64,000 nt of DNA from Massilia sp. R2A-15 (GTDB lineage: Bacteria; Pseudomonadota; Gammaproteobacteria; Burkholderiales; Burkholderiaceae_D), in NCBI RefSeq assembly GCF_030704305.1, contig NZ_CP131935.1:1364001-1428000 (forward strand), read 5' to 3'. The notes below the pieces were generated by a model. That model was not told the DNA's origin. It ran no database searches and saw nothing but the letters and a program-made list of their open reading frames with translations. Position numbers and translations under genes: made by a program. Below are positions 1-64,000 of this stretch, piece by piece (position 1 is the stretch's first letter; each line of letters starts with the position of its first letter).

Positions 1-2147
1 GCGACATCGCGCTGGTCTCGGCGGGCGACCTGATTCCGGCCGACTGCCGCGTGCTGGAGTCGAACGACTTTTTCGTGCAGCAGGCGCTGTTGACAGGCGA
101 GTCCTACCCGGTCGAGAAATCCCCGGGAATGCTGCCCGGCACCGCGCTGGACCTGCAGGAGGCGACCAACGCCGTCTTCATGGGCACCTCGGTTGTCAGC
201 GGCAGCGCCCGCATCCTCGTCGTCAACACGGGAGCCGCGACCGAGGTCGGCAAGATCGCCGATACCCTGACCCGCGCGCCGCCCCGCACGTCGTTCGAGC
301 TCGGTACGCGCCGATTTGGCATGCTGATTCTGCGGCTGACCGTCCTCATGGTCATGTTCGTCCTGCTCGTCAATGCCTATTTTCACCGGCCAGTACTGGA
401 GTCCTTCCTGTTCGCCGTGGCGCTGGCCGTGGGTCTCACGCCGGAGCTGCTGCCGATGGTGGTCTCGGTGACGCTGGCGCGCGGCGCGCTGCGGATGGCG
501 AAACAGCAGCTCATCGTGAAAAGGATGACCGCCATCCAGGACCTCGGGTCCATGGACTTGCTGTGCACCGACAAGACCGGCACCCTGACCGAAGCGAAGA
601 TCTGCCTGGAGCGGCATGTCGATGCGGAGGGCCGCTCCAGCGAACGCGTCGTGGAGATGGCCTATCTGAACAGTTTTTTTGAAACCGGCCTCAAGAGCGC
701 GCTCGATGACGCCATCCTCGAGCACCGGCACATCGACAGCAGCCGCTGGAGCAAGATCGACGAGGTGCCGTTCGACTTCGAGCGGCGCCGTGTGTCTGTG
801 CTGATCGAGTCCGAGGGCAGGCGATGGCTGGTCGTCAAAGGGGCGGCCGAGGAAATCGCCGGGCTGTGCATCCGCTACGAGGCGCAAGGCGGCACTACGC
901 AGCGGGAGATCGACCAGCCGGCTTCCGCTGCAATCCTGGACCAGTGCCACGCGCTGGAGGCCGAGGGGCTGAGGGTGCTGGGCATCGCATGGCGCGAGGT
1001 GCCGCTCGATCACCCGCACGCGGTGGTCAGCGACGAGGCCGCGCTGGTCCTGGTCGGTTTCGCCGCCTTCCTGGACCCGCCGAAAGCCAGTGCGGCCGCG
1101 GCCTTGGTGGCGTTGAACGAACTTGGCATCGGCATCAAGATCCTGACCGGCGACAGCGACCTGGTGACCCGGCACGTGTGCGGGCAGCTGGGCATCCCCG
1201 TCGCCGGCATCCTGACCGGCAAGGAAATCGCGCACCTGGACGATCACGCGCTGGGGGCGCGGGTCGAGGGCGCGAATCTCTTTTGCCGCCTCAATCCGGC
1301 GCAGAAGAACCGTGTGCTATTGGCGCTGAAGGCGCGCGGCCATGTGGTCGGCTACCTCGGCGACGGCATCAACGATGCGCCATCGTTGCACTCGGCCGAC
1401 GTCGGCTTGTCGGTCGATTCGGGCGTCGATGTGGCAAAGGATGCCGCGGACATGATCTTGCTGAAGCACGACCTGCACGTCATCGGCGTCGGCGTTCTCG
1501 AAGGACGCCGCACCCACGGGAACATCATGAAATACATCATGATGGGCACCAGTTCGAACTTCGGCAATATGTTCAGCATGGCGGGCGCCTCGCTCTTTCT
1601 GCCTTTCCTGCCGATGCTGCCGACGCAAATCCTGCTCAATAATCTTCTGTACGACGTGTCGGAGCTGCCGATCCCGTTCGATCAAGTGGATGCCCGGGAG
1701 ACGCGCCGGCCGCGGGTGCTCGACCTGGCGTTCATCCGCAATTTCATGCTGGTGATCGGGCCAATCAGTTCGGCATTCGATTTCCTGACCTTCTACGTGC
1801 TGCTGCACCTCTTCGCGGCGGGCGAAGCGCTGTTCCATACCGGCTGGTTCGTCGAATCCCTGTGCACCCAGGTGCTGGTGATTTTCATCATCCGCACGCG
1901 CGGCAATCCACTGAAAAGCCGGGCGCATCCCTTGCTTACCGCCACCTCGCTCGGCGTGGTGGGGCTTGCCGTGCTGCTGCCGCTCACCCCGCTCGGCACC
2001 TATTTCGGCTTTGTGGCCTTGCCCGGTTCGTTTTACCTGATCCTGGTCGCCATGGTGTCGGCCTACCTGTGCATGGTCGAAGTGGCGAAGCGCGCCTTCT
2101 ACCGGCGCTTCGACACCGCCGCGAGGGCGCGTCGCGCAAGGGGCTAG
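1..2147 (+). CDS. mgtA: Magnesium-importing P-type ATPase (MgtA/MgtB type), 5' end outside window
   Basis: P3-type ATPase that would import Mg2+ across the inner membrane with ATP hydrolysis. The frame is open from base 3, so about 714 residues are visible; members are usually near 900, so roughly 190 N-terminal residues lie upstream. Visible marks are the TGES actuator motif near base 100, the phosphorylation motif DKTGTLTE (Asp codon at 570-572), the GDGINDAP hinge near base 1360, and a C-terminal block of hydrophobic helices. The stop overlaps by four bases the stop of the convergent outer-membrane lipoprotein gene, leaving no room for a normal terminator. The substrate is assigned from family resemblance (SVDSGVDVAKDAAD, ILLNNLLYD), not from transport data. 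Confidence 0.9.
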   Translation, partial: DIALVSAGDLIPADCRVLESNDFFVQQALLTGESYPVEKSPGMLPGTALDLQEATNAVFMGTSVVSGSARILVVNTGAATEVGKIADTLTRAPPRTSFELGTRRFGMLILRLTVLMVMFVLLVNAYFHRPVLESFLFAVALAVGLTPELLPMVVSVTLARGALRMAKQQLIVKRMTAIQDLGSMDLLCTDKTGTLTEAKICLERHVDAEGRSSERVVEMAYLNSFFETGLKSALDDAILEHRHIDSSRWSKIDEVPFDFERRRVSVLIESEGRRWLVVKGAAEEIAGLCIRYEAQGGTTQREIDQPASAAILDQCHALEAEGLRVLGIAWREVPLDHPHAVVSDEAALVLVGFAAFLDPPKASAAAALVALNELGIGIKILTGDSDLVTRHVCGQLGIPVAGILTGKEIAHLDDHALGARVEGANLFCRLNPAQKNRVLLALKARGHVVGYLGDGINDAPSLHSADVGLSVDSGVDVAKDAADMILLKHDLHVIGVGVLEGRRTHGNIMKYIMMGTSSNFGNMFSMAGASLFLPFLPMLPTQILLNNLLYDVSELPIPFDQVDARETRRPRVLDLAFIRNFMLVIGPISSAFDFLTFYVLLHLFAAGEALFHTGWFVESLCTQVLVIFIIRTRGNPLKSRAHPLLTATSLGVVGLAVLLPLTPLGTYFGFVALPGSFYLILVAMVSAYLCMVEVAKRAFYRRFDTAARARRARG

Positions 2148-3536
2148 GGCGGCGGCGGCGCCGCGCCGCCCAAGGCAAGGAAAAGCTGCAGCGTATCGGC
2201 GTAGCGCTGCGCCTTTGCCCGCACATACCCCAGCTTGGCCTGCTGGAACAGACGCTGCGCCTCGATGACTTGCGGGAAGCTGGCCTGGCCCGCCTGATAG
2301 CTTTGCTGCGTCAGATCGAGCGTGGCCTGCGCCGATTCCAGCGCCGTGCGCTGCGCCTCGATCAGCGCGGCGTCATTCGCCAGCGCCCGCATGCCGTCGG
2401 CTACCTGCGCGAACGCCACCAGCACCGTCTGTTTGTAGGCGCCAAGGCGCGCCGCGTAGCCGTACACCGCCGCATCACGCTGGGCGCGCAGGGTGCCGCC
2501 GTTGAACACCGGCGCCAGCGCATCGGCCGCAATGCGCCAGGCGCTGTCGGGATGGGCGAACAGCGCGCCGCCGACGGACGATCTGGTCCACGCCGCGCTC
2601 AGCGCCACCGGCGGGTACAGCTGGGCGGTGGCGATCCCGATGGCGGCGCTGCTGGCATGCAGCTGCGCTTCGCTCTGCGCGATATCGGGACGCTGGCGCA
2701 GCAATTCCGACGGCAGCGTCAGCGGAATCTCGCCGGGCAGGGCCAGCGCCTCAAAGTCGAAGTCGGGCGGGCTCCATTCGGCGGCGGTGCGGCCGGCCAG
2801 CACGGCCAGCGCATGGCGCGCCACGCTGGCTTTCTGTCGCAACGGCGGCAGCAGTGCGCGGTCGCTGGCCAACTGGCTTTCCGCGGTGAGCACGTCGAGG
2901 CCCGCCGACTTGCCCGCCGCCTGCGACACCCGCACCAGCTCCAGGCTGCGCTGGTCCGCGGCGATGATGTCCTGCACGGCGCGGGTCTGCTCCGCGGCGG
3001 ACGCGAGTTCGATGGCCTGCTGGACGGTATCGCCGATCAGGCCCAGGCGGCTCGCGCGCCACAGGGCCTCCTGGGCCGCCGCCAGCGCCTGCGCCTGTTC
3101 GACGCGCCTGGCGCGCGCGCCGAAGGCATCGAAGTCGAAGGTGAAGGCCGGCCCGATCGACGAGCTGTTGAGCCCATTCGCGCGGCTGGCCCCCGCCGCG
3201 ATGCTGATTTGCGGCGCATTGCCGCCGCGCGCCGCGGCCACGGTGGCGCGCGCCTGCTCCAGTGTCGCCTGCGCGCTCTCCATGGTCGGACTGCCCCGCA
3301 GCGCGAGCTCCACCAGCGCGTCGAGCGCGGGCGAGCGGAACGCCTTCCACCACGTCGGCGATGGCGACGCGCCCGGCTTGAAAGACTGGGCCGCTTCCAT
3401 GGCGCCGGCATCGGCGCGCGCGGCGTCGGCCGGCAGGTAGTGACCGGGGGCGCTTAGCCGCGGCGCCGCATAGTCCGGCCCAACGGTGGTGCAAGCGGCC
3501 AGCAGGGCCGCCGCCATGCCCGCCGCGACGCGCAGG

Positions 3537-3544
<8 letters not shown>
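2144..3544 (-). CDS. Outer-membrane efflux lipoprotein, NodT/TolC family
   Basis: Outer-membrane channel of a tripartite exporter. The 466-residue product starts with a short signal peptide and a lipobox (LLAAC, acylated Cys18), followed by two OEP repeats rich in Ala/Gln coiled coil, as in NodT-family proteins of 450-500 residues. It is the last gene of a three-gene operon; its start lies 8 bases inside the end of macB, which argues for translational coupling and for working with that ABC pump. MacAB systems often rely on a distant TolC, so having a dedicated lipoprotein channel here makes the operon self-contained. Confidence 0.9.
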
Positions 3545-5677
<2,133 letters not shown>

Positions 5678-5681
<4 letters not shown>

Positions 5682-6970
5682 AAGCGCGGCAGGCGCGGAC
5701 CGCCCGTGGCTGCGCCGCCCCGGGCACGGTCGCCGGCGGCGCGCTCGGACACGATGACCTGGTCGCCCGCGCGCAGATCGCCTTCCAGCACTTCCGCATA
5801 GGCGTCGTCATCGAGACCGGTCAGGATCGGAATGCGCCGCAGTTTGCCTTCATGCGTCACCCAGACCTGCGCCGCTCGCCCGTTCTTGCCGGCGCCACGC
5901 CGCGGCGCCGGCGCTCCCCGCTGTTCCCCCACGCCGGGCGGCAGATAGCGCAAGGCTGCATCGGGCACGCGCAGTACGTTGTCGCGGCGTTCGGTGACGA
6001 TGCGCGCCGAGGCGGTCATGCCGGGCATGAGCAGCCGCGCCGGATTATCGACGCGCACGACGACGTCGTAGGTGATCACGTTCTGCACCGTCTGCGGCGC
6101 CTGCCGCACCTGGTGCACGACGCCGTCGAAGCTGCGGTTCGGGTAGGCCTCGACCGTGAAGCTGGCCGCATTGCCGACCGCGATGCGGCCGATGTCCGAT
6201 TCGCTGACGTTGGTATCGACCTGCATCCGGGTGAGGTCGGTCGCGATCAGGAACAGTGTCGGCGTCTGGAAGCTCGCCGCCACCGTCTGGCCCTGCGTCA
6301 CGTTGCGGGCGACCACGGTGCCATCGACGGGCGAGACGATATTGGTGTACCCGAGGTTGATGCGCGCCGCATTCAAGGCCGCGCTGCGCTGCTCGATGGT
6401 GGCCTCGTCGAGTGTGATCTGGCTGCGCGCCTGCGTGTAGGCGTTGTTGGCGGTATCGACCGTTTCCTGGGACACGATGCTGCGTCTCAGCAGGTCGATG
6501 TCGCGCTCATAGATCAGTTTGGCGAAGGCGAGATTGGCGCGGTCCTTCTGCAACTGCGCCCTGGCCGCCGCCAGATTCGCCGTTTCCTGATCGACCGCGC
6601 TTTGGTAGGGGCGCTGGTCGAGCCGGGCGCATAACTGCCCGGCACGGACCTTGGTATTGAAATCGCAGGACAGGGTCTGGATCACGCCCGACACGTAGCT
6701 GCCCACCTGGATCGTGTTGACGGGATTGACCGTGCCGCTGGCGATCACGGTGGGCGTCACGGCGCCTCGGTCCACCGCGGCCGTGACATATTGCTTCGGT
6801 GCGTTCCGCTGTTCGCGCCACAGGATCACGGCAATGGACACGCCGGCGAGGAGGGCCAGTGCAAGCAGCATCTTGCGCCAGTGACGGCGCCAGCTGCCCG
6901 GGCCAGGCGGAGGATGCGCCGCGCCGGCCTTCGAGGGCGCCTCGGACGCGGGCGGAGCGGTGGTGTCCAT
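5678..6970 (-). CDS. macA: MacA/HlyD-type periplasmic adaptor
   Basis: Membrane-fusion protein linking MacB to the outer-membrane channel. The 430-residue product has an N-terminal basic segment, a membrane anchor (KMLLALALLAGVSIAVILW), a first lipoyl half (VGSYVSGVIQTL), a long coiled-coil hairpin (about 130-220), the second lipoyl half (IVSPVDGTVVARNV) and beta-barrel/membrane-proximal domains. The C-terminal tail is unusually rich in Gly, Arg and Ala. I chose the ATG at 6970; a further in-frame ATG at 7048 and a TTG at 7051 would add 26-27 residues without a convincing ribosome site. First gene of the macAB-lipoprotein operon. Confidence 0.88.
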
Positions 6971-7150
6971 AGCTTCCAGGGTTTCCAAGGTCGTCGCTGG
7001 CAAAGGACAGCGTGCCAAACTTTGGCCTGGGGCGCCCTTAATCTGCATCAAATTCGCGTCAATGAGCTGAATAAACTGGTCGCGCCTCGCTCGCGCACCT
7101 CATCTATTGAAGAAAGGGAATCATCCGGCCCGCTTACCGTAAAATGGCTT

Positions 7151-8569
7151 ATGACCCGCGACTCCGATCCCCTTGCCCCCACTTTCGCCGCGCAGCGCGC
7201 CGCGTCCCGCGCACTCGTTCCCGCACCATGGGCCGTGCGGGCCGACCGCCTGCGGCGCCTGCGCCAACTGCTGCTCGACTATCGTGGCGACCTGGCCGCC
7301 GCCGTCAACGCCGATTTCGGCCAGCGCTCGCGCCACGAGACCGAACTGCTCGAAATTAATCCCCTGATCGACGCCATCAACCATTCGCTGCGCCATGGGC
7401 AGTCGTGGATGGGCGCGCGCCGGCGCGCGGTCGGCTACAAGTACTGGCCCGGAAAGGCGTCGCTGGAGCCCCAGCCGCTGGGGGTGTGCGGGATCGTGGT
7501 GCCGTGGAACTACCCGCTCGGACTGTCGGTCGGGCCGCTCAATTCGGCGCTGGTGGCGGGCAACCGCGCGATGGTCAAGATGTCCGAACTGTCGCCGCAC
7601 CTGGGCGAGCTGATGGCCCGCCTGGTCGCCGCCAGCTTCGCCGAAGACGAGCTGCGGGTGTTCAACGGCGACGCCGATGTCGCGCGCCGCTTCTGCGCGC
7701 TGCCGTTCGACCACTTGCTGTTTACCGGATCGACCGCGGTGGGGCGCGACGTGATGCGGGCCGCCAGCGAGCACCTGACGCCCGTGACGCTCGAGCTGGG
7801 CGGAAAGTCGCCGGCGATCGTCGGTCCCGGCCGCATGCCGGACGCCAGCTTCGACCGGCTGGTGCAGCGCCTGGTGATCGGCAAGACCCTGAACGCGGGC
7901 CAGACCTGCATCGCGCCGGACTACGCCTTCGTGCCGCGCGCGCGACTGGTGCAGTTCACCGAGGCGGCGCGCCGCGCGGCCTCCGGCTTTTATCCAGGCG
8001 GCGCCACGCGCGATTACACCAGCATCGTGTCGGCGCGCCACTTCGAGCGGCTGCAGGCGCTGCTTGACGACGCACTGGCGCGCGGCGCCAGCGCCACCGC
8101 GCTGACCGACATGCACAGCGACGCCAACCGGCGCTTCTTTGCGCCGGTCCTGCTGTGCGATTGCGCCCCGGACAGCCGCGTGCTGGAAGAAGAGATCTTC
8201 GGTCCGATCCTGCCGGTGATCGCCTACGACGACCTGGACGAGGCGCTGGCCTGGATCAACGCGCGTCCGCGGCCGCTGGCGCTGTACCTGTTCGAGTCCG
8301 ATCCGGCCATCATCCGGCGCGTGGTGGACGGCACGGTGTCGGGCGGCGTGACGGTCAACGACACCCTGCTGCACATGGCGCAGGACAGCCTGCCGTTCGG
8401 CGGCGTCGGCGAATCGGGCATGGGCAGCTATCACGGCAAGGCCGGCTTCGACACCTTCAGCCACGCCAAACCCGTGTTCCGCCAGGGCAGCTTCAGCCTG
8501 GTGCGCTGGCTGTACCCGCCGTTCGGCCGGTTCGCCGAGCGCGCCATGCGCATGCCGCCGCCGCGCTGA
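7151..8569 (+). CDS. Coniferyl-aldehyde-dehydrogenase-like aldehyde dehydrogenase
   Basis: NAD(P)-dependent oxidation of an aldehyde to its acid. The 472-residue product is a full ALDH of the short (about 470 residue) coniferyl/fatty aldehyde group: VVPWNYPL near 117-123, FTGS at 191-194, catalytic Glu215 in LELGGKSP, nucleophile Cys253 in NAGQTCIAPDY, and PFGGVGESGMG near the C terminus. The ATG at 7151 fits homolog length. No Shine-Dalgarno precedes it, but TAAAAT stands 5 bases upstream, so the message may be leaderless or nearly so. It converges with the lipase that ends the neutral-lipid operon, so a fatty aldehyde is a plausible substrate; coniferyl aldehyde is the alternative. Confidence 0.88.
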   Translation: MTRDSDPLAPTFAAQRAASRALVPAPWAVRADRLRRLRQLLLDYRGDLAAAVNADFGQRSRHETELLEINPLIDAINHSLRHGQSWMGARRRAVGYKYWPGKASLEPQPLGVCGIVVPWNYPLGLSVGPLNSALVAGNRAMVKMSELSPHLGELMARLVAASFAEDELRVFNGDADVARRFCALPFDHLLFTGSTAVGRDVMRAASEHLTPVTLELGGKSPAIVGPGRMPDASFDRLVQRLVIGKTLNAGQTCIAPDYAFVPRARLVQFTEAARRAASGFYPGGATRDYTSIVSARHFERLQALLDDALARGASATALTDMHSDANRRFFAPVLLCDCAPDSRVLEEEIFGPILPVIAYDDLDEALAWINARPRPLALYLFESDPAIIRRVVDGTVSGGVTVNDTLLHMAQDSLPFGGVGESGMGSYHGKAGFDTFSHAKPVFRQGSFSLVRWLYPPFGRFAERAMRMPPPR

Positions 8570-8571
8570 TC

Positions 8572-9825
8572 TCAGCGCCGGCCCGGCCGCCGCCCCAGCC
8601 AGTGGCGCAGCTGCTGGTAGACCTCAAGGCGGCTGAGCAGGTCGAGATGATGGATGCCGAAGCCGATCCACTGGTGCGACGTGGGGAAGGCCAGGGTGCG
8701 CGCCGGATCGTCGTGGCGGCCCAGCGCCGTGTCCAGTGGCACCAGCCCGTCTCCCAGCAGCCGGTCGCGCAGGTCGCCCTGGCGCCGCCCCGTCGTACCG
8801 GCGATCGTGTAGCAGCGCACGCCGCGCGGCAGCGGCAGCGGCTGCGGCAGGTCGCCGCCGTGGCGGAAACGGTCGCGTCCGCGCCAGTCCTCGTCAACCA
8901 GGTTGCCGTAGCGCAGGTCGGTGATGCCGGCGCTGCGCAGCTCGCCCAGCCGGGCAAAGGGCGCCGTCAGGGTGCTGCGGCCCAGCACCGCGGTCAGCCA
9001 GTTGCCGTGGCGTTCGAGCGGCGCGCCGTGGTGCGGGGTGCCGAGGAACACCAGGTGGCGCAGCTGCGCGCGCCAGCGATGGCCGTCCTGTTCGGCGTAG
9101 TGGCAGGCGCTGCGCGCCACCAGCCCGCCCATGCTGTGGGCGAGGATGGCGATTTCCTCGATGTCTTCCGGCCAGGCGGCGACCAGTTCGTCGAGCAGGG
9201 CGGCCAGCTCGCGGCCGTTGCGCGAGATGTGGCGCCCGCTGTTGTAGTGCAGGTAGAGCGCGGTGTAACCCAGGTCGCGCGCCAGCGCCGCGCCGTGGTC
9301 GTGGTGGCTGGTGCGGCGCCACTGCAGGTCGCAGCGGCACAGGCCGTGCACCAGGATCAGTACTTTGGGGCCGGCGCCGGGAAGCGCCGCCAGCGCCTCG
9401 GGAGTGAGCGCCAGCGCCTTGCCTTGCGTGCGCAGGCGCATGGGGATCGCCAGCGGATTGCCGGCGCGCGCCAGCAGGTCGCCAAACAAGCCGTTGAGCG
9501 CGGCCAGCACCGCCTCGCGCTGCGCCGTCGAACCGCGCTGGGCCGGCGCGGGGGCGAGTTGCGCGTCGATCCAGCGGCCGGTCAAGGCGATCGTCAGCTT
9601 GGCGCGGCGAAACGCGACGCCGGCGATGCCGCCGGCGCCGGGCGGCGCGAGCGGCTTGCCCAGCAGCTTGAGGTGCACCACTTCGACCTGGTCGACCAGC
9701 ACCTCGATCGCCAGCAGCAGCAGGCGCCCGGCGCCGTGCAGGTCGGCCGGATGGATGTGGCGGGCCGACGCTTCAGGCGATTTCTTGGCGGGCGCGCTCA
9801 ACGTCGAGCCTTTCCATGGCGTCAT
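8572..9825 (-). CDS. Alpha/beta-hydrolase, lipase/esterase-like
   Basis: Predicted serine hydrolase of 417 residues. The N-terminal 150 residues form a divergent region of unknown role (amphipathic, LLLLAIEVLVDQVEVVHLKLLG). The hydrolase core begins at LILVHG (oxyanion loop, His160-Gly161); the nucleophile elbow is AHSMGG with Ser231, and FLGTPHHGAP is typical of PGAP1/LipA-like lipases. There is no secretion signal, so it probably acts on intracellular lipid. It is the last gene of the operon with wax ester synthase, FadD and phasin and overlaps the TPR gene by 53 bases, so hydrolysis of stored ester is the favoured role. A polyhydroxyalkanoate depolymerase-like role is possible. Confidence 0.8.
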   Translation of the reverse strand: MTPWKGSTLSAPAKKSPEASARHIHPADLHGAGRLLLLAIEVLVDQVEVVHLKLLGKPLAPPGAGGIAGVAFRRAKLTIALTGRWIDAQLAPAPAQRGSTAQREAVLAALNGLFGDLLARAGNPLAIPMRLRTQGKALALTPEALAALPGAGPKVLILVHGLCRCDLQWRRTSHHDHGAALARDLGYTALYLHYNSGRHISRNGRELAALLDELVAAWPEDIEEIAILAHSMGGLVARSACHYAEQDGHRWRAQLRHLVFLGTPHHGAPLERHGNWLTAVLGRSTLTAPFARLGELRSAGITDLRYGNLVDEDWRGRDRFRHGGDLPQPLPLPRGVRCYTIAGTTGRRQGDLRDRLLGDGLVPLDTALGRHDDPARTLAFPTSHQWIGFGIHHLDLLSRLEVYQQLRHWLGRRPGRR

Positions 9826-10540
9826 GCGGTTCGCTCGCTGCGGCCTGTTCGCACAGGGCCAGCGCTTCGCCGGCCTTGGCGCGGCCGTCGAGCATGACCA
9901 TGCCGCGCGCGTACTCGATGCGCGCGATCGCCGAGCCGGGATTGAGCTCGAGCGCCTCGCGGAAGTGGCGCAGCGCCGCGTCGCGGCTGGCGCCGTAGGT
10001 CAGGCTGGCCACCAGGGCGCCGACCTTGTCGATGATTTCGGCGTGATACACCCCCAGCGCGATGTGCGCGTCGGCGTGGCGCGGCGCGAGGTGCAGCGCG
10101 GTGTCCAGGCTCGCCTTGACCTTGCCGGCGACGCCTTGCGCCAGCGCCTTGAGCACGGAGACGTCCTGGGCGTGGCGGCCCAGCGCGTAGGCGTGCCAGT
10201 AGAAGCCTGCCGCGCTGGCCGGCTGCTCGCGCTGCTGCCGCTCGCAGCGTTCGGCCACTTCGAGCAGCCGCGCGCCCTTGTCCGCTGCGCCGGCCAGGTA
10301 GACGGCGTGCATGCAGGCGGCCTTGTTGGCCACGGAATAGCCGGCCAGGCCTGCCGCCATCCCGGCGTGCGCCGCCTGCTCGAACCGCCCGGCGTGAAAG
10401 TCGATCCAGGCGGCCACCAGCGCGGCGCTGCGCGGCCACGGTTCGACGTCGCCCGCATGCAGTGCCGGCCAAGCCTTCTTCAAGGCCGCGCCCGTGTATT
10501 CAAAGTCGGCGCTGGGGTAGGGGAAGGCCTTCCATGGCAT
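9773..10540 (-). CDS. Tetratricopeptide-repeat-like protein of unknown function
   Basis: A 255-residue cytoplasmic protein, mostly helical and Ala-rich. At least one clear TPR-like unit is seen near the C terminus (DAALRHFREALELNPGS, then ARIEYARGMVMLDG), with weaker units before it (GFYWHAYALGRHAQD, HADAHIALGVYHAEIIDK). No enzyme motif is visible. The start has a GGAG site six bases upstream. It sits between the phasin and lipase genes and overlaps the lipase start, so it may serve as a scaffold for lipid-body proteins; that is inference from position only. Confidence 0.7.
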   Translation of the reverse strand: MPWKAFPYPSADFEYTGAALKKAWPALHAGDVEPWPRSAALVAAWIDFHAGRFEQAAHAGMAAGLAGYSVANKAACMHAVYLAGAADKGARLLEVAERCERQQREQPASAAGFYWHAYALGRHAQDVSVLKALAQGVAGKVKASLDTALHLAPRHADAHIALGVYHAEIIDKVGALVASLTYGASRDAALRHFREALELNPGSAIARIEYARGMVMLDGRAKAGEALALCEQAAASEPHDAMERLDVERARQEIA

Positions 10541-10572
10541 GGCATGCTCCGGCCCGCGGCGATCCCCGGCGC

Positions 10573-11118
10573 TCAGTGGTGGCGCGCCGCGGCCTTGGCC
10601 TGCCGCTTCGGCGCCGCGCGTACCGGCGCCTTGATCGGCACGTCCTTCAGCGCGGGCTTGGCGCTGGCGGCCGGCTTGGCCGCCGCGGTGCGCCGGGCCG
10701 GGGCCGGGGCGGGCGATGCCGACGCGGCCACCTGCGCCTTCAGTTCGGCCAACTCTCGGCGCAAGGCATCGAGCTCATCGTGCGAAGGCACGCCCAGCGC
10801 GCTCATCGAACGCGCCACGCGGTCCTGGAACAGCTTCTCGATCTTGTCCCACGATCCGCTGGCCTGGCGGCCGACGCTTTCGGCCAGCCGGTTGGCGCGC
10901 TCGGCCACGCCTTGCACCTTGTCGCCGGCCATTTTTTGCGTCAGCTGGTGCAGGTCCAGCCCCTCGCGCACCAGGGAGTCGAACAGTTCGCCGCCTTCGT
11001 GCTGGGCGCGGGCGAAGGCGCCCAGGCCCGCCTGCCAGATCTGCTGCGCCGAGCCGACCACCGCATCGACCATCGCATGCTGCTCCGCGGCCGCCATTTC
11101 CTTGAGTTTCTTGACCAT
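10573..11118 (-). CDS. Phasin family protein (PhaI/PhaF type)
   Basis: Granule-surface protein. The 181-residue product has an amphipathic helical N-terminal phasin domain (about 1-115; IWQAGLGAFARAQHEGGELFDSLVREG is the family hallmark), a short coiled coil (DELDALRRELAELKAQV) and a basic Ala/Pro/Lys tail like the histone H1-like tail of PhaF. The ATG at 11118 has GGGGA five bases upstream; an ATG four codons earlier (11130) is possible. Phasins normally coat polyhydroxyalkanoate granules, but no PHA synthase is near; the neighbours are wax ester synthase, FadD and lipase, so it may coat neutral-lipid droplets. Confidence 0.88.
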   Translation of the reverse strand: MVKKLKEMAAAEQHAMVDAVVGSAQQIWQAGLGAFARAQHEGGELFDSLVREGLDLHQLTQKMAGDKVQGVAERANRLAESVGRQASGSWDKIEKLFQDRVARSMSALGVPSHDELDALRRELAELKAQVAASASPAPAPARRTAAAKPAASAKPALKDVPIKAPVRAAPKRQAKAAARHH

Positions 11119-11158
11119 GTCATTCCCCATTCCCGTTCATGTGCGCTGCCGCCCGGCT

Positions 11159-12856
11159 TCAGCCGGCCGCCACCGGCCCGGCGCTGCGTTGCGCCTCTTC
11201 CTCCATTACCACTCTCCGCAAGATCTTGCCGATGTTTGACTTCGGCAGCGGCTCGTCGCGAAACACCACGTACTTCGGCACCTTGTAGGCGCTCAGCGAT
11301 TTCCTGCAATAGGCCAGCAGCGCTTCGGCCGTCAGCTCCGGGTCGCGCCGCACCACGACGATCTTCACCACTTCGTCGGAGTGCTCGTCCGGCGCACGGA
11401 TCGCCGCCACTTCGAACACGCCAGGATGCAGCCCGACCACCTGTTCCACTTCGTTCGGATAGACCTTGAACCCGGACACGACGATCATGTCCTTCTTGCG
11501 GTCGATCAGCCTGACGTAGCCGCGTTCGTCGATCACGCCGATGTCGCCGGTGCGCAGCCAGCCATCGGCGGTGAGCGCGCGCTCGGTCTCATCGGGCATG
11601 TTCCAGTAGCCTTGCATCACTTGCGGACCGCGCACGCAGATTTCGCCGGTTTCGCCGGGCCCCAGTTCGCGGTCGGCCTCATCGAAAATCGCCACTTCGG
11701 TCGAGGGCAGCGGCAGCCCGACGGCGCCCGAGAACTGCGCCAGGTTGGGCGGGTTGGCGCACACGATGGGCGAGGTTTCCGTCAGGCCGTAGCCTTCGAG
11801 CAGCGGCACGCCGAATACCGCCTGCCAGCGCTCGGCCACCGCGCGCTGCACCGCCATGCCGCCGGCCACCGCCAGTTTCATGCCGGCCGGATGCACCTGG
11901 CTGATTTCGGGCGCTTCCAGCAGCGCGTTGAACAAGGTGTTGACGCCGATGATGACGTTGAACGGCGTGTGCCGCAGCAGCTTGATCAGGCCGCCGATGT
12001 CGCGCGGGTCGGTGACCAGCACGATGTGCGCGCCCAGCCGGCAGAAGGTGAGCGTGGCGGTGAGCGCGAACACGTGGTAAAGGGGCAGCGGGATGATCGC
12101 CGTCTCCTTCCCTTCTTCCAGGAAGCCCTGCACCCAGGCGGCGGTCTGCTCGACGTTCGCCAGCACATTGCCGTGCGTGAGGATGGCGCCTTTTGGCACT
12201 CCCGTGGTGCCGCCGGTGTATTGCAGGAACGCGATGTCGGCCGCGTTCAGGTGCACGTCGACCAGCGCAAGGTCCTTGCCGGCCTTGAGCGCGTCGTGCA
12301 GCGAGACCGCGCCGCCGATGTGCCATGCCGGAACCATGTGGCGCACATGCTTGACGACCAGGTCCACGATCTGCGCCTTCGGAAAGGGCAGCAGGTCGCC
12401 GACCGCGGTGGTGATGACGTGATGGACCGGCGTGAGCGGCAGCACCTGCTCCAGCGTGTGCGCGAAATTGTCGAGAACGACGATTGCGCGCGCGCCGGAA
12501 TCGGCCAGCTGGTGCTGCAGCTCGCGCGGCGTGTACTGGGGATTGACGTTGACGACGGTGCAGCCGGCCTGGAAGGCGCCGAACAGGGCCACCGGGTATT
12601 GCAGCAGGTTGGGCAGCATCAGTGCGATGCGGTCGCCGCGGCCCAGGCCCGCCACTTGCTGCAGGTAGGCGGCGAACTGGGCGGACAGGCGGGCCAGCTC
12701 GTGCCAGCTCAGGGTGGCGCCCTGGTTGCTGAACGCGGGCTGGGCGCCGTAGCGGTCGGCGATCCAGGCGAGCAAAGCGTTGAACGAGGCGAACTTGCCG
12801 ACATCGACATCGGACGGGATGCCGGGGGGGTAACTACTGAGCCAGTGTCGTTGCAT
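11159..12856 (-). CDS. fadD: Long-chain fatty acid-CoA ligase
   Basis: Activates free fatty acid to acyl-CoA with ATP and CoA (adenylate-forming enzyme). The 565-residue product shows the P-loop YTGGTTGVPKGA, the GYGLTETSP motif, GWLRTGDIG and the C-terminal catalytic Lys region (PKSNIGKILRR). The start at 12856 (MQRHWLSSYPPGIP) matches the E. coli FadD N terminus and has GAGG six bases upstream; an open frame reaches 35 codons further up but lacks support. It lies 115 bases after the wax ester synthase and 40 before the phasin, in the same direction, so it likely supplies acyl-CoA to the synthase or recycles acids freed by the lipase. Confidence 0.93.
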   Translation of the reverse strand: MQRHWLSSYPPGIPSDVDVGKFASFNALLAWIADRYGAQPAFSNQGATLSWHELARLSAQFAAYLQQVAGLGRGDRIALMLPNLLQYPVALFGAFQAGCTVVNVNPQYTPRELQHQLADSGARAIVVLDNFAHTLEQVLPLTPVHHVITTAVGDLLPFPKAQIVDLVVKHVRHMVPAWHIGGAVSLHDALKAGKDLALVDVHLNAADIAFLQYTGGTTGVPKGAILTHGNVLANVEQTAAWVQGFLEEGKETAIIPLPLYHVFALTATLTFCRLGAHIVLVTDPRDIGGLIKLLRHTPFNVIIGVNTLFNALLEAPEISQVHPAGMKLAVAGGMAVQRAVAERWQAVFGVPLLEGYGLTETSPIVCANPPNLAQFSGAVGLPLPSTEVAIFDEADRELGPGETGEICVRGPQVMQGYWNMPDETERALTADGWLRTGDIGVIDERGYVRLIDRKKDMIVVSGFKVYPNEVEQVVGLHPGVFEVAAIRAPDEHSDEVVKIVVVRRDPELTAEALLAYCRKSLSAYKVPKYVVFRDEPLPKSNIGKILRRVVMEEEAQRSAGPVAAG

Positions 12857-12971
12857 GCCGGGCCTCATTGTGCGAAGGCAGGCGGGCCTGACAATGCCGC
12901 GCGTATTGGCGGCGCGAGCAGGCCCGTTTATAGATACTACGGCGGCAAGGGTAAAGCGCATTTGATGTGCA

Positions 12972-14378
12972 TCAAGTTGAGACGGGCCAAGGCAGCATCA
13001 GCGCGTGCAGCAGCAAGGCCTCGAACTCCGCGGCGTAGCGCGGCGGCAGATCGGCCGGGTCGGCGATGCGGCGCGCGTCGGCGATGACGCCGAAACTGAC
13101 CTGGCCGTCGTAGCTGAGGATGCTCACGCCCAGCCCGATGCCGCCCGACTGCGGCACCCAGAACATCTGCCGCGCGATGCGCTGGCCGGCAAGGTAGCGC
13201 GGCTGCTCCGCGCCGCGCACGTTGGTGACGATCACGCTGGCGTTGGCGGCCAGCGTCTCGAGCACGCGTTCCTTTAAAAATTCCGGCGCCACGCCCATGC
13301 CGGCGAGGATGCCGAGGGCGACCAGCGGCTGCTGCGAGTGCTTCAGTTCAGCCATGCGGCGCCGCACCTCGGCCACCCGTTCCAGCGGATCGGCGATTCC
13401 GACGGGCAGGGCGAGGAAAACCATGCCGAAGTGGTTGCCCAGTTCGGTCACGGGGCCGGGCGGGCGCAGGTTGACCGGCACCAGCGCGCGCAGTTCGACG
13501 CCGTCCACCGGCTCGCCGCGGTCCTGCATCCAGGAGCGCAGGGCGCCGGCGATGCAGGCGACCAGCAGGTCGTTGACGCTGCATCCGAGCACGCCGCAGA
13601 CGGCCTTGACGTCGTCGAGCGCGAGCGGCTCGGCCCACGCCACCCGCTTCGTCACGCCCAGTTCGCCCTTCAGGCTGGTCGCCGAATCGGGCGTCATGTT
13701 GGCGATCACGCCGGCCTGGTGCAGCAGGTCGGCCGCGCCGGCGGCGGCCGCGAGGGCGCTGCGCGGCGAGGACAGCAGGGCCGCGCCCGTGCCGGCCGCG
13801 CCCAGCGTCGTGCGCAGCGCGTCGCCCGCCGTTTCGGTGACGACGCCGAAGATGCGCTCCCACGCGCTGCGCGGCGGCGCCGGCGCCAGGTCGGCCAGCG
13901 GCGCGCGCGGATGCGCCGGATCGAGATCGGTGATGGCGTCGACCACGTGCAGCAGGGCGAAGCCGTCGCCGTAGCAGTGGTGGATGCGCAGGATCAGCGC
14001 GCTGGCGCGGGCGCCCTGGGCGAGGTGGAACTGCCACATCGGCTTGCGCGGGTCGAGCGCGGTGCTGGCCAGGTCGCCCGCCAGTTCCTCCAGCGCGCCG
14101 CGGCCGGCCGGCAGGGCGACGCGGCGCACGTGCCACTCCAGGTCGAACTGCGGATCGTTTTCCCAGTACGGCGCCTCGGCCGGGCCGGCCACGCGCTGGC
14201 GGAAGCGGTGGAAGCACAGCATGCGCGCCGCGATCACCTCGCGCAGCGCGCGCAGGTCGAGGCGGCGCTCGAACAGCATCATCCCGCAGATCATCATCAG
14301 GTTGGTGGGCCGGTCCATGCGCAGCCAGGCCGCGTCGATCACCGACATCGGCTCGCGCGGCGCGAACGATTGGGACAT
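12972..14378 (-). CDS. Wax ester synthase / diacylglycerol acyltransferase (WES/DGAT)
   Basis: Esterifies acyl-CoA with a fatty alcohol (wax) or diacylglycerol (triacylglycerol). The 468-residue product carries the family catalytic motif HHxxxDG as HHCYGDG at 133-139 and a C-terminal WES_acyltransf domain with NVRG (VIVTNVRGAEQPRYLAGQ). The family is usually 450-500 residues. The start was set at 14378 because its ATG shares a base with the stop of the upstream reductase (TGATG), indicating coupling; the frame stays open upstream only as the shadow of that gene. Being coupled to a fatty acyl-CoA reductase makes wax ester the first-choice product. Confidence 0.93.
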   Translation of the reverse strand: MSQSFAPREPMSVIDAAWLRMDRPTNLMMICGMMLFERRLDLRALREVIAARMLCFHRFRQRVAGPAEAPYWENDPQFDLEWHVRRVALPAGRGALEELAGDLASTALDPRKPMWQFHLAQGARASALILRIHHCYGDGFALLHVVDAITDLDPAHPRAPLADLAPAPPRSAWERIFGVVTETAGDALRTTLGAAGTGAALLSSPRSALAAAAGAADLLHQAGVIANMTPDSATSLKGELGVTKRVAWAEPLALDDVKAVCGVLGCSVNDLLVACIAGALRSWMQDRGEPVDGVELRALVPVNLRPPGPVTELGNHFGMVFLALPVGIADPLERVAEVRRRMAELKHSQQPLVALGILAGMGVAPEFLKERVLETLAANASVIVTNVRGAEQPRYLAGQRIARQMFWVPQSGGIGLGVSILSYDGQVSFGVIADARRIADPADLPPRYAAEFEALLLHALMLPWPVST

Positions 14379-16357
14379 CAGAGGTGGACGCCGTGCAGCA
14401 GGTGCTGCATGGCGCGCAGTTCGGGTGAGGCCGGCGGCGCGCCCCTGGCATCGGCGCCCTCCGGCTCGGCCGACAGGCGGTAGGCGGTGTTCATGATGAT
14501 CTGGGCCATGTGCGGCGCCGCCAGCTGCATGCCCAGGCCGAACATGCCGACGTCGGTGGCGATGCGCGCCGGCGTGTTGACGATAGCCTGCACCACCAGC
14601 CCGGCGGCGGCGTCGGGCGTGAGCGCCGGCGCGTCGCGGTAGGCCTTGGTGGGGGCGATCATCGGCGTGCGCACCAGCGGCATGTTGATGGTGGTGAAGG
14701 CGACGCCCAGGTCGGCGTATTCGGCGGCGGCGCAGTAGGACCACGCTTCCAGGGCGGCCTTGGAGGCGACGTAGCCGGAAAAGCGCGGCGCGTTGGTCAG
14801 CACGCCGATTGAGGAGATGTTGACGACGTGGCCGCTGCGCTGCGCCGCCATGGCAGGCAGCAGTCCCAGGGTGACGCGCAGGGCGCCGAAATAATTAAGC
14901 TGCATCATGCGCTCGAAATCGTGCAGGCGGTCGTAGCTTTCCTCGACCGCGCGCCGGATCGAGCGGCCGGCGTTGTTGACCAGTACATCCACGCGGCCGT
15001 GCTCGGCCAGCAGCACCTGCACGAAGCGCAAGCTGTCGGCCGTGTCGGACAGGTCGGCGCGATAGGTGGCCACATCGAAGCCGCGCGCCTGGATCTGGGC
15101 GCGCGCCGCCGCCAGCTTCGCTTCGTCGCGCCCGCAGATCAGGGTGGTGGCGCCGGCTTCGGCGAGCCGCTGCGCGGTGGCCAGGCCGATGCCGGACGAT
15201 CCGCCGGTCACCAGCACGACCTTGCCGGCCACGCGCGCGCGCAGGCTGCGCTCGATGTGCAGCGCAGGGTCGAGATGGCGCTCCCAGTAGTCCCAGACTG
15301 GCGCGGCGTACTGTTCCAGCGGCGGGCAGGCGATGCCGCTGCCTTCCAGCGCCGCCGCGGCCGCGCGGTTGTCGAAGCGTGTCGGCCAGTTCACCAGCTG
15401 CAGGATCCCTTCGGGCAGGCCGAGGTCTTCCATCAGCGCCTGGTGCAGCCGGCGCACCGGCTGCAGCGCGCTGATGGCGTTGCGCAGCCATGCCGGCAGC
15501 AGGCCGAGCAGGGCGGCGTTGACGCGCAGGCGCATCGGCGGGGCATGCGCGGCACGGGCGAACAGGTCGAGTACCTCGCCCACGCGGTGCGAGACCGGAT
15601 CGGTCAGGTGGAAGCACTGGCCGTCCAGCCCGGGCCGGTGCGCGATGAAGGCGAGCGCATCGACGACGTAATCGACCGGCACGATGTTGACGCGTCCGCC
15701 CTCGATGCCGATGGCGGGCATCCACGGCGGCAGCAGGCCGCGGATGCGCTGGATCAGCTTGAAAAAGTAGTAGGGACCGTCCGGCTTGTCGGCCTCCCCG
15801 CTGCGGGAGTCGCCCATGACCAGGCCGGGCCGGTACACGCGCCACGGCACGGCGCAGCGCTCGCGCACGATTTTTTCGCCTTCGTGCTTGGTGGCGAAAT
15901 ACGGATGCCACAGCTGTTCGGCCTCGCCGAACATGTCCTCGCGAAAAGTGCCTTCGTACAGGCCGGCGGCGGCCACGGAGCTGATGTGGTGGAAGCATCC
16001 GGCGCCCAGCGCTGCGGCCAGGTCTACCGCGTTGCCGGTGCCCTCGACGTTGGCCGCGACCTGCTGTTCGGCGCCGGCGCGCAGATCGTACACGGCGGCC
16101 AGGTGGAAGAAGTGATCGACCTGGCCGGCCAGCGCCGCGCGTTCGGCGTCGGATACGCCGAGCAGGGGCTGCAGCAGGTCGCCGAACACCGGGGTCGCGC
16201 GCGCCGAGCCGGCGCCCCAGAAGGCCTGCGCCGACGCCAGTTTGCCGGCGCTGCCCTCGCGCGCCAGAAACCACACCGTGTTGCCGGGCGCGGCAAGCAG
16301 CTTGCGCACCAGGCGCTTGCCGATGAAACCGGTCGCTCCCGTGACGAAGTAGCGCAT
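14378..16357 (-). CDS. Fatty acyl-CoA reductase, two-domain SDR (Maqu_2507-like)
   Basis: Four-electron reduction of fatty acyl-CoA (or acyl-ACP) to fatty alcohol with NADPH. The 659-residue product matches in length and layout the 661-residue Marinobacter enzyme Maqu_2507. An N-terminal extended SDR has GATGFIG (7-13) and YFATK as the YxxxK site. A linker follows (WDYWERHLDP), then a C-terminal classical SDR with TGGSSGIG, NNAG and a YVASK active site. Motifs such as REDMFGEAE, DGPYYFFKLIQRIR and INMPLVRTPMIAPTK are closely shared with it, from memory of that sequence. AGGAAG precedes the start. It sits between an AlkJ-like dehydrogenase and the wax ester synthase, giving alcohol for esterification. 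Confidence 0.92.
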   Translation of the reverse strand: MRYFVTGATGFIGKRLVRKLLAAPGNTVWFLAREGSAGKLASAQAFWGAGSARATPVFGDLLQPLLGVSDAERAALAGQVDHFFHLAAVYDLRAGAEQQVAANVEGTGNAVDLAAALGAGCFHHISSVAAAGLYEGTFREDMFGEAEQLWHPYFATKHEGEKIVRERCAVPWRVYRPGLVMGDSRSGEADKPDGPYYFFKLIQRIRGLLPPWMPAIGIEGGRVNIVPVDYVVDALAFIAHRPGLDGQCFHLTDPVSHRVGEVLDLFARAAHAPPMRLRVNAALLGLLPAWLRNAISALQPVRRLHQALMEDLGLPEGILQLVNWPTRFDNRAAAAALEGSGIACPPLEQYAAPVWDYWERHLDPALHIERSLRARVAGKVVLVTGGSSGIGLATAQRLAEAGATTLICGRDEAKLAAARAQIQARGFDVATYRADLSDTADSLRFVQVLLAEHGRVDVLVNNAGRSIRRAVEESYDRLHDFERMMQLNYFGALRVTLGLLPAMAAQRSGHVVNISSIGVLTNAPRFSGYVASKAALEAWSYCAAAEYADLGVAFTTINMPLVRTPMIAPTKAYRDAPALTPDAAAGLVVQAIVNTPARIATDVGMFGLGMQLAAPHMAQIIMNTAYRLSAEPEGADARGAPPASPELRAMQHLLHGVHL

Positions 16358-16373
16358 GATGGATCTTCCTCGG

Positions 16374-18020
16374 TCAGTGCTGGGGCGCCGCCACGGCCGC
16401 GTCCTGGTGCGCCGCGCCCAGGGTGGAGAGGATCATGTCGGCGCCTTTTTCGGCAATCATCATGGTCGGCGCGTTGGTGTTGCCGGCAATGAGGGTCGGC
16501 ATGATGGAGGCATCGATGACGCGCAGGCCTTCGACGCCGTGGACCTTGAGCCGGTGGTCCACCACCGCCATCGGGTCGGCGCCCATCTTGCAGGTGCCGA
16601 CCGGGTGGTAGATGGTTTCGGCCTTCCGCCGGATGAACGCTTCGATTTCGGCGTCGCTCTGGACTTCGCTGCCGGGAAAAATCTCCGCGCCGCGGAACGG
16701 ATCGAAGGGCGCTGCGGCCAGCACCCGGCGCGCCGCGCGCACGCAGTCGATCATCGCCTCCAGGTCGGCCCGCTCGGACAGGTAGTTCGGATCGATCAAA
16801 GGCGCTGCGGCCGGATCGGCGCTGCGCAGCGTGATGCGGCCGCGGCTGGCGGGGCGCAGCGGGCAGGCGTGCAGCGCGTAGCCGTGGCCCCACAGCGTGA
16901 AAGCGGCGCTGCGCAGGGTGCGCGCGTGGCCGTCGAGGCGCGCCGGGGTGAAATGAAACTGGATGTCGGGCAGCTCCTGCTGCGCTCGGCTCTTGACGAA
17001 GCCGCCCGCCTCGGCCGAATTACTGGTCAACGCGCCGGAGCGGTGCACGATGTAGTCGTAGAGGCGCTTTACCTGGGCCGGCAGGGTGCGCAGCGACAGG
17101 CCGAGCGACACCGGCAGGCGGCAGCGCTGCACCACCAGCACGTCGAGGTGGTCCTGCAGGTTGCGGCCGACGCCGGGCAGTGCGTGGCGCAGCGCGATGC
17201 CGTGGCGCGCCAGTTCCTGCGGCTCGCCGATCCCGGAGAGCATCAGCAACTGCGGGGAATTGATGGCGCCTCCGGCCAGCAGCACTTCGCGGCTGGCGGC
17301 GATGCTGGCCACCGTGCCGCCGCGCCGGTATGCGACGCCGGTGGCGCGCTTGCCGTCGAACAGCACGCGCTCGGCCAGCGCGCCGGTCAGCACCGTCAGG
17401 TTGGGGCGGGCGAGGGCGGGATGCAGGTAAGCGCGCGCGGCGCTCCAGCGTTCGCCGTTCTTCTGGGTGACTTCGTAGCAGTTCACGCCCTCCTGTTCGG
17501 GGCCGTTGAAATCGGCGTTGAACGGGAAGCCGGCCTGCATGGCGGCGTCAATGAACGCCCGAGAGAGCACGTTGGGCGAGCGCAGCGGCGCCACGTTGAG
17601 CGGGCCGCCGCTGCCGTGCAGGGGCGAGGCGCCGTCCTCGTGGTGCTCGCTGCGCAGGAACAGCGGCAGCACGTCGTCGAAACCCCAGCCGGGATTGCCC
17701 AGCGCGGCCCAGTGGTCGTAGTCGGCGCGGTTGCCGCGCGTGTAGATCATTGCGTTGGTGGAGCTGCTGCCGCCCAGCGTTTTGCCGCGCGGCCAGAACA
17801 GGCGGCGACCGCCCAGTTGCTGCTGCGGCTCAGTGAAGTACTGCCAATTGAGCTTCTTGCTCATCATCAGGCCGACGATGCCAAGCGGCACCCGGATGAA
17901 CGGGCTGCTGTCCGCGGGGCCGGCTTCGAGCAGGCACACGCGCACGGCCGGATCGGCCGAGAGCCGGTTGGCCAGCACGCAACCGGCGGAACCGCCCCCC
18001 ACGATGATGTAGTCAAACAT
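16374..18020 (-). CDS. GMC-family FAD-dependent alcohol dehydrogenase (AlkJ-like)
   Basis: FAD enzyme that oxidises an alcohol to an aldehyde, passing electrons probably to quinone. The 548-residue product has the Rossmann motif GGGSAG (8-13), the GMC signature [18 protein letters not shown], and the C-terminal catalytic region [12 protein letters not shown] ... [12 protein letters not shown]. Its N-terminal third ([17 protein letters not shown]) resembles Pseudomonas AlkJ, a medium-chain alcohol dehydrogenase; choline dehydrogenase (BetA) is the other known relative, but no bet genes are near. A GGAGA site precedes the start. First gene of the seven-gene lipid operon, so oxidation of fatty alcohol released from wax is the likely job. 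Confidence 0.88.
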
Positions 18021-18120
18021 AGCGTCTCCAAAACAGTACCAATGCCCGGACTCATGGTGATCCTGTCTGGACTATTTGTAAACGCGATCGAATCGATTGC
18101 CGGCGGGGCGGCGCGGACGT

Positions 18121-19143
18121 TCAGTCGAGCGCCTCCAGGTCCGGTGCGTAGTCGCCCGTGCGCGCCAGCCGGTTCAGGCGGCAGCGCTTTGCCAGCGCCG
18201 CCTGCGCCGCTGGCGCGTTGCTTTCCTGTCCCTTCCACGCGGCCAGCACCGGCGCCTGCAGCGCCCGTCCATACGAAAAGCTGACCTGCCACGGATGCGG
18301 CCCCATCTTGTTCATCTCGTTCAGGTTGGCGGTGGCTTCTTCCGCGCTCTGGCCGCCCGACAGGAACACGATGCCGGGCACCGCCGCCGGCACATGGCGC
18401 CGCAGGCAGCGCAGCGTGGCCTCGGCGACCTGCCGCGCATCGGCCTGGCGCGCGCATTTCATGCCGGCGATGACCATGTTCGGCTTGAGCAGCATGCCTT
18501 CGAGCAGCACGCGATGCGCGTCCAGTTCGGCGAACACCGCTTGCAGCACCTGCGACGTCACCGCTTCGCAGCGCTCGATGTCATGCGCGCCGTCCATCAG
18601 CACCTCGGGCTCCACGATCGGCACCAGGCCCGCCTCCTGGCACAGGGCGGCATAGCGCGCCAGCGCGTGGGCGTTGGCCTGGACGGCGTAGCGGCTCGGG
18701 ATGTCACGCTCGTCGATGTCGATCACCGCGCGCCACTTGGCGAACTGCGCGCCGAGCTGCTTGTACTCGGCCAGGCGTTCGCGCAAGCCGTCCAGGCCCG
18801 CGGTGACCTTGTCGCCGGGGTAGAGCGCCAGCGCCTTGGCGCCCTGGTCCACCTTGATGCCGGGGCTGATGCCGCGCCCCGCCAGCAGCGTGGCGAAGGG
18901 TGTGCCGTCGGCGCCTGCCTGGCGCAGCGTTTCATCGTAGAGGATCACGCCGCCGATCGCCGACTCGATGCCTTCGGTGGTGAACAGCAGCTCGCGGTAG
19001 CGCCGGCGGTTTTCCTCGGTGGACTCGACGCCGACCGCGTCGAAGCGCTTCTTGATGGTCGGACCGCTTTCGTCGGCGGCCAGCACGCCCTTGTCCGCCG
19101 CCACGATGGACTGCGCCACCGACATGAGTTCGTCGCTGTTCAT
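18121..19143 (-). CDS. Class I fructose-bisphosphate aldolase
   Basis: Reversible aldol cleavage of fructose 1,6-bisphosphate to two triose phosphates via a lysine Schiff base. The 340-residue product has the eukaryote-type class I pattern: GVLAADES near the N terminus, RYRELLF, GVILYDETLRQ, KWRAVIDI, IVEPEVLMDG, LLEGMLLKPNMV (Schiff-base Lys) and FLSGGQS. Start at 19143 has AGGAGA seven bases upstream and overlaps the MscS stop as ATGA, so it is translationally coupled to that channel. Divergent PEP synthase suggests a gluconeogenic setting. Many bacteria use a class II enzyme instead. Confidence 0.94.
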   Translation of the reverse strand: MNSDELMSVAQSIVAADKGVLAADESGPTIKKRFDAVGVESTEENRRRYRELLFTTEGIESAIGGVILYDETLRQAGADGTPFATLLAGRGISPGIKVDQGAKALALYPGDKVTAGLDGLRERLAEYKQLGAQFAKWRAVIDIDERDIPSRYAVQANAHALARYAALCQEAGLVPIVEPEVLMDGAHDIERCEAVTSQVLQAVFAELDAHRVLLEGMLLKPNMVIAGMKCARQADARQVAEATLRCLRRHVPAAVPGIVFLSGGQSAEEATANLNEMNKMGPHPWQVSFSYGRALQAPVLAAWKGQESNAPAAQAALAKRCRLNRLARTGDYAPDLEALD

Positions 19144-20003
19144 GGAATGTTCTCCTGCAGGTGAGCGGGCGCGGCACGCGCCGCGGCCTCCACCGGATAG
19201 ATCTTGACCGGGTGAGTGGCGACCGGAAAGCCAGCCGCGCCCAGCGTGTCGGCGATCATTCTGTTGGTATCGAAATACACTTGCCAATAGTGGCTGGTAT
19301 GGCAATACGGCCGCACCGACAGCTTGGGGCCGAACTCATTGAATTCCAGGATCGCCACATCGGCTGTGGGCGTCGCGGTGGTGTTGGCGACCGTCGCCAG
19401 CGCCGCCTTCAGCAGCGCGATCGCTTTCTGTACGTCGGCGCTGCCCGCCAATTGGGCCACCAGGTCCACCCGCCGAAAGGGATGGGCCGAGTAGTTCTTG
19501 ATGTCGCTGCCCATGATCTTGCCGTTGCCGACGATGGTCCTGACGTTGTCGGGCGTGTTGATCGTGGTGCCGAACAAGCCCAGTTCCAGTACCGTGCCTT
19601 CGATTCCGCCGATCATCACGTAATCGTCCACCTGGTAAGGGCGCAGCACCAGCAGGAATATGCCCGCGGCGAAGTTGCCCAGCAAGCCGCTCCACGCGGC
19701 GCCGATCGCCACGCCGGCGCCGGCCACCAGGGCGGCGAACGAGGTGGTTTCCACGCCGAAGTAGCCGAGAATCGCGACCACCAGGATGATGTTCAGCGCG
19801 ACCGTGATGAAGCTCACCAGGTAGCGTTGGACGGTGGGGTCGATGCGCTGGCGCGACATGCCGGCGGCAACGAGCTTCGTCACCAGGCCGATCAGCCAGC
19901 GGCCGACGACGAACACCGCGATCGCCCCCAATACCTTGAGTCCGAACGCCACCAGGATGGGCTGCGCCGCATCCATCCAGGAGGTGATTCTTGCAGTGTT
20001 CAT
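19140..20003 (-). CDS. mscS: Small-conductance mechanosensitive channel
   Basis: Inner-membrane channel that opens under membrane tension to release solutes in hypo-osmotic shock. The 287-residue product matches E. coli MscS (286). It has three N-terminal helices, the pore helix TM3 with its Gly/Ala pattern (LVAGAGVAIGAAWSGLLGNFAAGIFL), the conserved RPYQVDDYVMIGG turn, and the cytoplasmic vestibule beta domain (TPDNVRTIVGNGKIMGSDIKNYS). First gene of a two-gene transcript with the aldolase, an unusual partner. Confidence 0.93.
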   Translation of the reverse strand: MNTARITSWMDAAQPILVAFGLKVLGAIAVFVVGRWLIGLVTKLVAAGMSRQRIDPTVQRYLVSFITVALNIILVVAILGYFGVETTSFAALVAGAGVAIGAAWSGLLGNFAAGIFLLVLRPYQVDDYVMIGGIEGTVLELGLFGTTINTPDNVRTIVGNGKIMGSDIKNYSAHPFRRVDLVAQLAGSADVQKAIALLKAALATVANTTATPTADVAILEFNEFGPKLSVRPYCHTSHYWQVYFDTNRMIADTLGAAGFPVATHPVKIYPVEAAARAAPAHLQENIP

Positions 20004-20201
20004 GGCGTGCTCCGCGAGATCGACGTGGCGTAGCTGTCGGTTGCATCAGAATCTCACAAGCGCGCGTAATTCGCCCGGATGGCCTGAACTGAGCGCTCGC
20101 GCCTTGCGATCGCTCAAACATGGTGCCTGCGTCGTTCCTGCCCGCCAAAACTTTCGCTTGAAAATCCTGTCCAACCAGGGTTGTGGCGAACCGGGGCATC
20201 G
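20004..20201. promoter_or_regulatory. Divergent promoter region between mscS-aldolase and ppsA-CBS
   Basis: These 198 bases separate two divergent gene pairs and must hold both promoters. I see no confident -35/-10 pair or strong palindrome. The sequence is less GC-rich near 20140-20175 (AAACTTTCGCTTGAAAATCCTG), where a plus-strand promoter is most likely. Confidence 0.4.
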
Positions 20202-22654
<2,453 letters not shown>

Positions 22655-22658
<4 letters not shown>

Positions 22659-23038
22659 GCAAGCCGATCGCATCGATGATGCAAACCCAGGCCATGGCGG
22701 TCGACATGGACGCGACGCTCCAGCAGGTCGATGAAATGCTGCGCGCGAATAATTTGTCGGCCCTGCCGGTCACCGAGCGCAGCGGCGCCCTGGTCGGCAT
22801 CATCAGCGCGCGCGACCTGGCGCACTTTCGCCACGAGAAGCGCAATCCCGCCGAGGTTCGCGCCTGGGAAATCTGCTCGTACAAGCCGGTCGAAGTGGCG
22901 CCCGACGCGTCGGTCAGCGACGTGGCGCGGATCATGGTGACGCGCGGCATACACCACGTCGTCGTTGCGGACGGCAAGGGAATCGTCGGCATCGTGTCGG
23001 CGCTGGACTTCGTCAAGCAGTTCGTCGAGGATGCGTGA
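22655..23038 (+). CDS. CBS-domain pair protein
   Basis: A 127-residue protein that is almost entirely two CBS motifs (Bateman module), at about 5-60 (SMMQTQAMAVDMDATLQQ, LVGIISARDLAHF) and 70-125 (PVEVAPDASVSDVARIM, IVGIVSALDFVKQF). Such modules bind adenosine nucleotides and usually regulate a partner protein. Its ATG overlaps the ppsA stop (ATGA), so the two products are made together; sensing of energy charge for PEP synthase is a reasonable guess but not shown by the sequence. Confidence 0.9.
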
Positions 23039-23130
23039 AGCGGGATCGACGCGCGCTCATGGCGTGCGATGCATATTGAACAACGCGGCGTAGAATAGGT
23101 TTGTCCCCATCCACTTTTCTCAAAAACAAC

Positions 23131-24450
23131 ATGAGCATCCCGCCCGCTTCCGTCGCCGCCGCCGCCGATGCACCTTACACCGCCAAGGAAACGCGCCATC
23201 GCATCTTCTCGATCGTGGCCGCGTCGTCCGGCAACCTGGTCGAATGGTTCGACTTTTATGTGTATGCGTTCACCGCGCTGTATTTTGCGTCCGCGTTCTT
23301 CCCCAAGTCGGACCCGACCGCGCAGCTGCTCAATACCGCGGGCGTGTTCGCCGCCGGCTTCCTGATGCGGCCCATCGGCGGCTGGCTGTTCGGGCGCATC
23401 GCCGATCGCAAGGGACGCAAGGTGTCGATGGTGATCTCGGTGACGATGATGTGCGGCGGCTCGCTGCTGATCGCCTGCCTGCCGACGTACGCGACGATTG
23501 GCGCCTGGGCCCCGTTCCTGCTGCTCGTGGCCCGGCTGTTCCAGGGCCTGTCGGTCGGCGGCGAATACGGCACGACGGCGACCTACATGAGCGAGATTGC
23601 GCTGCGCGGGCGGCGCGGCTTTTTCTCGTCGTTCCAGTACGTCACTCTGATCGGCGGCCAGCTGCTCGCGGTGCTGGTGGTGGTGGTCCTCCAGCAAACG
23701 CTCAGCGGCGATGAGATTCATGCCTGGGGCTGGCGCATTCCCTTCGTGATCGGCGCGATGACGGCCGTGGTCGCGCTGTACCTGCGCCGCAGCCTGACGG
23801 AATCGGCCAGCGCCGAAAGCCGCGCCAAGCAGGAGGCCGGCACCATCGGCGGCCTGTTCCGGCATCACAAGGCGGCGTTCTTCACCGTGCTCGGTTACAC
23901 GGCAGGCGGCTCGCTGATCTTTTATACGTTCACCACCTACATGCAGAAGTACCTGGTCAATTCGGCCGGCATGACGATCAAGTCGGCCAGCACGGTGATG
24001 ACCTTTGCCTTGTTCACTTACATGTGCCTGCAGCCGGTGTTCGGCGCCTTGTCGGACCGGATCGGGCGGCGCAACAACATGCTGGCTTTCGGCGCCCTCG
24101 GCACGATCTCGACGGTGCCGATCATGATGACGCTGCACCAGGTGACCAATCCCTACGTCGCCTTCTTCCTGATCGTGCTGGCGCTGGCCATCGTCAGCTT
24201 CTACACGTCGATCAGCGGCATCGTGAAAGCGGAGATGTTCCCGGCCGAGGTGCGCGCGCTCGGCGTCGGACTGGCTTACGCCATCGCCAACGCGCTCTTC
24301 GGCGGATCGGCCGAATATGTCGCGCTCGGGCTCAAGTCGATGGGGCATGAGTCGGCGTTCTTCTGGTACGTGACGGTGATGATGGCGATCGCATTCCTTG
24401 TCGCCTTGCGCCTGCCGCGCACCCCGACGTTCTTGCGCGACGACCGTTAG
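23131..24450 (+). CDS. kgtP: MFS metabolite:H+ symporter, alpha-ketoglutarate permease-like
   Basis: Twelve-helix inner-membrane symporter of the metabolite:H+ symporter family. The 439-residue product tracks E. coli KgtP (432) closely in the N-terminal half: [71 protein letters not shown]. The substrate is therefore likely 2-oxoglutarate, though dicarboxylates cannot be excluded. Start taken at the ATG at 23131; a TTG ten codons upstream is the alternative. It stands alone, after the ppsA-CBS pair and converging with a quinone reductase gene. Confidence 0.9.
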
Positions 24451-24493
24451 GCATCGCCGCGCAAGGCGCAGCCGCAAGCGGCGCGTCCGCGTG

Positions 24494-25024
24494 CTACAGG
24501 GCGGCGAGACGCTGGTGGTAGGCGGTCGCCACCTTGTCGAGCGCCGCGTCGTCCATCCCGATCACGCCGCTGGTGGAGAACACCGGCTGATACGCCATGC
24601 CGGCCAGGTTCGCGGTCGCCTGCAGCGGGCGCAGCAACTCGCTGAGCGTGTATTGGTTGTAGCCGCCGGCCTGGTACGCCTCGCCGGGGCCGCCGGTGGT
24701 GGTCGCCACCAGCAGCTTCTTGCCGCGCAGCTTGTCGCCGTTGCTGCCGTACGCGAAGCCGTACGCCAGCACCGCGTCCTGCCATTCCTTCAGGATCGCC
24801 GGCGTGCTGTACCAGTAGAACGGGAACTGCAGCACGATCACGTCGTGCTCGCGCAGCAGCTGCTGCTCGGCTTCGACGTCGATCCGATAATCCGGATAGC
24901 GCGCCATCAGGTCGTGGACCGTGACGTTCGGCAGGCTCGCCGCGGCCTGCACCATGGCCTTGTTGACGCGCGAAGCGGCTGGCCGGCGGTGGGCGTAAAT
25001 GACTAAGATCCGGCTCTGCGACAT
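24494..25024 (-). CDS. NAD(P)H:quinone oxidoreductase, flavodoxin-like (KefF/YwrO type)
   Basis: FMN-dependent two-electron quinone reductase. The 176-residue product has the flavodoxin_2 fold: VIYAHRRPAASRVNKA at the N terminus, FPFYWYSTPAILKEWQDAVL, TTTGGPGEAYQAGGYNQYT. The family is 170-200 residues. It is divergent from a LysR-type gene with a 105-base spacer, the usual pairing in which the regulator controls the reductase. A role as a KefC-type channel partner is unlikely since no kef gene is adjacent. Confidence 0.88.
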   Translation of the reverse strand: MSQSRILVIYAHRRPAASRVNKAMVQAAASLPNVTVHDLMARYPDYRIDVEAEQQLLREHDVIVLQFPFYWYSTPAILKEWQDAVLAYGFAYGSNGDKLRGKKLLVATTTGGPGEAYQAGGYNQYTLSELLRPLQATANLAGMAYQPVFSTSGVIGMDDAALDKVATAYHQRLAAL

Positions 25025-25081
25025 GAATGCGTCCTTGCGAAAAATTTGTGGAGCGCCATCCTAACGTTTACCATTCGATCT

Positions 25082-25096
25082 GATTAGCTGGTAATC
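25082..25096. promoter_or_regulatory. Candidate LysR operator (GATTA-N5-TAATC)
   Basis: A perfect inverted repeat, GATTA GCTGG TAATC, sits in the divergent spacer between the quinone reductase and the LysR gene. LysR-type regulators commonly bind AT-rich dyads in such spacers. Position supports the assignment; binding is inferred. Confidence 0.45.
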
Positions 25097-25129
25097 GATT
25101 GAATCAGTTTCAACGTTTTGGAATGAATC

Positions 25130-26053
25130 ATGCGCAATTTCGATGGACTCGACAGCTTCCTCGCCACCGTGGAGGCCGGCAGTTTCTCCGCTGCCGCCGG
25201 CCGGCTGGGGGTGACGCCGGCGGCGGTGAGCAAGCAGGTGGGCCAGCTAGAGCGCCACCTGGGCGCGCGGCTGTTCCAGCGCACCACGCGCAGCCTCACG
25301 CTGACCGAGAACGGCGAGCGCCTGTATGCCGAGACGGCCGCTCCGGCGCGCGCGCTGGAGCAGGCGCTGGCGACGCTCACCGATGACAGCGAGGCGCCGG
25401 CCGGCACCTTGCGCGTGAGCGTCGCCCCCGGGTTCGCGCGCCAGCACATCCTGCCGCTGATGCCGGAATTCCTGAAGCGCTATCCCGCGCTACGGCTCGA
25501 CTGGAGTTTCGAGAATCGCCGGGTCGATCTGGTCAAGGAGGGCTTCGACGCCGCGATCGGCGCCGGCATCGGCACCGACGCCAACGTGGTGGCGCGCGCG
25601 CTGATGCCGCTCAAGCTGCTGACGGTGGCGGCGCCGTCCTACCTGGCGCTGCACGGCACGCCGGTCACGCTGGCCGATCTGGCCCGCCACGACTGTATCC
25701 GGCTGCGCTCGGCCACCAGCGGACGGCTGCGCGACTGGACCTTCCTGGTCGGCGACGAGATGGTCACGGTGCCGGTCGACGGGCGCGTCGTCGTGACCGA
25801 CCTGGACGCCATCGGCGAAGCGGCGCTGGCCGGCATGGGGCTGGCGCGGCTGAGCGCGCACCAGGTCCTTCCCTACCTCGACGACGGCCGGCTGGTGCGC
25901 GTGCTGGACGATTTCCGCTCGCCGCCCAACGCGATCCAGGTGTATTACGCCCACTACCGGCTCACGCCACCCAAAGTGCGCGCGTTCGTCGAGTTCCTGA
26001 GCGCGTCGATGGCCAAGAGCGAGTTGCGGGCCCGGATCGACGCCATTCCCTGA
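25130..26053 (+). CDS. LysR-family transcriptional regulator
   Basis: DNA-binding regulator of 307 residues. It has an N-terminal winged helix (FLATVEAGSFSAAAGRLGVTPAAVSKQVGQLERHLGARLFQRTTRSLTLTENGE) and a C-terminal periplasmic-binding-like effector domain (about 90-300; LRVSVAPGFARQHILPLMPEFLKRYP). It belongs to the CrgA/DmlR-like branch. Divergent from the quinone reductase gene, which it probably controls; effector unknown, an electrophile or quinone being plausible. Confidence 0.9.
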   Translation: MRNFDGLDSFLATVEAGSFSAAAGRLGVTPAAVSKQVGQLERHLGARLFQRTTRSLTLTENGERLYAETAAPARALEQALATLTDDSEAPAGTLRVSVAPGFARQHILPLMPEFLKRYPALRLDWSFENRRVDLVKEGFDAAIGAGIGTDANVVARALMPLKLLTVAAPSYLALHGTPVTLADLARHDCIRLRSATSGRLRDWTFLVGDEMVTVPVDGRVVVTDLDAIGEAALAGMGLARLSAHQVLPYLDDGRLVRVLDDFRSPPNAIQVYYAHYRLTPPKVRAFVEFLSASMAKSELRARIDAIP

Positions 26054-26071
26054 TTGGACGACGTTGCGCTT

Positions 26072-26536
26072 TTACGCCGCGATCGATTTTTCCTGTTCGA
26101 CGGCGGACTTGATATCGTTCAGGTCCTGCAGCAGGGCCTTTTTCGCCACGCCCTTGAAGAATAGCGTCATTGGAATCGACATGATTTTCGCGGCGATACC
26201 TTGTGGCTGCGAGTCATGAATGCTGCTCAGTGTGACGGCACCGCCGCTCTCTGAAATACGCATGGTGGACAGGAAGACGAATCCGTCGCTTTCCGCCCGC
26301 GTCTTGTAGAACTCGTTCTCGGCAGCATCGGTGATCCACTTGTCCGCGCTGGCGGGCTTGCCGAACAAGATGCGCGTCTCGCGCCACTTCAGCCCGACGA
26401 GCCCGTCGGCCGGCCGGTCGAGCACCTCGATGGCTTCGATCCCGCTGATGAATTTGGCGGCGTTTTCGATGTCGGTGATCGCGGCCCAGACCGCTGCCCT
26501 GGATGCGTTGATGGTGACCTGTACTTCGACGAGCAT
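26072..26536 (-). CDS. SRPBCC (START-like) family protein
   Basis: A 154-residue protein of the polyketide cyclase/dehydrase-like SRPBCC superfamily: N-terminal VTINASRAAVWAAITDIENAAKFISGIEAIEVL, then the beta sheet and a long C-terminal helix (FFKGVAKKALLQDLNDIKSAVEQ). The fold binds hydrophobic ligands; no catalytic residue can be named. The start was chosen because AGGAG lies six bases upstream; the frame continues 20 codons further up. Divergent from a lipocalin gene. Confidence 0.82.
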   Translation of the reverse strand: MLVEVQVTINASRAAVWAAITDIENAAKFISGIEAIEVLDRPADGLVGLKWRETRILFGKPASADKWITDAAENEFYKTRAESDGFVFLSTMRISESGGAVTLSSIHDSQPQGIAAKIMSIPMTLFFKGVAKKALLQDLNDIKSAVEQEKSIAA

Positions 26537-26685
26537 GGTGTTCTCCTGGCGGCGGATTGAGGCGGTGAGTATGATGCCAAAAACCAACTTGAGCAATCGC
26601 CAACACTGACCCCGGCGCGGCGAGCGTGCGCCCGACGAAAGGGGCCACGGTTACTATCGCAACACTGATCAATGAGGGGCCATCC

Positions 26686-27240
26686 ATGAAGACGAGCGTG
26701 ACCGCATTATTACTGCTGGGGCTGAGCTGGAATGCGCTGGCCGCCGACGTGGCGCCGGCAGGCGCCAGGCCGCTCTCAACCATCGCGTCGCTCGACGTGC
26801 CGCGCTACATGGGCACCTGGTACGAGATCGCGAAGTTCCCAAACAGGTTTCAGAAGAAATGTGTCGGATTCACTTCCGCGACATATTCCGCCCTGGCCGA
26901 CGGCACGCTGCAAGTGCGAAATCGCTGCCGCATGGACAACGGCCAGTTCGACGAGGCCGTCGGCGCCGCGCGCCAGGTGGGCGGGCCCGATTCGCCCAGG
27001 CTGAAGGTGCGCTTCGCCCCGGCGTTTCTGTCCTTCCTGCCGATGGTGTGGGGCGATTACTGGGTGATCGACCTGGACGCCGGTTACCAGCTGGCCGCCG
27101 TGAGCGAACAGAAACGCGAGTTCCTGTGGATACTGTCGCGCACGCCCAAGGTCGACCCGGCACGTTACCGTGCGCTGGTCGCGCGCCTGGAAGCGCAGGG
27201 GTTCGACGTGAGCAAACTGGTGCCCACCAGGCAGGAATAG
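26686..27240 (+). CDS. blc: Bacterial lipocalin (Blc-like), periplasmic
   Basis: Small beta-barrel that binds fatty acids or lysophospholipids. The 184-residue product has a signal peptide (cleavage likely after NALA, residue 19) and the lipocalin motif YMGTWYEIAKFPNRFQK, then CVGFTSATYS, VWGDYWVIDLD and FLWILSRTP. E. coli Blc is a lipoprotein, but here no Cys follows the signal, so it should be soluble periplasmic. GAGGGG precedes the ATG at 26686. Divergent from the SRPBCC gene, another lipid-binding fold. Confidence 0.9.
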   Translation: MKTSVTALLLLGLSWNALAADVAPAGARPLSTIASLDVPRYMGTWYEIAKFPNRFQKKCVGFTSATYSALADGTLQVRNRCRMDNGQFDEAVGAARQVGGPDSPRLKVRFAPAFLSFLPMVWGDYWVIDLDAGYQLAAVSEQKREFLWILSRTPKVDPARYRALVARLEAQGFDVSKLVPTRQE

Positions 27241-27316
27241 CGGGAACAGCGATCGTTGAGCGAGCCGGGCGCCGGCCAAAGTTAAAATGGCGCATCGATC
27301 AACGGACTTCGTATCA

Positions 27317-28006
27317 ATGCCAACTCCCGCCACCACCATTTCCGGCGCCAGCCTGAATCGCGCCCAGATCACCGAACTGCTCGCAAGCGGGAAGGGCGCC
27401 ATCGTGTTCGACCGCTGCGAGCTGGACGGGGCCGACTGCTCCCGGCTCGATTTCCAGCACGCCGAATTCGTCGGCTGTTCGCTGGTCGAAACGTCTTTTT
27501 ACGCAGCGAACCTGTCGCGCAGCAAGTGGCGCCGTTGCCGCGGCGGCCAGGCCGATTTCGAATCGGCCGAGATCGTCGATGCCCGCTTCGACGCCTGCGA
27601 TCTGAATAATACGAACTGGCGCCGCGCACGGTTGGCGTCGGCAGCCTTCACGGAGTGCAAGCTGACCGGCGCCAGCTTCGAGGAAGCGGGCCACCTGGGA
27701 CTCGCGTTCGAGCAATGCCGGCTGGCCGGTGCGGACCTGCGCCGTTTTTCGTTTCGCAAGGCGCGGCTCAATGGCCTGGACTTCCAGGACGCGGATTTGT
27801 CCGGCTGCGACTTCCGCCAGGCCGTGTTCGATGAGTGCAGCCTGCGCGACGCGCATCTGAAGGACACCAGGTTCGACGGCGCCGACCTGCGCGGCGCCGA
27901 CATCGCCGGCATCAAGCTGGGCAATGCCGCCATGTTCAAGGGAGCGATCATCTCCAGCCGCCAGGCGGCGGAGATGATGCTCGAACTGGGCCTGGTGGTG
28001 GCATGA
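27317..28006 (+). CDS. Pentapeptide-repeat protein
   Basis: Right-handed beta-helix protein of about 229 residues. Repeats of the A(D/N)LxX type fill most of the chain (LDGADCSRLDFQHAEFVGCS, ADLRRFSFRKARLNGLDFQDADLSGCDF, FDGADLRGADIAGIKL). The fold resembles Qnr/McbG/MfpA DNA mimics that protect gyrase, but many such proteins have no known target. An ATG at 27287 is also in frame, but TTAAAAT overlapping it looks like a -10 element, which would put the transcript start past it and favours 27317. Confidence 0.82.
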   Translation: MPTPATTISGASLNRAQITELLASGKGAIVFDRCELDGADCSRLDFQHAEFVGCSLVETSFYAANLSRSKWRRCRGGQADFESAEIVDARFDACDLNNTNWRRARLASAAFTECKLTGASFEEAGHLGLAFEQCRLAGADLRRFSFRKARLNGLDFQDADLSGCDFRQAVFDECSLRDAHLKDTRFDGADLRGADIAGIKLGNAAMFKGAIISSRQAAEMMLELGLVVA

Positions 28007-28032
28007 GGCTGCGCGACATCCAGATGCCACGG

Positions 28033-28248
28033 CTAGATCATCGGCCCTCCGATGTTGCCCTTGAAGATTTCCATATTCAGCGAAAAGTCGTCCACGACTC
28101 CGCCGGGGCGGCCGTCCACCTGGACGACCACGGCCCGGCCGCCGCGCACATTCTGCATCTGCTCGCGCGGTAGCACGCGCGCAGACTCCTTTTCATTTGC
28201 GGCCGATTGGCCCGAGGTTTTCAAGTCCGAGATGGTCAGCGATTTCAT
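28033..28248 (-). CDS. Small peptide with double-glycine leader (RiPP/bacteriocin-like precursor)
   Basis: A 71-residue product whose first 37 residues look like a double-glycine leader: MKSLTISDLK start, Glu/Gln-rich middle, and REQMQNVRGG ending at Gly36-Gly37. The remaining 34 residues (starting RAVVVQVDGR, ending IGGPMI) have no Cys and few modifiable Ser/Thr. The start is fixed by AGGAGA six bases upstream; the frame runs 20 codons further up without a site. No peptidase-C39 transporter, maturase or immunity gene is adjacent. It could be a secreted peptide handled by a distant exporter, or a plain small protein with chance similarity. Confidence 0.6.
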   Translation of the reverse strand: MKSLTISDLKTSGQSAANEKESARVLPREQMQNVRGGRAVVVQVDGRPGGVVDDFSLNMEIFKGNIGGPMI

Positions 28249-28430
28249 GATGGTTCTCCTGAAGATAGCGGTGCGGTAAAGTGAGCGGACGCGCATTTGC
28301 GCGCCCAATCGATACTACGCAACGACTATGCCAGCCCATGACGGCAGGGCTGTTCGATCATAAGTATCTGAAGATTCTAGGATTTTTTCATGATGGCGCC
28401 GTTTGACCCGACTTCTCGCGAAATCGGGAT

Positions 28431-28447
28431 GTTGGATCGGATCCAAC
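28431..28447. promoter_or_regulatory. 17-bp perfect palindrome upstream of the copper-type ATPase
   Basis: GTTGGATC G GATCCAAC is a perfect dyad with 8-base arms, about 100 bases before the ATPase start and in the 297-base spacer with the small-peptide gene. It does not look like a CueR box. It may be an operator for either gene. The rest of this spacer shows nothing else I can name. Confidence 0.4.
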
Positions 28448-28545
28448 AGTGCCGGAAAATTGTTGGGCAATGGGTGACGCGCGCGCCGGCCGGGGCGATC
28501 CGGGTGTAATACGTTCACTATCGGGGCCGCATTGAGGAGCAAGAA

Positions 28546-30666
28546 ATGGAGCCAGTGGCCGAAGGCACGTTCTACAACTGCCCGATGCACCCGCAGATTC
28601 GCCAGCCCGGCCCAGGCAGCTGCCCGATATGCGGCATGGCGCTCGAACCGGTGATGCCGTCGCTGGAGGAAGAGGACAACCCCGAACTGGCCGACTTCAG
28701 GCGCCGGTTCTGGTGGACCTTGCCGCTGTCGGCGGCAGTGTTCCTGTTGGCGATGTTCGGGCACATGCTGCTGCCCGCTGGCCTGCCGCACCAGAACCTG
28801 ATCGAGCTCGCGCTCAGCACGCCAGTGGTGCTGTGGGCCGGCTGGCCGTTCTTTGTCCGATGTGGCAGATCGATCCGCAATCGCAGCCCCAACATGTGGA
28901 CGCTGATCGGAACCGGCGTCGCGGCGGCCTATGTGTACAGCGTGGTCGCCACCTTTGCGCCGGGTCTGTTCCCGCCGGAGTTCGCCGCGCACAATGGCCG
29001 CGTCGGCGTCTATTATGAAGCCGCCGCCGTCATCGTCTCCCTGACCCTGCTGGGACAAATCCTGGAGCTGCGCGCGCGCTCCCAAACCTCGGCCGCCATC
29101 AAGTCGCTGATGGGCCTCGCGCCGCGGACGGCGCGGCGCATCCGCGCCGACGGCGTTGAGGCGGACATTCCGCTGACCCATGTGCACATCGGCGACTTGC
29201 TGCGCGTGCGGCCCGGCGAGAAGGTGCCGGTCGACGGCAAGGTGGCCGAAGGCGAGAGCGCGGTGGACGAGTCGATGCTGACCGGCGAACCGATGCCGGT
29301 CACCAGGCGGCCCGGCGACAGCGTCATCGGCGCCACGCTCAATACCAGCGGAAGCCTGGTGATCCGCGCCGAGAAGGTGGGCTCCCAGACCATGCTCTCG
29401 CAGATCGTGCAGATGGTCGCACTGGCGCAGCGCTCGCGCGCGCCGATGCAGCGGCTGGCCGACGTGGTGGCCGGCTACTTCGTCGTGATCGTCATCGGCA
29501 TCGCGCTGCTCACGCTGCTGGGTTGGGGCTTGTTCGGACCCGCGCCGGGCTGGGTGTTCGGCTTCGTCAACGCGGTCGCGGTGCTTATCATCGCCTGCCC
29601 CTGCGCGCTGGGCCTGGCCACGCCGATGTCGATCATGGCCGCGACCGGTCGCGCCGCGACCCAGGGGATGCTGTTCCGCGACGCCGCGGCGATCGAAGGC
29701 ATGCGCAGGATCGACACCCTCATCGTGGACAAGACCGGCACGCTGACCGAAGGCCGGCCCGCGTTCGACCGCGTGGCTGCGGCCCCCGGCTTCAGCGAAG
29801 CGGACGTGCTGCGGCTCGCCGCCGGCATCGACCAGGGCAGCGAACACCCGCTGGCGCACGCGATCGTCGCCGAGGCCCGCCGCCGCGGCCTCGCCCTGGC
29901 CACGCCGGAAAAATTCGAATCGTCCAGCGGCATCGGCGTGCGCGGCTTGCTGTCCGGGCAGCGCATCGCGCTCGGCAATACGGCGCTGATGGAAGAAGAG
30001 CTGGTCGAATGGCGCGGACTGAAAAGCCAGGCGGAGGAGCTGCGCCGCGAGGGCGCCAGCGTGGTGTACCTGGCAGCCGACCGGATGCTGGTCGGACTGA
30101 TCGCCGTTTCCGACCCGGTCAAGGCGAGCACCGCGGAAGCGCTGCGGACCCTGCGTGACGCCGGCCTGAACGTCATCATGGCCACCGGCGATGGCGTCAC
30201 CACGGCGCAGGCTGTGGCGCGCAAGCTGGGCATTGCGGAAGTCTATGGAGAGGTGAAGCCGAAGGACAAGCTGGACCTGGTGGAACGATTGCAGAAGGCC
30301 GGCAAGGTGGTGGCGATGGCCGGCGACGGCATCAACGACGCGCCGGCGCTGGCCAAAGCCGACGTTGGCATCGCGATGGGCACGGGGACCGACGTGGCGA
30401 TCAACAGCGCCCACCTGACGCTGATAAAAGGCGACCTGCGTTCGATCGCGCGGGCGCGCCGGCTGTCGCTGGACACGGTGCGCAACATGCGCCAGAACCT
30501 TGGCTTCGCATTCGTCTACAACGCGCTCGGCATTCCGCTTGCCGCCGGATTGTTCCACCCGCTGACGGGACATCTGCTGTCGCCCGTCATCGCCGCGCTG
30601 GCGATGAGCCTGAGTTCGGTGTCGGTCATCACGAACGCCTTGCGCTTGCGCGGCGCAGCCTCCTGA
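28546..30666 (+). CDS. Copper/silver-type P1B ATPase with heavy-metal-binding N terminus
   Basis: Inner-membrane exporter of monovalent copper or silver. The 706-residue product begins with a heavy-metal-binding domain (CPMHP ... CPICGM; Cys12, His15, Cys26, Cys29) rather than the CxxC HMA domain of classic CopA, as in SilP. It then has eight helices with the CPC transport site (351-353), DKTGTLTE (Asp395), an HP motif (GSEHPLAHA) and [24 protein letters not shown] precedes the start. No CueR, chaperone or cus genes are adjacent, so it stands alone; it converges with a cytochrome b561 gene 20 bases away. Confidence 0.93.
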
Positions 30667-30686
30667 TGTCAGCGGCCGAAGTGGCG

Positions 30687-31247
30687 CTAGCGAGGCCACA
30701 TGCGCTGGAACACGCCATCTTTGTCGACCAGCAGGTGCTTCAATGCGCCGGCCACATGAAGGGCGATCAGCGCGACCATCACCCACGCCAAGCCGATGTG
30801 CAACGAGAACAGCAATTCGGAGCGATCGTGGTTTTGCACTGCCCAAGCCGGCAGGTGCGAGCCGAAGAACGTGACGCCGTCTTCGCTGTACGAGGCCCCC
30901 AGGAAGCCAAGAACAGGCATCAGAAAGAGGCAGCCATAAAGACTCCACTGCGTGAAGTGCGCAAGTGCGACCTGCCAACCCGGGACACTGGCCGGAAGTG
31001 GCGCGGGACGATGCCGGGCGCGCCACCAGATACGCAGCAGCACCAGTACGAACGCGATCATTCCGAACGACTTGTGCTTGTCGAAATACCAGGCACTACG
31101 CGGATCCTCTTCAATCGACAGCATGTACCAGCCGATTGTCACCAGGGTTACGATCAGCACCGCCAGTACCCAGTGCAGCAGAATCGCTGGTGTCGCATAG
31201 CGCCAACGCGACCCCGGCGACGCGCTCCTCAATTTGTTTTCATTCAT
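30687..31247 (-). CDS. Cytochrome b561 family protein
   Basis: Four-helix inner-membrane di-haem b protein of 186 residues, which moves electrons between quinol and a periplasmic acceptor. Candidate haem ligands are His residues in ILLHWVLAVLIV, DKHKSFGMIAF, LAHFTQWSLYG and SLHIGLAWVMV/ALHVAG. The closest known types are CybB-like superoxide:ubiquinone oxidoreductases. It has no partner gene here. Confidence 0.9.
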   Translation of the reverse strand: MNENKLRSASPGSRWRYATPAILLHWVLAVLIVTLVTIGWYMLSIEEDPRSAWYFDKHKSFGMIAFVLVLLRIWWRARHRPAPLPASVPGWQVALAHFTQWSLYGCLFLMPVLGFLGASYSEDGVTFFGSHLPAWAVQNHDRSELLFSLHIGLAWVMVALIALHVAGALKHLLVDKDGVFQRMWPR

Positions 31248-31429
31248 CGCTTGCGATCAAGAAGTTCAATCATTCAGCAAAACTGATCCGTAATGATCGG
31301 AATAATAACGTTTTTTCGCGATAATGCAGGCCGCCTCGGTCTGCGGTGTGCATCCCCTGTAACGTGTGCAAGGACCAGTTATTCAACGAGCGGTGGCGAT
31401 GCCCGAGCTGGAGCTTGATAGTGGCATGA

Positions 31430-31458
31430 TTGACACCGCGATCGCGCGATGCTAGCCT
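31430..31458 (+). promoter_or_regulatory. Sigma-70-type promoter of the LuxR-family regulator
   Basis: A consensus TTGACA (31430-31435) is followed after 17 bases by TAGCCT (31453-31458). The spacer contains the palindrome CGCGATCGCG. It gives a leader of about 27 bases before the ATG at 31493 and rules out the upstream in-frame start inside it. Confidence 0.6.
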
Positions 31459-31492
31459 GAAAATCGATCTATTCTTTCGTCAGGTCTCCGCC

Positions 31493-32311
31493 ATGCGCTA
31501 CTGGCACCTCGACCGTCCCCCTCCCGCCGTCCCGCTCGACCTGTCGCAGGTGACCGGCCTGGTGGCGGCCATCGGCCAGGCTGATGCAACCTCGTTTGCC
31601 TCCGAAGTGCTGGGCACGCTGGGCGCCGCGGCGAAGATCTCGCAATGCACGATCTTCGCGTATGAATTCGGCAACCGGCCGCGCACGGTGTCGGTGGCGG
31701 ACCGGCGCGGCGGCCGATTCCTGCGCGACGTCGCCGACGTCTATTCGAAGCTGTATTACGTTTTGGACGGCAACCAGGGCATCGTCACTGCGCCGCAGGC
31801 GGCAAAGCCGGGGGCGCCGATGGTGATCCACCAGCAGACCAGCGCCGACATCATCCACGAAGGCTACCGCGCCGTCTGCTACAGCGACCCCAATGTCTGC
31901 GACCGACTGTCGCTGCTGTTGCAGCCGGCCGACCACATCTGGCTGTCGGTGAACCTGTACCGCGACAGCGCCAACGCCAATTTCCAGCCCCAGGAGATTG
32001 CGCTGGTCGAGGCGCTGGCGCCGCTGATCGGCCACGCCGCCAGACACCACTACGCCTTGCACGGCCAGAGCCAGCAGGGCATCCCGCAGCTGATGCTGGC
32101 GCGCCTGCGCAGCATCTGCCCATCACTGCCCAAACGCGAACTCGACGTCGTGCGCGGCGTGCTCGAGGGGTGCTCGGCCGCCGAAATCGGCGAGATGCTC
32201 GGCATCAAGCCCGCGAGCGTCGTCACCTACCAGAAACGCGCCTACCAGCGGCTCGGCATCTCCAGCCAGCGCCAGTTGTTCGCCCTCTGCCTCTCCTCAG
32301 AGAAACCTTGA
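31493..32311 (+). CDS. LuxR-family (C-terminal HTH) transcriptional regulator
   Basis: A 272-residue regulator with a C-terminal GerE-type helix-turn-helix (about 210-268; KRELDVVRGVLEGCSAAEIGEMLGIKPASVVTYQKRAYQRLGI). The N-terminal 200 residues are a sensor-like region without the autoinducer-binding signature and without a phospho-acceptor receiver, so neither quorum sensing nor two-component control is indicated. It precedes the aromatic-catabolism operon in the same direction, separated by a 252-base spacer with a hairpin repeat, so it may regulate that operon; this is positional inference. Confidence 0.85.
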   Translation: MRYWHLDRPPPAVPLDLSQVTGLVAAIGQADATSFASEVLGTLGAAAKISQCTIFAYEFGNRPRTVSVADRRGGRFLRDVADVYSKLYYVLDGNQGIVTAPQAAKPGAPMVIHQQTSADIIHEGYRAVCYSDPNVCDRLSLLLQPADHIWLSVNLYRDSANANFQPQEIALVEALAPLIGHAARHHYALHGQSQQGIPQLMLARLRSICPSLPKRELDVVRGVLEGCSAAEIGEMLGIKPASVVTYQKRAYQRLGISSQRQLFALCLSSEKP

Positions 32312-32322
32312 TTTCTTCGGAA

Positions 32323-32408
32323 ATGGGGTCAGGTCCGCAGGACCAGACCCCCGGCGTGGTACGCGGCGTCGGCGTCATCGGGGTCTGGTCCTGCGGACCT
32401 GACCCCAT
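32323..32408. repeat. REP doublet (inverted pair of GGGGTCAGGTCC hairpins)
   Basis: Two copies of a 27-base imperfect palindrome (32325-32351 and 32380-32406) face each other as exact reverse complements across 28 bases, flanked by AAAT/ATTT-like ends. This is the layout of a REPIN or BIME. It follows the LuxR stop by 13 bases and could also end that transcript. The same core recurs at three other places in this window. Confidence 0.85.
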
Positions 32409-32563
32409 CTTGCCGTCCGATGTACCCAAAATGGGGACAAGCACCCCTTGACGCACTCCTATACTCAATTCATCGCATTGCGCCGAAAACAAGAACAAGC
32501 GGCGCCGACCGCCCGGCCGCAATGCGCGCCCGCAGTTCAATTGGAGTTGAGGAGACCGTCAAC

Positions 32564-33904
32564 ATGCAACCAGTTCCATCGTTAGTCCATCCCGCCCACG
32601 GCGGCGCCGAGCGCGCAGACGACACCGCACAGCGCGTCAACGCAAAAGTGTCGAAGCGCCTGCTGTGGTTCATCTTCCTGCTGTTTGTTTTTTCCTTTTT
32701 GGACCGTATCAACATCGGCTTCGCCGGCCTGACGATGATGAAGGACCTGGGCCTGACCTCGACCCAGTTCGGCCTGGCGACCACCTTGTTCTACGTCGCC
32801 TACATCGCCTGCGGCATCCCGAGCAACATCATGCTGGCGCGGGTCGGCGCGCGACGCTGGATCGGCGCCATCATGATCGCCTGGGGCGTCGCGTCGAGCG
32901 CGACCATGTTCGCCACCAATCCCAACACCCTGTACCTGCTGCGCGCAATGGTGGGCATCACCGAGGCCGGCTTCCTGCCCGGCATGCTGCTGTACCTGAC
33001 GTTCTGGTTCCCGGCCGCCTACCGCGCCCGCGCCAACGCCATGTTCATGATTGCGATGCCGGTCACCGCGGCGCTCGGCTCGGCCGCATCCGGCTACATC
33101 CTCGGCCTGGACGGCGCGGCCGGCCTGAAGGGATGGCAGTGGCTGTTCCTGCTCGAGGGCCTGCCTTCCGCGCTGCTCGGCTTGGCCGTGTTCTACTACC
33201 TCGACGACCGTCCGCAGCAAGCCAAATGGCTGTCGGCCGAGGAGAAGGCCACGCTGGCGCGCAGCTTGGCAAGCGATCGCCCGCCGGAGCCGGCTGCCCA
33301 CGCCAAACGCAGCCTGCTGGCCGAACTGGCGTCACCGACCGTCATCAAATTTGCCGTCGCCTATTTCTGCCTCGTGAACACCTTGGCGATGGTGGCCGTG
33401 TGGACCCCGCTGATCGTCAAGAGCTTCAACGCCGGCGCCAGCAACCAGACCGTGGGCCGGCTCGCCGCCATCCCGCAAATCGTCACCATCGCCGCGATGA
33501 TCTGGTGGGGCCGGCGCTCCGACCGCAAACAGGAACGCCGCTGGCACCTGATGCTGCCGATGCTGATGTCGGCGGCCGGCTGGATCTGCACCGCGGCGGC
33601 CAGCCACCCGGCGCTGCAGCTGCTCGGGATTTGCCTGGCGTCGGCGGGCTCTTACACCGCGATGTCGATCTTCTGGACCACGCCGGACCAGGCGCTCAGC
33701 TTCAAGGCGCAGGCGGTCGGCATCGCCGTCATCAACGCCACCGGCAATATCGGTTCGGCGCTCAATCCGGTGATCGTCGGCTGGCTCAAGGACGCCACCC
33801 ACAGTTTCAGCGCAGGCCTGATCTACGCCGCCGTGCTGCTGGTGGTGGGCGCCGCGCTGGTCATGCTCCTGCCGATCGACGGCCGCAAGCGCGCCGCAGC
33901 CTGA
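32564..33904 (+). CDS. MFS transporter, anion:cation symporter family, probable aromatic acid uptake (MhaC-like)
   Basis: Twelve-helix inner-membrane symporter of 446 residues in the ACS family: FLDRINIGFAGLTMMKDLGLTSTQFG at helix 1-2, GIPSNIMLARVGARRW, GITEAGFLPGMLLYLTFWFP. ACS members carry tartrate, phthalate and hydroxyphenylacetates. It is the first gene of the operon with the flavin hydroxylase and homogentisate genes (24-base gap), so 3-hydroxyphenylacetate or a similar hydroxy-aryl acid is the likely substrate. GGAG about ten bases upstream supports the ATG at 32564. Confidence 0.88.
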   Translation: MQPVPSLVHPAHGGAERADDTAQRVNAKVSKRLLWFIFLLFVFSFLDRINIGFAGLTMMKDLGLTSTQFGLATTLFYVAYIACGIPSNIMLARVGARRWIGAIMIAWGVASSATMFATNPNTLYLLRAMVGITEAGFLPGMLLYLTFWFPAAYRARANAMFMIAMPVTAALGSAASGYILGLDGAAGLKGWQWLFLLEGLPSALLGLAVFYYLDDRPQQAKWLSAEEKATLARSLASDRPPEPAAHAKRSLLAELASPTVIKFAVAYFCLVNTLAMVAVWTPLIVKSFNAGASNQTVGRLAAIPQIVTIAAMIWWGRRSDRKQERRWHLMLPMLMSAAGWICTAAASHPALQLLGICLASAGSYTAMSIFWTTPDQALSFKAQAVGIAVINATGNIGSALNPVIVGWLKDATHSFSAGLIYAAVLLVVGAALVMLLPIDGRKRAAA

Positions 33905-33928
33905 ACATCCCATCAGAGGACACACATC

Positions 33929-35608
33929 ATGGACATCGCATTCCAACCCTATCCGTTCAGCGGAAAGCAGTACCCGGCGCGCATTCCGGCGCTGGAGCAT
34001 GGCCAGGATGCGCGCCGCCATCCGGTGGCCATCGTCGGCGGCGGCCCGGTCGGCCTGGCCACGGCGCTGGGCCTCGCAAAACAGGGCGTCGCCTCGGTGC
34101 TGATCGAGGCCGACAGCTCGGTGTGCCACGGCAGCCGCGCCATCTGCATCTCGCGCCGCAGCCTGGAGATCATCGAGCGCCTCGGCGCCGTCGAAGGCTT
34201 CCTCGAAATCGGCCTGCCGTGGACCGGCGGGCGCAGCTTCTACCGCGAAACAGAGGTGCTGCACTTCACCATGCCGCAGGACGAAAACCAGAAGCTGCCG
34301 CCGATGATCAACCTGGCGCAGTATCACATCGAGCAGATCCTGCTCGACGCCGCCGAGCGCCACGCCGACCTGATCGACATCCGCTGGCAGACCCGCGTCA
34401 CCGCGATGGCGCAGGACGGCGACGGCGTCACCCTGCAACTGTCCACGCCCGAAGGCGACTACGCGCTGCAGGCCGACTGGATGGTCGCCTGCGACGGCGG
34501 ACGCAGCACCATCCGCGAGGAGATGGGCCTGCAGCTGCAGGGCGCCAGCTACGAAGGGCGCTACGTCATCGTCGACATCGCGATGGAGAGCGCGCGCCCG
34601 ACCGAGCGGCTGGCGTATTTCGATCCGCCGTCGAATCCCGGCTCCACGGTGCTGGTCCACAAGCAGCCCGACAACATCTGGCGCATCGACTACCAGGTGC
34701 GCGACGACGAGAGCGTCGACCAGGCGGTGCTGCCGGAGAACGTGCTGCCGCGCGTGCAAAGCCTGCTCGACATGATGGGCGAGAAGGGTCCGTGGGCGCC
34801 GATCTGGATCACGATGTACAAGGCGAATGCTCTGACGCTGGAAAAATACCGCCACGGCCGCGTGCTGTTTGCCGGCGATGCCGCCCACCTGGTGCCGATC
34901 TTCGGCGTGCGCGGCGCAAACTCGGGCATCGACGACGCCGACAACGCGGCCTGGAAGCTGGCCTACGTGATCAAGGGCCTGGCCGACGAGCGGCTGCTGG
35001 ATAGCTATTCCAGCGAACGCGTAGCTGCGGCGCACGAGAACCTCAGCTACGGCACCAAGAGCACCGAGTTCATGGCGCCGCCGTCGTTCGCGTTCGCGCT
35101 GATGCGCACCGCGGTGCTCAGCCTGGCGGAGAAGCATCCGGCGGTCCGTTCGCTGATCAATCCGCGCCAGAGCTCGGCCATCGCCTATGCGGACTCCCCG
35201 TTGAACGCGCCGCAGGAGGAAGCCTGGAATGCCGGACCGGCGTCCGGCACCGTGCTGCCGGAATGCCCGCTGACCGTGGTGCGCGACGGCGTGGAATCGG
35301 TTCGGCACATGACCGACCTGCTGGGCGCCGGCTTCACCATCTTCCAGTTCGCGGCGGGGGAGGGCGGCGATACGGCTTTGGCGGACGTGCCGGCAACGCT
35401 GGTGACGATCACCAAGCGCAGGAAGATTGATGCCAGCGCTCCTTACGGCTGGGACCACACGGGCCGCCTGTTCGCGCTGTACGGCGCCGAAGCGGGCGGC
35501 GTGTACCTGGTGCGCCCGGACGGCCACGTTGCCGGCCGCTGGCATGCTCCCTCCGCGGCGACGGTACTTGCCGCCATCGAGCGCGTGCTGCATCCGCAAA
35601 CCCGCTAA
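33929..35608 (+). CDS. mhaA: FAD-dependent aromatic hydroxylase, probable 3-hydroxyphenylacetate 6-hydroxylase large subunit (MhaA-like)
   Basis: Class A flavin monooxygenase of 559 residues: GGGPVG dinucleotide motif (37-42), DG motif (ACDGGRSTIRE), and GRVLFAGDAAHLVPIFGVRGANSGIDDA for FAD ribityl binding, plus a C-terminal thioredoxin-like domain typical of MhpA/PheA relatives. MhpA-type 3-(3-hydroxyphenyl)propionate hydroxylase is the nearest well-known name, but the operon continues into homogentisate cleavage, and a 59-residue gene follows directly. This is the arrangement of Pseudomonas putida mhaAB, which converts 3-hydroxyphenylacetate to homogentisate. Substrate is inferred from context. 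Confidence 0.8.
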   Translation: MDIAFQPYPFSGKQYPARIPALEHGQDARRHPVAIVGGGPVGLATALGLAKQGVASVLIEADSSVCHGSRAICISRRSLEIIERLGAVEGFLEIGLPWTGGRSFYRETEVLHFTMPQDENQKLPPMINLAQYHIEQILLDAAERHADLIDIRWQTRVTAMAQDGDGVTLQLSTPEGDYALQADWMVACDGGRSTIREEMGLQLQGASYEGRYVIVDIAMESARPTERLAYFDPPSNPGSTVLVHKQPDNIWRIDYQVRDDESVDQAVLPENVLPRVQSLLDMMGEKGPWAPIWITMYKANALTLEKYRHGRVLFAGDAAHLVPIFGVRGANSGIDDADNAAWKLAYVIKGLADERLLDSYSSERVAAAHENLSYGTKSTEFMAPPSFAFALMRTAVLSLAEKHPAVRSLINPRQSSAIAYADSPLNAPQEEAWNAGPASGTVLPECPLTVVRDGVESVRHMTDLLGAGFTIFQFAAGEGGDTALADVPATLVTITKRRKIDASAPYGWDHTGRLFALYGAEAGGVYLVRPDGHVAGRWHAPSAATVLAAIERVLHPQTR

Positions 35609-35625
35609 CCGCAAAGGAAACTGCC

Positions 35626-35805
35626 ATGAACGACAGCGAACTCGATGCCGTCTACACGCGGCTGTGCAAGACCATGACCGAACTCGGGGTTGACCGCGCG
35701 CCCTTGTTCCTCGCCCGATTTGCTCTGCTGGCGATCGTAGAACTGAACGATGCGGCGCTGGCCACGCGGCTGGTCGACGCCGCGGCCGCCGGCAAAGCCG
35801 CCTGA
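35626..35805 (+). CDS. mhaB: Small coupling subunit of the hydroxylase (MhaB-like), 59 residues
   Basis: A 59-residue reading frame (starts [17 protein letters not shown], ends AAAAGKAA) lies between the flavin hydroxylase and hmgA with 17- and 11-base gaps and an AAAGGAA site nine bases upstream. The composition is helical ([24 protein letters not shown]), with no signal or membrane segment. Pseudomonas putida MhaB, the coupling protein of 3-hydroxyphenylacetate 6-hydroxylase, is about 6 kDa and encoded right after mhaA; size and position match. The role is inferred from context, not from a sequence search. Confidence 0.72.
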
Positions 35806-35816
35806 CAGGAGCAGCC

Positions 35817-37109
35817 ATGACTCTCGACTATCAATCCGGCTTCGGCAACGAATTTGCCACCGAAGCGCTGCCCGGCGCGCTGCCGGTCGGGCGCAATTCG
35901 CCGCAGCGCGCTCCCTACGGCCTGTACGCCGAACAGCTGTCCGGGACCGCGTTCACCGCGCCGCGCCACAGCAACCGGCGCTCGTGGCTGTACCGGATCC
36001 GCCCGGCCGCCGTGCACGGGCACTTCACGCCGATCGACAGCGGCCGGCTGACCAGCCGCTTCGACGAGCCGGCGCCGTCGCCCAACCAGTTGCGCTGGGA
36101 CCCGCTGCGGCTGCCATCGGCGCCCACCGACTTCGTCGCCGGCCTGGTGACGATGGGCGGCAACGGCAGTCCCGAAGCCGGCAGCGGCTGCGGCATTCAC
36201 CTGTACGCGGCGAACCGCTCGATGGAGCGCTTCTTCTACAACGCCGACGGTGAACTGCTTATCGTGCCGCAGCAGGGCGCTTTGGTCATCGCCACCGAGC
36301 TTGGCACCTTGCGCATCGAGCCGCAGGAGATCGCCGTGATCCCGCGCGGCGTACGCTTCCAGGTCCGGCTCGAAGGCGACGCCGCGCGCGGCTACGTCTG
36401 CGAAAACTACGGCGCGCTGTTTCGCCTGCCCGACCTGGGCGTGATCGGCTCCAACGGCCTGGCCAATCCGCGCGATTTCCAAACCCCGGTGGCGTGCTAC
36501 GAAGAGCGCGAGGGCGACTTCGAGCTGGTAGCCAAGTTCCAGGGACGCCTGTGGAGCGCGCCGATCGGCCATTCGCCGCTCGACGTCGTTGCATGGCACG
36601 GCAACTACGCGCCCTACAAATACGACCTGCGCCGCTTCAACACCATCGGCTCGATCAGCTACGACCATCCGGATCCGTCGATCTTCCTGGTGCTGCAGGC
36701 GCCCAGCGATACGCCGGGAGTGGACACCATCGACTTCGTGATCTTTCCGCCGCGCTGGCTGGCCGCCGAGGACACCTTCCGTCCGCCCTGGTTTCACCGC
36801 AATTTCGCCAGCGAGTTCATGGGCCTGATCCACGGCGCCTACGACGCCAAGGCGGAAGGCTTCGTGCCGGGCGGCGCGTCGCTGCACAACTGCATGAGCG
36901 GACACGGGCCGGACGCCGCCACCTTCGACAAGGCCAGCGCCGCCGACACCAGCCGTCCCGACCTGGTGAGCGACACGATGGCCTTCATGTTCGAGACGCC
37001 CACCGTGATCCGGCCCACCAGCTACGCCGTCGAATCGGCGCAACTGCAGGCCGATTACACCGAATGCTGGCGCGGCCTGGGCAAGCGCTTCGACCCGGCG
37101 CGCCGTTGA
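35817..37109 (+). CDS. hmgA: Homogentisate 1,2-dioxygenase
   Basis: Non-haem iron dioxygenase that opens homogentisate to maleylacetoacetate. The 430-residue product has the family N terminus ([26 protein letters not shown]), the jelly-roll core ([18 protein letters not shown] stretch) and the metal-binding C-terminal half ([49 protein letters not shown]). Length is as in Pseudomonas HmgA (433). Third enzyme gene of the operon, 19 bases before fumarylacetoacetase. Confidence 0.97.
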
Positions 37110-37128
37110 TACTGAATAGGAGAAGAGA

Positions 37129-38451
37129 ATGATTGAATTGAACGAGACGCATGCGGCGGCGCTGCGCAGCTGGGTCGAATCGGCGAACGAACCTGGTACC
37201 GATTTCCCGATCCAGAACCTGCCGTTTGCCGTGTTCCGGCGCGCCGGCAGCGGCGAAGCGTTTCGCGGCGGCGTCGCCATCGGTGACCAGATCGTCGACC
37301 TCGGACTGGCGGCGCAGTGCGGCGCGCTGGCGCCCGATGCGCGCCCGCTCGCCGCCGCGTGCGGCGACGCCAGCCTGAATCGCTTCATGGCGATGGGGCA
37401 GGGCGCGTGGTCGGCACTGCGGCTTGCACTGAGCCGCGCGTTACGTATGGGCGCTGCCGACGCGGAGCGCCTGGCCGCCTGCCTGGTGGCGCAGTCGGAC
37501 GCCGAGTACACCGTGCCGGCGCGGATCGGCGACTACACCGACTTCTATACGTCTGTGCATCACGCAACCAACATCGGCAAGCTGTTCCGGCCAGATAACC
37601 CGCTTATGCCGAACTACAAATGGGTGCCGATCGGCTACCACGGCCGCTCCTCGTCGATCGGCGTGTCGGGCCAGTCGTTCGCCCGGCCGCGCGGGCAGAC
37701 CATGCCGCCGGGTGCCACGGCGCCGGAATTCGGTCCCTGCAAGCGGCTCGATTACGAACTGGAACTGGGCATCTTCGTCGGCGCCGGCAACGCCAGCGGC
37801 GAGCCGGTATCGATCGACGACGCCGAGTCGCACGTGTTTGGCCTGTGCCTGCTCAACGACTGGTCGGCGCGCGACATCCAGGCGTGGGAATACCAGCCGC
37901 TCGGCCCCTTCCTGTCGAAGAATTTCGCCACCACGATCTCGCCGTGGATCGTCACGCTCGAAGCGCTGGCGCCGTACCGTCGGCCGTTGGTGCGCCCGCA
38001 AGGCGACCCGGAGCCGCTGCCTTACCTGGCGTCGGAGGCCAACCGCGAGCAGGGCGCCATCGACATCCAGCTCGAAGTGCGGCTTGAGACCGAAGCGATG
38101 CGCCGCGCCCGCGCCGGCAGTGCGCGCTTGAGCGCTACGAGCTACCGCCACGCCTACTGGACCATCGCGCAGCTGGTGGCGCACCACACGGTCAACGGCT
38201 GCAACCTGCAGCCCGGCGACCTGTTCGGCAGCGGCACTTTGTCGGGACCGACGCTGGACCAGGCCGGCGCGCTGATCGAGCTGACCGCCGGCGGCAAAAA
38301 ACCGGTCGAGCTGCCGGGCGGCGAACTCAGGGCATTCCTGGAAGATGGCGACACCCTGATCCTGCGCGGCTGGTGCGAGCGCCCCGGTCATGCGCGCATC
38401 GGCTTCGGCGAGTGCCGCGGCACGGTATTGCCCGCGCGAGGCCATTCCTGA
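37129..38451 (+). CDS. fahA: Fumarylacetoacetase
   Basis: Hydrolyses fumarylacetoacetate to fumarate and acetoacetate, the last step of homogentisate breakdown (HmgB). The 440-residue product has the N-terminal SH3-like domain (DFPIQNLPFAVFRR) and the C-terminal catalytic domain with DYTDFYTSVHHATNIGKLFRP (catalytic His in HHA), the metal-binding stretch LDYELELGIFVG, and NDWSARDIQAWEY. Last gene of the operon. The isomerase that links HmgA and this enzyme (maiA/hmgC) is absent from the window. Confidence 0.97.
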   Translation: MIELNETHAAALRSWVESANEPGTDFPIQNLPFAVFRRAGSGEAFRGGVAIGDQIVDLGLAAQCGALAPDARPLAAACGDASLNRFMAMGQGAWSALRLALSRALRMGAADAERLAACLVAQSDAEYTVPARIGDYTDFYTSVHHATNIGKLFRPDNPLMPNYKWVPIGYHGRSSSIGVSGQSFARPRGQTMPPGATAPEFGPCKRLDYELELGIFVGAGNASGEPVSIDDAESHVFGLCLLNDWSARDIQAWEYQPLGPFLSKNFATTISPWIVTLEALAPYRRPLVRPQGDPEPLPYLASEANREQGAIDIQLEVRLETEAMRRARAGSARLSATSYRHAYWTIAQLVAHHTVNGCNLQPGDLFGSGTLSGPTLDQAGALIELTAGGKKPVELPGGELRAFLEDGDTLILRGWCERPGHARIGFGECRGTVLPARGHS

Positions 38452-38493
38452 ATTTTTCTCCAGCGGCACTGGCGTCGGGCAGATTCGCTTCAC

Positions 38494-39174
38494 TCAGACT
38501 GGTCGACTGCTATCGGCTGAGCGCATTTCTTCCAACGTCTGCCGCAGTCGGCGGCAAGCGAGGTCATATGTCGGATGATAGTTCAGTGCATCGATCGCTT
38601 CGAATTGCTTTTTCAAGGAATCGTGGCGTTTGTCGAGTTGTTCGAGGACCGAGTCTGCGTGCCGGACCATGACATCAGCATGCAACAGCAAAGCGTGCGG
38701 TTCCATTTCTGCAATCAGCGAAAAATCGAATATGTCTCGCCCTGTAATTCTGTCGCCGCGGTGCCACATCTTCTTCGCGATAATCTCGACGGATGTTTCG
38801 ACGTTGACCTCGCGACCCAAGATCGTTTGAACTTCAAAACCAGGTGAAGTGAGGTTGGGCGCCGCGACGAAGTCGATCTCACCTTCGACGAAGAATAGTT
38901 TCACGCTATTCGCGGCTTCCGTGTAGTCGGTCGTGAGGGACTCCGCGAGATCGCTTAGCCGTGGCGTGACGAATCCGAGCGACTGAGGATCTGGCACAAA
39001 AATATCGACGTCCTTGCTGAAGCGGTGCCCGTATTTCAGCATCAGGACAGTGCCGCCGCCAAACGTCCAAAAGGGGGCTTCACGGCCGTGCGCGGCGATC
39101 TCATCGACCAGCAGCAAGGCTTTTTGCATAAGCCCCTCCCAAAGTTGGGGAATCGGAACCTCGAACTCTTTCAT
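38494..39174 (-). CDS. AbiEii/AbiGii-like nucleotidyltransferase toxin
   Basis: A 226-residue protein with the DNA polymerase beta-type nucleotidyltransferase core of AbiEii/MenT toxins: FGGGTVLMLKYGHRFSKDVDIFV supplies the GG motif and the DxD metal pair, EIDFVAA the third acidic residue. Such toxins transfer nucleotides to tRNA or other targets and work in type IV-like toxin-antitoxin or abortive infection systems. The start at 39174 overlaps the antitoxin stop as ATGA; the frame extends 13 codons further into the antitoxin. The pair is visibly lower in GC than its neighbours. Confidence 0.85.
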   Translation of the reverse strand: MKEFEVPIPQLWEGLMQKALLLVDEIAAHGREAPFWTFGGGTVLMLKYGHRFSKDVDIFVPDPQSLGFVTPRLSDLAESLTTDYTEAANSVKLFFVEGEIDFVAAPNLTSPGFEVQTILGREVNVETSVEIIAKKMWHRGDRITGRDIFDFSLIAEMEPHALLLHADVMVRHADSVLEQLDKRHDSLKKQFEAIDALNYHPTYDLACRRLRQTLEEMRSADSSRPV

Positions 39175-39650
39175 GTCCACACCCTTCTGCAAGCCTTCCA
39201 TTCTGACGACCACTTCGCCAGATGTTTCATGATCTTCTTTGCGGGTATGGCGGATGTGGCAGCCTCCGAAATCGCTTTGACGGCGACCGGAAGAGGCGTC
39301 TCATCAAGAAAAGCCATCAAGTGTGGATGAAAGCGATCCGGAGCACAGCCCGACCGAAGCATCTCCGCCAGCGTTTCAGGCGTGACGATCTCTTTGTAGC
39401 TAGTGCTGATACTCCGTGCGGCTACCGTCAGCGCGCTTTTTACGCCAACTGAGGGCTCCAAGCTCATGCCTACGCCCAATATGTCCAACACGTTTATCAG
39501 CTTGGAAAAACCTAGATCGTTCAGTGTCCCGTTTTCCAGTTGATTGATCGTCACGCGAGACAGCCCCGCAAGCTTGGCAACGTGTTCCTGCAACAATCCT
39601 GTTTCGATCCGTTTCGCGTGAACTTTTGTTCCGATTTCCCGCAACTCCAT
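39171..39650 (-). CDS. HTH (XRE-type) antitoxin/regulator
   Basis: A 159-residue protein with an N-terminal Cro/CI-type helix-turn-helix (about 10-55; TGLLQEHVAKLAGLSRVTINQLENGTLN) and a helical C-terminal region (SAISTSYKEIV-like, LAEMLRSGCAPDRF) presumably binding the toxin. AAGGGGA lies six bases before the ATG at 39650. It differs from the classic AbiEi antitoxin, which has a winged-helix N terminus, so the pairing is a variant. Translationally coupled to the toxin. Confidence 0.82.
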   Translation of the reverse strand: MELREIGTKVHAKRIETGLLQEHVAKLAGLSRVTINQLENGTLNDLGFSKLINVLDILGVGMSLEPSVGVKSALTVAARSISTSYKEIVTPETLAEMLRSGCAPDRFHPHLMAFLDETPLPVAVKAISEAATSAIPAKKIMKHLAKWSSEWKACRRVWT

Positions 39651-39674
39651 TGTGATTCCCCTTGTGGAGAGCAT

Positions 39675-39718
39675 GTTAAATATACTTAACATTATAATGA
39701 CCGGAATGATCAACGCAA
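39675..39718 (-). promoter_or_regulatory. Promoter and operator of the toxin-antitoxin pair
   Basis: On the minus strand TTGCGT (39718-39713) is followed by a 16-base spacer and TATAAT (39696-39691). Directly after comes the dyad GTTAA GTATAT TTAAC (39690-39675), which covers the expected transcript start. This fits autorepression by the HTH antitoxin. The AT-rich segment stands out from the flanking DNA. Confidence 0.6.
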
Positions 39719-39774
39719 GTTGGCATACCTTACGTTATCCGCGGTCGTGTCGCAGCAGGGAGCGCGGCGCCTGG

Positions 39775-40659
39775 CTAAGCCCCCAGCGCGTCCACCAGGA
39801 AATCGACAAAGGTACGCACCTTGGCCGACAAATGTTTGCGGCTTGGGTAGACCGCATACACGCCAAGTTCGGCCGACTGCCATTCCGGCAGAACGCGCAC
39901 CAGCCGTCCCGCATCGATATCGTCGCCGATGATGAACTGGGGCTGGAACACGATGCCGGCGCCGCGCAGCGCCGCCAGCCGGATGATATCGCCGTTGTCC
40001 GCCTTGATCGGGCCGGAGATGGGCACGGCCACCGTGCCGGCCGGCCCTTCGAGGCGCCACTCCGTGCCTGTGCCGGTCAGCGTGTAGCCGAGGCAGGCAT
40101 GCGCGGTCAGGCCGGCCGGCGTTTGCGGCGCGCCATGGCTGTCGATGTAGGACGGCGCGGCGCAGACGATGCTACGCACCCCGCCGATCTTGCGGGCTAT
40201 AAGCTCCGACTGCGGCATGGCGCCGATGCGAATCGCCAGGTCGAAGCCTTCGTCGATAAGGTCAACCTTGCGGTCGCTGAGCGAAATGTCCAGCTGCACC
40301 TGGGGATAGGCCTGGGTGTAATCGCCGATGATGGCAGCCAGCCGGTGCTGCCCGTACGACAGCGGAATCGTCACCCGAAGCACGCCCTGCGGCATGCGCG
40401 TCAGCTGGCCGGCGATCTGTTCCGCCTCTTCGACATCGCTCACGATCTGCACGCTGCGCTCGTAGAACGCGCGCCCGGTTTCGGTGAGGCTCAGCCGGCG
40501 CGTCGTGCGGTTCATCAGTCGCGTGCCCAGGTGCTCTTCCAGCTTCTGGATTTGCTTCGACACCATCGCCCTGGAGATATCGAGCTTGTCGGCCGCAGCC
40601 GCGAAGCTGCCGCCGTCAACGACGGCCACATACATTCTCATCGAAGCAAAAAGGTCCAT
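39775..40659 (-). CDS. LysR-family transcriptional regulator
   Basis: A 294-residue regulator: N-terminal winged helix (MYVAVVDGGSFAAAADKLDISRAMVSKQIQKLEEHLGTRLMNRTTRRLSLTETG) and a C-terminal effector domain (PQVQLDISLSDRKVDLIDEGFDLAIRIG). The ATG at 40659 aligns with usual LysR starts; 14 codons upstream remain open. Divergent from the DODA dioxygenase operon across 105 bases and likely its regulator. Confidence 0.9.
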   Translation of the reverse strand: MDLFASMRMYVAVVDGGSFAAAADKLDISRAMVSKQIQKLEEHLGTRLMNRTTRRLSLTETGRAFYERSVQIVSDVEEAEQIAGQLTRMPQGVLRVTIPLSYGQHRLAAIIGDYTQAYPQVQLDISLSDRKVDLIDEGFDLAIRIGAMPQSELIARKIGGVRSIVCAAPSYIDSHGAPQTPAGLTAHACLGYTLTGTGTEWRLEGPAGTVAVPISGPIKADNGDIIRLAALRGAGIVFQPQFIIGDDIDAGRLVRVLPEWQSAELGVYAVYPSRKHLSAKVRTFVDFLVDALGA

Positions 40660-40764
40660 TAACGCGCCATTGTCAATCAAGGGGAAACAGTCTATCGCCA
40701 AGAACCTTCTTTATCAACCGATTCAACATGGATACCATGAATGCTTCTTACTGCGAGGTACATC

Positions 40765-41550
40765 ATGTCTCCACTGCCCACCATCTTTGTTTCACACGGC
40801 TCGCCGATGCTGGCGCTACAGGACAGTCCTGCCCGGCGCTTCTTGCAGGAGCTGGGACAAAGCCTGCCGCGGCCCAAGGCGATCGCCGTTGTCTCCGCTC
40901 ACTGGGAGACTGCGGGCAGCCCGGCGGTTTCGCTGGCGCCGCGGCCCTCCACGATCCACGACTTCGGCGGCTTTCCGCAGGCGCTGTTCGACATGCGCTA
41001 CCCGGCGGCCGGTGCGCCGGAAGTTGCCGAGCGCGCCGCCGCGCTGTTCGAAGCGGCCGGCATCCCGGTCGGCCGCAGCGCCGACCGCGGCCTGGATCAC
41101 GGCGCCTGGGTCCCGCTCAAGCTGATGTACCCGGACGCTGACGTGCCGGTCATGCAGATCTCGCTGGTGCGCGGCGCCAGCCCGGCCGTGCACGAAAAGC
41201 TGGGCCAGGCACTGGCGCAATTGCGCCACGAAGGCGTGCTGGTCATCGGATCGGGATCGTTGACCCACAACCTGTACGAGTACCGCGGCCAGCCGGTCGA
41301 TGCGCCCGCGCCGCACTGGGTCAGCGAATTCGAAAGCTGGATGTGCGAACGGCTGGAAGCCAATGACGCAGAGGCCTTGCTGGACTATCGCAACCGCGCG
41401 CCGTCGGCCAAGCAGAACCATCCGACCGAGGAGCACCTGTTGCCGCTGTTCGTAGCGATGGGCGCGGCCGGCGCCGGCGCGAAGACGCAGCTGCTGCATT
41501 CGAGTTTCGAACACGGCGTCCTCGCCATGGACGCGTACGCATTCAACTAA
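40765..41550 (+). CDS. DODA-type extradiol ring-cleavage dioxygenase
   Basis: Class III (LigB-like) metal-dependent dioxygenase of 261 residues, related to 4,5-DOPA dioxygenase and E. coli YgiD. Metal-binding and catalytic His are seen in FVSHGSPML, VVSAHWET, GLDHGAWVPL and SLTHNLYEY. The start at 40765 has GAGGT upstream; an ATG eight codons earlier is less likely. First gene of a three-gene operon with an esterase and a DoxX protein, so a catechol or quinol is the expected substrate. Confidence 0.88.
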   Translation: MSPLPTIFVSHGSPMLALQDSPARRFLQELGQSLPRPKAIAVVSAHWETAGSPAVSLAPRPSTIHDFGGFPQALFDMRYPAAGAPEVAERAAALFEAAGIPVGRSADRGLDHGAWVPLKLMYPDADVPVMQISLVRGASPAVHEKLGQALAQLRHEGVLVIGSGSLTHNLYEYRGQPVDAPAPHWVSEFESWMCERLEANDAEALLDYRNRAPSAKQNHPTEEHLLPLFVAMGAAGAGAKTQLLHSSFEHGVLAMDAYAFN

Positions 41551-41560
41551 GGGCCTGATC

Positions 41561-42250
41561 ATGACTGACACATTGAACGAGACGCTGGTCGAACCGGTAT
41601 CCGGATTGACCTACCGCGTTCAAGCCGCCCGCGACGCGCAGGGCGAGGCGCCATGCCTGATCCTGCTGCACGGCGTCGGCGCCAACGAAGCGGGTTTCAT
41701 CGAACTGGCGCGCCGCATGGATCCGCGACTGGTCGTGGTGCTGGCGCGCGGCCCGCTCGAATTCGGGCCGATGCAGTTCGGCTGGTTCCAGGTGCGCTTC
41801 ACGGCAACCGGACCGGCAATCGATGCGGCGCAGGCCGAGCTGTCGCGCCAGAAGCTGGTGAGCTTCATCGCGCAGCTGCCGCAAGCGCATGACGTCGATC
41901 CCAACCGCATCTGGATCGCCGGTTTCAGCCAGGGCGGCATCATGAGCGCGAGCATTGGACTGACGGCGCCGGACAAGGTGGCCGGTTTCGGCATCCTGAG
42001 CGGACGCATCCTGCCGGAAGTGCTGCCGCTCGCGCAGCCGGGCGCGGTGACCGCATTCGTCAGTCACGGCGCACAGGACCAGAAACTGGGCATTCACTTT
42101 GCCCGCGATGCAAAGGAAGTCCTCGATGGACTCAAAGTGCCTTTGCAGTATCACGAGTATCAAGCCGGCCACGAGCTGAACATGGCGATGCTGGACGACT
42201 TCAAACAATGGCTCGGTGTTCAGCTCGACGAGCCTGTAAATTTAACTTAA
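41561..42250 (+). CDS. Alpha/beta-hydrolase, carboxylesterase/phospholipase-like (MhqD-like)
   Basis: Serine hydrolase of 229 residues in the carboxylesterase 2 group: LILLHGVGANEAGF (oxyanion), GFSQGGIMS (nucleophile Ser), late Asp in VSHGAQDQKLG and His in YQAGHELN. No signal peptide. Lies 10 bases after the dioxygenase gene and 13 before doxX. In Bacillus, MhqD of this type is made with a DoxX protein and ring-cleavage enzymes against quinones; the grouping here is similar. Confidence 0.88.
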   Translation: MTDTLNETLVEPVSGLTYRVQAARDAQGEAPCLILLHGVGANEAGFIELARRMDPRLVVVLARGPLEFGPMQFGWFQVRFTATGPAIDAAQAELSRQKLVSFIAQLPQAHDVDPNRIWIAGFSQGGIMSASIGLTAPDKVAGFGILSGRILPEVLPLAQPGAVTAFVSHGAQDQKLGIHFARDAKEVLDGLKVPLQYHEYQAGHELNMAMLDDFKQWLGVQLDEPVNLT

Positions 42251-42263
42251 CCGGAGCGAAATC

Positions 42264-42689
42264 ATGCAAACCAATACAACCATCCCTACCAATTTCGACG
42301 ACACCAGCAAGCTGGTCCTGCGCGCGGCCCTGGCGATCATGCTGCTCTTTCATGGCTACGCCAAGCTCACCGGCGGCATCGGCTTCGTCGGCGACATGCT
42401 GGCGAAAGCCGGCGCGCCGGCGGCGCTGGGCTACCTGGTCTACGTCGGCGAAGTGATCGCGCCGCTGATGATCCTGGCCGGTGTCTTCACGCGTCCTGCC
42501 GGGCTGGTAGTGGCCATCAACATGATGGTCGCCGTCCTGCTGGTGCATACCGGCCAGGTATTCACCATCAATCAAACCGGCGGCTGGGCGCTCGAACTGC
42601 AAGGGATGTATTTCGTTGCGGCGGTCGCTGTCGCGCTGTTGGGAGCCGGCCGTTACAGCCTTGGCGGCACGACGGGCCGCTTCAACTAG
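42264..42689 (+). CDS. DoxX-family membrane protein
   Basis: A 141-residue inner-membrane protein with four helices and the DoxX pattern (LVLRAALAIMLLFHGYAKLTGG, AALGYLVYVGEVIAPLMILAGVFTRPAG). Function in this family is poorly known; members accompany quinone or thiol-stress genes. Last gene of the LysR-linked operon. Confidence 0.9.
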   Translation: MQTNTTIPTNFDDTSKLVLRAALAIMLLFHGYAKLTGGIGFVGDMLAKAGAPAALGYLVYVGEVIAPLMILAGVFTRPAGLVVAINMMVAVLLVHTGQVFTINQTGGWALELQGMYFVAAVAVALLGAGRYSLGGTTGRFN

Positions 42690-42717
42690 CCCCAGCGCGG
42701 AGCCTCGTTCGGCGCGG

Positions 42718-42742
42718 TGATGGGGACGCCGAGTCCCCATCA
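42718..42742. terminator. Hairpin after the DoxX gene
   Basis: TGATGGGGAC-GCCGA-GTCCCCATCA is a perfect 10-bp stem with a 5-base loop, 28 bases after the stop. No T-run follows, so it may be a Rho-assisted terminator or a repeat rather than an intrinsic terminator. Confidence 0.5.
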
Positions 42743-42752
42743 TGCGCATCCT

Positions 42753-42823
42753 AGGCGTGCGCCAGCTTCAGCGCCGCGTCGAGATCGGCAATCACATCGC
42801 CGGCATCCTCGATCCCGACCGAC
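42753..42823 (-). pseudogene. Orphan 3' fragment of the PLP-enzyme gene (direct repeat copy A)
   Basis: Seventy-one bases match the 3' end of the downstream PLP-enzyme gene (43689-43759) at 67 positions. Read on the minus strand it still gives its end (VGIEDAGDVIADLDAALKLAHA, split here by two conservative changes) and its own TAG stop. Nothing upstream of it belongs to that gene. It is either a leftover of a duplication or the far attachment-type repeat of an inserted segment. Confidence 0.8.
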
Positions 42824-42841
42824 CTGATCGCATTGTCCGAT

Positions 42842-43384
42842 TCAGTTCGCCTTACATGAACCGAAGACTTCTTGATTTACCAGTCCAGTACCGCCGCAAG
42901 AGTAAAGTTCGTAGCCCAACAGTTCACCGGGATCTAAACGCGGCGTGCTTTTCTTGATCTTGTTTTCCAAAAGTATCTCAATATGGAGATGTGGAGGTTC
43001 GCCTCCTGCATTTCCGGAAGTCCCAGTCTTTCCAATTTGTTCACCACGCTTCACTGTCCCGTCGGTGATATCGGTCTGGCTGAGATGGGCGTACAAGATG
43101 TAAAGTTTCTCAAAGTTGCCATTTCCGAATGATTTATTTGAATTTGGCTCAAATTTTGGATTTTTGATCTCCAGCACGACGCAGCGGCCATATCCGGATA
43201 CGTCGTCGAGACTCTGCACGACAACTCCGTCTGCCACGGCAAACACCGGTGAATTGGGCTCGGCCGAGAGATCCCATCCTCTATGCCATTTTGAAGCGTT
43301 GTTTCGCACCTTTCCGTATGAGTTGCTGAGTCCTTCCCGTGGCCCATCGGAGCGAATCTTGTTAACAATGAGAGGCAGTGTCAT
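42842..43384 (-). CDS. M23-family (LytM-type) metallopeptidase
   Basis: A 180-residue protein with the LytM zinc site: first His-Asp in WHRGWDLSA and the HLHIE motif in GGEPPHLHIEILLE, plus GYGRCVVLEI and LYILYAHLSQ strands. It would cut peptidoglycan cross-bridges or stem peptides. No signal peptide or membrane anchor is seen with this start; the open frame continues 50 codons further up (to 43534) without adding one. The segment has lower GC than its neighbours and lies between two 71-bp repeats, suggesting recent arrival. Secretion by another route (for example as a toxin effector) is speculative. Confidence 0.8.
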   Translation of the reverse strand: MTLPLIVNKIRSDGPREGLSNSYGKVRNNASKWHRGWDLSAEPNSPVFAVADGVVVQSLDDVSGYGRCVVLEIKNPKFEPNSNKSFGNGNFEKLYILYAHLSQTDITDGTVKRGEQIGKTGTSGNAGGEPPHLHIEILLENKIKKSTPRLDPGELLGYELYSCGGTGLVNQEVFGSCKAN

Positions 43385-43686
43385 GGCTGTGCTTTCGTAA
43401 CAAGAAAACAAACGGGCAAACATATTCGTCAGCGCGGCGTCGAGCCAGTACAGTTTCCGGCGCGCAGTCGGGATGCACAAATTGTTGCTTTCAGTACCTG
43501 CGTTCGAATGTCGAGGCGCTAAGTCGTGCAACAAGCACTAGATGCTTCATTTTGATACTCGAAAGTCGATTCGTCTAATGGTTTTCTAATGAGGCGGCGC
43601 GGGTGCCCTGTGCGGATGCGCCGCCCACTGCGGCCCCAAGGAGGAGACAATCTTCCCTCGGATGTGACCACCACGCCTCAGCTAAC
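43385..43686. other. Non-coding spacer within the repeat-bracketed segment
   Basis: About 300 bases upstream of the M23 gene, less GC-rich than the surroundings, ending at copy B of the 71-bp repeat. I see no convincing gene, integrase fragment or terminal inverted repeat. It probably carries the promoter of the peptidase gene. Confidence 0.5.
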
Positions 43687-44838
43687 TCAGGCGTGCGCCA
43701 GCTTTAGCGCCGCGTCGAGATCGGCAATCAGATCGCCGACATCCTCGATCCCCACCGACAGGCGCAGCAGGTCGGCCGGCGCCGGCGTGCCCGATCCTTC
43801 GACACTGGCGCGATGCTCGATCAGGCTCTCCACGCCGCCCAGCGACGTGGCGCGCTTCCACAGCTGTACGTTAGCCGCCACGGCAATCGCCGCCGCTTCG
43901 CCTCCCTTGGCGCGAATCGACAGCATGCCGCCGAAGCCCCCTATCATCTGCCTGGCCGCCACCTCATGACCGGCGAACGATGGCAGTCCCGGATAAAGCA
44001 CTTCGGCTACCAGCGGATGTCCCTCGAAATGCTCGGCGATGCGCTGCGCCGAAACGCATGCGGTGCGCACCCGCGGATACAGCGTGCGCATCCCGCGCGT
44101 CAGCAGCCAGGCCTCGAACGGGCCCAGTACGCCGCCGATCTGTGCGCGGATACTGCGAATGCGCTGCCAGAACGGCGAATCGGCGTTCACCGTCAGGCTG
44201 CCCGCGATGACATCCGAGTGCCCGTTCAGGTACTTGGTCGCGGCGTGCATGACGATGTCCGCGCCGCGTTTTAGCGGCTGCGTCAGCACCGGCGTGCCCA
44301 CCGTCGAATCCACCGCCACCAGCGCGCCGGCCGCGTGCGCGATCCGGCAGGTCGCCTCGATATCGGTAATCGTCCACAAGGGATTGGCCGGCGTCTCGAT
44401 CCATACCAGCTTTGTCTTGCCGGGCTGGATCGCCGCCTGAACGGCCGCGGGCGAATCCATCTCGATGAAATCGATCTGCAGGCCCCAGTGCGTGGCGAAG
44501 TTTTTCAGCCAGTTGCGCAGCGACCAGTACATCACCTTCGGCGCCAGCACATGGTCGCCCGGCGTCAGCGCCTGGAACACCGCCGTCGCCGCCGCCATGC
44601 CCGATGCGAACAACAGCGTCTGGTGGCCCCCTTCAAGCGCCGTCAGCACCGCTTCCGCCTGGTCGTAGGTGGGATTCTGGTCGCGCGAGTAGATGCGGCC
44701 GGACCGGTACTGGTTGTCCTCATCGCGCAAGTACGTCGTGGCGGTGTGAATCGGCGGCGAGATCGCCCTGGTGGCGTCGTCGATCCAGCCCAATCCCTGG
44801 GCGGCGATACTTTCCGGCTTCATGTTCTTGATGTCCAT
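43687..44838 (-). CDS. Cys/Met-metabolism PLP-dependent lyase (cystathionine beta-lyase/gamma-synthase family)
   Basis: Trans-sulfuration-type PLP enzyme of 383 residues. It has the family N terminus (ISPPIHTATTYL, YSRDQNPTYDQAEAVLTALEGG), the cofactor-binding SGMAAATAVFQAL, the PLP Lys in HAATKYLNGHSDVIAGS and the C-terminal SLGGVESLIEHRAS. Substrate cannot be fixed: beta-lyase, gamma-synthase and methionine gamma-lyase share these motifs. AAGGA precedes the ATG at 44838. It follows the IclR gene by 32 bases on the same strand, so the two are probably co-transcribed. Its last 71 bases are duplicated at 42753-42823. Confidence 0.88.
   Translation of the reverse strand: MDIKNMKPESIAAQGLGWIDDATRAISPPIHTATTYLRDEDNQYRSGRIYSRDQNPTYDQAEAVLTALEGGHQTLLFASGMAAATAVFQALTPGDHVLAPKVMYWSLRNWLKNFATHWGLQIDFIEMDSPAAVQAAIQPGKTKLVWIETPANPLWTITDIEATCRIAHAAGALVAVDSTVGTPVLTQPLKRGADIVMHAATKYLNGHSDVIAGSLTVNADSPFWQRIRSIRAQIGGVLGPFEAWLLTRGMRTLYPRVRTACVSAQRIAEHFEGHPLVAEVLYPGLPSFAGHEVAARQMIGGFGGMLSIRAKGGEAAAIAVAANVQLWKRATSLGGVESLIEHRASVEGSGTPAPADLLRLSVGIEDVGDLIADLDAALKLAHA
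43689..43759. repeat. 71-bp direct repeat, copy B (3' end of PLP-enzyme gene)
   Basis: Matches copy A at 42753-42823 with four substitutions and no gaps. The copies are in the same orientation, 936 bases apart, and enclose the M23 peptidase gene. Confidence 0.85.
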
Positions 44839-44870
44839 GCTTATCCTTATTAAAAATTCTTCGGGTGCCG

Positions 44871-45653
44871 CTACACCCACAGCATCACGGTATTCGCCGT
44901 CGCCTGCAACGCCGGCACGCACTTCGCGCTGGCCTCCGCGGTGGAGCAGGTCGATATCAGCATCGACACCGACAGCGCGCCCACCAGGTTGCCGTGCCGG
45001 CTCTTGATCGGCACCGAGATCCCGCGCAGCCCGATCTCGTACTGGCTTTCGGTTACGCCGAAGCCTTGTTCGCGAATCTGCAGCAGTTCGCGCAGCAGCT
45101 GCGCCTTGTCGGTGACGGTGGCGTGCGTGTAGGCGACCAGGGTAACCCGGTCCAGGTAGGCGTGCAGCGCTTCATCGGACTGGGCGGCCAGCAGCACGCG
45201 GCCCGCGGTGGAGGTGTGCGCCGGCAGGCGCGTGCCCGGGTCGAAGCCGACCGTCAGCTGGCGCGGCGCGTTGACCCGCGTGATGTACACCACCTCGTCG
45301 CCGTCCAGCACGGAGTAGTTGGTGGACTCCTGCAGCTGCAGCGTGAGGCGCTGCAGGAACGGCACGATGGCGCGCGGCAGCCGCGCCGAATCGAGGTAGG
45401 AGTGGCCCAGCGACAGCACCTTGGGCGTGAGCCAGAAGTTGCGCCCGTCGGTGGCCGCCATGCCGATATGGACCAGCGTGAGCAGATAACGCCGCGCCGC
45501 GCTCCGGCTCAGGCCCAGCTTTTCGGCCATTTCGGTCGCGCTCATCTGCACCGCTTCACCGCTGAACGCGCGGATCACTTCGACACCCTTGATCAGGCCA
45601 TCGATCAGGTCGCACTTGGCGACCTCCACATCGACCAGGACAGGCTTTTTCAT
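44871..45653 (-). CDS. IclR-family regulator, PcaR/PobR-like
   Basis: A 260-residue regulator: N-terminal winged helix (about 20-80; GVEVIRAFSGEAVQMSATEMAEKLGLSRSAARRYLLTL) and C-terminal IclR effector domain (VYITRVNAPRQLTVGFDPGTRLPAHTSTAGRVLLA). This N-terminal layout (LIKGVEVIRAF) is that of PcaR/PcaU/PobR, activators or repressors of protocatechuate and quinate genes. It is divergent from the dehydroshikimate operon, and a matching 17-bp dyad lies upstream of that operon, pcaHG and shiA, so it is the best candidate for controlling all three. Confidence 0.9.
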   Translation of the reverse strand: MKKPVLVDVEVAKCDLIDGLIKGVEVIRAFSGEAVQMSATEMAEKLGLSRSAARRYLLTLVHIGMAATDGRNFWLTPKVLSLGHSYLDSARLPRAIVPFLQRLTLQLQESTNYSVLDGDEVVYITRVNAPRQLTVGFDPGTRLPAHTSTAGRVLLAAQSDEALHAYLDRVTLVAYTHATVTDKAQLLRELLQIREQGFGVTESQYEIGLRGISVPIKSRHGNLVGALSVSMLISTCSTAEASAKCVPALQATANTVMLWV

Positions 45654-45672
45654 CTGATGAAATCCCGTGATT

Positions 45673-45689
45673 TGTGCGCCTATCGCGCA
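45673..45689. promoter_or_regulatory. IclR-type operator, site 1 (qui operon / iclR)
   Basis: TGTGCGCCTATCGCGCA: arms TGTGCG and CGCGCA around CCTAT, one mismatch from a perfect dyad. It lies 19 bases before the iclR start on one side and 95 before the VOC gene on the other. It shares 14 of 17 positions or more with sites 2 and 3 and resembles the known Pseudomonas PcaR box (GTTCGATAATCGCAC, from memory). Confidence 0.7.
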
Positions 45690-45784
45690 GGTGGGGCGAT
45701 TGTCGCATTTATCCTCAATCTTGGGGGTGTATTTTGCGCCGCCATTCTCCTAGACTTGAATGCATGACCATCGCGAGGCCGACC

Positions 45785-46669
45785 ATGACAAGCCAAGACA
45801 GCATTCCTGAACCGAATAATCCCTTGGGGATCGATGGCATCGAGTTCGTGGAGTACGCGACCTCGCAGCCGCTGGCGCTGGGCGCCTTGCTCGAGCAGAT
45901 GGGCTTTGTCGCCACCGCGCGCCACCGATCGCGCGAAGTCACCCTGTACCGGCAGGGCTCAATGAACGTCATCGTCAACGCCGACCCGCGCGCCTTGCCG
46001 CAGTCGGGCACCGAACCGCAATCGACCCTGCTCAGCGCCATCGCGCTGCGCGTGCGCGACGCCGCCGCCGCGTACCAGCACGCCATCGACCAGGGCGCCT
46101 GGGCCATCCAGACCCGCGCCGGCGCGATGGAGCTGAACATCCCCGGAATCCACGGCGTGGGCGACTCGATCATCTACTTTGTCGACCGCTTCCGCGACTT
46201 TTCGATCTACGACGTCGACTTCAAGCCAATCGCCAACGCGCCGGCGCATCCGCCGGCAGTCTCCGGCATGCACTTCTTCGGCGTGGTGCAGGCGATCGAC
46301 GCCGGCCGCGCGCCGGAATGGATCGACTTCTACGCCCAGCTGATGGACTTCCACGTGCTGCCCGAGGGCCAGTACTTCGGCGTGGTCCCGAAGGGCACCT
46401 TGCTGGTCAGCCCCTGCCACCGCTTCTACCTGCAGCTGGTCGAACCGCCCGAAGGCGCGGGCGGCCTGCAATGGGGCGAGCAGCTCATACGCGTCGCGTT
46501 TGGCGCCCCCGACGTCGAGGCGGCCACGCGCGCATTGAAACAGCGCGGCATCGTCTTCATCGACCGCGAGCCGGTGCAGCCGAACGCGAAGGGCGCGCTG
46601 ACGCAACTGTACAAAGGCGGCGTCAGCTTCGAGCTGGTCGTCAGCCATCTGCAGCCGGAGGCAGCATGA
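45785..46669 (+). CDS. VOC-family protein resembling 4-hydroxyphenylpyruvate dioxygenase, incomplete metal site
   Basis: A 294-residue two-domain glyoxalase/HPPD-fold protein. Its N-terminal half reads like HPPD (NPLGIDGIEFVEYA, ARHRSREVTLYRQGSMNVIVN, MELNIPGIHGVGDSIIYFVDRF, IYDVDF). In the C-terminal half the first metal His is present (SGMHFFGVV) and the last Glu too (VSFELVVSH), but the second His position (QHIA in relatives) is Leu (GEQLIRVAF), and it is about 60 residues shorter than true HPPD. So dioxygenase activity is doubtful. GAGG six bases before the ATG at 45785 sets the start. Coupled by ATGA to the TIM-barrel gene; together they mirror the two halves of QuiC downstream. Confidence 0.8.
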   Translation: MTSQDSIPEPNNPLGIDGIEFVEYATSQPLALGALLEQMGFVATARHRSREVTLYRQGSMNVIVNADPRALPQSGTEPQSTLLSAIALRVRDAAAAYQHAIDQGAWAIQTRAGAMELNIPGIHGVGDSIIYFVDRFRDFSIYDVDFKPIANAPAHPPAVSGMHFFGVVQAIDAGRAPEWIDFYAQLMDFHVLPEGQYFGVVPKGTLLVSPCHRFYLQLVEPPEGAGGLQWGEQLIRVAFGAPDVEAATRALKQRGIVFIDREPVQPNAKGALTQLYKGGVSFELVVSHLQPEAA

Positions 46670-47553
46670 ACCTCTCCAACTTCGGCATGGACAGCATCAC
46701 CCTGGCCGGTCCGCTGGAGGCCAAGCTGCAAGCCTCGCGCGACGCCGGCTTCTCGCAGATCATGCTGTGGGCGAAGGACCTGGCCGGCCATCCGGGCGGC
46801 TTTGACGAAGCGGTGCGCCTGGTGCGCGCCAGCGGCCTGCGCGTGACCGGCCTGCAGGTGATGCGCGACTTCGAGGGCCTGTCCGGCACGCTGCACGAGT
46901 ACAAGCTCGATATCGCCAAGCAGATGCTGCGCATCTGCCGCGCGGTCGGCGCGCCGCTGCTGCTGGTGTGTTCGAGCACCTCGAGCCACGCCAGCGGCGA
47001 GCCGGCGCTGCTGGCGCGCCACCTGGCCAAGCTGGCCACGCTGGCGGTGCCGCTGGGCGTGCGCATCGGTTACGAGGCGCTGTCCTGGGGCCGCCACATC
47101 AACCAGTACGAGCAATCGTGGGAAGTGGTGCAGATGGCCGACCACGCCAACCTGGGCCTGGTGATCGACTCTTTCCACATGCTCGCAAGGCAGGCGAACC
47201 TGGACTACCTGCAGGAGATTTCAAGCGACAGGATCGCACTGGTGCAGCTGTCGGACTTCATGTGGCGCGACATCGCCAGCGCCGAGGAACGCCTTGAAAC
47301 GGCGCGCCACCTGCGCGTGTTTCCGGGCGAGGGCGCGCACTCCGACGAACTGGCCGACCTGCTGCGCCGGCTCGACCGCGCCGGCTACCGCGGCGACTAC
47401 AGCTTCGAAGTATTCAACGACGATTACCAGCAGCTGCCGCTGGCGGTGGTGGCGCAGCGCGCCCATCGCAGCGCCAAGTGGGTCACCGACCAGGTTTTGC
47501 GGCGCAGCCTGGAAATGCGCCGCCGCACCGCGAACCATCCGACCATGGCCTAG
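46666..47553 (+). CDS. Sugar-phosphate isomerase/epimerase-like TIM barrel (dehydroshikimate dehydratase-like)
   Basis: A 295-residue AP-endonuclease-2-type TIM barrel. It is a paralogue of the N-terminal half of QuiC downstream: RDFEG, GYEALSWG versus ALEALAWG, LVIDSFHML versus VALDSFHTL, LVQLSD versus FVQLAD, SFEVFND versus SLEIFND. The Glu, Asp, Gln and Glu used as metal ligands in bacterial dehydroshikimate dehydratases are thus all kept. Whether it dehydrates 3-dehydroshikimate or epimerises a related compound cannot be told. Coupled to the VOC gene (ATGA). Confidence 0.82.
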   Translation: MNLSNFGMDSITLAGPLEAKLQASRDAGFSQIMLWAKDLAGHPGGFDEAVRLVRASGLRVTGLQVMRDFEGLSGTLHEYKLDIAKQMLRICRAVGAPLLLVCSSTSSHASGEPALLARHLAKLATLAVPLGVRIGYEALSWGRHINQYEQSWEVVQMADHANLGLVIDSFHMLARQANLDYLQEISSDRIALVQLSDFMWRDIASAEERLETARHLRVFPGEGAHSDELADLLRRLDRAGYRGDYSFEVFNDDYQQLPLAVVAQRAHRSAKWVTDQVLRRSLEMRRRTANHPTMA

Positions 47554-47617
47554 CTATATTTGGCCGGCGATGCAACCGCCGGCCCGCTACGGCATCTAAC
47601 AATCAAAGGGGAAAGCC

Positions 47618-48058
47618 ATGAAAATCCTGGTGCTTAACGGTATCAACCTCAACATGTTCGGCAAGCGCGATCCTGCCCAGTACGGCACGACAACGCTGGC
47701 CGAAATCGACGACCGGCTACGCACGCTCGGCGCCGAACTTGGCGCTGAAATCACCGCCTTCCAGACCAACTTCGAAGGCGCCATGTGCGAGCGCATCCAC
47801 GCCGCTTTCGCCGAAGACTTCGACGCGGTGCTGATCAACGCCGGCGCCTGGACCCACTACAGCTACGGCATCCGGGACGCGCTGGCCATTCTCACCGTCC
47901 CGATCATCGAGCTGCACATGTCCAACGTCCACGCGCGCGAGCCGTTCCGCCACGTCTCGGTGTTCGCCGACGTCGTCAAGGGCCAGATTTGCGGCTTCGG
48001 CGCCGACAGCTACCTGCTGGCGCTGCGCGCCGCGGTATCGGCAGTCCAGCCGAAATAA
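47618..48058 (+). CDS. aroQ: Type II 3-dehydroquinate dehydratase
   Basis: Converts 3-dehydroquinate to 3-dehydroshikimate. The 146-residue product has the type II pattern: NGINLNMFGKRDPAQYG (catalytic Arg and Tyr loop), FQTNFEGAMCERIH, INAGAWTHYSYGIRDAL and ELHMSNVHAREPFRHVSV. The first motif has Ile where biosynthetic enzymes usually have Pro (NGPNLN). Placed between dehydroshikimate genes, it is the catabolic quinate-pathway copy (QuiB role); a separate biosynthetic copy is expected elsewhere. Confidence 0.93.
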   Translation: MKILVLNGINLNMFGKRDPAQYGTTTLAEIDDRLRTLGAELGAEITAFQTNFEGAMCERIHAAFAEDFDAVLINAGAWTHYSYGIRDALAILTVPIIELHMSNVHAREPFRHVSVFADVVKGQICGFGADSYLLALRAAVSAVQPK

Positions 48059-48068
48059 GGGGACGAAA

Positions 48069-49994
48069 ATGCGCAAGTCAATTGCCACGGTATCGCTGTC
48101 GGGCATGCTGGCCGAAAAGCTCGAGGCCGCCGCCGCGGCGCGCTTCGACGGTGTCGAAATCTTCGAAAACGACCTGCTCAACTTCCCCGGCACGCCGCGC
48201 GACGTGCGCCGCCTGTGCGCGGAACTGGGGCTGCGCATCGAGATGTTCCAGCCGTTTCGCGACTTCGAAGGCGTCTCGCCGGAGCAGCTGCAGCGTAACC
48301 TGGACCGCGCCGAACGCAAGTTCGACGTCATGGAGGAACTCGGCACCGACCTCATTCTGGTGTGCTCCAACATCGCCGACACCGCTTCGCCCGACCTCGG
48401 CCTGCGCGCCGAACAACTGCGGCTGATGGCCGAACGCGCCGCGCGGCGCGGCGTGCGCATCGCCCTCGAAGCGCTGGCCTGGGGCACTACCGTCAATCGC
48501 TTCTCGCAGGTGTGGGACATCGTCCAGCGCGCCGACCATCCGCACCTTGGTGTGGCGCTCGACAGCTTCCATACGCTGGCGATCAAGGACGACTTCCACC
48601 CGATCAAGGACATCCCCGGTGAGCGCATTTTCTTCGTCCAGCTGGCCGACGCGCCCTGGATCAACACCGACCCGCTGACCCACAGCCGCCACTACCGATG
48701 CTTCCCCGGCCAGGGCGAGATGGACGTGCCGGGCTTTGTGGGCGCCGTGCTCGACGCCGGCTACACCGGCCCGATCTCGCTCGAAATCTTCAACGACGAA
48801 GGCAAGGCGGCGCCGGCGCGCGCCAACGCGGCCGACGCGATGCGCTCGCTGCTGTGGCTCGAAGAGCAGGTGCGGCGCCTGCCGTCGCTCCACACGCCGA
48901 ACTTCACGCATGGCGAGTTGCGCCGCATCGCGCTTCTCGATCCGCCGCCCGAGCCGGTGCTGCACGGCTGGTCCTTCATCGAGTTCGCTGTCGACGCGCC
49001 GACCGCGGTGCGGCTGCGCGCCTTCCTCGCCACGCTCGGCTTCGGCCTGGTCGGGCGCCACCGCTCGAAGCAGGTCGAGCTGCTGGGACAGGGCGACGTC
49101 AGCATCGTGTTGAACCTCGAAGAAGATTCGCTGGCGCGCAGCTATTTCGAACTGCACGGCACCTCGGCCTGCGCGGTCGCGCTGGCCACCGACGACGCGG
49201 CGGCCGCGCTGGCGCGCGCCGAAGCCCTTGGCGCCACTCGCGTCGCCGGCCGGGTGGGCCCCAACGAGCTGACCATCCCTGCCGTGCGCGCGCCGGACGG
49301 CGGCCTGGTGTACTTCTTCGACACGCAGCGCGGCGGCAGCCATGGCTTCGAGGCCGACTTCGAACTCGAATCAGCCCAACACGATGACGGTCCGTTCGGT
49401 GCTGGCGCGCGTATCGACCACATCTCGCACGTGCTGCCGGTTGGCCAGCTCGATAGCTGGGTGCTGTTCTACCGCGCGCTGCTCGGCCTCGCACCGAAAG
49501 CCAACACGGTCCTGAGCGACCCGTACGGCGTGATCAAGAGCCGTGCGCTGGAGTCGTCCAACGAAGCGGTGCGCTACGTGCTGAACGTGTCCGAGCGGCC
49601 CGGCACCACTGTCGGCCGCACGGTTGGCCAGTTCGGCGGCGCCGGCATCCAGCACATCGCGGTGGCCGTGCAGGACGTCGTCGCCACGGTGCGGCAGGCC
49701 ATCGCGCGCGGCGCCACCATGCTGGCCATTTCGGCCAACTACTACGACGACCTGGGCGCCAAGTACGGCACCCCGCAAGCCACGCTCGACCTGTGGCGTT
49801 CGCTCGGCATCATGATGGACCGGGTCGGCAACGCCGAACTGCTGCACGCCTACACGGTACCGTTCGATAACCGCTTCTTCTTCGAGATCATCGAGCGGCG
49901 CAATGGCTACCTGGGCTACGGCGCCGGCGACGCGCCGGTCAGGCTTGCGGCGCAGGCGCAATGGCAGCGCGAACAGGGCGGCGCAGCTTTCTAA
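48069..49994 (+). CDS. quiC: 3-Dehydroshikimate dehydratase, TIM barrel fused to HPPD-like domain
   Basis: Dehydrates 3-dehydroshikimate to protocatechuate. The 641-residue product has an N-terminal TIM barrel (1-280) with the metal ligands in ALEALAWG, VALDSFHTL, FVQLAD and SLEIFND. A C-terminal VOC/HPPD-like domain (about 300-641) follows, with His in RIDHISHVL and QHIAVAVQD and Glu in RFFFEIIER. This fused form is the Pseudomonas QuiC1 type. It follows aroQ by 10 bases. The protocatechuate made feeds the pca operon. Confidence 0.93.
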   Translation: MRKSIATVSLSGMLAEKLEAAAAARFDGVEIFENDLLNFPGTPRDVRRLCAELGLRIEMFQPFRDFEGVSPEQLQRNLDRAERKFDVMEELGTDLILVCSNIADTASPDLGLRAEQLRLMAERAARRGVRIALEALAWGTTVNRFSQVWDIVQRADHPHLGVALDSFHTLAIKDDFHPIKDIPGERIFFVQLADAPWINTDPLTHSRHYRCFPGQGEMDVPGFVGAVLDAGYTGPISLEIFNDEGKAAPARANAADAMRSLLWLEEQVRRLPSLHTPNFTHGELRRIALLDPPPEPVLHGWSFIEFAVDAPTAVRLRAFLATLGFGLVGRHRSKQVELLGQGDVSIVLNLEEDSLARSYFELHGTSACAVALATDDAAAALARAEALGATRVAGRVGPNELTIPAVRAPDGGLVYFFDTQRGGSHGFEADFELESAQHDDGPFGAGARIDHISHVLPVGQLDSWVLFYRALLGLAPKANTVLSDPYGVIKSRALESSNEAVRYVLNVSERPGTTVGRTVGQFGGAGIQHIAVAVQDVVATVRQAIARGATMLAISANYYDDLGAKYGTPQATLDLWRSLGIMMDRVGNAELLHAYTVPFDNRFFFEIIERRNGYLGYGAGDAPVRLAAQAQWQREQGGAAF

Positions 49995-50013
49995 TCTTCA
50001 CAAGGAATTGAAA

Positions 50014-51312
50014 ATGGATCAGACATTACACGACGCGGCGCTGGAATATCACGAAACTCCACGACGCGGGAAAATCGAAGTCACGCCGACCAAGGCGCTG
50101 GCCACCAAGCGCGACCTGTCGCTGGCGTATTCGCCCGGCGTTGCCGCGCCCTGCATGGCGATTCACAAGGATCCGCTGATGGCGGCGCGCTACACGTCGC
50201 GCAGCAACCTGGTCGGGGTAATCACCAACGGCAGCGCAGTGCTTGGACTGGGCGATATCGGACCGCTGGCCGCCAAGCCGGTCATGGAAGGCAAGGCCTG
50301 TCTGTTCAAGGCGTTTGCCGGCATCGACGTCTTCGATATCGAGCTGGACGAAACCGATCCCGACAAGCTGGTCGACATCATCGCCGCGCTGCAGCCGACG
50401 CTTGGCGGCGTCAACCTGGAAGACATCAAGGCGCCGGAGTGCTTCTACATCGAGAAGAAGCTGCGCGAACGCCTGAAGATTCCTGTCTTTCACGACGACC
50501 AGCATGGAACGGCGATCATTTCCGCCGCCGCCATCCTGAACGGACTTCAGATCGTCGGCAAGCGCATCGCCGACGTGAAGCTGGTGGTGTCGGGAGCGGG
50601 CGCGGCGTCGATCGCCTGCCTGAACTTGCTGGTGGATCTGGGAATCAGGCCCGCCAATATCTACGTCTGCGATTCAAGGGGCTTGATCTACGCGGGGCGG
50701 GACGCGCAGATGGAACCCAACAAGGCGCGCTACGCGCAAGCGCCTTCGGGCCTGCGCAGCCTTGCCGACGTGATGCCGGGCGCCGATATCTTTCTCGGTT
50801 GCTCCGCGGCCGGCGTGCTCAAGCCGGAGATGGTTGCGGGTATGGCGGCGCGGCCCTTGATCCTGGCGCTGGCCAATCCCGAGCCCGAAATCCGTCCCGA
50901 GATCGCCAGCGCCGTGCGGCCCGATGCGATCATCGCCACCGGCCGCTCCGACTACCCGAACCAGGTCAACAACGTGCTGTGTTTCCCCTTCATCTTCCGC
51001 GGTGCGCTCGACGTGGGCGCGAACACCATCAACGAAGAGATGAAGCTGGCGACGGTGCGCGCCATCGCGGCGCTCGCGCAGGAGCCGGGCAACGAGGAAG
51101 TCGCGCTTGCGTGCGGCGCCGACCTGCATCCGTTCGGCCCGGATTACCTGATCCCGAGCCCCTTCGATCCGCGCCTGATTCTGCGGATCGCGCCGGCGGT
51201 CGCGCAGGCGGCGATGGATTCGGGCGTGGCGTCATTGCCGATTGCCGACATGGACGCGTATCGCGCGCGGTTGGCCGCGATGATGGCGGGCAGCGCCCAT
51301 CCCCACGGATGA
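50014..51312 (+). CDS. maeB: Malic enzyme (MaeB type, without phosphotransacetylase domain)
   Basis: Oxidative decarboxylation of malate to pyruvate with NAD(P). The 432-residue product has [11 protein letters not shown] (catalytic Tyr), [25 protein letters not shown] (catalytic Lys), [11 protein letters not shown] (metal ligands) and the Rossmann motif [13 protein letters not shown]. coli MaeB adds a C-terminal phosphotransacetylase-like domain of about 330 residues, absent here. AAGGAA precedes the start. Within the quinate operon it would turn succinyl-CoA-derived malate into pyruvate. Confidence 0.92.
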
Positions 51313-51321
51313 CGATGACCG

Positions 51322-52278
51322 ATGCTTGATATCCTGGCGATCACCAGTCCGATCTACATCACGATCCTGACCGGATTCCTGGCGACTCGCTACGGATGGT
51401 TCGACAAGCCGGCGATGCGCAACTTCGGCGCCTTCGTCATCAAGCTCGCGCTGCCGGCGCTGCTGTTTCGGGCCGTTGGGCAGCGCCAGATCGGCGAGAT
51501 CCTCAACGTCAGCTACCTGGCTGCCTATGCGGGCGGATCGCTGGCGGTCATCGGGGTAGCCTATTTCTGCTGCCGGCGCTTCGCGAGGCTGGGCCGCTCC
51601 ACCAGCGCAATCTACGCGATGGGCATGTCGTGCTCGAACAGCGGCTTCATCGGCTATCCAATCCTGCTGCTGACGTTTGCGCCCGTGGCCGGCGTCGCGC
51701 TGGCGCTCAACGTCATCATCGAAAACGTGCTGGTGCTGCCCTTGCTGCTGGCGATGGCCGAACGCGGCGGCGGCGACAGCGGGCCTTGGTACAAGCTGGC
51801 CGGCAAATCGCTGGCGCAACTGGCGCGCAATCCCATCGTCATCGGCACCGCGGCCGGCCTGGTCGTGTCGCTGTTCGGCTGGACTTTGCCGGCGCCGGCC
51901 GACCGCACGGTGTCGATGTTTGCCGTGTCCAGCGCCGCGCTGTCGCTGTTCGTCATCGGCGGCACGCTGGTGGGGCTGCCGATCGGACGGCTGGCGAAGC
52001 GCGCCGCGCCCGTCAGCTTCTTCAAGCTGGTCGGGCACCCGCTGGCGGTGCTGGCCGGGGTGCTGGCGGTGCCGTTTCTCGGTCTGCCGCGCCTTGAACC
52101 GATGCTGGGGATGGCGGCGGTGCTGCTGGCGGCGGTGCCGATGGCGTCGATCTACCCGATCCTGGCGCAGGCCTACGGCCAGGAAGACTTCAGCGCCACG
52201 GCCCTGGTCATCACGATCATCGCGTCATTTTTCACGCTCAGCGGCCTGCTGTGGATCATGCACCGCGTTTCGATGTAG
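51322..52278 (+). CDS. AEC-family transporter (auxin efflux carrier type)
   Basis: A 318-residue inner-membrane carrier with about ten helices: ITSPIYITILTGFLATRYGWF, SCSNSGFIGYPILLLTF, ALNVIIENVLVLPLLLA, MLGMAAVLLAAVPMASIYPILAQ. Family members export or import malate, malonate and related anions (MdcF, MleP). It lies 9 bases after the malic enzyme gene and ends the operon, so a C4 dicarboxylate is plausible. Confidence 0.85.
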   Translation: MLDILAITSPIYITILTGFLATRYGWFDKPAMRNFGAFVIKLALPALLFRAVGQRQIGEILNVSYLAAYAGGSLAVIGVAYFCCRRFARLGRSTSAIYAMGMSCSNSGFIGYPILLLTFAPVAGVALALNVIIENVLVLPLLLAMAERGGGDSGPWYKLAGKSLAQLARNPIVIGTAAGLVVSLFGWTLPAPADRTVSMFAVSSAALSLFVIGGTLVGLPIGRLAKRAAPVSFFKLVGHPLAVLAGVLAVPFLGLPRLEPMLGMAAVLLAAVPMASIYPILAQAYGQEDFSATALVITIIASFFTLSGLLWIMHRVSM

Positions 52279-52298
52279 CCAGCGGCGCCGACAAAAAC

Positions 52299-52325
52299 GG
52301 GGTCAGGTCCGTCGGACCTGACCCC
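52299..52325. repeat. GGGGTCAGGTCC hairpin, perfect palindrome
   Basis: GGGGTCAGGTCCG T CGGACCTGACCCC: 13-base perfect arms, lying between the convergent ends of the AEC gene and pcaK. It can serve as a bidirectional transcription stop. Same family as the REP-like copies at 32325, 53723 and 60546. Confidence 0.85.
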
Positions 52326-52345
52326 AGCCCCTGGGCCGCGGCCCA

Positions 52346-53677
52346 TCAATGGTTTTGGGCGCGCTGCTTCACCAATAGCGCCGCCATCGCCACCAGGCCG
52401 GCCGCCGCGATCACCGTGAAGGTGCCAGCGAAACCGAACTGCCGCCGCGCCAGCTCGGCGACCAGGAACGATCCCGCGATGCCGCCAAAACGGCCGATTC
52501 CCAGCATCCAGGCGACACCGGTGGCGCGCCCCTGGGTCGGGTAGAACGCCGCGGCCAGCGCAGGCAGGGAGGACTGCGCGGTGTTCATCATGATCCCCGC
52601 GACGAACACGACGGCCCCGAGCAGCGCCAGGTTGCCCGACACCTGGCCGATGGCGAACACGCTGGCCGCCGTCGCCGCGAAGCCTGCGGCGATCACCAGG
52701 TTCGCGTTGTAGCGGTCCATCAGCCAGCCGAACAGCACCGCGCCGACGCCGCCCAACGGGAACAGCGCCGATACGCGCGCTGCGGTCTGCGGCGGGAAGC
52801 CGGCATCCTTGAGCAGCAGCGGCATCCAGTTGATCAGGGCGTAGAAGATCACCAGCCCCATGAAGTACGTCAGCCACAGCATCACCGTGCCGGCCAGGTA
52901 GGGGCGCGAGAGGACCAGACCGATGCCGCTCTTTGCTTCCGTGCGTGCGGCGGACTCGGTCATGACAAAACTGCTTGCATCCAGCGCGACGGGAGAAATC
53001 CGGCCCAATGATGCGCGGATACGTTCCGGCGCGGCGCGCCTGGCCACGAGAAATCGAACCGACTCCGGCAACAGCAGCACGATCAGGACGGCCAGCACCA
53101 CCGGCACCGTGCCGCCGGCGAGCAGCACGCTGCGCCAGCCCCATTGCGGGATCATCCACGCGGCCAGGAAGCCGCCCAGTGCGGCGCCGAGGGGAAAGCC
53201 GCAGAACATCGCGTTGGTGAGCGTGGCGCGCCGCTTGTCGGGGCAGTATTCGCTCATGAGCGTGACCGCGTTCGGCATGGCGGCGCCGAGACCGACGCCG
53301 GTCACGAAGCGCAGCACCGTCAGTTCGGCCAGGCTGGCGGAAAACGACGACCATACGCAGGCGATACCGAACAAGATCACCGATGCGGTCAGCACCACTT
53401 TGCGGCCGATGCGGTCGGCCGTGGGGCCGGCGATGATGGCGCCGGCGGCCAGGCCGAAAAGCGCCGCGCTCAGCACAGGACCGAGCGCGGGCCGCGAAAT
53501 ACCCCATTCCTTGATCAGAGAGGGGGCGATGAAACCGATAGCTGCCGTGTCGAAGCCGTCAAGCAGGACGATCACGAAGCACAGGGCGAAGATCAGCCAT
53601 TGGAAGGGTGAAAATGGCTGCGCGTTCAGGAAATCCTGGACGTTGATGACGTCGTTGCTGCGAGCGCGGTCGAGCAT
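52346..53677 (-). CDS. pcaK: Aromatic acid:H+ symporter, PcaK/BenK-like (MFS)
   Basis: Twelve-helix inner-membrane symporter of 443 residues in the aromatic acid:H+ family: DGFDTAAIGFIAPSL (the DGFD motif of helix 1), GPTADRIGRKVVLTAS, FVTGVGLGAAMPNAVTLMSEYCP. Substrate expected to be protocatechuate or 4-hydroxybenzoate. Last gene of the pca operon, 88 bases after pcaF with a hairpin repeat in the gap. Confidence 0.92.
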   Translation of the reverse strand: MLDRARSNDVINVQDFLNAQPFSPFQWLIFALCFVIVLLDGFDTAAIGFIAPSLIKEWGISRPALGPVLSAALFGLAAGAIIAGPTADRIGRKVVLTASVILFGIACVWSSFSASLAELTVLRFVTGVGLGAAMPNAVTLMSEYCPDKRRATLTNAMFCGFPLGAALGGFLAAWMIPQWGWRSVLLAGGTVPVVLAVLIVLLLPESVRFLVARRAAPERIRASLGRISPVALDASSFVMTESAARTEAKSGIGLVLSRPYLAGTVMLWLTYFMGLVIFYALINWMPLLLKDAGFPPQTAARVSALFPLGGVGAVLFGWLMDRYNANLVIAAGFAATAASVFAIGQVSGNLALLGAVVFVAGIMMNTAQSSLPALAAAFYPTQGRATGVAWMLGIGRFGGIAGSFLVAELARRQFGFAGTFTVIAAAGLVAMAALLVKQRAQNH

Positions 53678-53722
53678 GATGCTGTCTCCTCCTAATTATT
53701 AGGCGCTGTACCGTTTCAAGAT

Positions 53723-53749
53723 GGGGTCAGGTCCGCAGGACCAGACCCC
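53723..53749. repeat. GGGGTCAGGTCC hairpin inside the pca operon
   Basis: GGGGTC-A-GGTCC-GCA-GGACC-A-GACCCC, an 11-bp stem with one A:A mismatch, between pcaF and pcaK. On the transcript it could stall ribosome-free polymerase or protect the upstream mRNA from 3' decay. Same core as the copy at 32325. Confidence 0.82.
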
Positions 53750-53765
53750 GGGCCCGCCTCAGCCT

Positions 53766-54968
53766 TCACACTCGCTCGAGGATCACTGCGATCCCCTGGC
53801 CGACACCGATGCACATGGTGCACAGCGCATAGCGCCCGCCGCTGCGGTGCAGCTGGTTCACGGCGGTGGTCACAAGCCGCGCGCCCGAAGCGCCCAGCGG
53901 ATGCCCGAGCGCGATCGCGCCGCCGTTGGGGTTCACGCGCGGATCGTCGTCCTGCAAGCCGAGCGCGCGCATCACCGCCAGGCCCTGCGCCGCAAACGCT
54001 TCGTTCAATTCGATCACGTCGAACTGGTCGAGCGTCATGCCGGTCATCGCCAGCACCTTCAGCGTGGCCGGGTAGGGACCCATGCCCATCACTCGCGGCG
54101 CCAGGCCGGCAGTAGCCATCGCCACCACGCGGGCGCGCGGCGTGAGGCCGAAGCGGCCAGCGCTCTCGGCGTTCGCCAGCAGCAGCGCGCAGGCGCCGTC
54201 GTTGATGCCGGACGCATTCCCCGCGGTGACCGATCCGTCCGGATTGACCACCGGCTTGAGTTTGGCGAGCGTTTCGAGCGAGGTCTCGCGCGGATGCTCG
54301 TCGCGCGACACCACCAGCGCATCGCCTTTCTTTTGCGGGATCGTTACCTGCGCGATCTCGCTGTCGAACACGCCGGCCTGCTGCGCCGCCACGGCCTTCT
54401 GCTGGCTGGCCAGCGCGAAGCGGTCCTGGTCGGCGCGGCTGATGTTGTATTCGGCCGCTACGTTTTCCGCCGTCTGCGGCATCGTGTCGACGCCATATGC
54501 AGCCTTCAGCGCCGGGTTGACGAAGCGCCAGCCCATCGTCGTGTCCTCCATCTTCATCGCGCGCGAGAAGGCGCTGTCTGCCTTGCCGACGACAAAAGGC
54601 GCGCGGCTCATGCTCTCGACGCCGCCGGCGATCATCAGCGATGTCTCGCCGCTCTTGATGGCGCGCGCCGCCGTGCCGATGGCGTCCATGCCGGATCCGC
54701 ACAGGCGGTTGATGGTGCTGCCGGGGACTTCGACCGGCAGCCCGGCCAGCAGCAATGACATGCGCGCGACGTTGCGGTTGTCTTCGCCGGCCTGGTTGGC
54801 GCAGCCGTACAGCACGTCGTCGACGGCCTTCCAGTCCACTTGCGGATTGCGGGCCATCAGCGCGCGCAGCGGCACGGCGCCCAAGTCGTCGGCGCGCACG
54901 GTGGAAAGGGCGCCGCCGTAGCGGCCGAATGGTGTGCGCTGTTCGTCGCAGATAAAGGCGTCTTGCAT
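53766..54968 (-). CDS. pcaF: Beta-ketoadipyl-CoA thiolase
   Basis: Splits beta-ketoadipyl-CoA into succinyl-CoA and acetyl-CoA. The 400-residue product has the thiolase marks: [18 protein letters not shown] (nucleophile Cys), [30 protein letters not shown] (His) and [11 protein letters not shown] (second Cys). The N-terminal [16 protein letters not shown] and [26 protein letters not shown] are typical of PcaF/PaaJ rather than acetoacetyl-CoA thiolases. AGGAGA precedes the start. Confidence 0.95.
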
Positions 54969-54981
54969 GGTGGTCTCCTGG

Positions 54982-55644
54982 TTATCGTTGTAAGCCGTTG
55001 ATCAGCGGGACCTGGCTCAGCGCCTGCAGCGCGTCGAAGGTCATGCCGTCCACGATGTTGGTCACGGTGGCGCGTCCACCGGCCAGGTCGATCACCGCGA
55101 TGTCCGAGTAGATGCGCGCGACACAGCCCACGCCGGTCAGCGGATAGGTGCAGGCCTCGACCAGCTTGGCCTGGCCGCCCTTGGTCAGGTACTCCATCAT
55201 CACGTAGGTCTTCTTGGCGCCGATCGCCAGGTCCATCGCGCCGCCGACGGCGGGAATCGCGTCCGGCGCGCCGGTATGCCAGTTGGCCAGGTCGCCGTTC
55301 GCCGCCACCTGGAATGCGCCCAGCACGCAGACGTCGAGGTGCCCGCCGCGCATCATGCCGAAGCTGTCGGCGTGATGGAAGTAGCAGCCGCCCGGCAGCA
55401 GCGTCACCGGCTGCTTGCCGGCGTTGATCAGGTCATAGTCTTCCTCGCCCTTGGCTGGCGCGGGACCGATGCCGATTACCCCGTTCTCGCTGTGCAGGAC
55501 GATCTCGCGGTCGGCCGGCAGGTGGTTCGCCACCATGGTCGGCAGGCCGATGCCCAGGTTGACCACCGCACCGTCCGGGATGTCGTTCGCCACCATCGCC
55601 GCCATCTGGTCGCGGCTCCATTTGTTCGTGTTCGCATCGCTCAT
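54982..55644 (-). CDS. pcaJ: 3-Oxoadipate CoA-transferase, subunit B
   Basis: Beta subunit of the enzyme moving CoA from succinyl-CoA to beta-ketoadipate. The 220-residue product contains the catalytic Glu in LHSENGVIGIGPAP and the family stretches VNLGIGLPTMVAN, GGHLDVCVLGAFQV, MEYLTKGG. The ATG at 55644 follows GGAGA and lies 22 bases after pcaI; the open frame upstream is a shadow of pcaI. Confidence 0.95.
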   Translation of the reverse strand: MSDANTNKWSRDQMAAMVANDIPDGAVVNLGIGLPTMVANHLPADREIVLHSENGVIGIGPAPAKGEEDYDLINAGKQPVTLLPGGCYFHHADSFGMMRGGHLDVCVLGAFQVAANGDLANWHTGAPDAIPAVGGAMDLAIGAKKTYVMMEYLTKGGQAKLVEACTYPLTGVGCVARIYSDIAVIDLAGGRATVTNIVDGMTFDALQALSQVPLINGLQR

Positions 55645-55666
55645 GATCTTGTCTCCGCGTGAATGG

Positions 55667-56365
55667 TTATGCTTCCCGGAAGCCGGCCGGCCCCGTGACC
55701 GTACGCGCGACCTTGACGACGCGCTGCACGAACAGGCCGGGCGTGACGACCGCTTCGGGATCGAGCTCACCCAGTTCGACGATTTCGTGCACCGACGCCA
55801 CCGTCAGCGCAGCGGCGCTGGCCATGATCGGGCCGAAATTGCGCGCGGTCTTGCGGTAGGTGAGGTTGCCCCAGCGGTCGCCGCGCTCGGCCTTGATGAG
55901 CGCGACGTCGGCGCGGATCGGATATTCCAGCACGTAGGCGCGGCCGTCGATCTGGCGCGTCTCCTTGCCTTCGGCCAGCAGGGTGCCGGCGCCGGTCGGC
56001 GTGAAGAAGGCGCCGATGCCGGCGCCCGCGGCGCGGATGCGCTCGGCCAGGTTCCCCTGCGGGACCAGTTCGAGTTCGATCTTGCCGGCGCGGTACAGCG
56101 AGTCGAACACGTGCGAGTCGGCCTGGCGCGGGAATGAGCAGATGATCTTGCGCACGTTGCCGCTCTTGAGCAGCGCGGCCAGGCCGGTGTCGCCATTGCC
56201 GGCGTTGTTGTTGACGATGACGAGGTCTTTCGCGCCGTGCGCGATCAAACCGTCGATCAGTTCGGCCGGCTGGCCGGCGCCGCCGAAGCCGCCGATCATT
56301 ACCGTGGCGCCGTCCTGGATCGGAGCGAGCGCTTCCTCGATGGAGGCAGAAATTTTATTAATCAT
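55667..56365 (-). CDS. pcaI: 3-Oxoadipate CoA-transferase, subunit A
   Basis: Alpha subunit of the same transferase, 232 residues: GATVMIGGFGGAGQPAELIDGL (glycine-rich CoA loop), NNNAGNGDTGLAAL, GAFFTPTGAGTLLAEGKE, ALIKAERGDRWGNLTYRKTARNFGP. Lies 31 bases after the pcaC-pcaD fusion gene. Confidence 0.95.
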   Translation of the reverse strand: MINKISASIEEALAPIQDGATVMIGGFGGAGQPAELIDGLIAHGAKDLVIVNNNAGNGDTGLAALLKSGNVRKIICSFPRQADSHVFDSLYRAGKIELELVPQGNLAERIRAAGAGIGAFFTPTGAGTLLAEGKETRQIDGRAYVLEYPIRADVALIKAERGDRWGNLTYRKTARNFGPIMASAAALTVASVHEIVELGELDPEAVVTPGLFVQRVVKVARTVTGPAGFREA

Positions 56366-56396
56366 GACCGTCTTCTGGTTAGGTTAGTCGATCGGC

Positions 56397-57647
56397 TTAC
56401 AGGCCGAGCATGAACTGCTGGACAGCGTGTGCAAACTGTTCGGGTTCTTCCACGGCGCTCAAATGCGACGCGTTCTTCAGCACTACCAGCCGCGCGCCGG
56501 GAATGCGCTGAGCAAGCGTTTCCGACATCGGCAGAGGCGTGCCGGCATCGAGTTCGCCGGCGATCACCAGCGTGGGCGCGGCGATGCGCGGCAGGCGGTC
56601 GGTGGTGTCGACTGCGGCCACCGCGGCGCAGCAGGCGATGTAGCCGTCGGCGCCGGTGGTGACAAGGCGACGCCGGAAGCGCGCCACCGTCGCCGGATGT
56701 GCCGCGCGAAAGGCCTCGCTGAAGTAGCGGCCCATGACGGCATCCGCGATCGCTTCGAGGCCGCCAGCCTGCACAGCCTCGATGCGCTGGCGCCACATCG
56801 CCTGCGCCTCGTCCGGATACCCGGATGTGGAATTGGCGATCACCAGCGCGGCCACCAGGGAAGGGTGGCGCAAGGCCAGCTCCTGCCCCACCATGCCGCC
56901 CATCGAAATGCCGACCCACACGACGGGGCCGGAATCGAGTTCGCGCAGCAGGCGCGCGGCGTCGTCGGCCAGGTCCGCCATCGAATACGGGCCGGCCGGC
57001 GCGTCCGAGCTGCCGTGGCCGCGGTGGTCGTAGCAGATCACGCGGCAGTCGGCCGACAGTTCATTGGCCAGCTGGTCCCACATGGTCAGGTCGCAGCCAA
57101 GGGCGTGGCTCAGCACCACCGTGTTGCGCGGCGCCTTGCCGTTGCGGGGCGCGCGCACGCTGTAGTGGAGGGCCGGCGCGCTGCGCGTCATGCCTTCGCG
57201 GCCCACACCGGGATGCACGGCGTCGCCGGGGGCGGCCGGTTCGCCCGCTAGGCCAATGCCGGCCATGATGTGCTGGGCCAGCGAAAAGCCGGTGTTGGCA
57301 GCCGGGACGCCCGAATAGATCGAGGCCTGCATCAGCACCTCCTTCAGTTCGTCGGGCGTCAGGCCGCCGTCACCGGGTTCGAGCAGGGCGGCGCGCACAT
57401 GCAGCTCGAATTCTTCCCAGCGCGCCAGCGCCATGGTCGAGGCGAGCACGATCACGCGGCGCATCTTGGGTTCCAGTCCCGGGCGTCCCCAGATTTCGTG
57501 CCAGGCGAAGCGCGTGATCAGGTTCTGGAACTCCGCGTTGAAGCTGTTCGACTTTTCCAGCGAGCGCTCTACCCAGGCGTCGCCGAGGATGCGACGCCGG
57601 TTCTGCAGGCCGCGTTCGAAGTCGTGGTCGATTGGATCGTGGCTCAT
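56397..57647 (-). CDS. pcaDC: Fused 4-carboxymuconolactone decarboxylase and 3-oxoadipate enol-lactonase
   Basis: Bifunctional enzyme of 416 residues for two consecutive steps: decarboxylation of 4-carboxymuconolactone and hydrolysis of the enol-lactone to beta-ketoadipate. Residues 1-130 are PcaC-like (LGDAWVERSL, ITRFAWHEIWGRPGL, SIYSGVPAANTGFSLA). Residues 150-416 are a PcaD-type alpha/beta hydrolase (VLSHALGCDLTMWD, WVGISMGGMVGQELAL with nucleophile Ser, late Asp in AGELDAGTP and His in NASHLSAVEEP). The order PcaC then PcaD is opposite to the PcaL fusion I recall from Rhodococcus and Streptomyces. Its ATG overlaps the pcaB stop (ATGA). Confidence 0.94.
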   Translation of the reverse strand: MSHDPIDHDFERGLQNRRRILGDAWVERSLEKSNSFNAEFQNLITRFAWHEIWGRPGLEPKMRRVIVLASTMALARWEEFELHVRAALLEPGDGGLTPDELKEVLMQASIYSGVPAANTGFSLAQHIMAGIGLAGEPAAPGDAVHPGVGREGMTRSAPALHYSVRAPRNGKAPRNTVVLSHALGCDLTMWDQLANELSADCRVICYDHRGHGSSDAPAGPYSMADLADDAARLLRELDSGPVVWVGISMGGMVGQELALRHPSLVAALVIANSTSGYPDEAQAMWRQRIEAVQAGGLEAIADAVMGRYFSEAFRAAHPATVARFRRRLVTTGADGYIACCAAVAAVDTTDRLPRIAAPTLVIAGELDAGTPLPMSETLAQRIPGARLVVLKNASHLSAVEEPEQFAHAVQQFMLGL

Positions 57648-59020
57648 GATTCGTCCTTAGCATATGTCCGGCGCAGCGCGAGCAGGTGGGCGCGCGCCAT
57701 CGCGGCGGCTGGCGCAGCGGCCGTCACCGGGTCGAACAGCGATCGCCAGTGTCCGATGTCCACCTTGCCGCGCAGGCGCTCGTCGGCGTCGACGGCCTCG
57801 GAAGCCACCTCCGACAGATCGCGGCCGGTGGCGAAGGCGGCGCGCGACAGTTCCTCGAGCATTGCGTGCGCGGCGGGGCGGCCGATGAAGCTGCCCAGGT
57901 AGCCGGACACTGCTTCGCCGAACACCATGCCGCGCTGCGCGTCGATGTTGGCGCGCATGCGGGCGGCATCGACCTGCAGGCCGGCCATCGCCTCGTTCAG
58001 CGCCGACAGCGCGCCGTGGGCGCTGAGGAACAGGCCAGGCCACTCCGCGAGTTCGGCCTGCCAGTTGCCCAGGCCCCGTTCGTGCTGCTGGCCCATCGCG
58101 CCGAGCAGCGCGGCCGCGCCGAACGGCGTGCGGTTGGCGGCCGCCAGCGCGATCATGGCCGCCACCGGATTGCGCTTGTGCGGCATCGCCGACGAGCCGC
58201 CGCGGCCGGCGCCCGAAGGCTCGGCCAGTTCGCCGATCTCGCCCTGCGCCATCAGCGCCAGGTCGGTGGCGATCTTGCCCAGGCTGCCGGTCAGCACCGC
58301 CACTTCGAGCCCCAGCCGGACCCACTCGTCGCGCTGGGTGTGCCATGCGCTATCGGGGCAGGCCAGGCCCAGGTCGGCGGCCATCCGCTGCGCCACCGCC
58401 GGACCCTTGCCCCCCATCGCGGCCAGCGTGCCGACCGCGCCTCCCATCTGCAGCTGAAGCGCGCGCGCCGCGGCCGATTGCAGGCGCTCGCGCGCCCGCA
58501 CCAGCGGCGCGGCCCAGGCGGCCAGCTTGAAGCCGAAGCTGGTCACCTGTGCCGGCTGCATCAGCGTGCGCGCCATCACCGGCGTGTCCAAATGGCGCTC
58601 GGCCAGCTCAAACAGGGTGGCGGCCAGCTGCCGCAGGCCGGCGTCGAGCAAGGCGACGGCCTCGCGCGTAACGAGCACCATCGCGGTGTCGATCACGTCC
58701 TGGCTGGTGGAGCCGAAATGCACGAAGGTGGACGCGTCCTTGTCGTGCAGCGCGACCGTTTTGGTCAGCTCCTTCACCAGAGGGATCGCCAGGCTGCCGG
58801 CGCGGCGGCTCGCGTGCACCAGCGCCGGGATGTCGTACAGTGGCGCCTTGCAGGCGGCGGCAATGGCGCGCGCCGCGCTGTCGGGCAGCATGCCCTCGGC
58901 CGCCTGTGCGCGCGCCAGCGCTTCCTCGAAGCTGAACATGGCTTGCACCACCGCGCCGTCGTCGAACACGGCGATCATGTCCGGCGTGGTGAGGAAGCTG
59001 TCGAACAGCGAGACGCTCAT
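57644..59020 (-). CDS. pcaB: 3-Carboxy-cis,cis-muconate cycloisomerase
   Basis: Lactonises 3-carboxymuconate to 4-carboxymuconolactone. The 458-residue product belongs to the fumarase/argininosuccinate lyase superfamily: HFGSTSQDVIDTA, the signature GGSSAMPHKRNPV, and LLGAMGQQHERGLGNWQAEL. The start at 59020 overlaps the pcaG stop (ATGA), and its own stop overlaps the pcaDC start. Confidence 0.95.
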   Translation of the reverse strand: MSVSLFDSFLTTPDMIAVFDDGAVVQAMFSFEEALARAQAAEGMLPDSAARAIAAACKAPLYDIPALVHASRRAGSLAIPLVKELTKTVALHDKDASTFVHFGSTSQDVIDTAMVLVTREAVALLDAGLRQLAATLFELAERHLDTPVMARTLMQPAQVTSFGFKLAAWAAPLVRARERLQSAAARALQLQMGGAVGTLAAMGGKGPAVAQRMAADLGLACPDSAWHTQRDEWVRLGLEVAVLTGSLGKIATDLALMAQGEIGELAEPSGAGRGGSSAMPHKRNPVAAMIALAAANRTPFGAAALLGAMGQQHERGLGNWQAELAEWPGLFLSAHGALSALNEAMAGLQVDAARMRANIDAQRGMVFGEAVSGYLGSFIGRPAAHAMLEELSRAAFATGRDLSEVASEAVDADERLRGKVDIGHWRSLFDPVTAAAPAAAMARAHLLALRRTYAKDES

Positions 59021-59547
59021 GCCCGCGCTCCGGCGTAGTCGAAGAACACCGTCTCGTGCTCGCCTTGCATATTGATGTCCCACTGATAGGCGGCGGGGCC
59101 GGTCTTGCGGGCGATCAGGGTCGCGCGCCGTGCTTCCGGCACCTGCTGCAGGATCTCGGAGCGCGCCAGTCCCGCATCTTCCTCGAGGAACACGGCGCTG
59201 AACTGGTGCAGCAATATGCCGCGGGCGAAGATGGTGATGAACATGACCGGGTCGCCGGCGTTCGCCACGGGAGGGCGGGGCAGCGTGAACTGGAAGCCGC
59301 CCTGCATGTCGCTTGGCGTGCGCCGGAATCCGGGCAGCGCCGTGCCTGCGTCGGCTTCGACGCTGGCGGGCGACCACGCCTCGATCATGGCGTCGTCGAT
59401 CGGTTCGCCGTTCCCATCGCGCAGCGTGCCGCGGATGGTGATGCTGTTCGGGCCGGCGGCGACGGCGTCGCTGGCCGCGCACGCCCAGCGCCACGCCTCG
59501 TGCGAGAACGGGCCGATGGTCTGGGATGGTGAGATTGGCAGTGTCAT
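59017..59547 (-). CDS. pcaG: Protocatechuate 3,4-dioxygenase, alpha subunit
   Basis: Non-catalytic subunit of the intradiol dioxygenase, 176 residues: SQTIGPFSHEAWRWA, ITIRGTLRDGNGEPIDDAMIEAW, GFRRTPSDMQGGFQFTLPRP. As expected for PcaG it lacks the full iron-ligand set of the beta subunit. Lies 13 bases after pcaH. Confidence 0.95.
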   Translation of the reverse strand: MTLPISPSQTIGPFSHEAWRWACAASDAVAAGPNSITIRGTLRDGNGEPIDDAMIEAWSPASVEADAGTALPGFRRTPSDMQGGFQFTLPRPPVANAGDPVMFITIFARGILLHQFSAVFLEEDAGLARSEILQQVPEARRATLIARKTGPAAYQWDINMQGEHETVFFDYAGARA

Positions 59548-59560
59548 GGCGGCCTCCTGA

Positions 59561-60253
59561 TTAAAGGTTCATCGGCGTGGCGTTGCGGCCGCGCAGGACG
59601 ATGTCGAACACGTAGCCGAGCATTTCGCTGCCCACGGTTTCTTCGATGCTGAAGCGCGAGATCAGGCGCTGGCGCGCGGCCACATCCGGGATGCTCTGGA
59701 AGATCGGGTCGAACTCGAACAGCGGATCGCTTGGAAAATACATCTGGGTGACCAGCCGCTGCGCATACACGTTGCCGAACATCGAAAAGTGGATGTGCGC
59801 GGGACGCCATGCCTTGTCGTGATTACCCCACGGGTAAGGGCCGGGCTTGATGGTGACAAAGCGGTAGCGGCCGTCGTCGTCGGTCAGCATCTTGCCCAGG
59901 CCGTAGAAGTTGGGGTCGAGCGGCGCGGCGTGCTGGTCGCGCTTGTGCCAGTAGCGGCCGGCCGAATTGGCCTGCCAGACCTCGACCAGCGAGTTGCGCA
60001 CCGGCTTGCCGTCTTCGTCCACCACGCGACCGGTGACGACGATCTTCTCGCCGAGCGGCTCGCCGCGGCCATGGGCGGTGAGGTCGGTGTCGTTCGGCAG
60101 GATCAGGCCGGAGTGGGCGGCCAGGTTGGTCGACGCCGGCGCGCGGGCATGGATCCGCAGCGGCGGCTGGGCAGGACCGCGTTTCACGGTCGACTTGTAA
60201 GGAGGGTAGATCAGGGTAGGGTGCGTACCCGGCGGTACGGTATCGAATTCCAC
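59561..60253 (-). CDS. pcaH: Protocatechuate 3,4-dioxygenase, beta subunit
   Basis: Catalytic, Fe(III)-binding subunit that opens the protocatechuate ring to 3-carboxymuconate. The 230-residue product has the intradiol dioxygenase core: ITGRVVDEDGKPVRNSLVEVWQANSAGRYWHKRD (Tyr ligand), FVTIKPGPYPWGNH (Tyr) and WRPAHIHFSMFG (two His ligands). First gene of the pca operon; the dyad at 60408-60424 lies about 155 bases before the start. Confidence 0.96.
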   Translation of the reverse strand: MEFDTVPPGTHPTLIYPPYKSTVKRGPAQPPLRIHARAPASTNLAAHSGLILPNDTDLTAHGRGEPLGEKIVVTGRVVDEDGKPVRNSLVEVWQANSAGRYWHKRDQHAAPLDPNFYGLGKMLTDDDGRYRFVTIKPGPYPWGNHDKAWRPAHIHFSMFGNVYAQRLVTQMYFPSDPLFEFDPIFQSIPDVAARQRLISRFSIEETVGSEMLGYVFDIVLRGRNATPMNL

Positions 60254-60407
60254 GGTGCGTCTCCTGGTGGCGGTTTTGGAAGAGAATTTATCTTCGTGCG
60301 ACCATCGCTCGAACTGGCCGAATTCGTCGTCGGATGACTAATAGTAGGCCGCGAAAAGCACCTCAACAAGGCCATGCGAACGCGCAATGAGCGCCATTCG
60401 CTCGCGC

Positions 60408-60424
60408 TGTGCGCTTATCGCACA
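60408..60424. promoter_or_regulatory. IclR-type operator, site 2 (pca operon)
   Basis: TGTGCGCTTATCGCACA: perfect 6-base arms around CTTAT, upstream of pcaH. Same pattern as sites 1 (45673) and 3 (60832). Confidence 0.72.
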
Positions 60425-60545
60425 AAAGCTGAATTAATTTGAAAGGAGCGGCTCGGCCCTTTCACGCGCGACATTAACGCCAGCGGCGCGGCCTGGTGAA
60501 GGTTCAGGTTGAACTGGGCGCGCTGCTGTTGCGGCGATCGAAAAT

Positions 60546-60572
60546 GGGGTCAGGTCCGCAGGACCAGACCCC
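60546..60572. repeat. GGGGTCAGGTCC hairpin, left edge of array
   Basis: Same 27-base imperfect palindrome as at 32325 and 53723. It is the first unit edge of the tandem array that follows. Confidence 0.82.
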
Positions 60573-60699
60573 GAATGATCATGCGGCGCGGGCAAGGACG
60601 TGGCCCGCAGGACCAGACCCCCGAATGATCATGCGGCGCGGGCAAGGACGTGGTCCGCAGGACCAGACCCCCGAATGATCATGCGGCGCGTGCAAGGCC
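60553..60699. repeat. Tandem array, three copies of a 49-50 bp unit
   Basis: The unit runs from GGTCCGCAGGACCAGACC through GAATGATCATGCGGCGCG to GCAAGGACGT. Copies start at 60553, 60602 and 60652; they differ by a few substitutions and one C. Each carries a GGTCC/GGACC half-hairpin and the palindrome TGATCA. The whole unit repeats, with no unique spacer, so this is not CRISPR. Confidence 0.85.
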
Positions 60700-60727
60700 G
60701 GGGTCAGGTCCTGCGCGACCTGACCCC
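60700..60727. repeat. GGGGTCAGGTC hairpin, right edge of array
   Basis: GGGGTCAGGTC-CTGCGC-GACCTGACCCC: an 11-bp perfect stem with a 6-base loop. With the left-edge copy it brackets the tandem array in the manner of a BIME/REP cluster. Confidence 0.82.
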
Positions 60728-60831
60728 ATCTTTTGCCGGCGCCGGCGATTCAGCCAAACAGCCCAATCTTTTCTCTGCTTTAGTGGTCTAAGAACCAACG
60801 GCTCCCGCACCTCCGCAGAAAAACGCGCTTT

Positions 60832-60848
60832 TGTGCGCCAATCGCGCA
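60832..60848. promoter_or_regulatory. IclR-type operator, site 3 (shiA-quinate dehydrogenase-porin unit)
   Basis: TGTGCGCCAATCGCGCA, one mismatch from a perfect dyad, 179 bases before the ShiA-like transporter start. It shares the TGTGCGC and ATCGCrCA halves with sites 1 and 2. Confidence 0.68.
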
Positions 60849-61027
60849 AACGGAGCGAATGGCGAAGGAACCGTGGTTTTGCTAGCTATATTTCGCGTCT
60901 GGATTCTTCTAAAGTTGGTTACACAAACAACGCGCAGCTCCGGGATCACCCCGGGCCCGCAAGAAACAACCATCAGGATGAACGCAGTGATTCGACAATA
61001 AGTTATTAGGACCTTTAGGAGACAAGC

Positions 61028-62434
61028 ATGGCCAGCCTGACAAAAAACACAGCACACGGCGCCCAGACCAAGAAAGCCACCCTCAGCGGCTGGATCGGCT
61101 CGGTACTGGAATACTACGATTTCTTCATCTACGCGACCGCCGCATCGCTGATCTTCCCTCAGATTTTCTTCCCCAAGGGGAATCCAAAGATGGCGCTGAT
61201 CGCGTCGCTGGCCACCTACGGCGTCGGCTACGTCGCCCGTCCGATCGGCGCCTTCGTCCTGGGCCACTGGGGCGACACTCGCGGCCGCAAGCACGTCCTG
61301 ATTGTCTGCATGTTCCTGATGGGCATATCCACCATGGCGGTGGGACTGCTACCGACCTACCAGCAAGTGGGCATCCTTGCCCCGATCCTGCTGGTGGCCT
61401 TCCGCCTGATCCAGGGCTTCGCGGTGGCCGGCGAAATTTCCGGCGCCAGTTCGATGATCCTCGAGCACGCCCCATTCGGGCGACGCGGCTTCTACGCCAG
61501 CTTCACGCTGCAGGGAGTGCAGGCCGGCCAGATCCTCGCCGCCGCCGTGTTCCTGCCGCTGGCGCACTACATGAATGAAGACAGTTTCAACTCGTGGGGC
61601 TGGCGCATTCCTTTCCTGCTCAGCTTCGTGGTGATCATCGCCGGCTACATCATCCGGCGCGAGGTGGACGAGACGCCGGCCTTTGCCCAAGAGAGCACCG
61701 AAGGCGCACGTCCCAAGGCGCCCGTCATCGAGGCGGTGCAGGAAAACTGGCGCGACATGCTGCGCGTGGTCTGCATGGCGCTGATGAACGTGATCCCGGT
61801 GGTCGCCACCATTTTCGGCGCCGCCTACGCGGTGCAGCCCGCCTACGGCATCGGCTTCTCGAAAGACATCTACCTGTGGATTCCGGTGCTGGGCAATTGC
61901 CTCGCCATCCTGGTCATTCCCTACGTCGGCAACCTGACCGACAAGATTGGCCGCCGCCCGCCGATCATCGTCGGCGCGCTGGGCTCGGGGCTGCTGTCGT
62001 TCGGCTACCTGTACGCCATCAGCATCCATAACGTGCCGCTGGCAATCGTCATGTCGCTGCTGATGTGGGGCGTGGTCTATCAGGGCTACAACGCGGTCTT
62101 CCCGAGCTTCTACCCTGAACTGTTCCCGACCCGCACCCGGGTCTCGGCGATGGCCATCTCGCAAAACCTCGGCACCCTGGTGACCGCGATGCTGCCGGCG
62201 CTGTTTGCCTGGGTCGCCCCACCGGGTGCGGCCAACATCCCGCTCACCGTCGGCGCCATCGCCTTCGGCGTGACCATCATCGCCGCGCTGGCCGCGCTGA
62301 GCGCCCGGGAAACCTCGCGCATCCGCATGACCGACCTGGGAACCGCGAACGCGGTGCCGGTCGAAAAGGCCGAGTACGAACGGCTGCGCCAGCAAAGCGT
62401 CGCCAACTCGCGGGAAGCCAGGGTCGCGGCCTGA
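61028..62434 (+). CDS. MFS metabolite:H+ symporter, shikimate permease (ShiA)-like
   Basis: Twelve-helix symporter of the MHS family, 468 residues: GSVLEYYDFFIYATAASLIFPQIFFP, GYVARPIGAFVLGHWGDTRGRKHVL, RLIQGFAVAGEISGASSMI. In the same transcript as a quinate/shikimate dehydrogenase and under the shared dyad, so shikimate, quinate or dehydroshikimate uptake is likely. AGGAGA six bases before the ATG. Confidence 0.88.
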   Translation: MASLTKNTAHGAQTKKATLSGWIGSVLEYYDFFIYATAASLIFPQIFFPKGNPKMALIASLATYGVGYVARPIGAFVLGHWGDTRGRKHVLIVCMFLMGISTMAVGLLPTYQQVGILAPILLVAFRLIQGFAVAGEISGASSMILEHAPFGRRGFYASFTLQGVQAGQILAAAVFLPLAHYMNEDSFNSWGWRIPFLLSFVVIIAGYIIRREVDETPAFAQESTEGARPKAPVIEAVQENWRDMLRVVCMALMNVIPVVATIFGAAYAVQPAYGIGFSKDIYLWIPVLGNCLAILVIPYVGNLTDKIGRRPPIIVGALGSGLLSFGYLYAISIHNVPLAIVMSLLMWGVVYQGYNAVFPSFYPELFPTRTRVSAMAISQNLGTLVTAMLPALFAWVAPPGAANIPLTVGAIAFGVTIIAALAALSARETSRIRMTDLGTANAVPVEKAEYERLRQQSVANSREARVAA

Positions 62435-62526
62435 GCGTCGGCCAGCGCCTGCTGCCGCGGGACGCGCGAGCGTGTCCCGCGGCCCGCGGCTCCCGATCAT
62501 CCAATCCATTCAAGGAGTGCCTTCAG

Positions 62527-63417
62527 ATGAGTACCGTACCTGGCGCGGACGCGCCCCGCAAGCTGCTGCTCGGCCTGATCGGACGCGGCATCCAGAAATC
62601 GATGACGCCGGCGATGCAGGAACAGGAGGCGCGCGAGCAGGGCCTGCGCCTGCACTACCAGCTGATCGACCTGGACGCCACCGGCGCCGGCGTCGATGAC
62701 TTGCCGGTGCTGCTCAAGGCCATGCGCATCATCGGCTTCGCCGGCTTCAACGTCACCTACCCGTGCAAGCAGGCGATCATCCCGCTGCTCGACGACCTGT
62801 CGGTCGAGGCGCGGGCGATGGGGGCGGTGAACACGGTGGTCAACCGCGACGGCAAGCTGGTCGGCCACAACACCGACGGCTCGGGCTGGGCCTGGGGCTT
62901 CCAGCGCGCGCTGCCGCAGGCGGACCTGTCGAACGTGGTGCTGCTGGGCGCCGGCGGGGCGGGTTCCGCCATCGCCGACGCCGCCCTGCGCATCGGCGTC
63001 CAGCGCCTGACGCTGGTCGATCTCGACGCCGTGCGCACCCAGGCGCTGGCCGACAAGCTCAACGAACAGCATGGCGACGGGCGCGTATCGGCCAGCACCG
63101 ACATTGCCGCCGCGCTCGATGGCGCGACCGGGCTGATCCACGCGACCCCGACCGGCATGGACAAGTCGCCGGGCCTGCCCTTGCCGGAGGAGCTGCTGCG
63201 CCCCTCGTTCTGGGTGTCGGAGATCGTGTATTTCCCGCTCGAGACGGCGTTGCTGAAGGCGGCGCGCGCACGCGGCTGTCCCACCTCCGACGGCGGCGGC
63301 ATGGCGGTGGGGCAGGCGGTCGGGGCGTTCGAGCTGTTCACCGGACACAAGGCCGATGCGGCGCGCATCGACACCCATTTTCGCAGCATGGTCGCGGCCA
63401 AAGGGGCCACGGCGTGA
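62527..63417 (+). CDS. Quinate/shikimate dehydrogenase (catabolic AroE family)
   Basis: Oxidises quinate or shikimate to 3-dehydroquinate or 3-dehydroshikimate. The 296-residue product has the AroE fold: N-terminal GLIGRGIQKSMTPAMQEQEA (catabolic enzymes have this in place of the GxPxxHS of biosynthetic AroE), FNVTYPCKQAIIPLLD with the catalytic Lys, NTVVNRDGKLVGHNTDGSGW, and a Rossmann loop GAGGAGSAIADAAL followed by VDLD, an acidic end suggesting NAD over NADP. It starts the pathway that continues in AroQ and QuiC. Confidence 0.92.
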   Translation: MSTVPGADAPRKLLLGLIGRGIQKSMTPAMQEQEAREQGLRLHYQLIDLDATGAGVDDLPVLLKAMRIIGFAGFNVTYPCKQAIIPLLDDLSVEARAMGAVNTVVNRDGKLVGHNTDGSGWAWGFQRALPQADLSNVVLLGAGGAGSAIADAALRIGVQRLTLVDLDAVRTQALADKLNEQHGDGRVSASTDIAAALDGATGLIHATPTGMDKSPGLPLPEELLRPSFWVSEIVYFPLETALLKAARARGCPTSDGGGMAVGQAVGAFELFTGHKADAARIDTHFRSMVAAKGATA

Positions 63418-63459
63418 TTTGACGCATTCCTCAAACAAAACCCACACCTGGAGATAAGA

Positions 63460-64000
63460 ATGAAGAAGAACATTGCACTCGCGTGCGCCCTGGCGGCGTG
63501 TTCCGCCTCGGCCCTGGCCCAATCGACGGCGCTGACGATTTATGGCGACATCGACGCCTACATCGGCTATATCCGCAGCAGCAGCGGCGCCCATGTCACC
63601 GGTGTGAACGACGGCTCGATCCTGCGCAGCCGGCTCGGCTTTCGCGGCGCCGAAGACCTGGGCTCGGGGTACACGGCCAAGTTCAACCTGGAACTGGGAC
63701 TGAACGAAGACACCGGCACCGCCGCCGACACCAGCCGCATCTTCGACCGCCAGGCCTGGGTGGGCATCAGCGCGCCATACGGCGAGTTTCGCATCGGCCG
63801 CCAGAATACCGAGATCTTCCTGATCGGCGGCGCCATCGACTACACCGAACGCACCACGTTCGGCTCGATCATCAACACCTTCGGCGTGCCGTCGCGCTAC
63901 GACAACGATCTCTCCTACAGGACGCCGCGCAAGGGCGGTGTGCAGGCCGCAGTGCATTACGCGCTGCCTGAAAACGGCGGCGCCACGCGCGGCAACAAGG
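63460..64000 (+). CDS. Gram-negative porin (OmpC/Porin_4 type), 3' end outside window
   Basis: Outer-membrane trimeric beta-barrel. The first 180 residues are visible: a signal peptide (MKKNIALACALAACSASALA, cleavage before QSTAL), then the betaproteobacterial porin start (TIYGDIDAYIGY), SRLGFRGAEDLGSGYTAKFNLELG, FDRQAWVGISAPYGEFRIGRQ. The family is usually 340-400 residues, so about half is missing. GGAGATAAGA lies before the ATG. Placed after the quinate dehydrogenase, it may admit quinate or aromatic acids. Confidence 0.92.
   Translation, partial: MKKNIALACALAACSASALAQSTALTIYGDIDAYIGYIRSSSGAHVTGVNDGSILRSRLGFRGAEDLGSGYTAKFNLELGLNEDTGTAADTSRIFDRQAWVGISAPYGEFRIGRQNTEIFLIGGAIDYTERTTFGSIINTFGVPSRYDNDLSYRTPRKGGVQAAVHYALPENGGATRGNK

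Follow-up and report, generated by a model that had tools for sequence, protein, structure and literature searches.

A probable wax-ester storage-and-recycling locus with a conserved FNR-type site in Massilia sp. R2A-15

Bacterial wax esters are usually treated as nitrogen-limitation stores. For comparison we take Marinobacter maFACR to be Maqu_2507, and Herbaspirillum seropedicae to belong to the same family as our source strain. Passages of PMC7573125 give the active-site residues of maFACR as S126/Y152/K156 and S515/Y527/K532; the fatty acyl-CoA reductase (FAR) described here has the same domain order, and its two SDR active sites fall at the corresponding places. What may set our locus apart from the Marinobacter FAR and WS/DGAT (wax ester synthase/diacylglycerol acyltransferase) is a one-base overlap of the two genes and their packing together with hydrolysis and recycling genes, a phasin and a TPR protein. 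In the text seen of PMC10351704, betaproteobacterial WS/DGAT scaffolds carry a Maqu_2507-like reductase nearby (58.8–59.2%), one of them with a putative phasin, and in gammaproteobacterial scaffolds WS/DGAT has a lipase or alpha/beta hydrolase in its neighbourhood. The proximity of WS/DGAT and reductase is thus shared with the betaproteobacterial scaffolds, for which that portion of text mentions neither a GMC or aldehyde dehydrogenase, a hydrolase or a TPR protein, nor Fnr control.

With respect to regulation, excerpts on Herbaspirillum list phaC1 and a phasin as Fnr targets (PMC5934665) and describe a triple fnr mutant in which PHB was down by about half under low aeration in late-log phase (PMC5862806). 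The likeness to our locus lies in storage genes and a phasin under Fnr and in storage tied to redox balance; the polymer there is PHB, not wax ester, and WS/DGAT is not mentioned in these excerpts. In Mycobacterium smegmatis, a WS/DGAT was induced by reductive stress in the context of the redox regulator WhiB3 (PMC8440910, in part), which resembles our case in that neutral-lipid synthesis genes go up when reductant disposal fails and differs from it in pathway (triacylglycerol), regulator and phylum. Low-oxygen wax is described, in the accounts consulted in part, for the wax-ester fermentation of Euglena, where wax esters form under oxygen lack; Euglena is a eukaryote, and a bacterial use is hypothetical here.

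The window, a stretch of 64,000 nucleotides from Massilia sp. R2A-15, contains eight neutral-lipid genes, all confirmed by open reading frame and family-profile searches (Table 1). Seven lie on the minus strand, running from 18020 to 8572, with gaps from ADH to hydrolase of +16, −1, +115, +28, +32 and −53 nt; the reductase stop codon and the WS/DGAT start have one base in common, and the aldehyde dehydrogenase ends 2 nt from the hydrolase stop. Coordinates and gaps agree with a preliminary description of seven same-strand genes with small gaps or overlaps and a converging aldehyde dehydrogenase, and the gene identities proposed there were borne out by the profiles, the enzymes retaining the expected catalytic motifs.

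Table 1. Features of the neutral-lipid locus in window coordinates.
Feature	Position	Strand	Basis or remark
GMC-family FAD alcohol dehydrogenase/oxidase (ADH), 548 aa	16374..18020	-	PF00732 + PF05199
Two-domain alcohol-forming fatty acyl-CoA reductase (FAR), 659 aa	14378..16357	-	PF07993 + PF00106
WS/DGAT (wax ester synthase/diacylglycerol acyltransferase), 468 aa	12972..14378	-	PF03007 + PF06974
FNR/ANR-type box TTGAT-N4-ATCAA	12962..12975	no strand	spans WS/DGAT stop codon; 119 nt upstream of fadD
TAGTAT, possible -10 element	12934..12939	-	class II spacing from FNR box; weak consensus, 4/6
FadD-type long-chain acyl-CoA synthetase	11159..12856	-	PF00501 + PF13193
PhaF/PhaI-type phasin, basic Ala/Pro-rich tail	10573..11130	-	PF05597
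TPR protein, 255 aa, candidate lipid carrier	9773..10540	-	AlphaFold2 model + structural matches
Alpha/beta hydrolase, candidate wax-ester lipase	8572..9825	-	PF07819 + DUF7379
Class-3-like aldehyde dehydrogenase, convergent	about 7151..8569	+	PF00171; start inferred
Weaker FNR-like site TTAATCTGCATCAA, one mismatch	7038..7051	+	upstream of aldehyde dehydrogenase

The reductase scored 904 bits against NF005539 (cut-off 549) and combines NAD_binding_4 and short-chain dehydrogenase domains, both of which have an active site (SSV at 126 and YFATK at 153; NISS at 513 and YVASK at 529). By a lenient pattern, YxxxK was retained in both domains in all 43 reductase matches of at least 600 aa. The WS/DGAT, present in a single copy in the genome, reached 391 bits against TIGR02946 (cut-off 310) and unites PF03007 and PF06974 with HHCYGDG, the HHxxxDG motif of WS/DGAT acyltransferases; this motif was kept in 81/81 matches of at least 400 aa from 80 loci; two of the 81 matches contain a stop.

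For FadD, the best NCBIfam model gave 752 bits, under that model's cut-off of 869; alternative ATGs lie at 12961 and 12868, and the match to FadD models starts at the Met at 12856. The phasin, the only PF05597 protein of the genome, belongs to the PhaF/PhaI type (PF05597, 129.8 bits, cut-off 28.8; TIGR01837, 99.2, cut-off 94.7). The hydrolase matched PF07819 (PGAP1; 37 bits, cut-off 24.3) and DUF7379 (39 bits, cut-off 33), none of the NCBIfam models, and weakly the esterase BlEst2. It has the nucleophile elbow AHSMGG, an elbow also present in 11 of the 13 relatives that are 380 aa or longer, and it is a candidate wax-ester lipase.

Of the outer oxidases, the GMC protein scored 669.5 bits against NF002550 (choline dehydrogenase PRK02106; cut-off 605), and "AlkJ-like", as it was first called, is a tentative subfamily label. 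The GMC motif HPxGTCKMG is intact (HPVGTCKMG), plasmid relatives are less than 60% identical, and we infer that the protein oxidises fatty alcohol released from wax. The aldehyde dehydrogenase (PF00171, 269 bits; catalytic-Cys motif GQTC) has a steroid aldehyde dehydrogenase (333 bits) and the fatty aldehyde dehydrogenase 4qgk (314 bits) as closest solved relatives; with 297 bits against class 3 enzymes such as 1ad3, it is class-3-like by nearest structures and catalytic Cys. The two go as a pair: both occur in the window, Massilia agrisoli, Noviherbaspirillum suwonense and N. pedocola, and neither in M. agilis or M. solisilvae; a truncated locus (L052) has ADH without the aldehyde dehydrogenase. 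In eight more distant loci, a related aldehyde dehydrogenase and a different GMC oxidoreductase accompany the same reductase. Both patterns count in favour of the explanation proposed below.

The TPR protein was modelled with AlphaFold2 (pLDDT 97, pTM 0.93). Its top structural matches were the TPAT transporter 8g52, the sterol transporter 7t1s (presumably BstC), TatT (3u64) and PTPIP51 (7cc7), at 15–20% identity. The whole-domain match to these carrier folds exceeds that of most other TPR proteins, with 2pl2 tying within 0.1 of the lowest carrier. The protein therefore models closest to lipid-carrier-type TPR folds and is a candidate lipid carrier, which would differ from the known carriers in its low identity and probably in being cytosolic, because its first 40 residues, judged by eye, are unlike a signal peptide. 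Against the RMD1-3/PTPIP51 family PF21033 it scored 18.9 bits in the model copy searched, below the curated cut-off of 26.7; 7 of 50 TPR relatives match this family at E 0.01 or better, and for the relatives listed a newer model version was precomputed. A restriction of the TPR gene to wax loci was rejected, as 58 of 245 family genomes match, including four same-genus genomes without WS/DGAT (54 genomes in the statistics, from which four weak matches with best E of 6.6e-5 to 1e-3 were left out). A second TPR gene lies in the genome at C1:1.089 Mb (L142), beside a TetR copy.

The gene order was followed into relatives. All eight genes occur in the same order in M. agrisoli (L061) and N. suwonense (L066). 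N. pedocola (L070) keeps the order but lacks the TPR gene, and M. agilis and M. solisilvae (L056, L057) keep it but lack both outer oxidases. M. phyllostachyos (L074) also has the order; its contig begins 362 nt ahead of the reductase match, which puts ADH out of view. When the 25 open reading frames of the first 36 kb of the window were compared with these loci (M. solisilvae excepted), which extend a few kb past the cluster, the cluster genes matched, and the only window flank gene at 38% identity or above was a ppsA-like gene near the N. suwonense locus. In a comparison aimed at an empty site, as recent gain would leave, an aldolase adjoining the cluster was present in two of four same-genus relatives (G003, 53%; G004, 83%), with no other window neighbours in the stretches examined. 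Both in Massilia and in Noviherbaspirillum the cluster order reappears elsewhere on the chromosome, beyond chance; an order conserved in no relative, which the preliminary description had named as grounds for abandoning its reading, was not what was found. Pairwise divergences correlate weakly (WS/DGAT with fadD 0.35, with phasin 0.37), so that the cluster genes did not all travel together, and several close loci have a disrupted order; both points count against the explanation proposed below.

The same comparison bears on transcription. That the seven genes form a single operon, as first proposed, is doubtful: in five relatives (M. agilis, M. solisilvae, M. agrisoli, N. suwonense and M. phyllostachyos) a gene on the opposite strand lies between WS/DGAT and fadD, and the window has at this place a 115-nt gap with an FNR-type, promoter-like site. 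From this arrangement we read two probable units, ADH-FAR-WS and fadD-phasin-TPR-hydrolase. The opposite-strand protein was modelled at pLDDT 75 and matches mainly designed helical repeats. Scans for sigma-70 promoters and terminators found 2 against 1.2 expected, which tells little, and 3 against 7.2 expected, respectively.

New relative to the earlier reading is the FNR-type box between WS/DGAT and fadD. With TTGAT-N4-ATCAA taken as the Fnr site consensus, it is the sole exact match in the window, where 0.02 are expected. In a post hoc search, whose distance limits (350, 250 and 200 nt) were chosen after a first look, 11 of the 15 close loci had a box with at most one mismatch no more than 200 nt upstream of fadD (10 of 14 when the window, in which the box was first noticed, is left aside); at other upstream regions the count was 10/79. 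Among close loci, 19 of 22 have some box at most 250 nt from a cluster gene, against 3 of 59 distant ones; the lack of a box in the other 56 counts against the proposed explanation. Genome-wide, 16 exact boxes compare with 0 for the reversed pattern. A conserved TTGAT-N4-ATCAA thus stands together with an Fnr protein (CSACSMHQLC) encoded in the genome, as in an Fnr regulon, and the locus is probably oxygen-linked; binding by Fnr and the direction of regulation are predictions. The earlier sequence reading had overlooked this regulatory site. As to other regulation, TetR control in cis was rejected, since the TetR gene (PF13972) found beside the TPR gene in distant loci is absent from the window cluster; neither a palindrome common to the upstream regions (compared by eye) nor PsrA-like sites were found.

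The strongest rival is a wax or neutral-lipid locus without oxygen control, in which the palindrome is due to chance or unrelated and nitrogen limitation alone sets expression. It draws on the ADH-FAR-WS unit, as no box at up to one mismatch was found in the window within 350 nt upstream of ADH, FAR or WS/DGAT, and on N. pedocola, where the cluster is present and the box absent. Against it, the box before fadD is conserved with spacer letters that differ between loci, none of 500 shuffles reached the observed level, its half-site ranks first among 1024 palindromic half-sites (11 against 4), the mean -10 match is highest at class II spacing from the box, and the genome has, besides Fnr, an exact box 55 nt upstream of ccoN. 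We therefore consider this rival rather unlikely. Within the window the box faces fadD-phasin-TPR-hydrolase, so that a hold of Fnr on the committed enzymes would be conjectural there; before the aldehyde dehydrogenase, no good -10 was found at class II spacing from the weaker site.

The probable explanation, in our view, is a dedicated wax-ester storage-and-recycling locus of two transcription units with an Fnr-type site before the second. The scheme of the preliminary description, in which wax is made, coated, hydrolysed and recycled, is supported by gene identities, motifs and conserved order, while the stand-alone character claimed there is conjectural; product, substrates and flux directions are those that the gene families suggest. 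FadD would supply part of the acyl-CoA, the reductase would convert acyl-CoA to fatty alcohol in two NADPH steps, and WS/DGAT would join the alcohol to a second acyl-CoA. The PhaF-type phasin would coat the droplet, and the TPR protein may act in the cytosol to carry or tether a hydrophobic ligand. The hydrolase would split the wax ester, the GMC and aldehyde dehydrogenases would take the alcohol to fatty acid, and FadD would re-activate it. The fadD-phasin-TPR-hydrolase unit, with its own putative promoter and Fnr site, would be expressed more strongly as oxygen falls. Wax formation would then store carbon and consume NADPH, like the proposed Fnr-dependent PHB in Herbaspirillum, and the oxidases would regain electrons once oxygen returns. 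If synthesis and degradation ran simultaneously, the result would be a futile cycle, and therefore regulation matters; a hydrolase inside the box-controlled unit sits badly with pure storage induction.

The other readings overlap, and their probabilities do not add to one. A store of triacylglycerol or mixed neutral lipid, with the reductase meeting another need for fatty alcohol, would be compatible with WS/DGAT enzymes being commonly bifunctional, and the present enzyme may also make triacylglycerol. The overlap of reductase stop and WS/DGAT start argues against such a store, as does co-occurrence: of 245 family genomes, 26 have the reductase (E 1e-120 or better) and 35 a WS/DGAT match, and every one of the 26 belongs to the 35 (Fisher 9e-28, a statistic that ignores kinship), which leaves this reading unlikely. 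Less likely again is a locus mainly for degradation, where wax, alcohol or alkane-derived lipid of external origin would be hydrolysed and oxidised while WS/DGAT and FAR would do no more than buffer excess acyl groups. Four of the eight genes are catabolic (hydrolase, GMC dehydrogenase, aldehyde dehydrogenase and FadD) and the hydrolase belongs to the Fnr-box unit, but M. agilis and M. solisilvae keep FAR-WS-fadD-phasin-TPR-hydrolase without the outer oxidases, and in the 245 family genomes the reductase is always accompanied by WS/DGAT. A fatty acid photodecarboxylase function of the GMC protein, with hydrocarbons as product of the locus, is highly improbable. The protein does match a solved photodecarboxylase over its full length (365 bits), but it has Ala and His where that enzyme class has Cys432 and Arg451, which we take to be the key residues (chain positions 356 and 375 by our own count, offset 76), and the GMC motif is retained.

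In four of the open-licence PMC papers that name both Fnr and wax ester (PMC5648520, PMC7572474, PMC8440910 and PMC9755347), the portions seen contained no link between the two; in two of them, FNR is a research fund. A low-oxygen-type box in the middle of the storage-and-recycling cluster suggests that these bacteria store wax when air is short. Going further, a bacterial wax-ester fermentation in the Oxalobacteraceae can be proposed tentatively, in which Fnr-induced wax would park two NADPH per alcohol in a phasin-coated droplet, a dedicated cytosolic TPR carrier would move the lipid between membrane and droplet, and the GMC and aldehyde dehydrogenases would return the electrons with oxygen. 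The compact locus would be a small system in which to ask if bacteria use wax as an electron sink at low oxygen. Its lipid-carrier-shaped TPR protein may offer a route to the exchange of lipid between the membrane and bacterial neutral-lipid droplets, and the presence of synthesis and breakdown genes in one locus a route to how a futile cycle is avoided.

All eight genes that the preliminary description had listed are present and stand in the order it gave: GMC alcohol dehydrogenase (ADH), two-domain fatty acyl-CoA reductase (FAR), WS/DGAT, fadD, phasin, TPR protein and hydrolase, with a convergent aldehyde dehydrogenase. The host genome comprises 5.03 Mb in a single contig, and the nearest named proteins came from Telluria and Massilia. 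WS/DGAT carries both Pfam domains and the HHCYGDG motif. The reductase combines NAD_binding_4 with a short-chain dehydrogenase domain (904 bits versus a cut-off of 549), and its candidate Ser/Tyr/Lys residues (126, 153, 157 and about 515, 529, 533) adjoin those that mutation is reported to have identified in Marinobacter maFACR, an enzyme described as making aldehyde in its C-terminal domain and alcohol in its N-terminal domain (PMC7573125). Among the solved relatives compared, the aldehyde dehydrogenase falls with class 3 enzymes and scores best against a steroid aldehyde dehydrogenase (333 bits), followed by a fatty aldehyde dehydrogenase (314 bits). The hydrolase could be classified only loosely. 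A photodecarboxylase identity of the GMC protein was rejected on a residue check.

Of 245 family genomes, 35 gave a WS/DGAT match; the four other genomes of the same genus that were searched gave none. From 206 relatives that turned up in a scan of species genomes, the best 80 were taken on; gene order was compared in the window and 21 close loci (L numbers) with a WS identity of at least 54%. On the question of conservation raised earlier, the window and eight close loci (L056, L057, L060, L061, L066, L067, L070 and L074) share FAR-WS-fadD-phasin in this order, and all eight genes stood together in the window, Massilia agrisoli (L061) and Noviherbaspirillum suwonense (L066). Against a conserved order count L058, L064 and L065, with a FAR-fadD-phasin block separate from WS, and L055, L062, L063, L068, L069 and L111, with WS lacking an adjoining FAR. 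L053, L054 and L059 are short contigs. Massilia terrae (L052) holds a shortened version, ADH-FAR-WS alone, with a stop inside the WS match. In five loci compared in detail, the flanks of the window were unmatched at 38% identity or more, except for a ppsA-like gene near L066. Because the cluster genes match in relatives and the flanks do not, the cluster including the aldehyde dehydrogenase is taken as the unit. It is best read as a conserved wax-ester make-and-recycle locus. A betaproteobacterial WS/DGAT adjoining a Maqu_2507-like reductase, once also a phasin, is mentioned in PMC10351704; in the titles and abstracts of open-licence papers that were searched, the full cluster together with its recycling oxidases did not come up.

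When only matches at E 1e-120 or better are counted, the reductase occurred in 26 of 245 genomes, and all 26 also had a WS/DGAT match; at this threshold it was lacking from nine genomes with WS. The cluster ends in the GMC dehydrogenase on one side and in the aldehyde dehydrogenase on the other. Both are found in the window, L061, L066 and L070, neither in L056 and L057, and L052 has ADH without aldehyde dehydrogenase. In eight distant loci (L073, L083, L086, L090, L113, L114, L127 and L129), a different GMC oxidoreductase (Pfam assignment made in L083) with a small gene next to it is found a few kb away from the same reductase, as is an aldehyde dehydrogenase 50–56% like that of the window, partly cut by the locus end. 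The strongest evidence for counting re-oxidation of the alcohol as part of the wax system comes from this parallel arrangement. Divergence correlated with WS strongly for TPR and hydrolase (0.85 each) and weakly for fadD (0.35) and phasin (0.37), and the weak values count against full co-inheritance of the cluster.

An alternative version with a TetR regulator, a patatin-like phospholipase, phasin and TPR exists in Rhodocyclales and others (L083, L086, L088, L108 and other distant loci), with FAR in many and GMC oxidoreductase plus aldehyde dehydrogenase in some. In the own genome, a second TPR gene adjoins a TetR regulator. Two genomes that lack WS, one of the same genus and one of another, keep phasin-TetR-TPR (L143, L144); such sets are possibly remnants of an older locus.

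The genes and order of the proposed seven-gene operon stood, but a single operon is doubtful. In L056, L057, L061, L066 and L074, WS and fadD stand about 1 kb apart, with an opposite-strand gene in between. The window lacks this gene and has a 115-nt gap there, the five other gaps being at most 32 nt; N. pedocola (L070) also lacks it, with a gap of 107 nt. Because of this split and these gaps, the layout probably represents two units, ADH-FAR-WS and fadD-phasin-TPR-hydrolase. The opposite-strand gene encodes a helical orphan protein (about 230 aa) that adjoins WS/DGAT in close relatives. For this protein, a word-based search across 5.8 billion proteins found 18 relatives, and the four copies tested had no Pfam match over cut-off. 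It has eight predicted helices, several amphipathic, and is a candidate droplet coat.

Coordinates of features (window numbering unless a locus or contig is named)
Feature	Position	Strand	Remark
FNR box	12962-12975		WS/DGAT-fadD gap
Possible -10 TAGTAT	12939-12934	minus	class II spacing from FNR box
Orphan helical protein	L061:11471-12160	-	
Orphan helical protein	L035:8306-9013	+	
Orphan helical protein	L056, L057, L066, L074 and others		
Shortened locus, M. terrae	L003 / L052:10001-11311		
Second TPR gene	C1:1088255-1089699 (L142:6256-7700)		
Low-oxygen gene region	C1:1524477-1555412 (L179, L180)		

The WS-fadD gap contains TTGATGCACATCAA, an exact fit to TTGAT-N4-ATCAA, the FNR/ANR consensus. 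It is the only exact box in the 64-kb window (0.02 from shuffles). As it was first spotted there, the relatives serve as the test. Of 15 close loci, 11 had a box with at most one mismatch within 200 nt of fadD (10 of 14 if the window is left out), compared with a mean of 0.14 and a maximum of 2 in 500 shuffles of the same regions, and with 10 of 79 other upstream regions. TTGAT ranked first of 1024 five-letter palindromic half-sites (11; next 4). Within 250 nt of any cluster gene, boxes occurred in 19 of 22 close versus 3 of 59 distant loci (best other half-site 10), and in 16 of 19 groups after clustering WS at 85% identity. In class II Fnr promoters, the -10 element is expected 35–37 nt from the box start; there the best TATAAT match averaged 3.25 of 6 over 12 boxes. 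When offset windows of 3 nt were compared, 15 in all, the match peaked at 34–36 (3.08; rest 1.75–2.75). As a limit, the box of the window does not precede the ADH-FAR-WS unit; in relatives, boxes lie before WS (L062, L063, L065, L068, L111), FAR (L060, L067) or ADH (L052). The Rugamonas loci L062, L063, L111 and L068 hold close WS/DGAT copies with FNR-type boxes 110–202 nt upstream of WS. Matches to FAR, phasin and TPR are absent for about 10 kb around these copies; in L068, fadD adjoins WS.

In the own genome, exact boxes number 16, against none for a reversed control pattern. They include one 55 nt upstream of ccoN, as well as boxes adjoining an acetate kinase gene and a chemotaxis-receptor gene. 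About 4 kb from ccoN lies the gene for an Fnr protein that scores over the curated cut-off and has a CxxCx5C motif. Five exact boxes share a stretch of about 31 kb, a low-oxygen gene region, with ccoN, acetate kinase and Fnr. In Herbaspirillum, Fnr is reported to control fixNOP, aer, phaC1 and a phasin (PMC5934665); in the fnr triple mutant, PHB was described as about half at low aeration in late-log phase, with no drop at mid-log or high aeration (PMC5862806). Reductive stress is reported to raise WS/DGAT genes in M. smegmatis (PMC8440910). No report of Fnr control of wax esters was found in the open-licence literature searched. From these findings and precedents, we infer that wax ester formation may come under Fnr control, and the wax locus is probably oxygen-linked.
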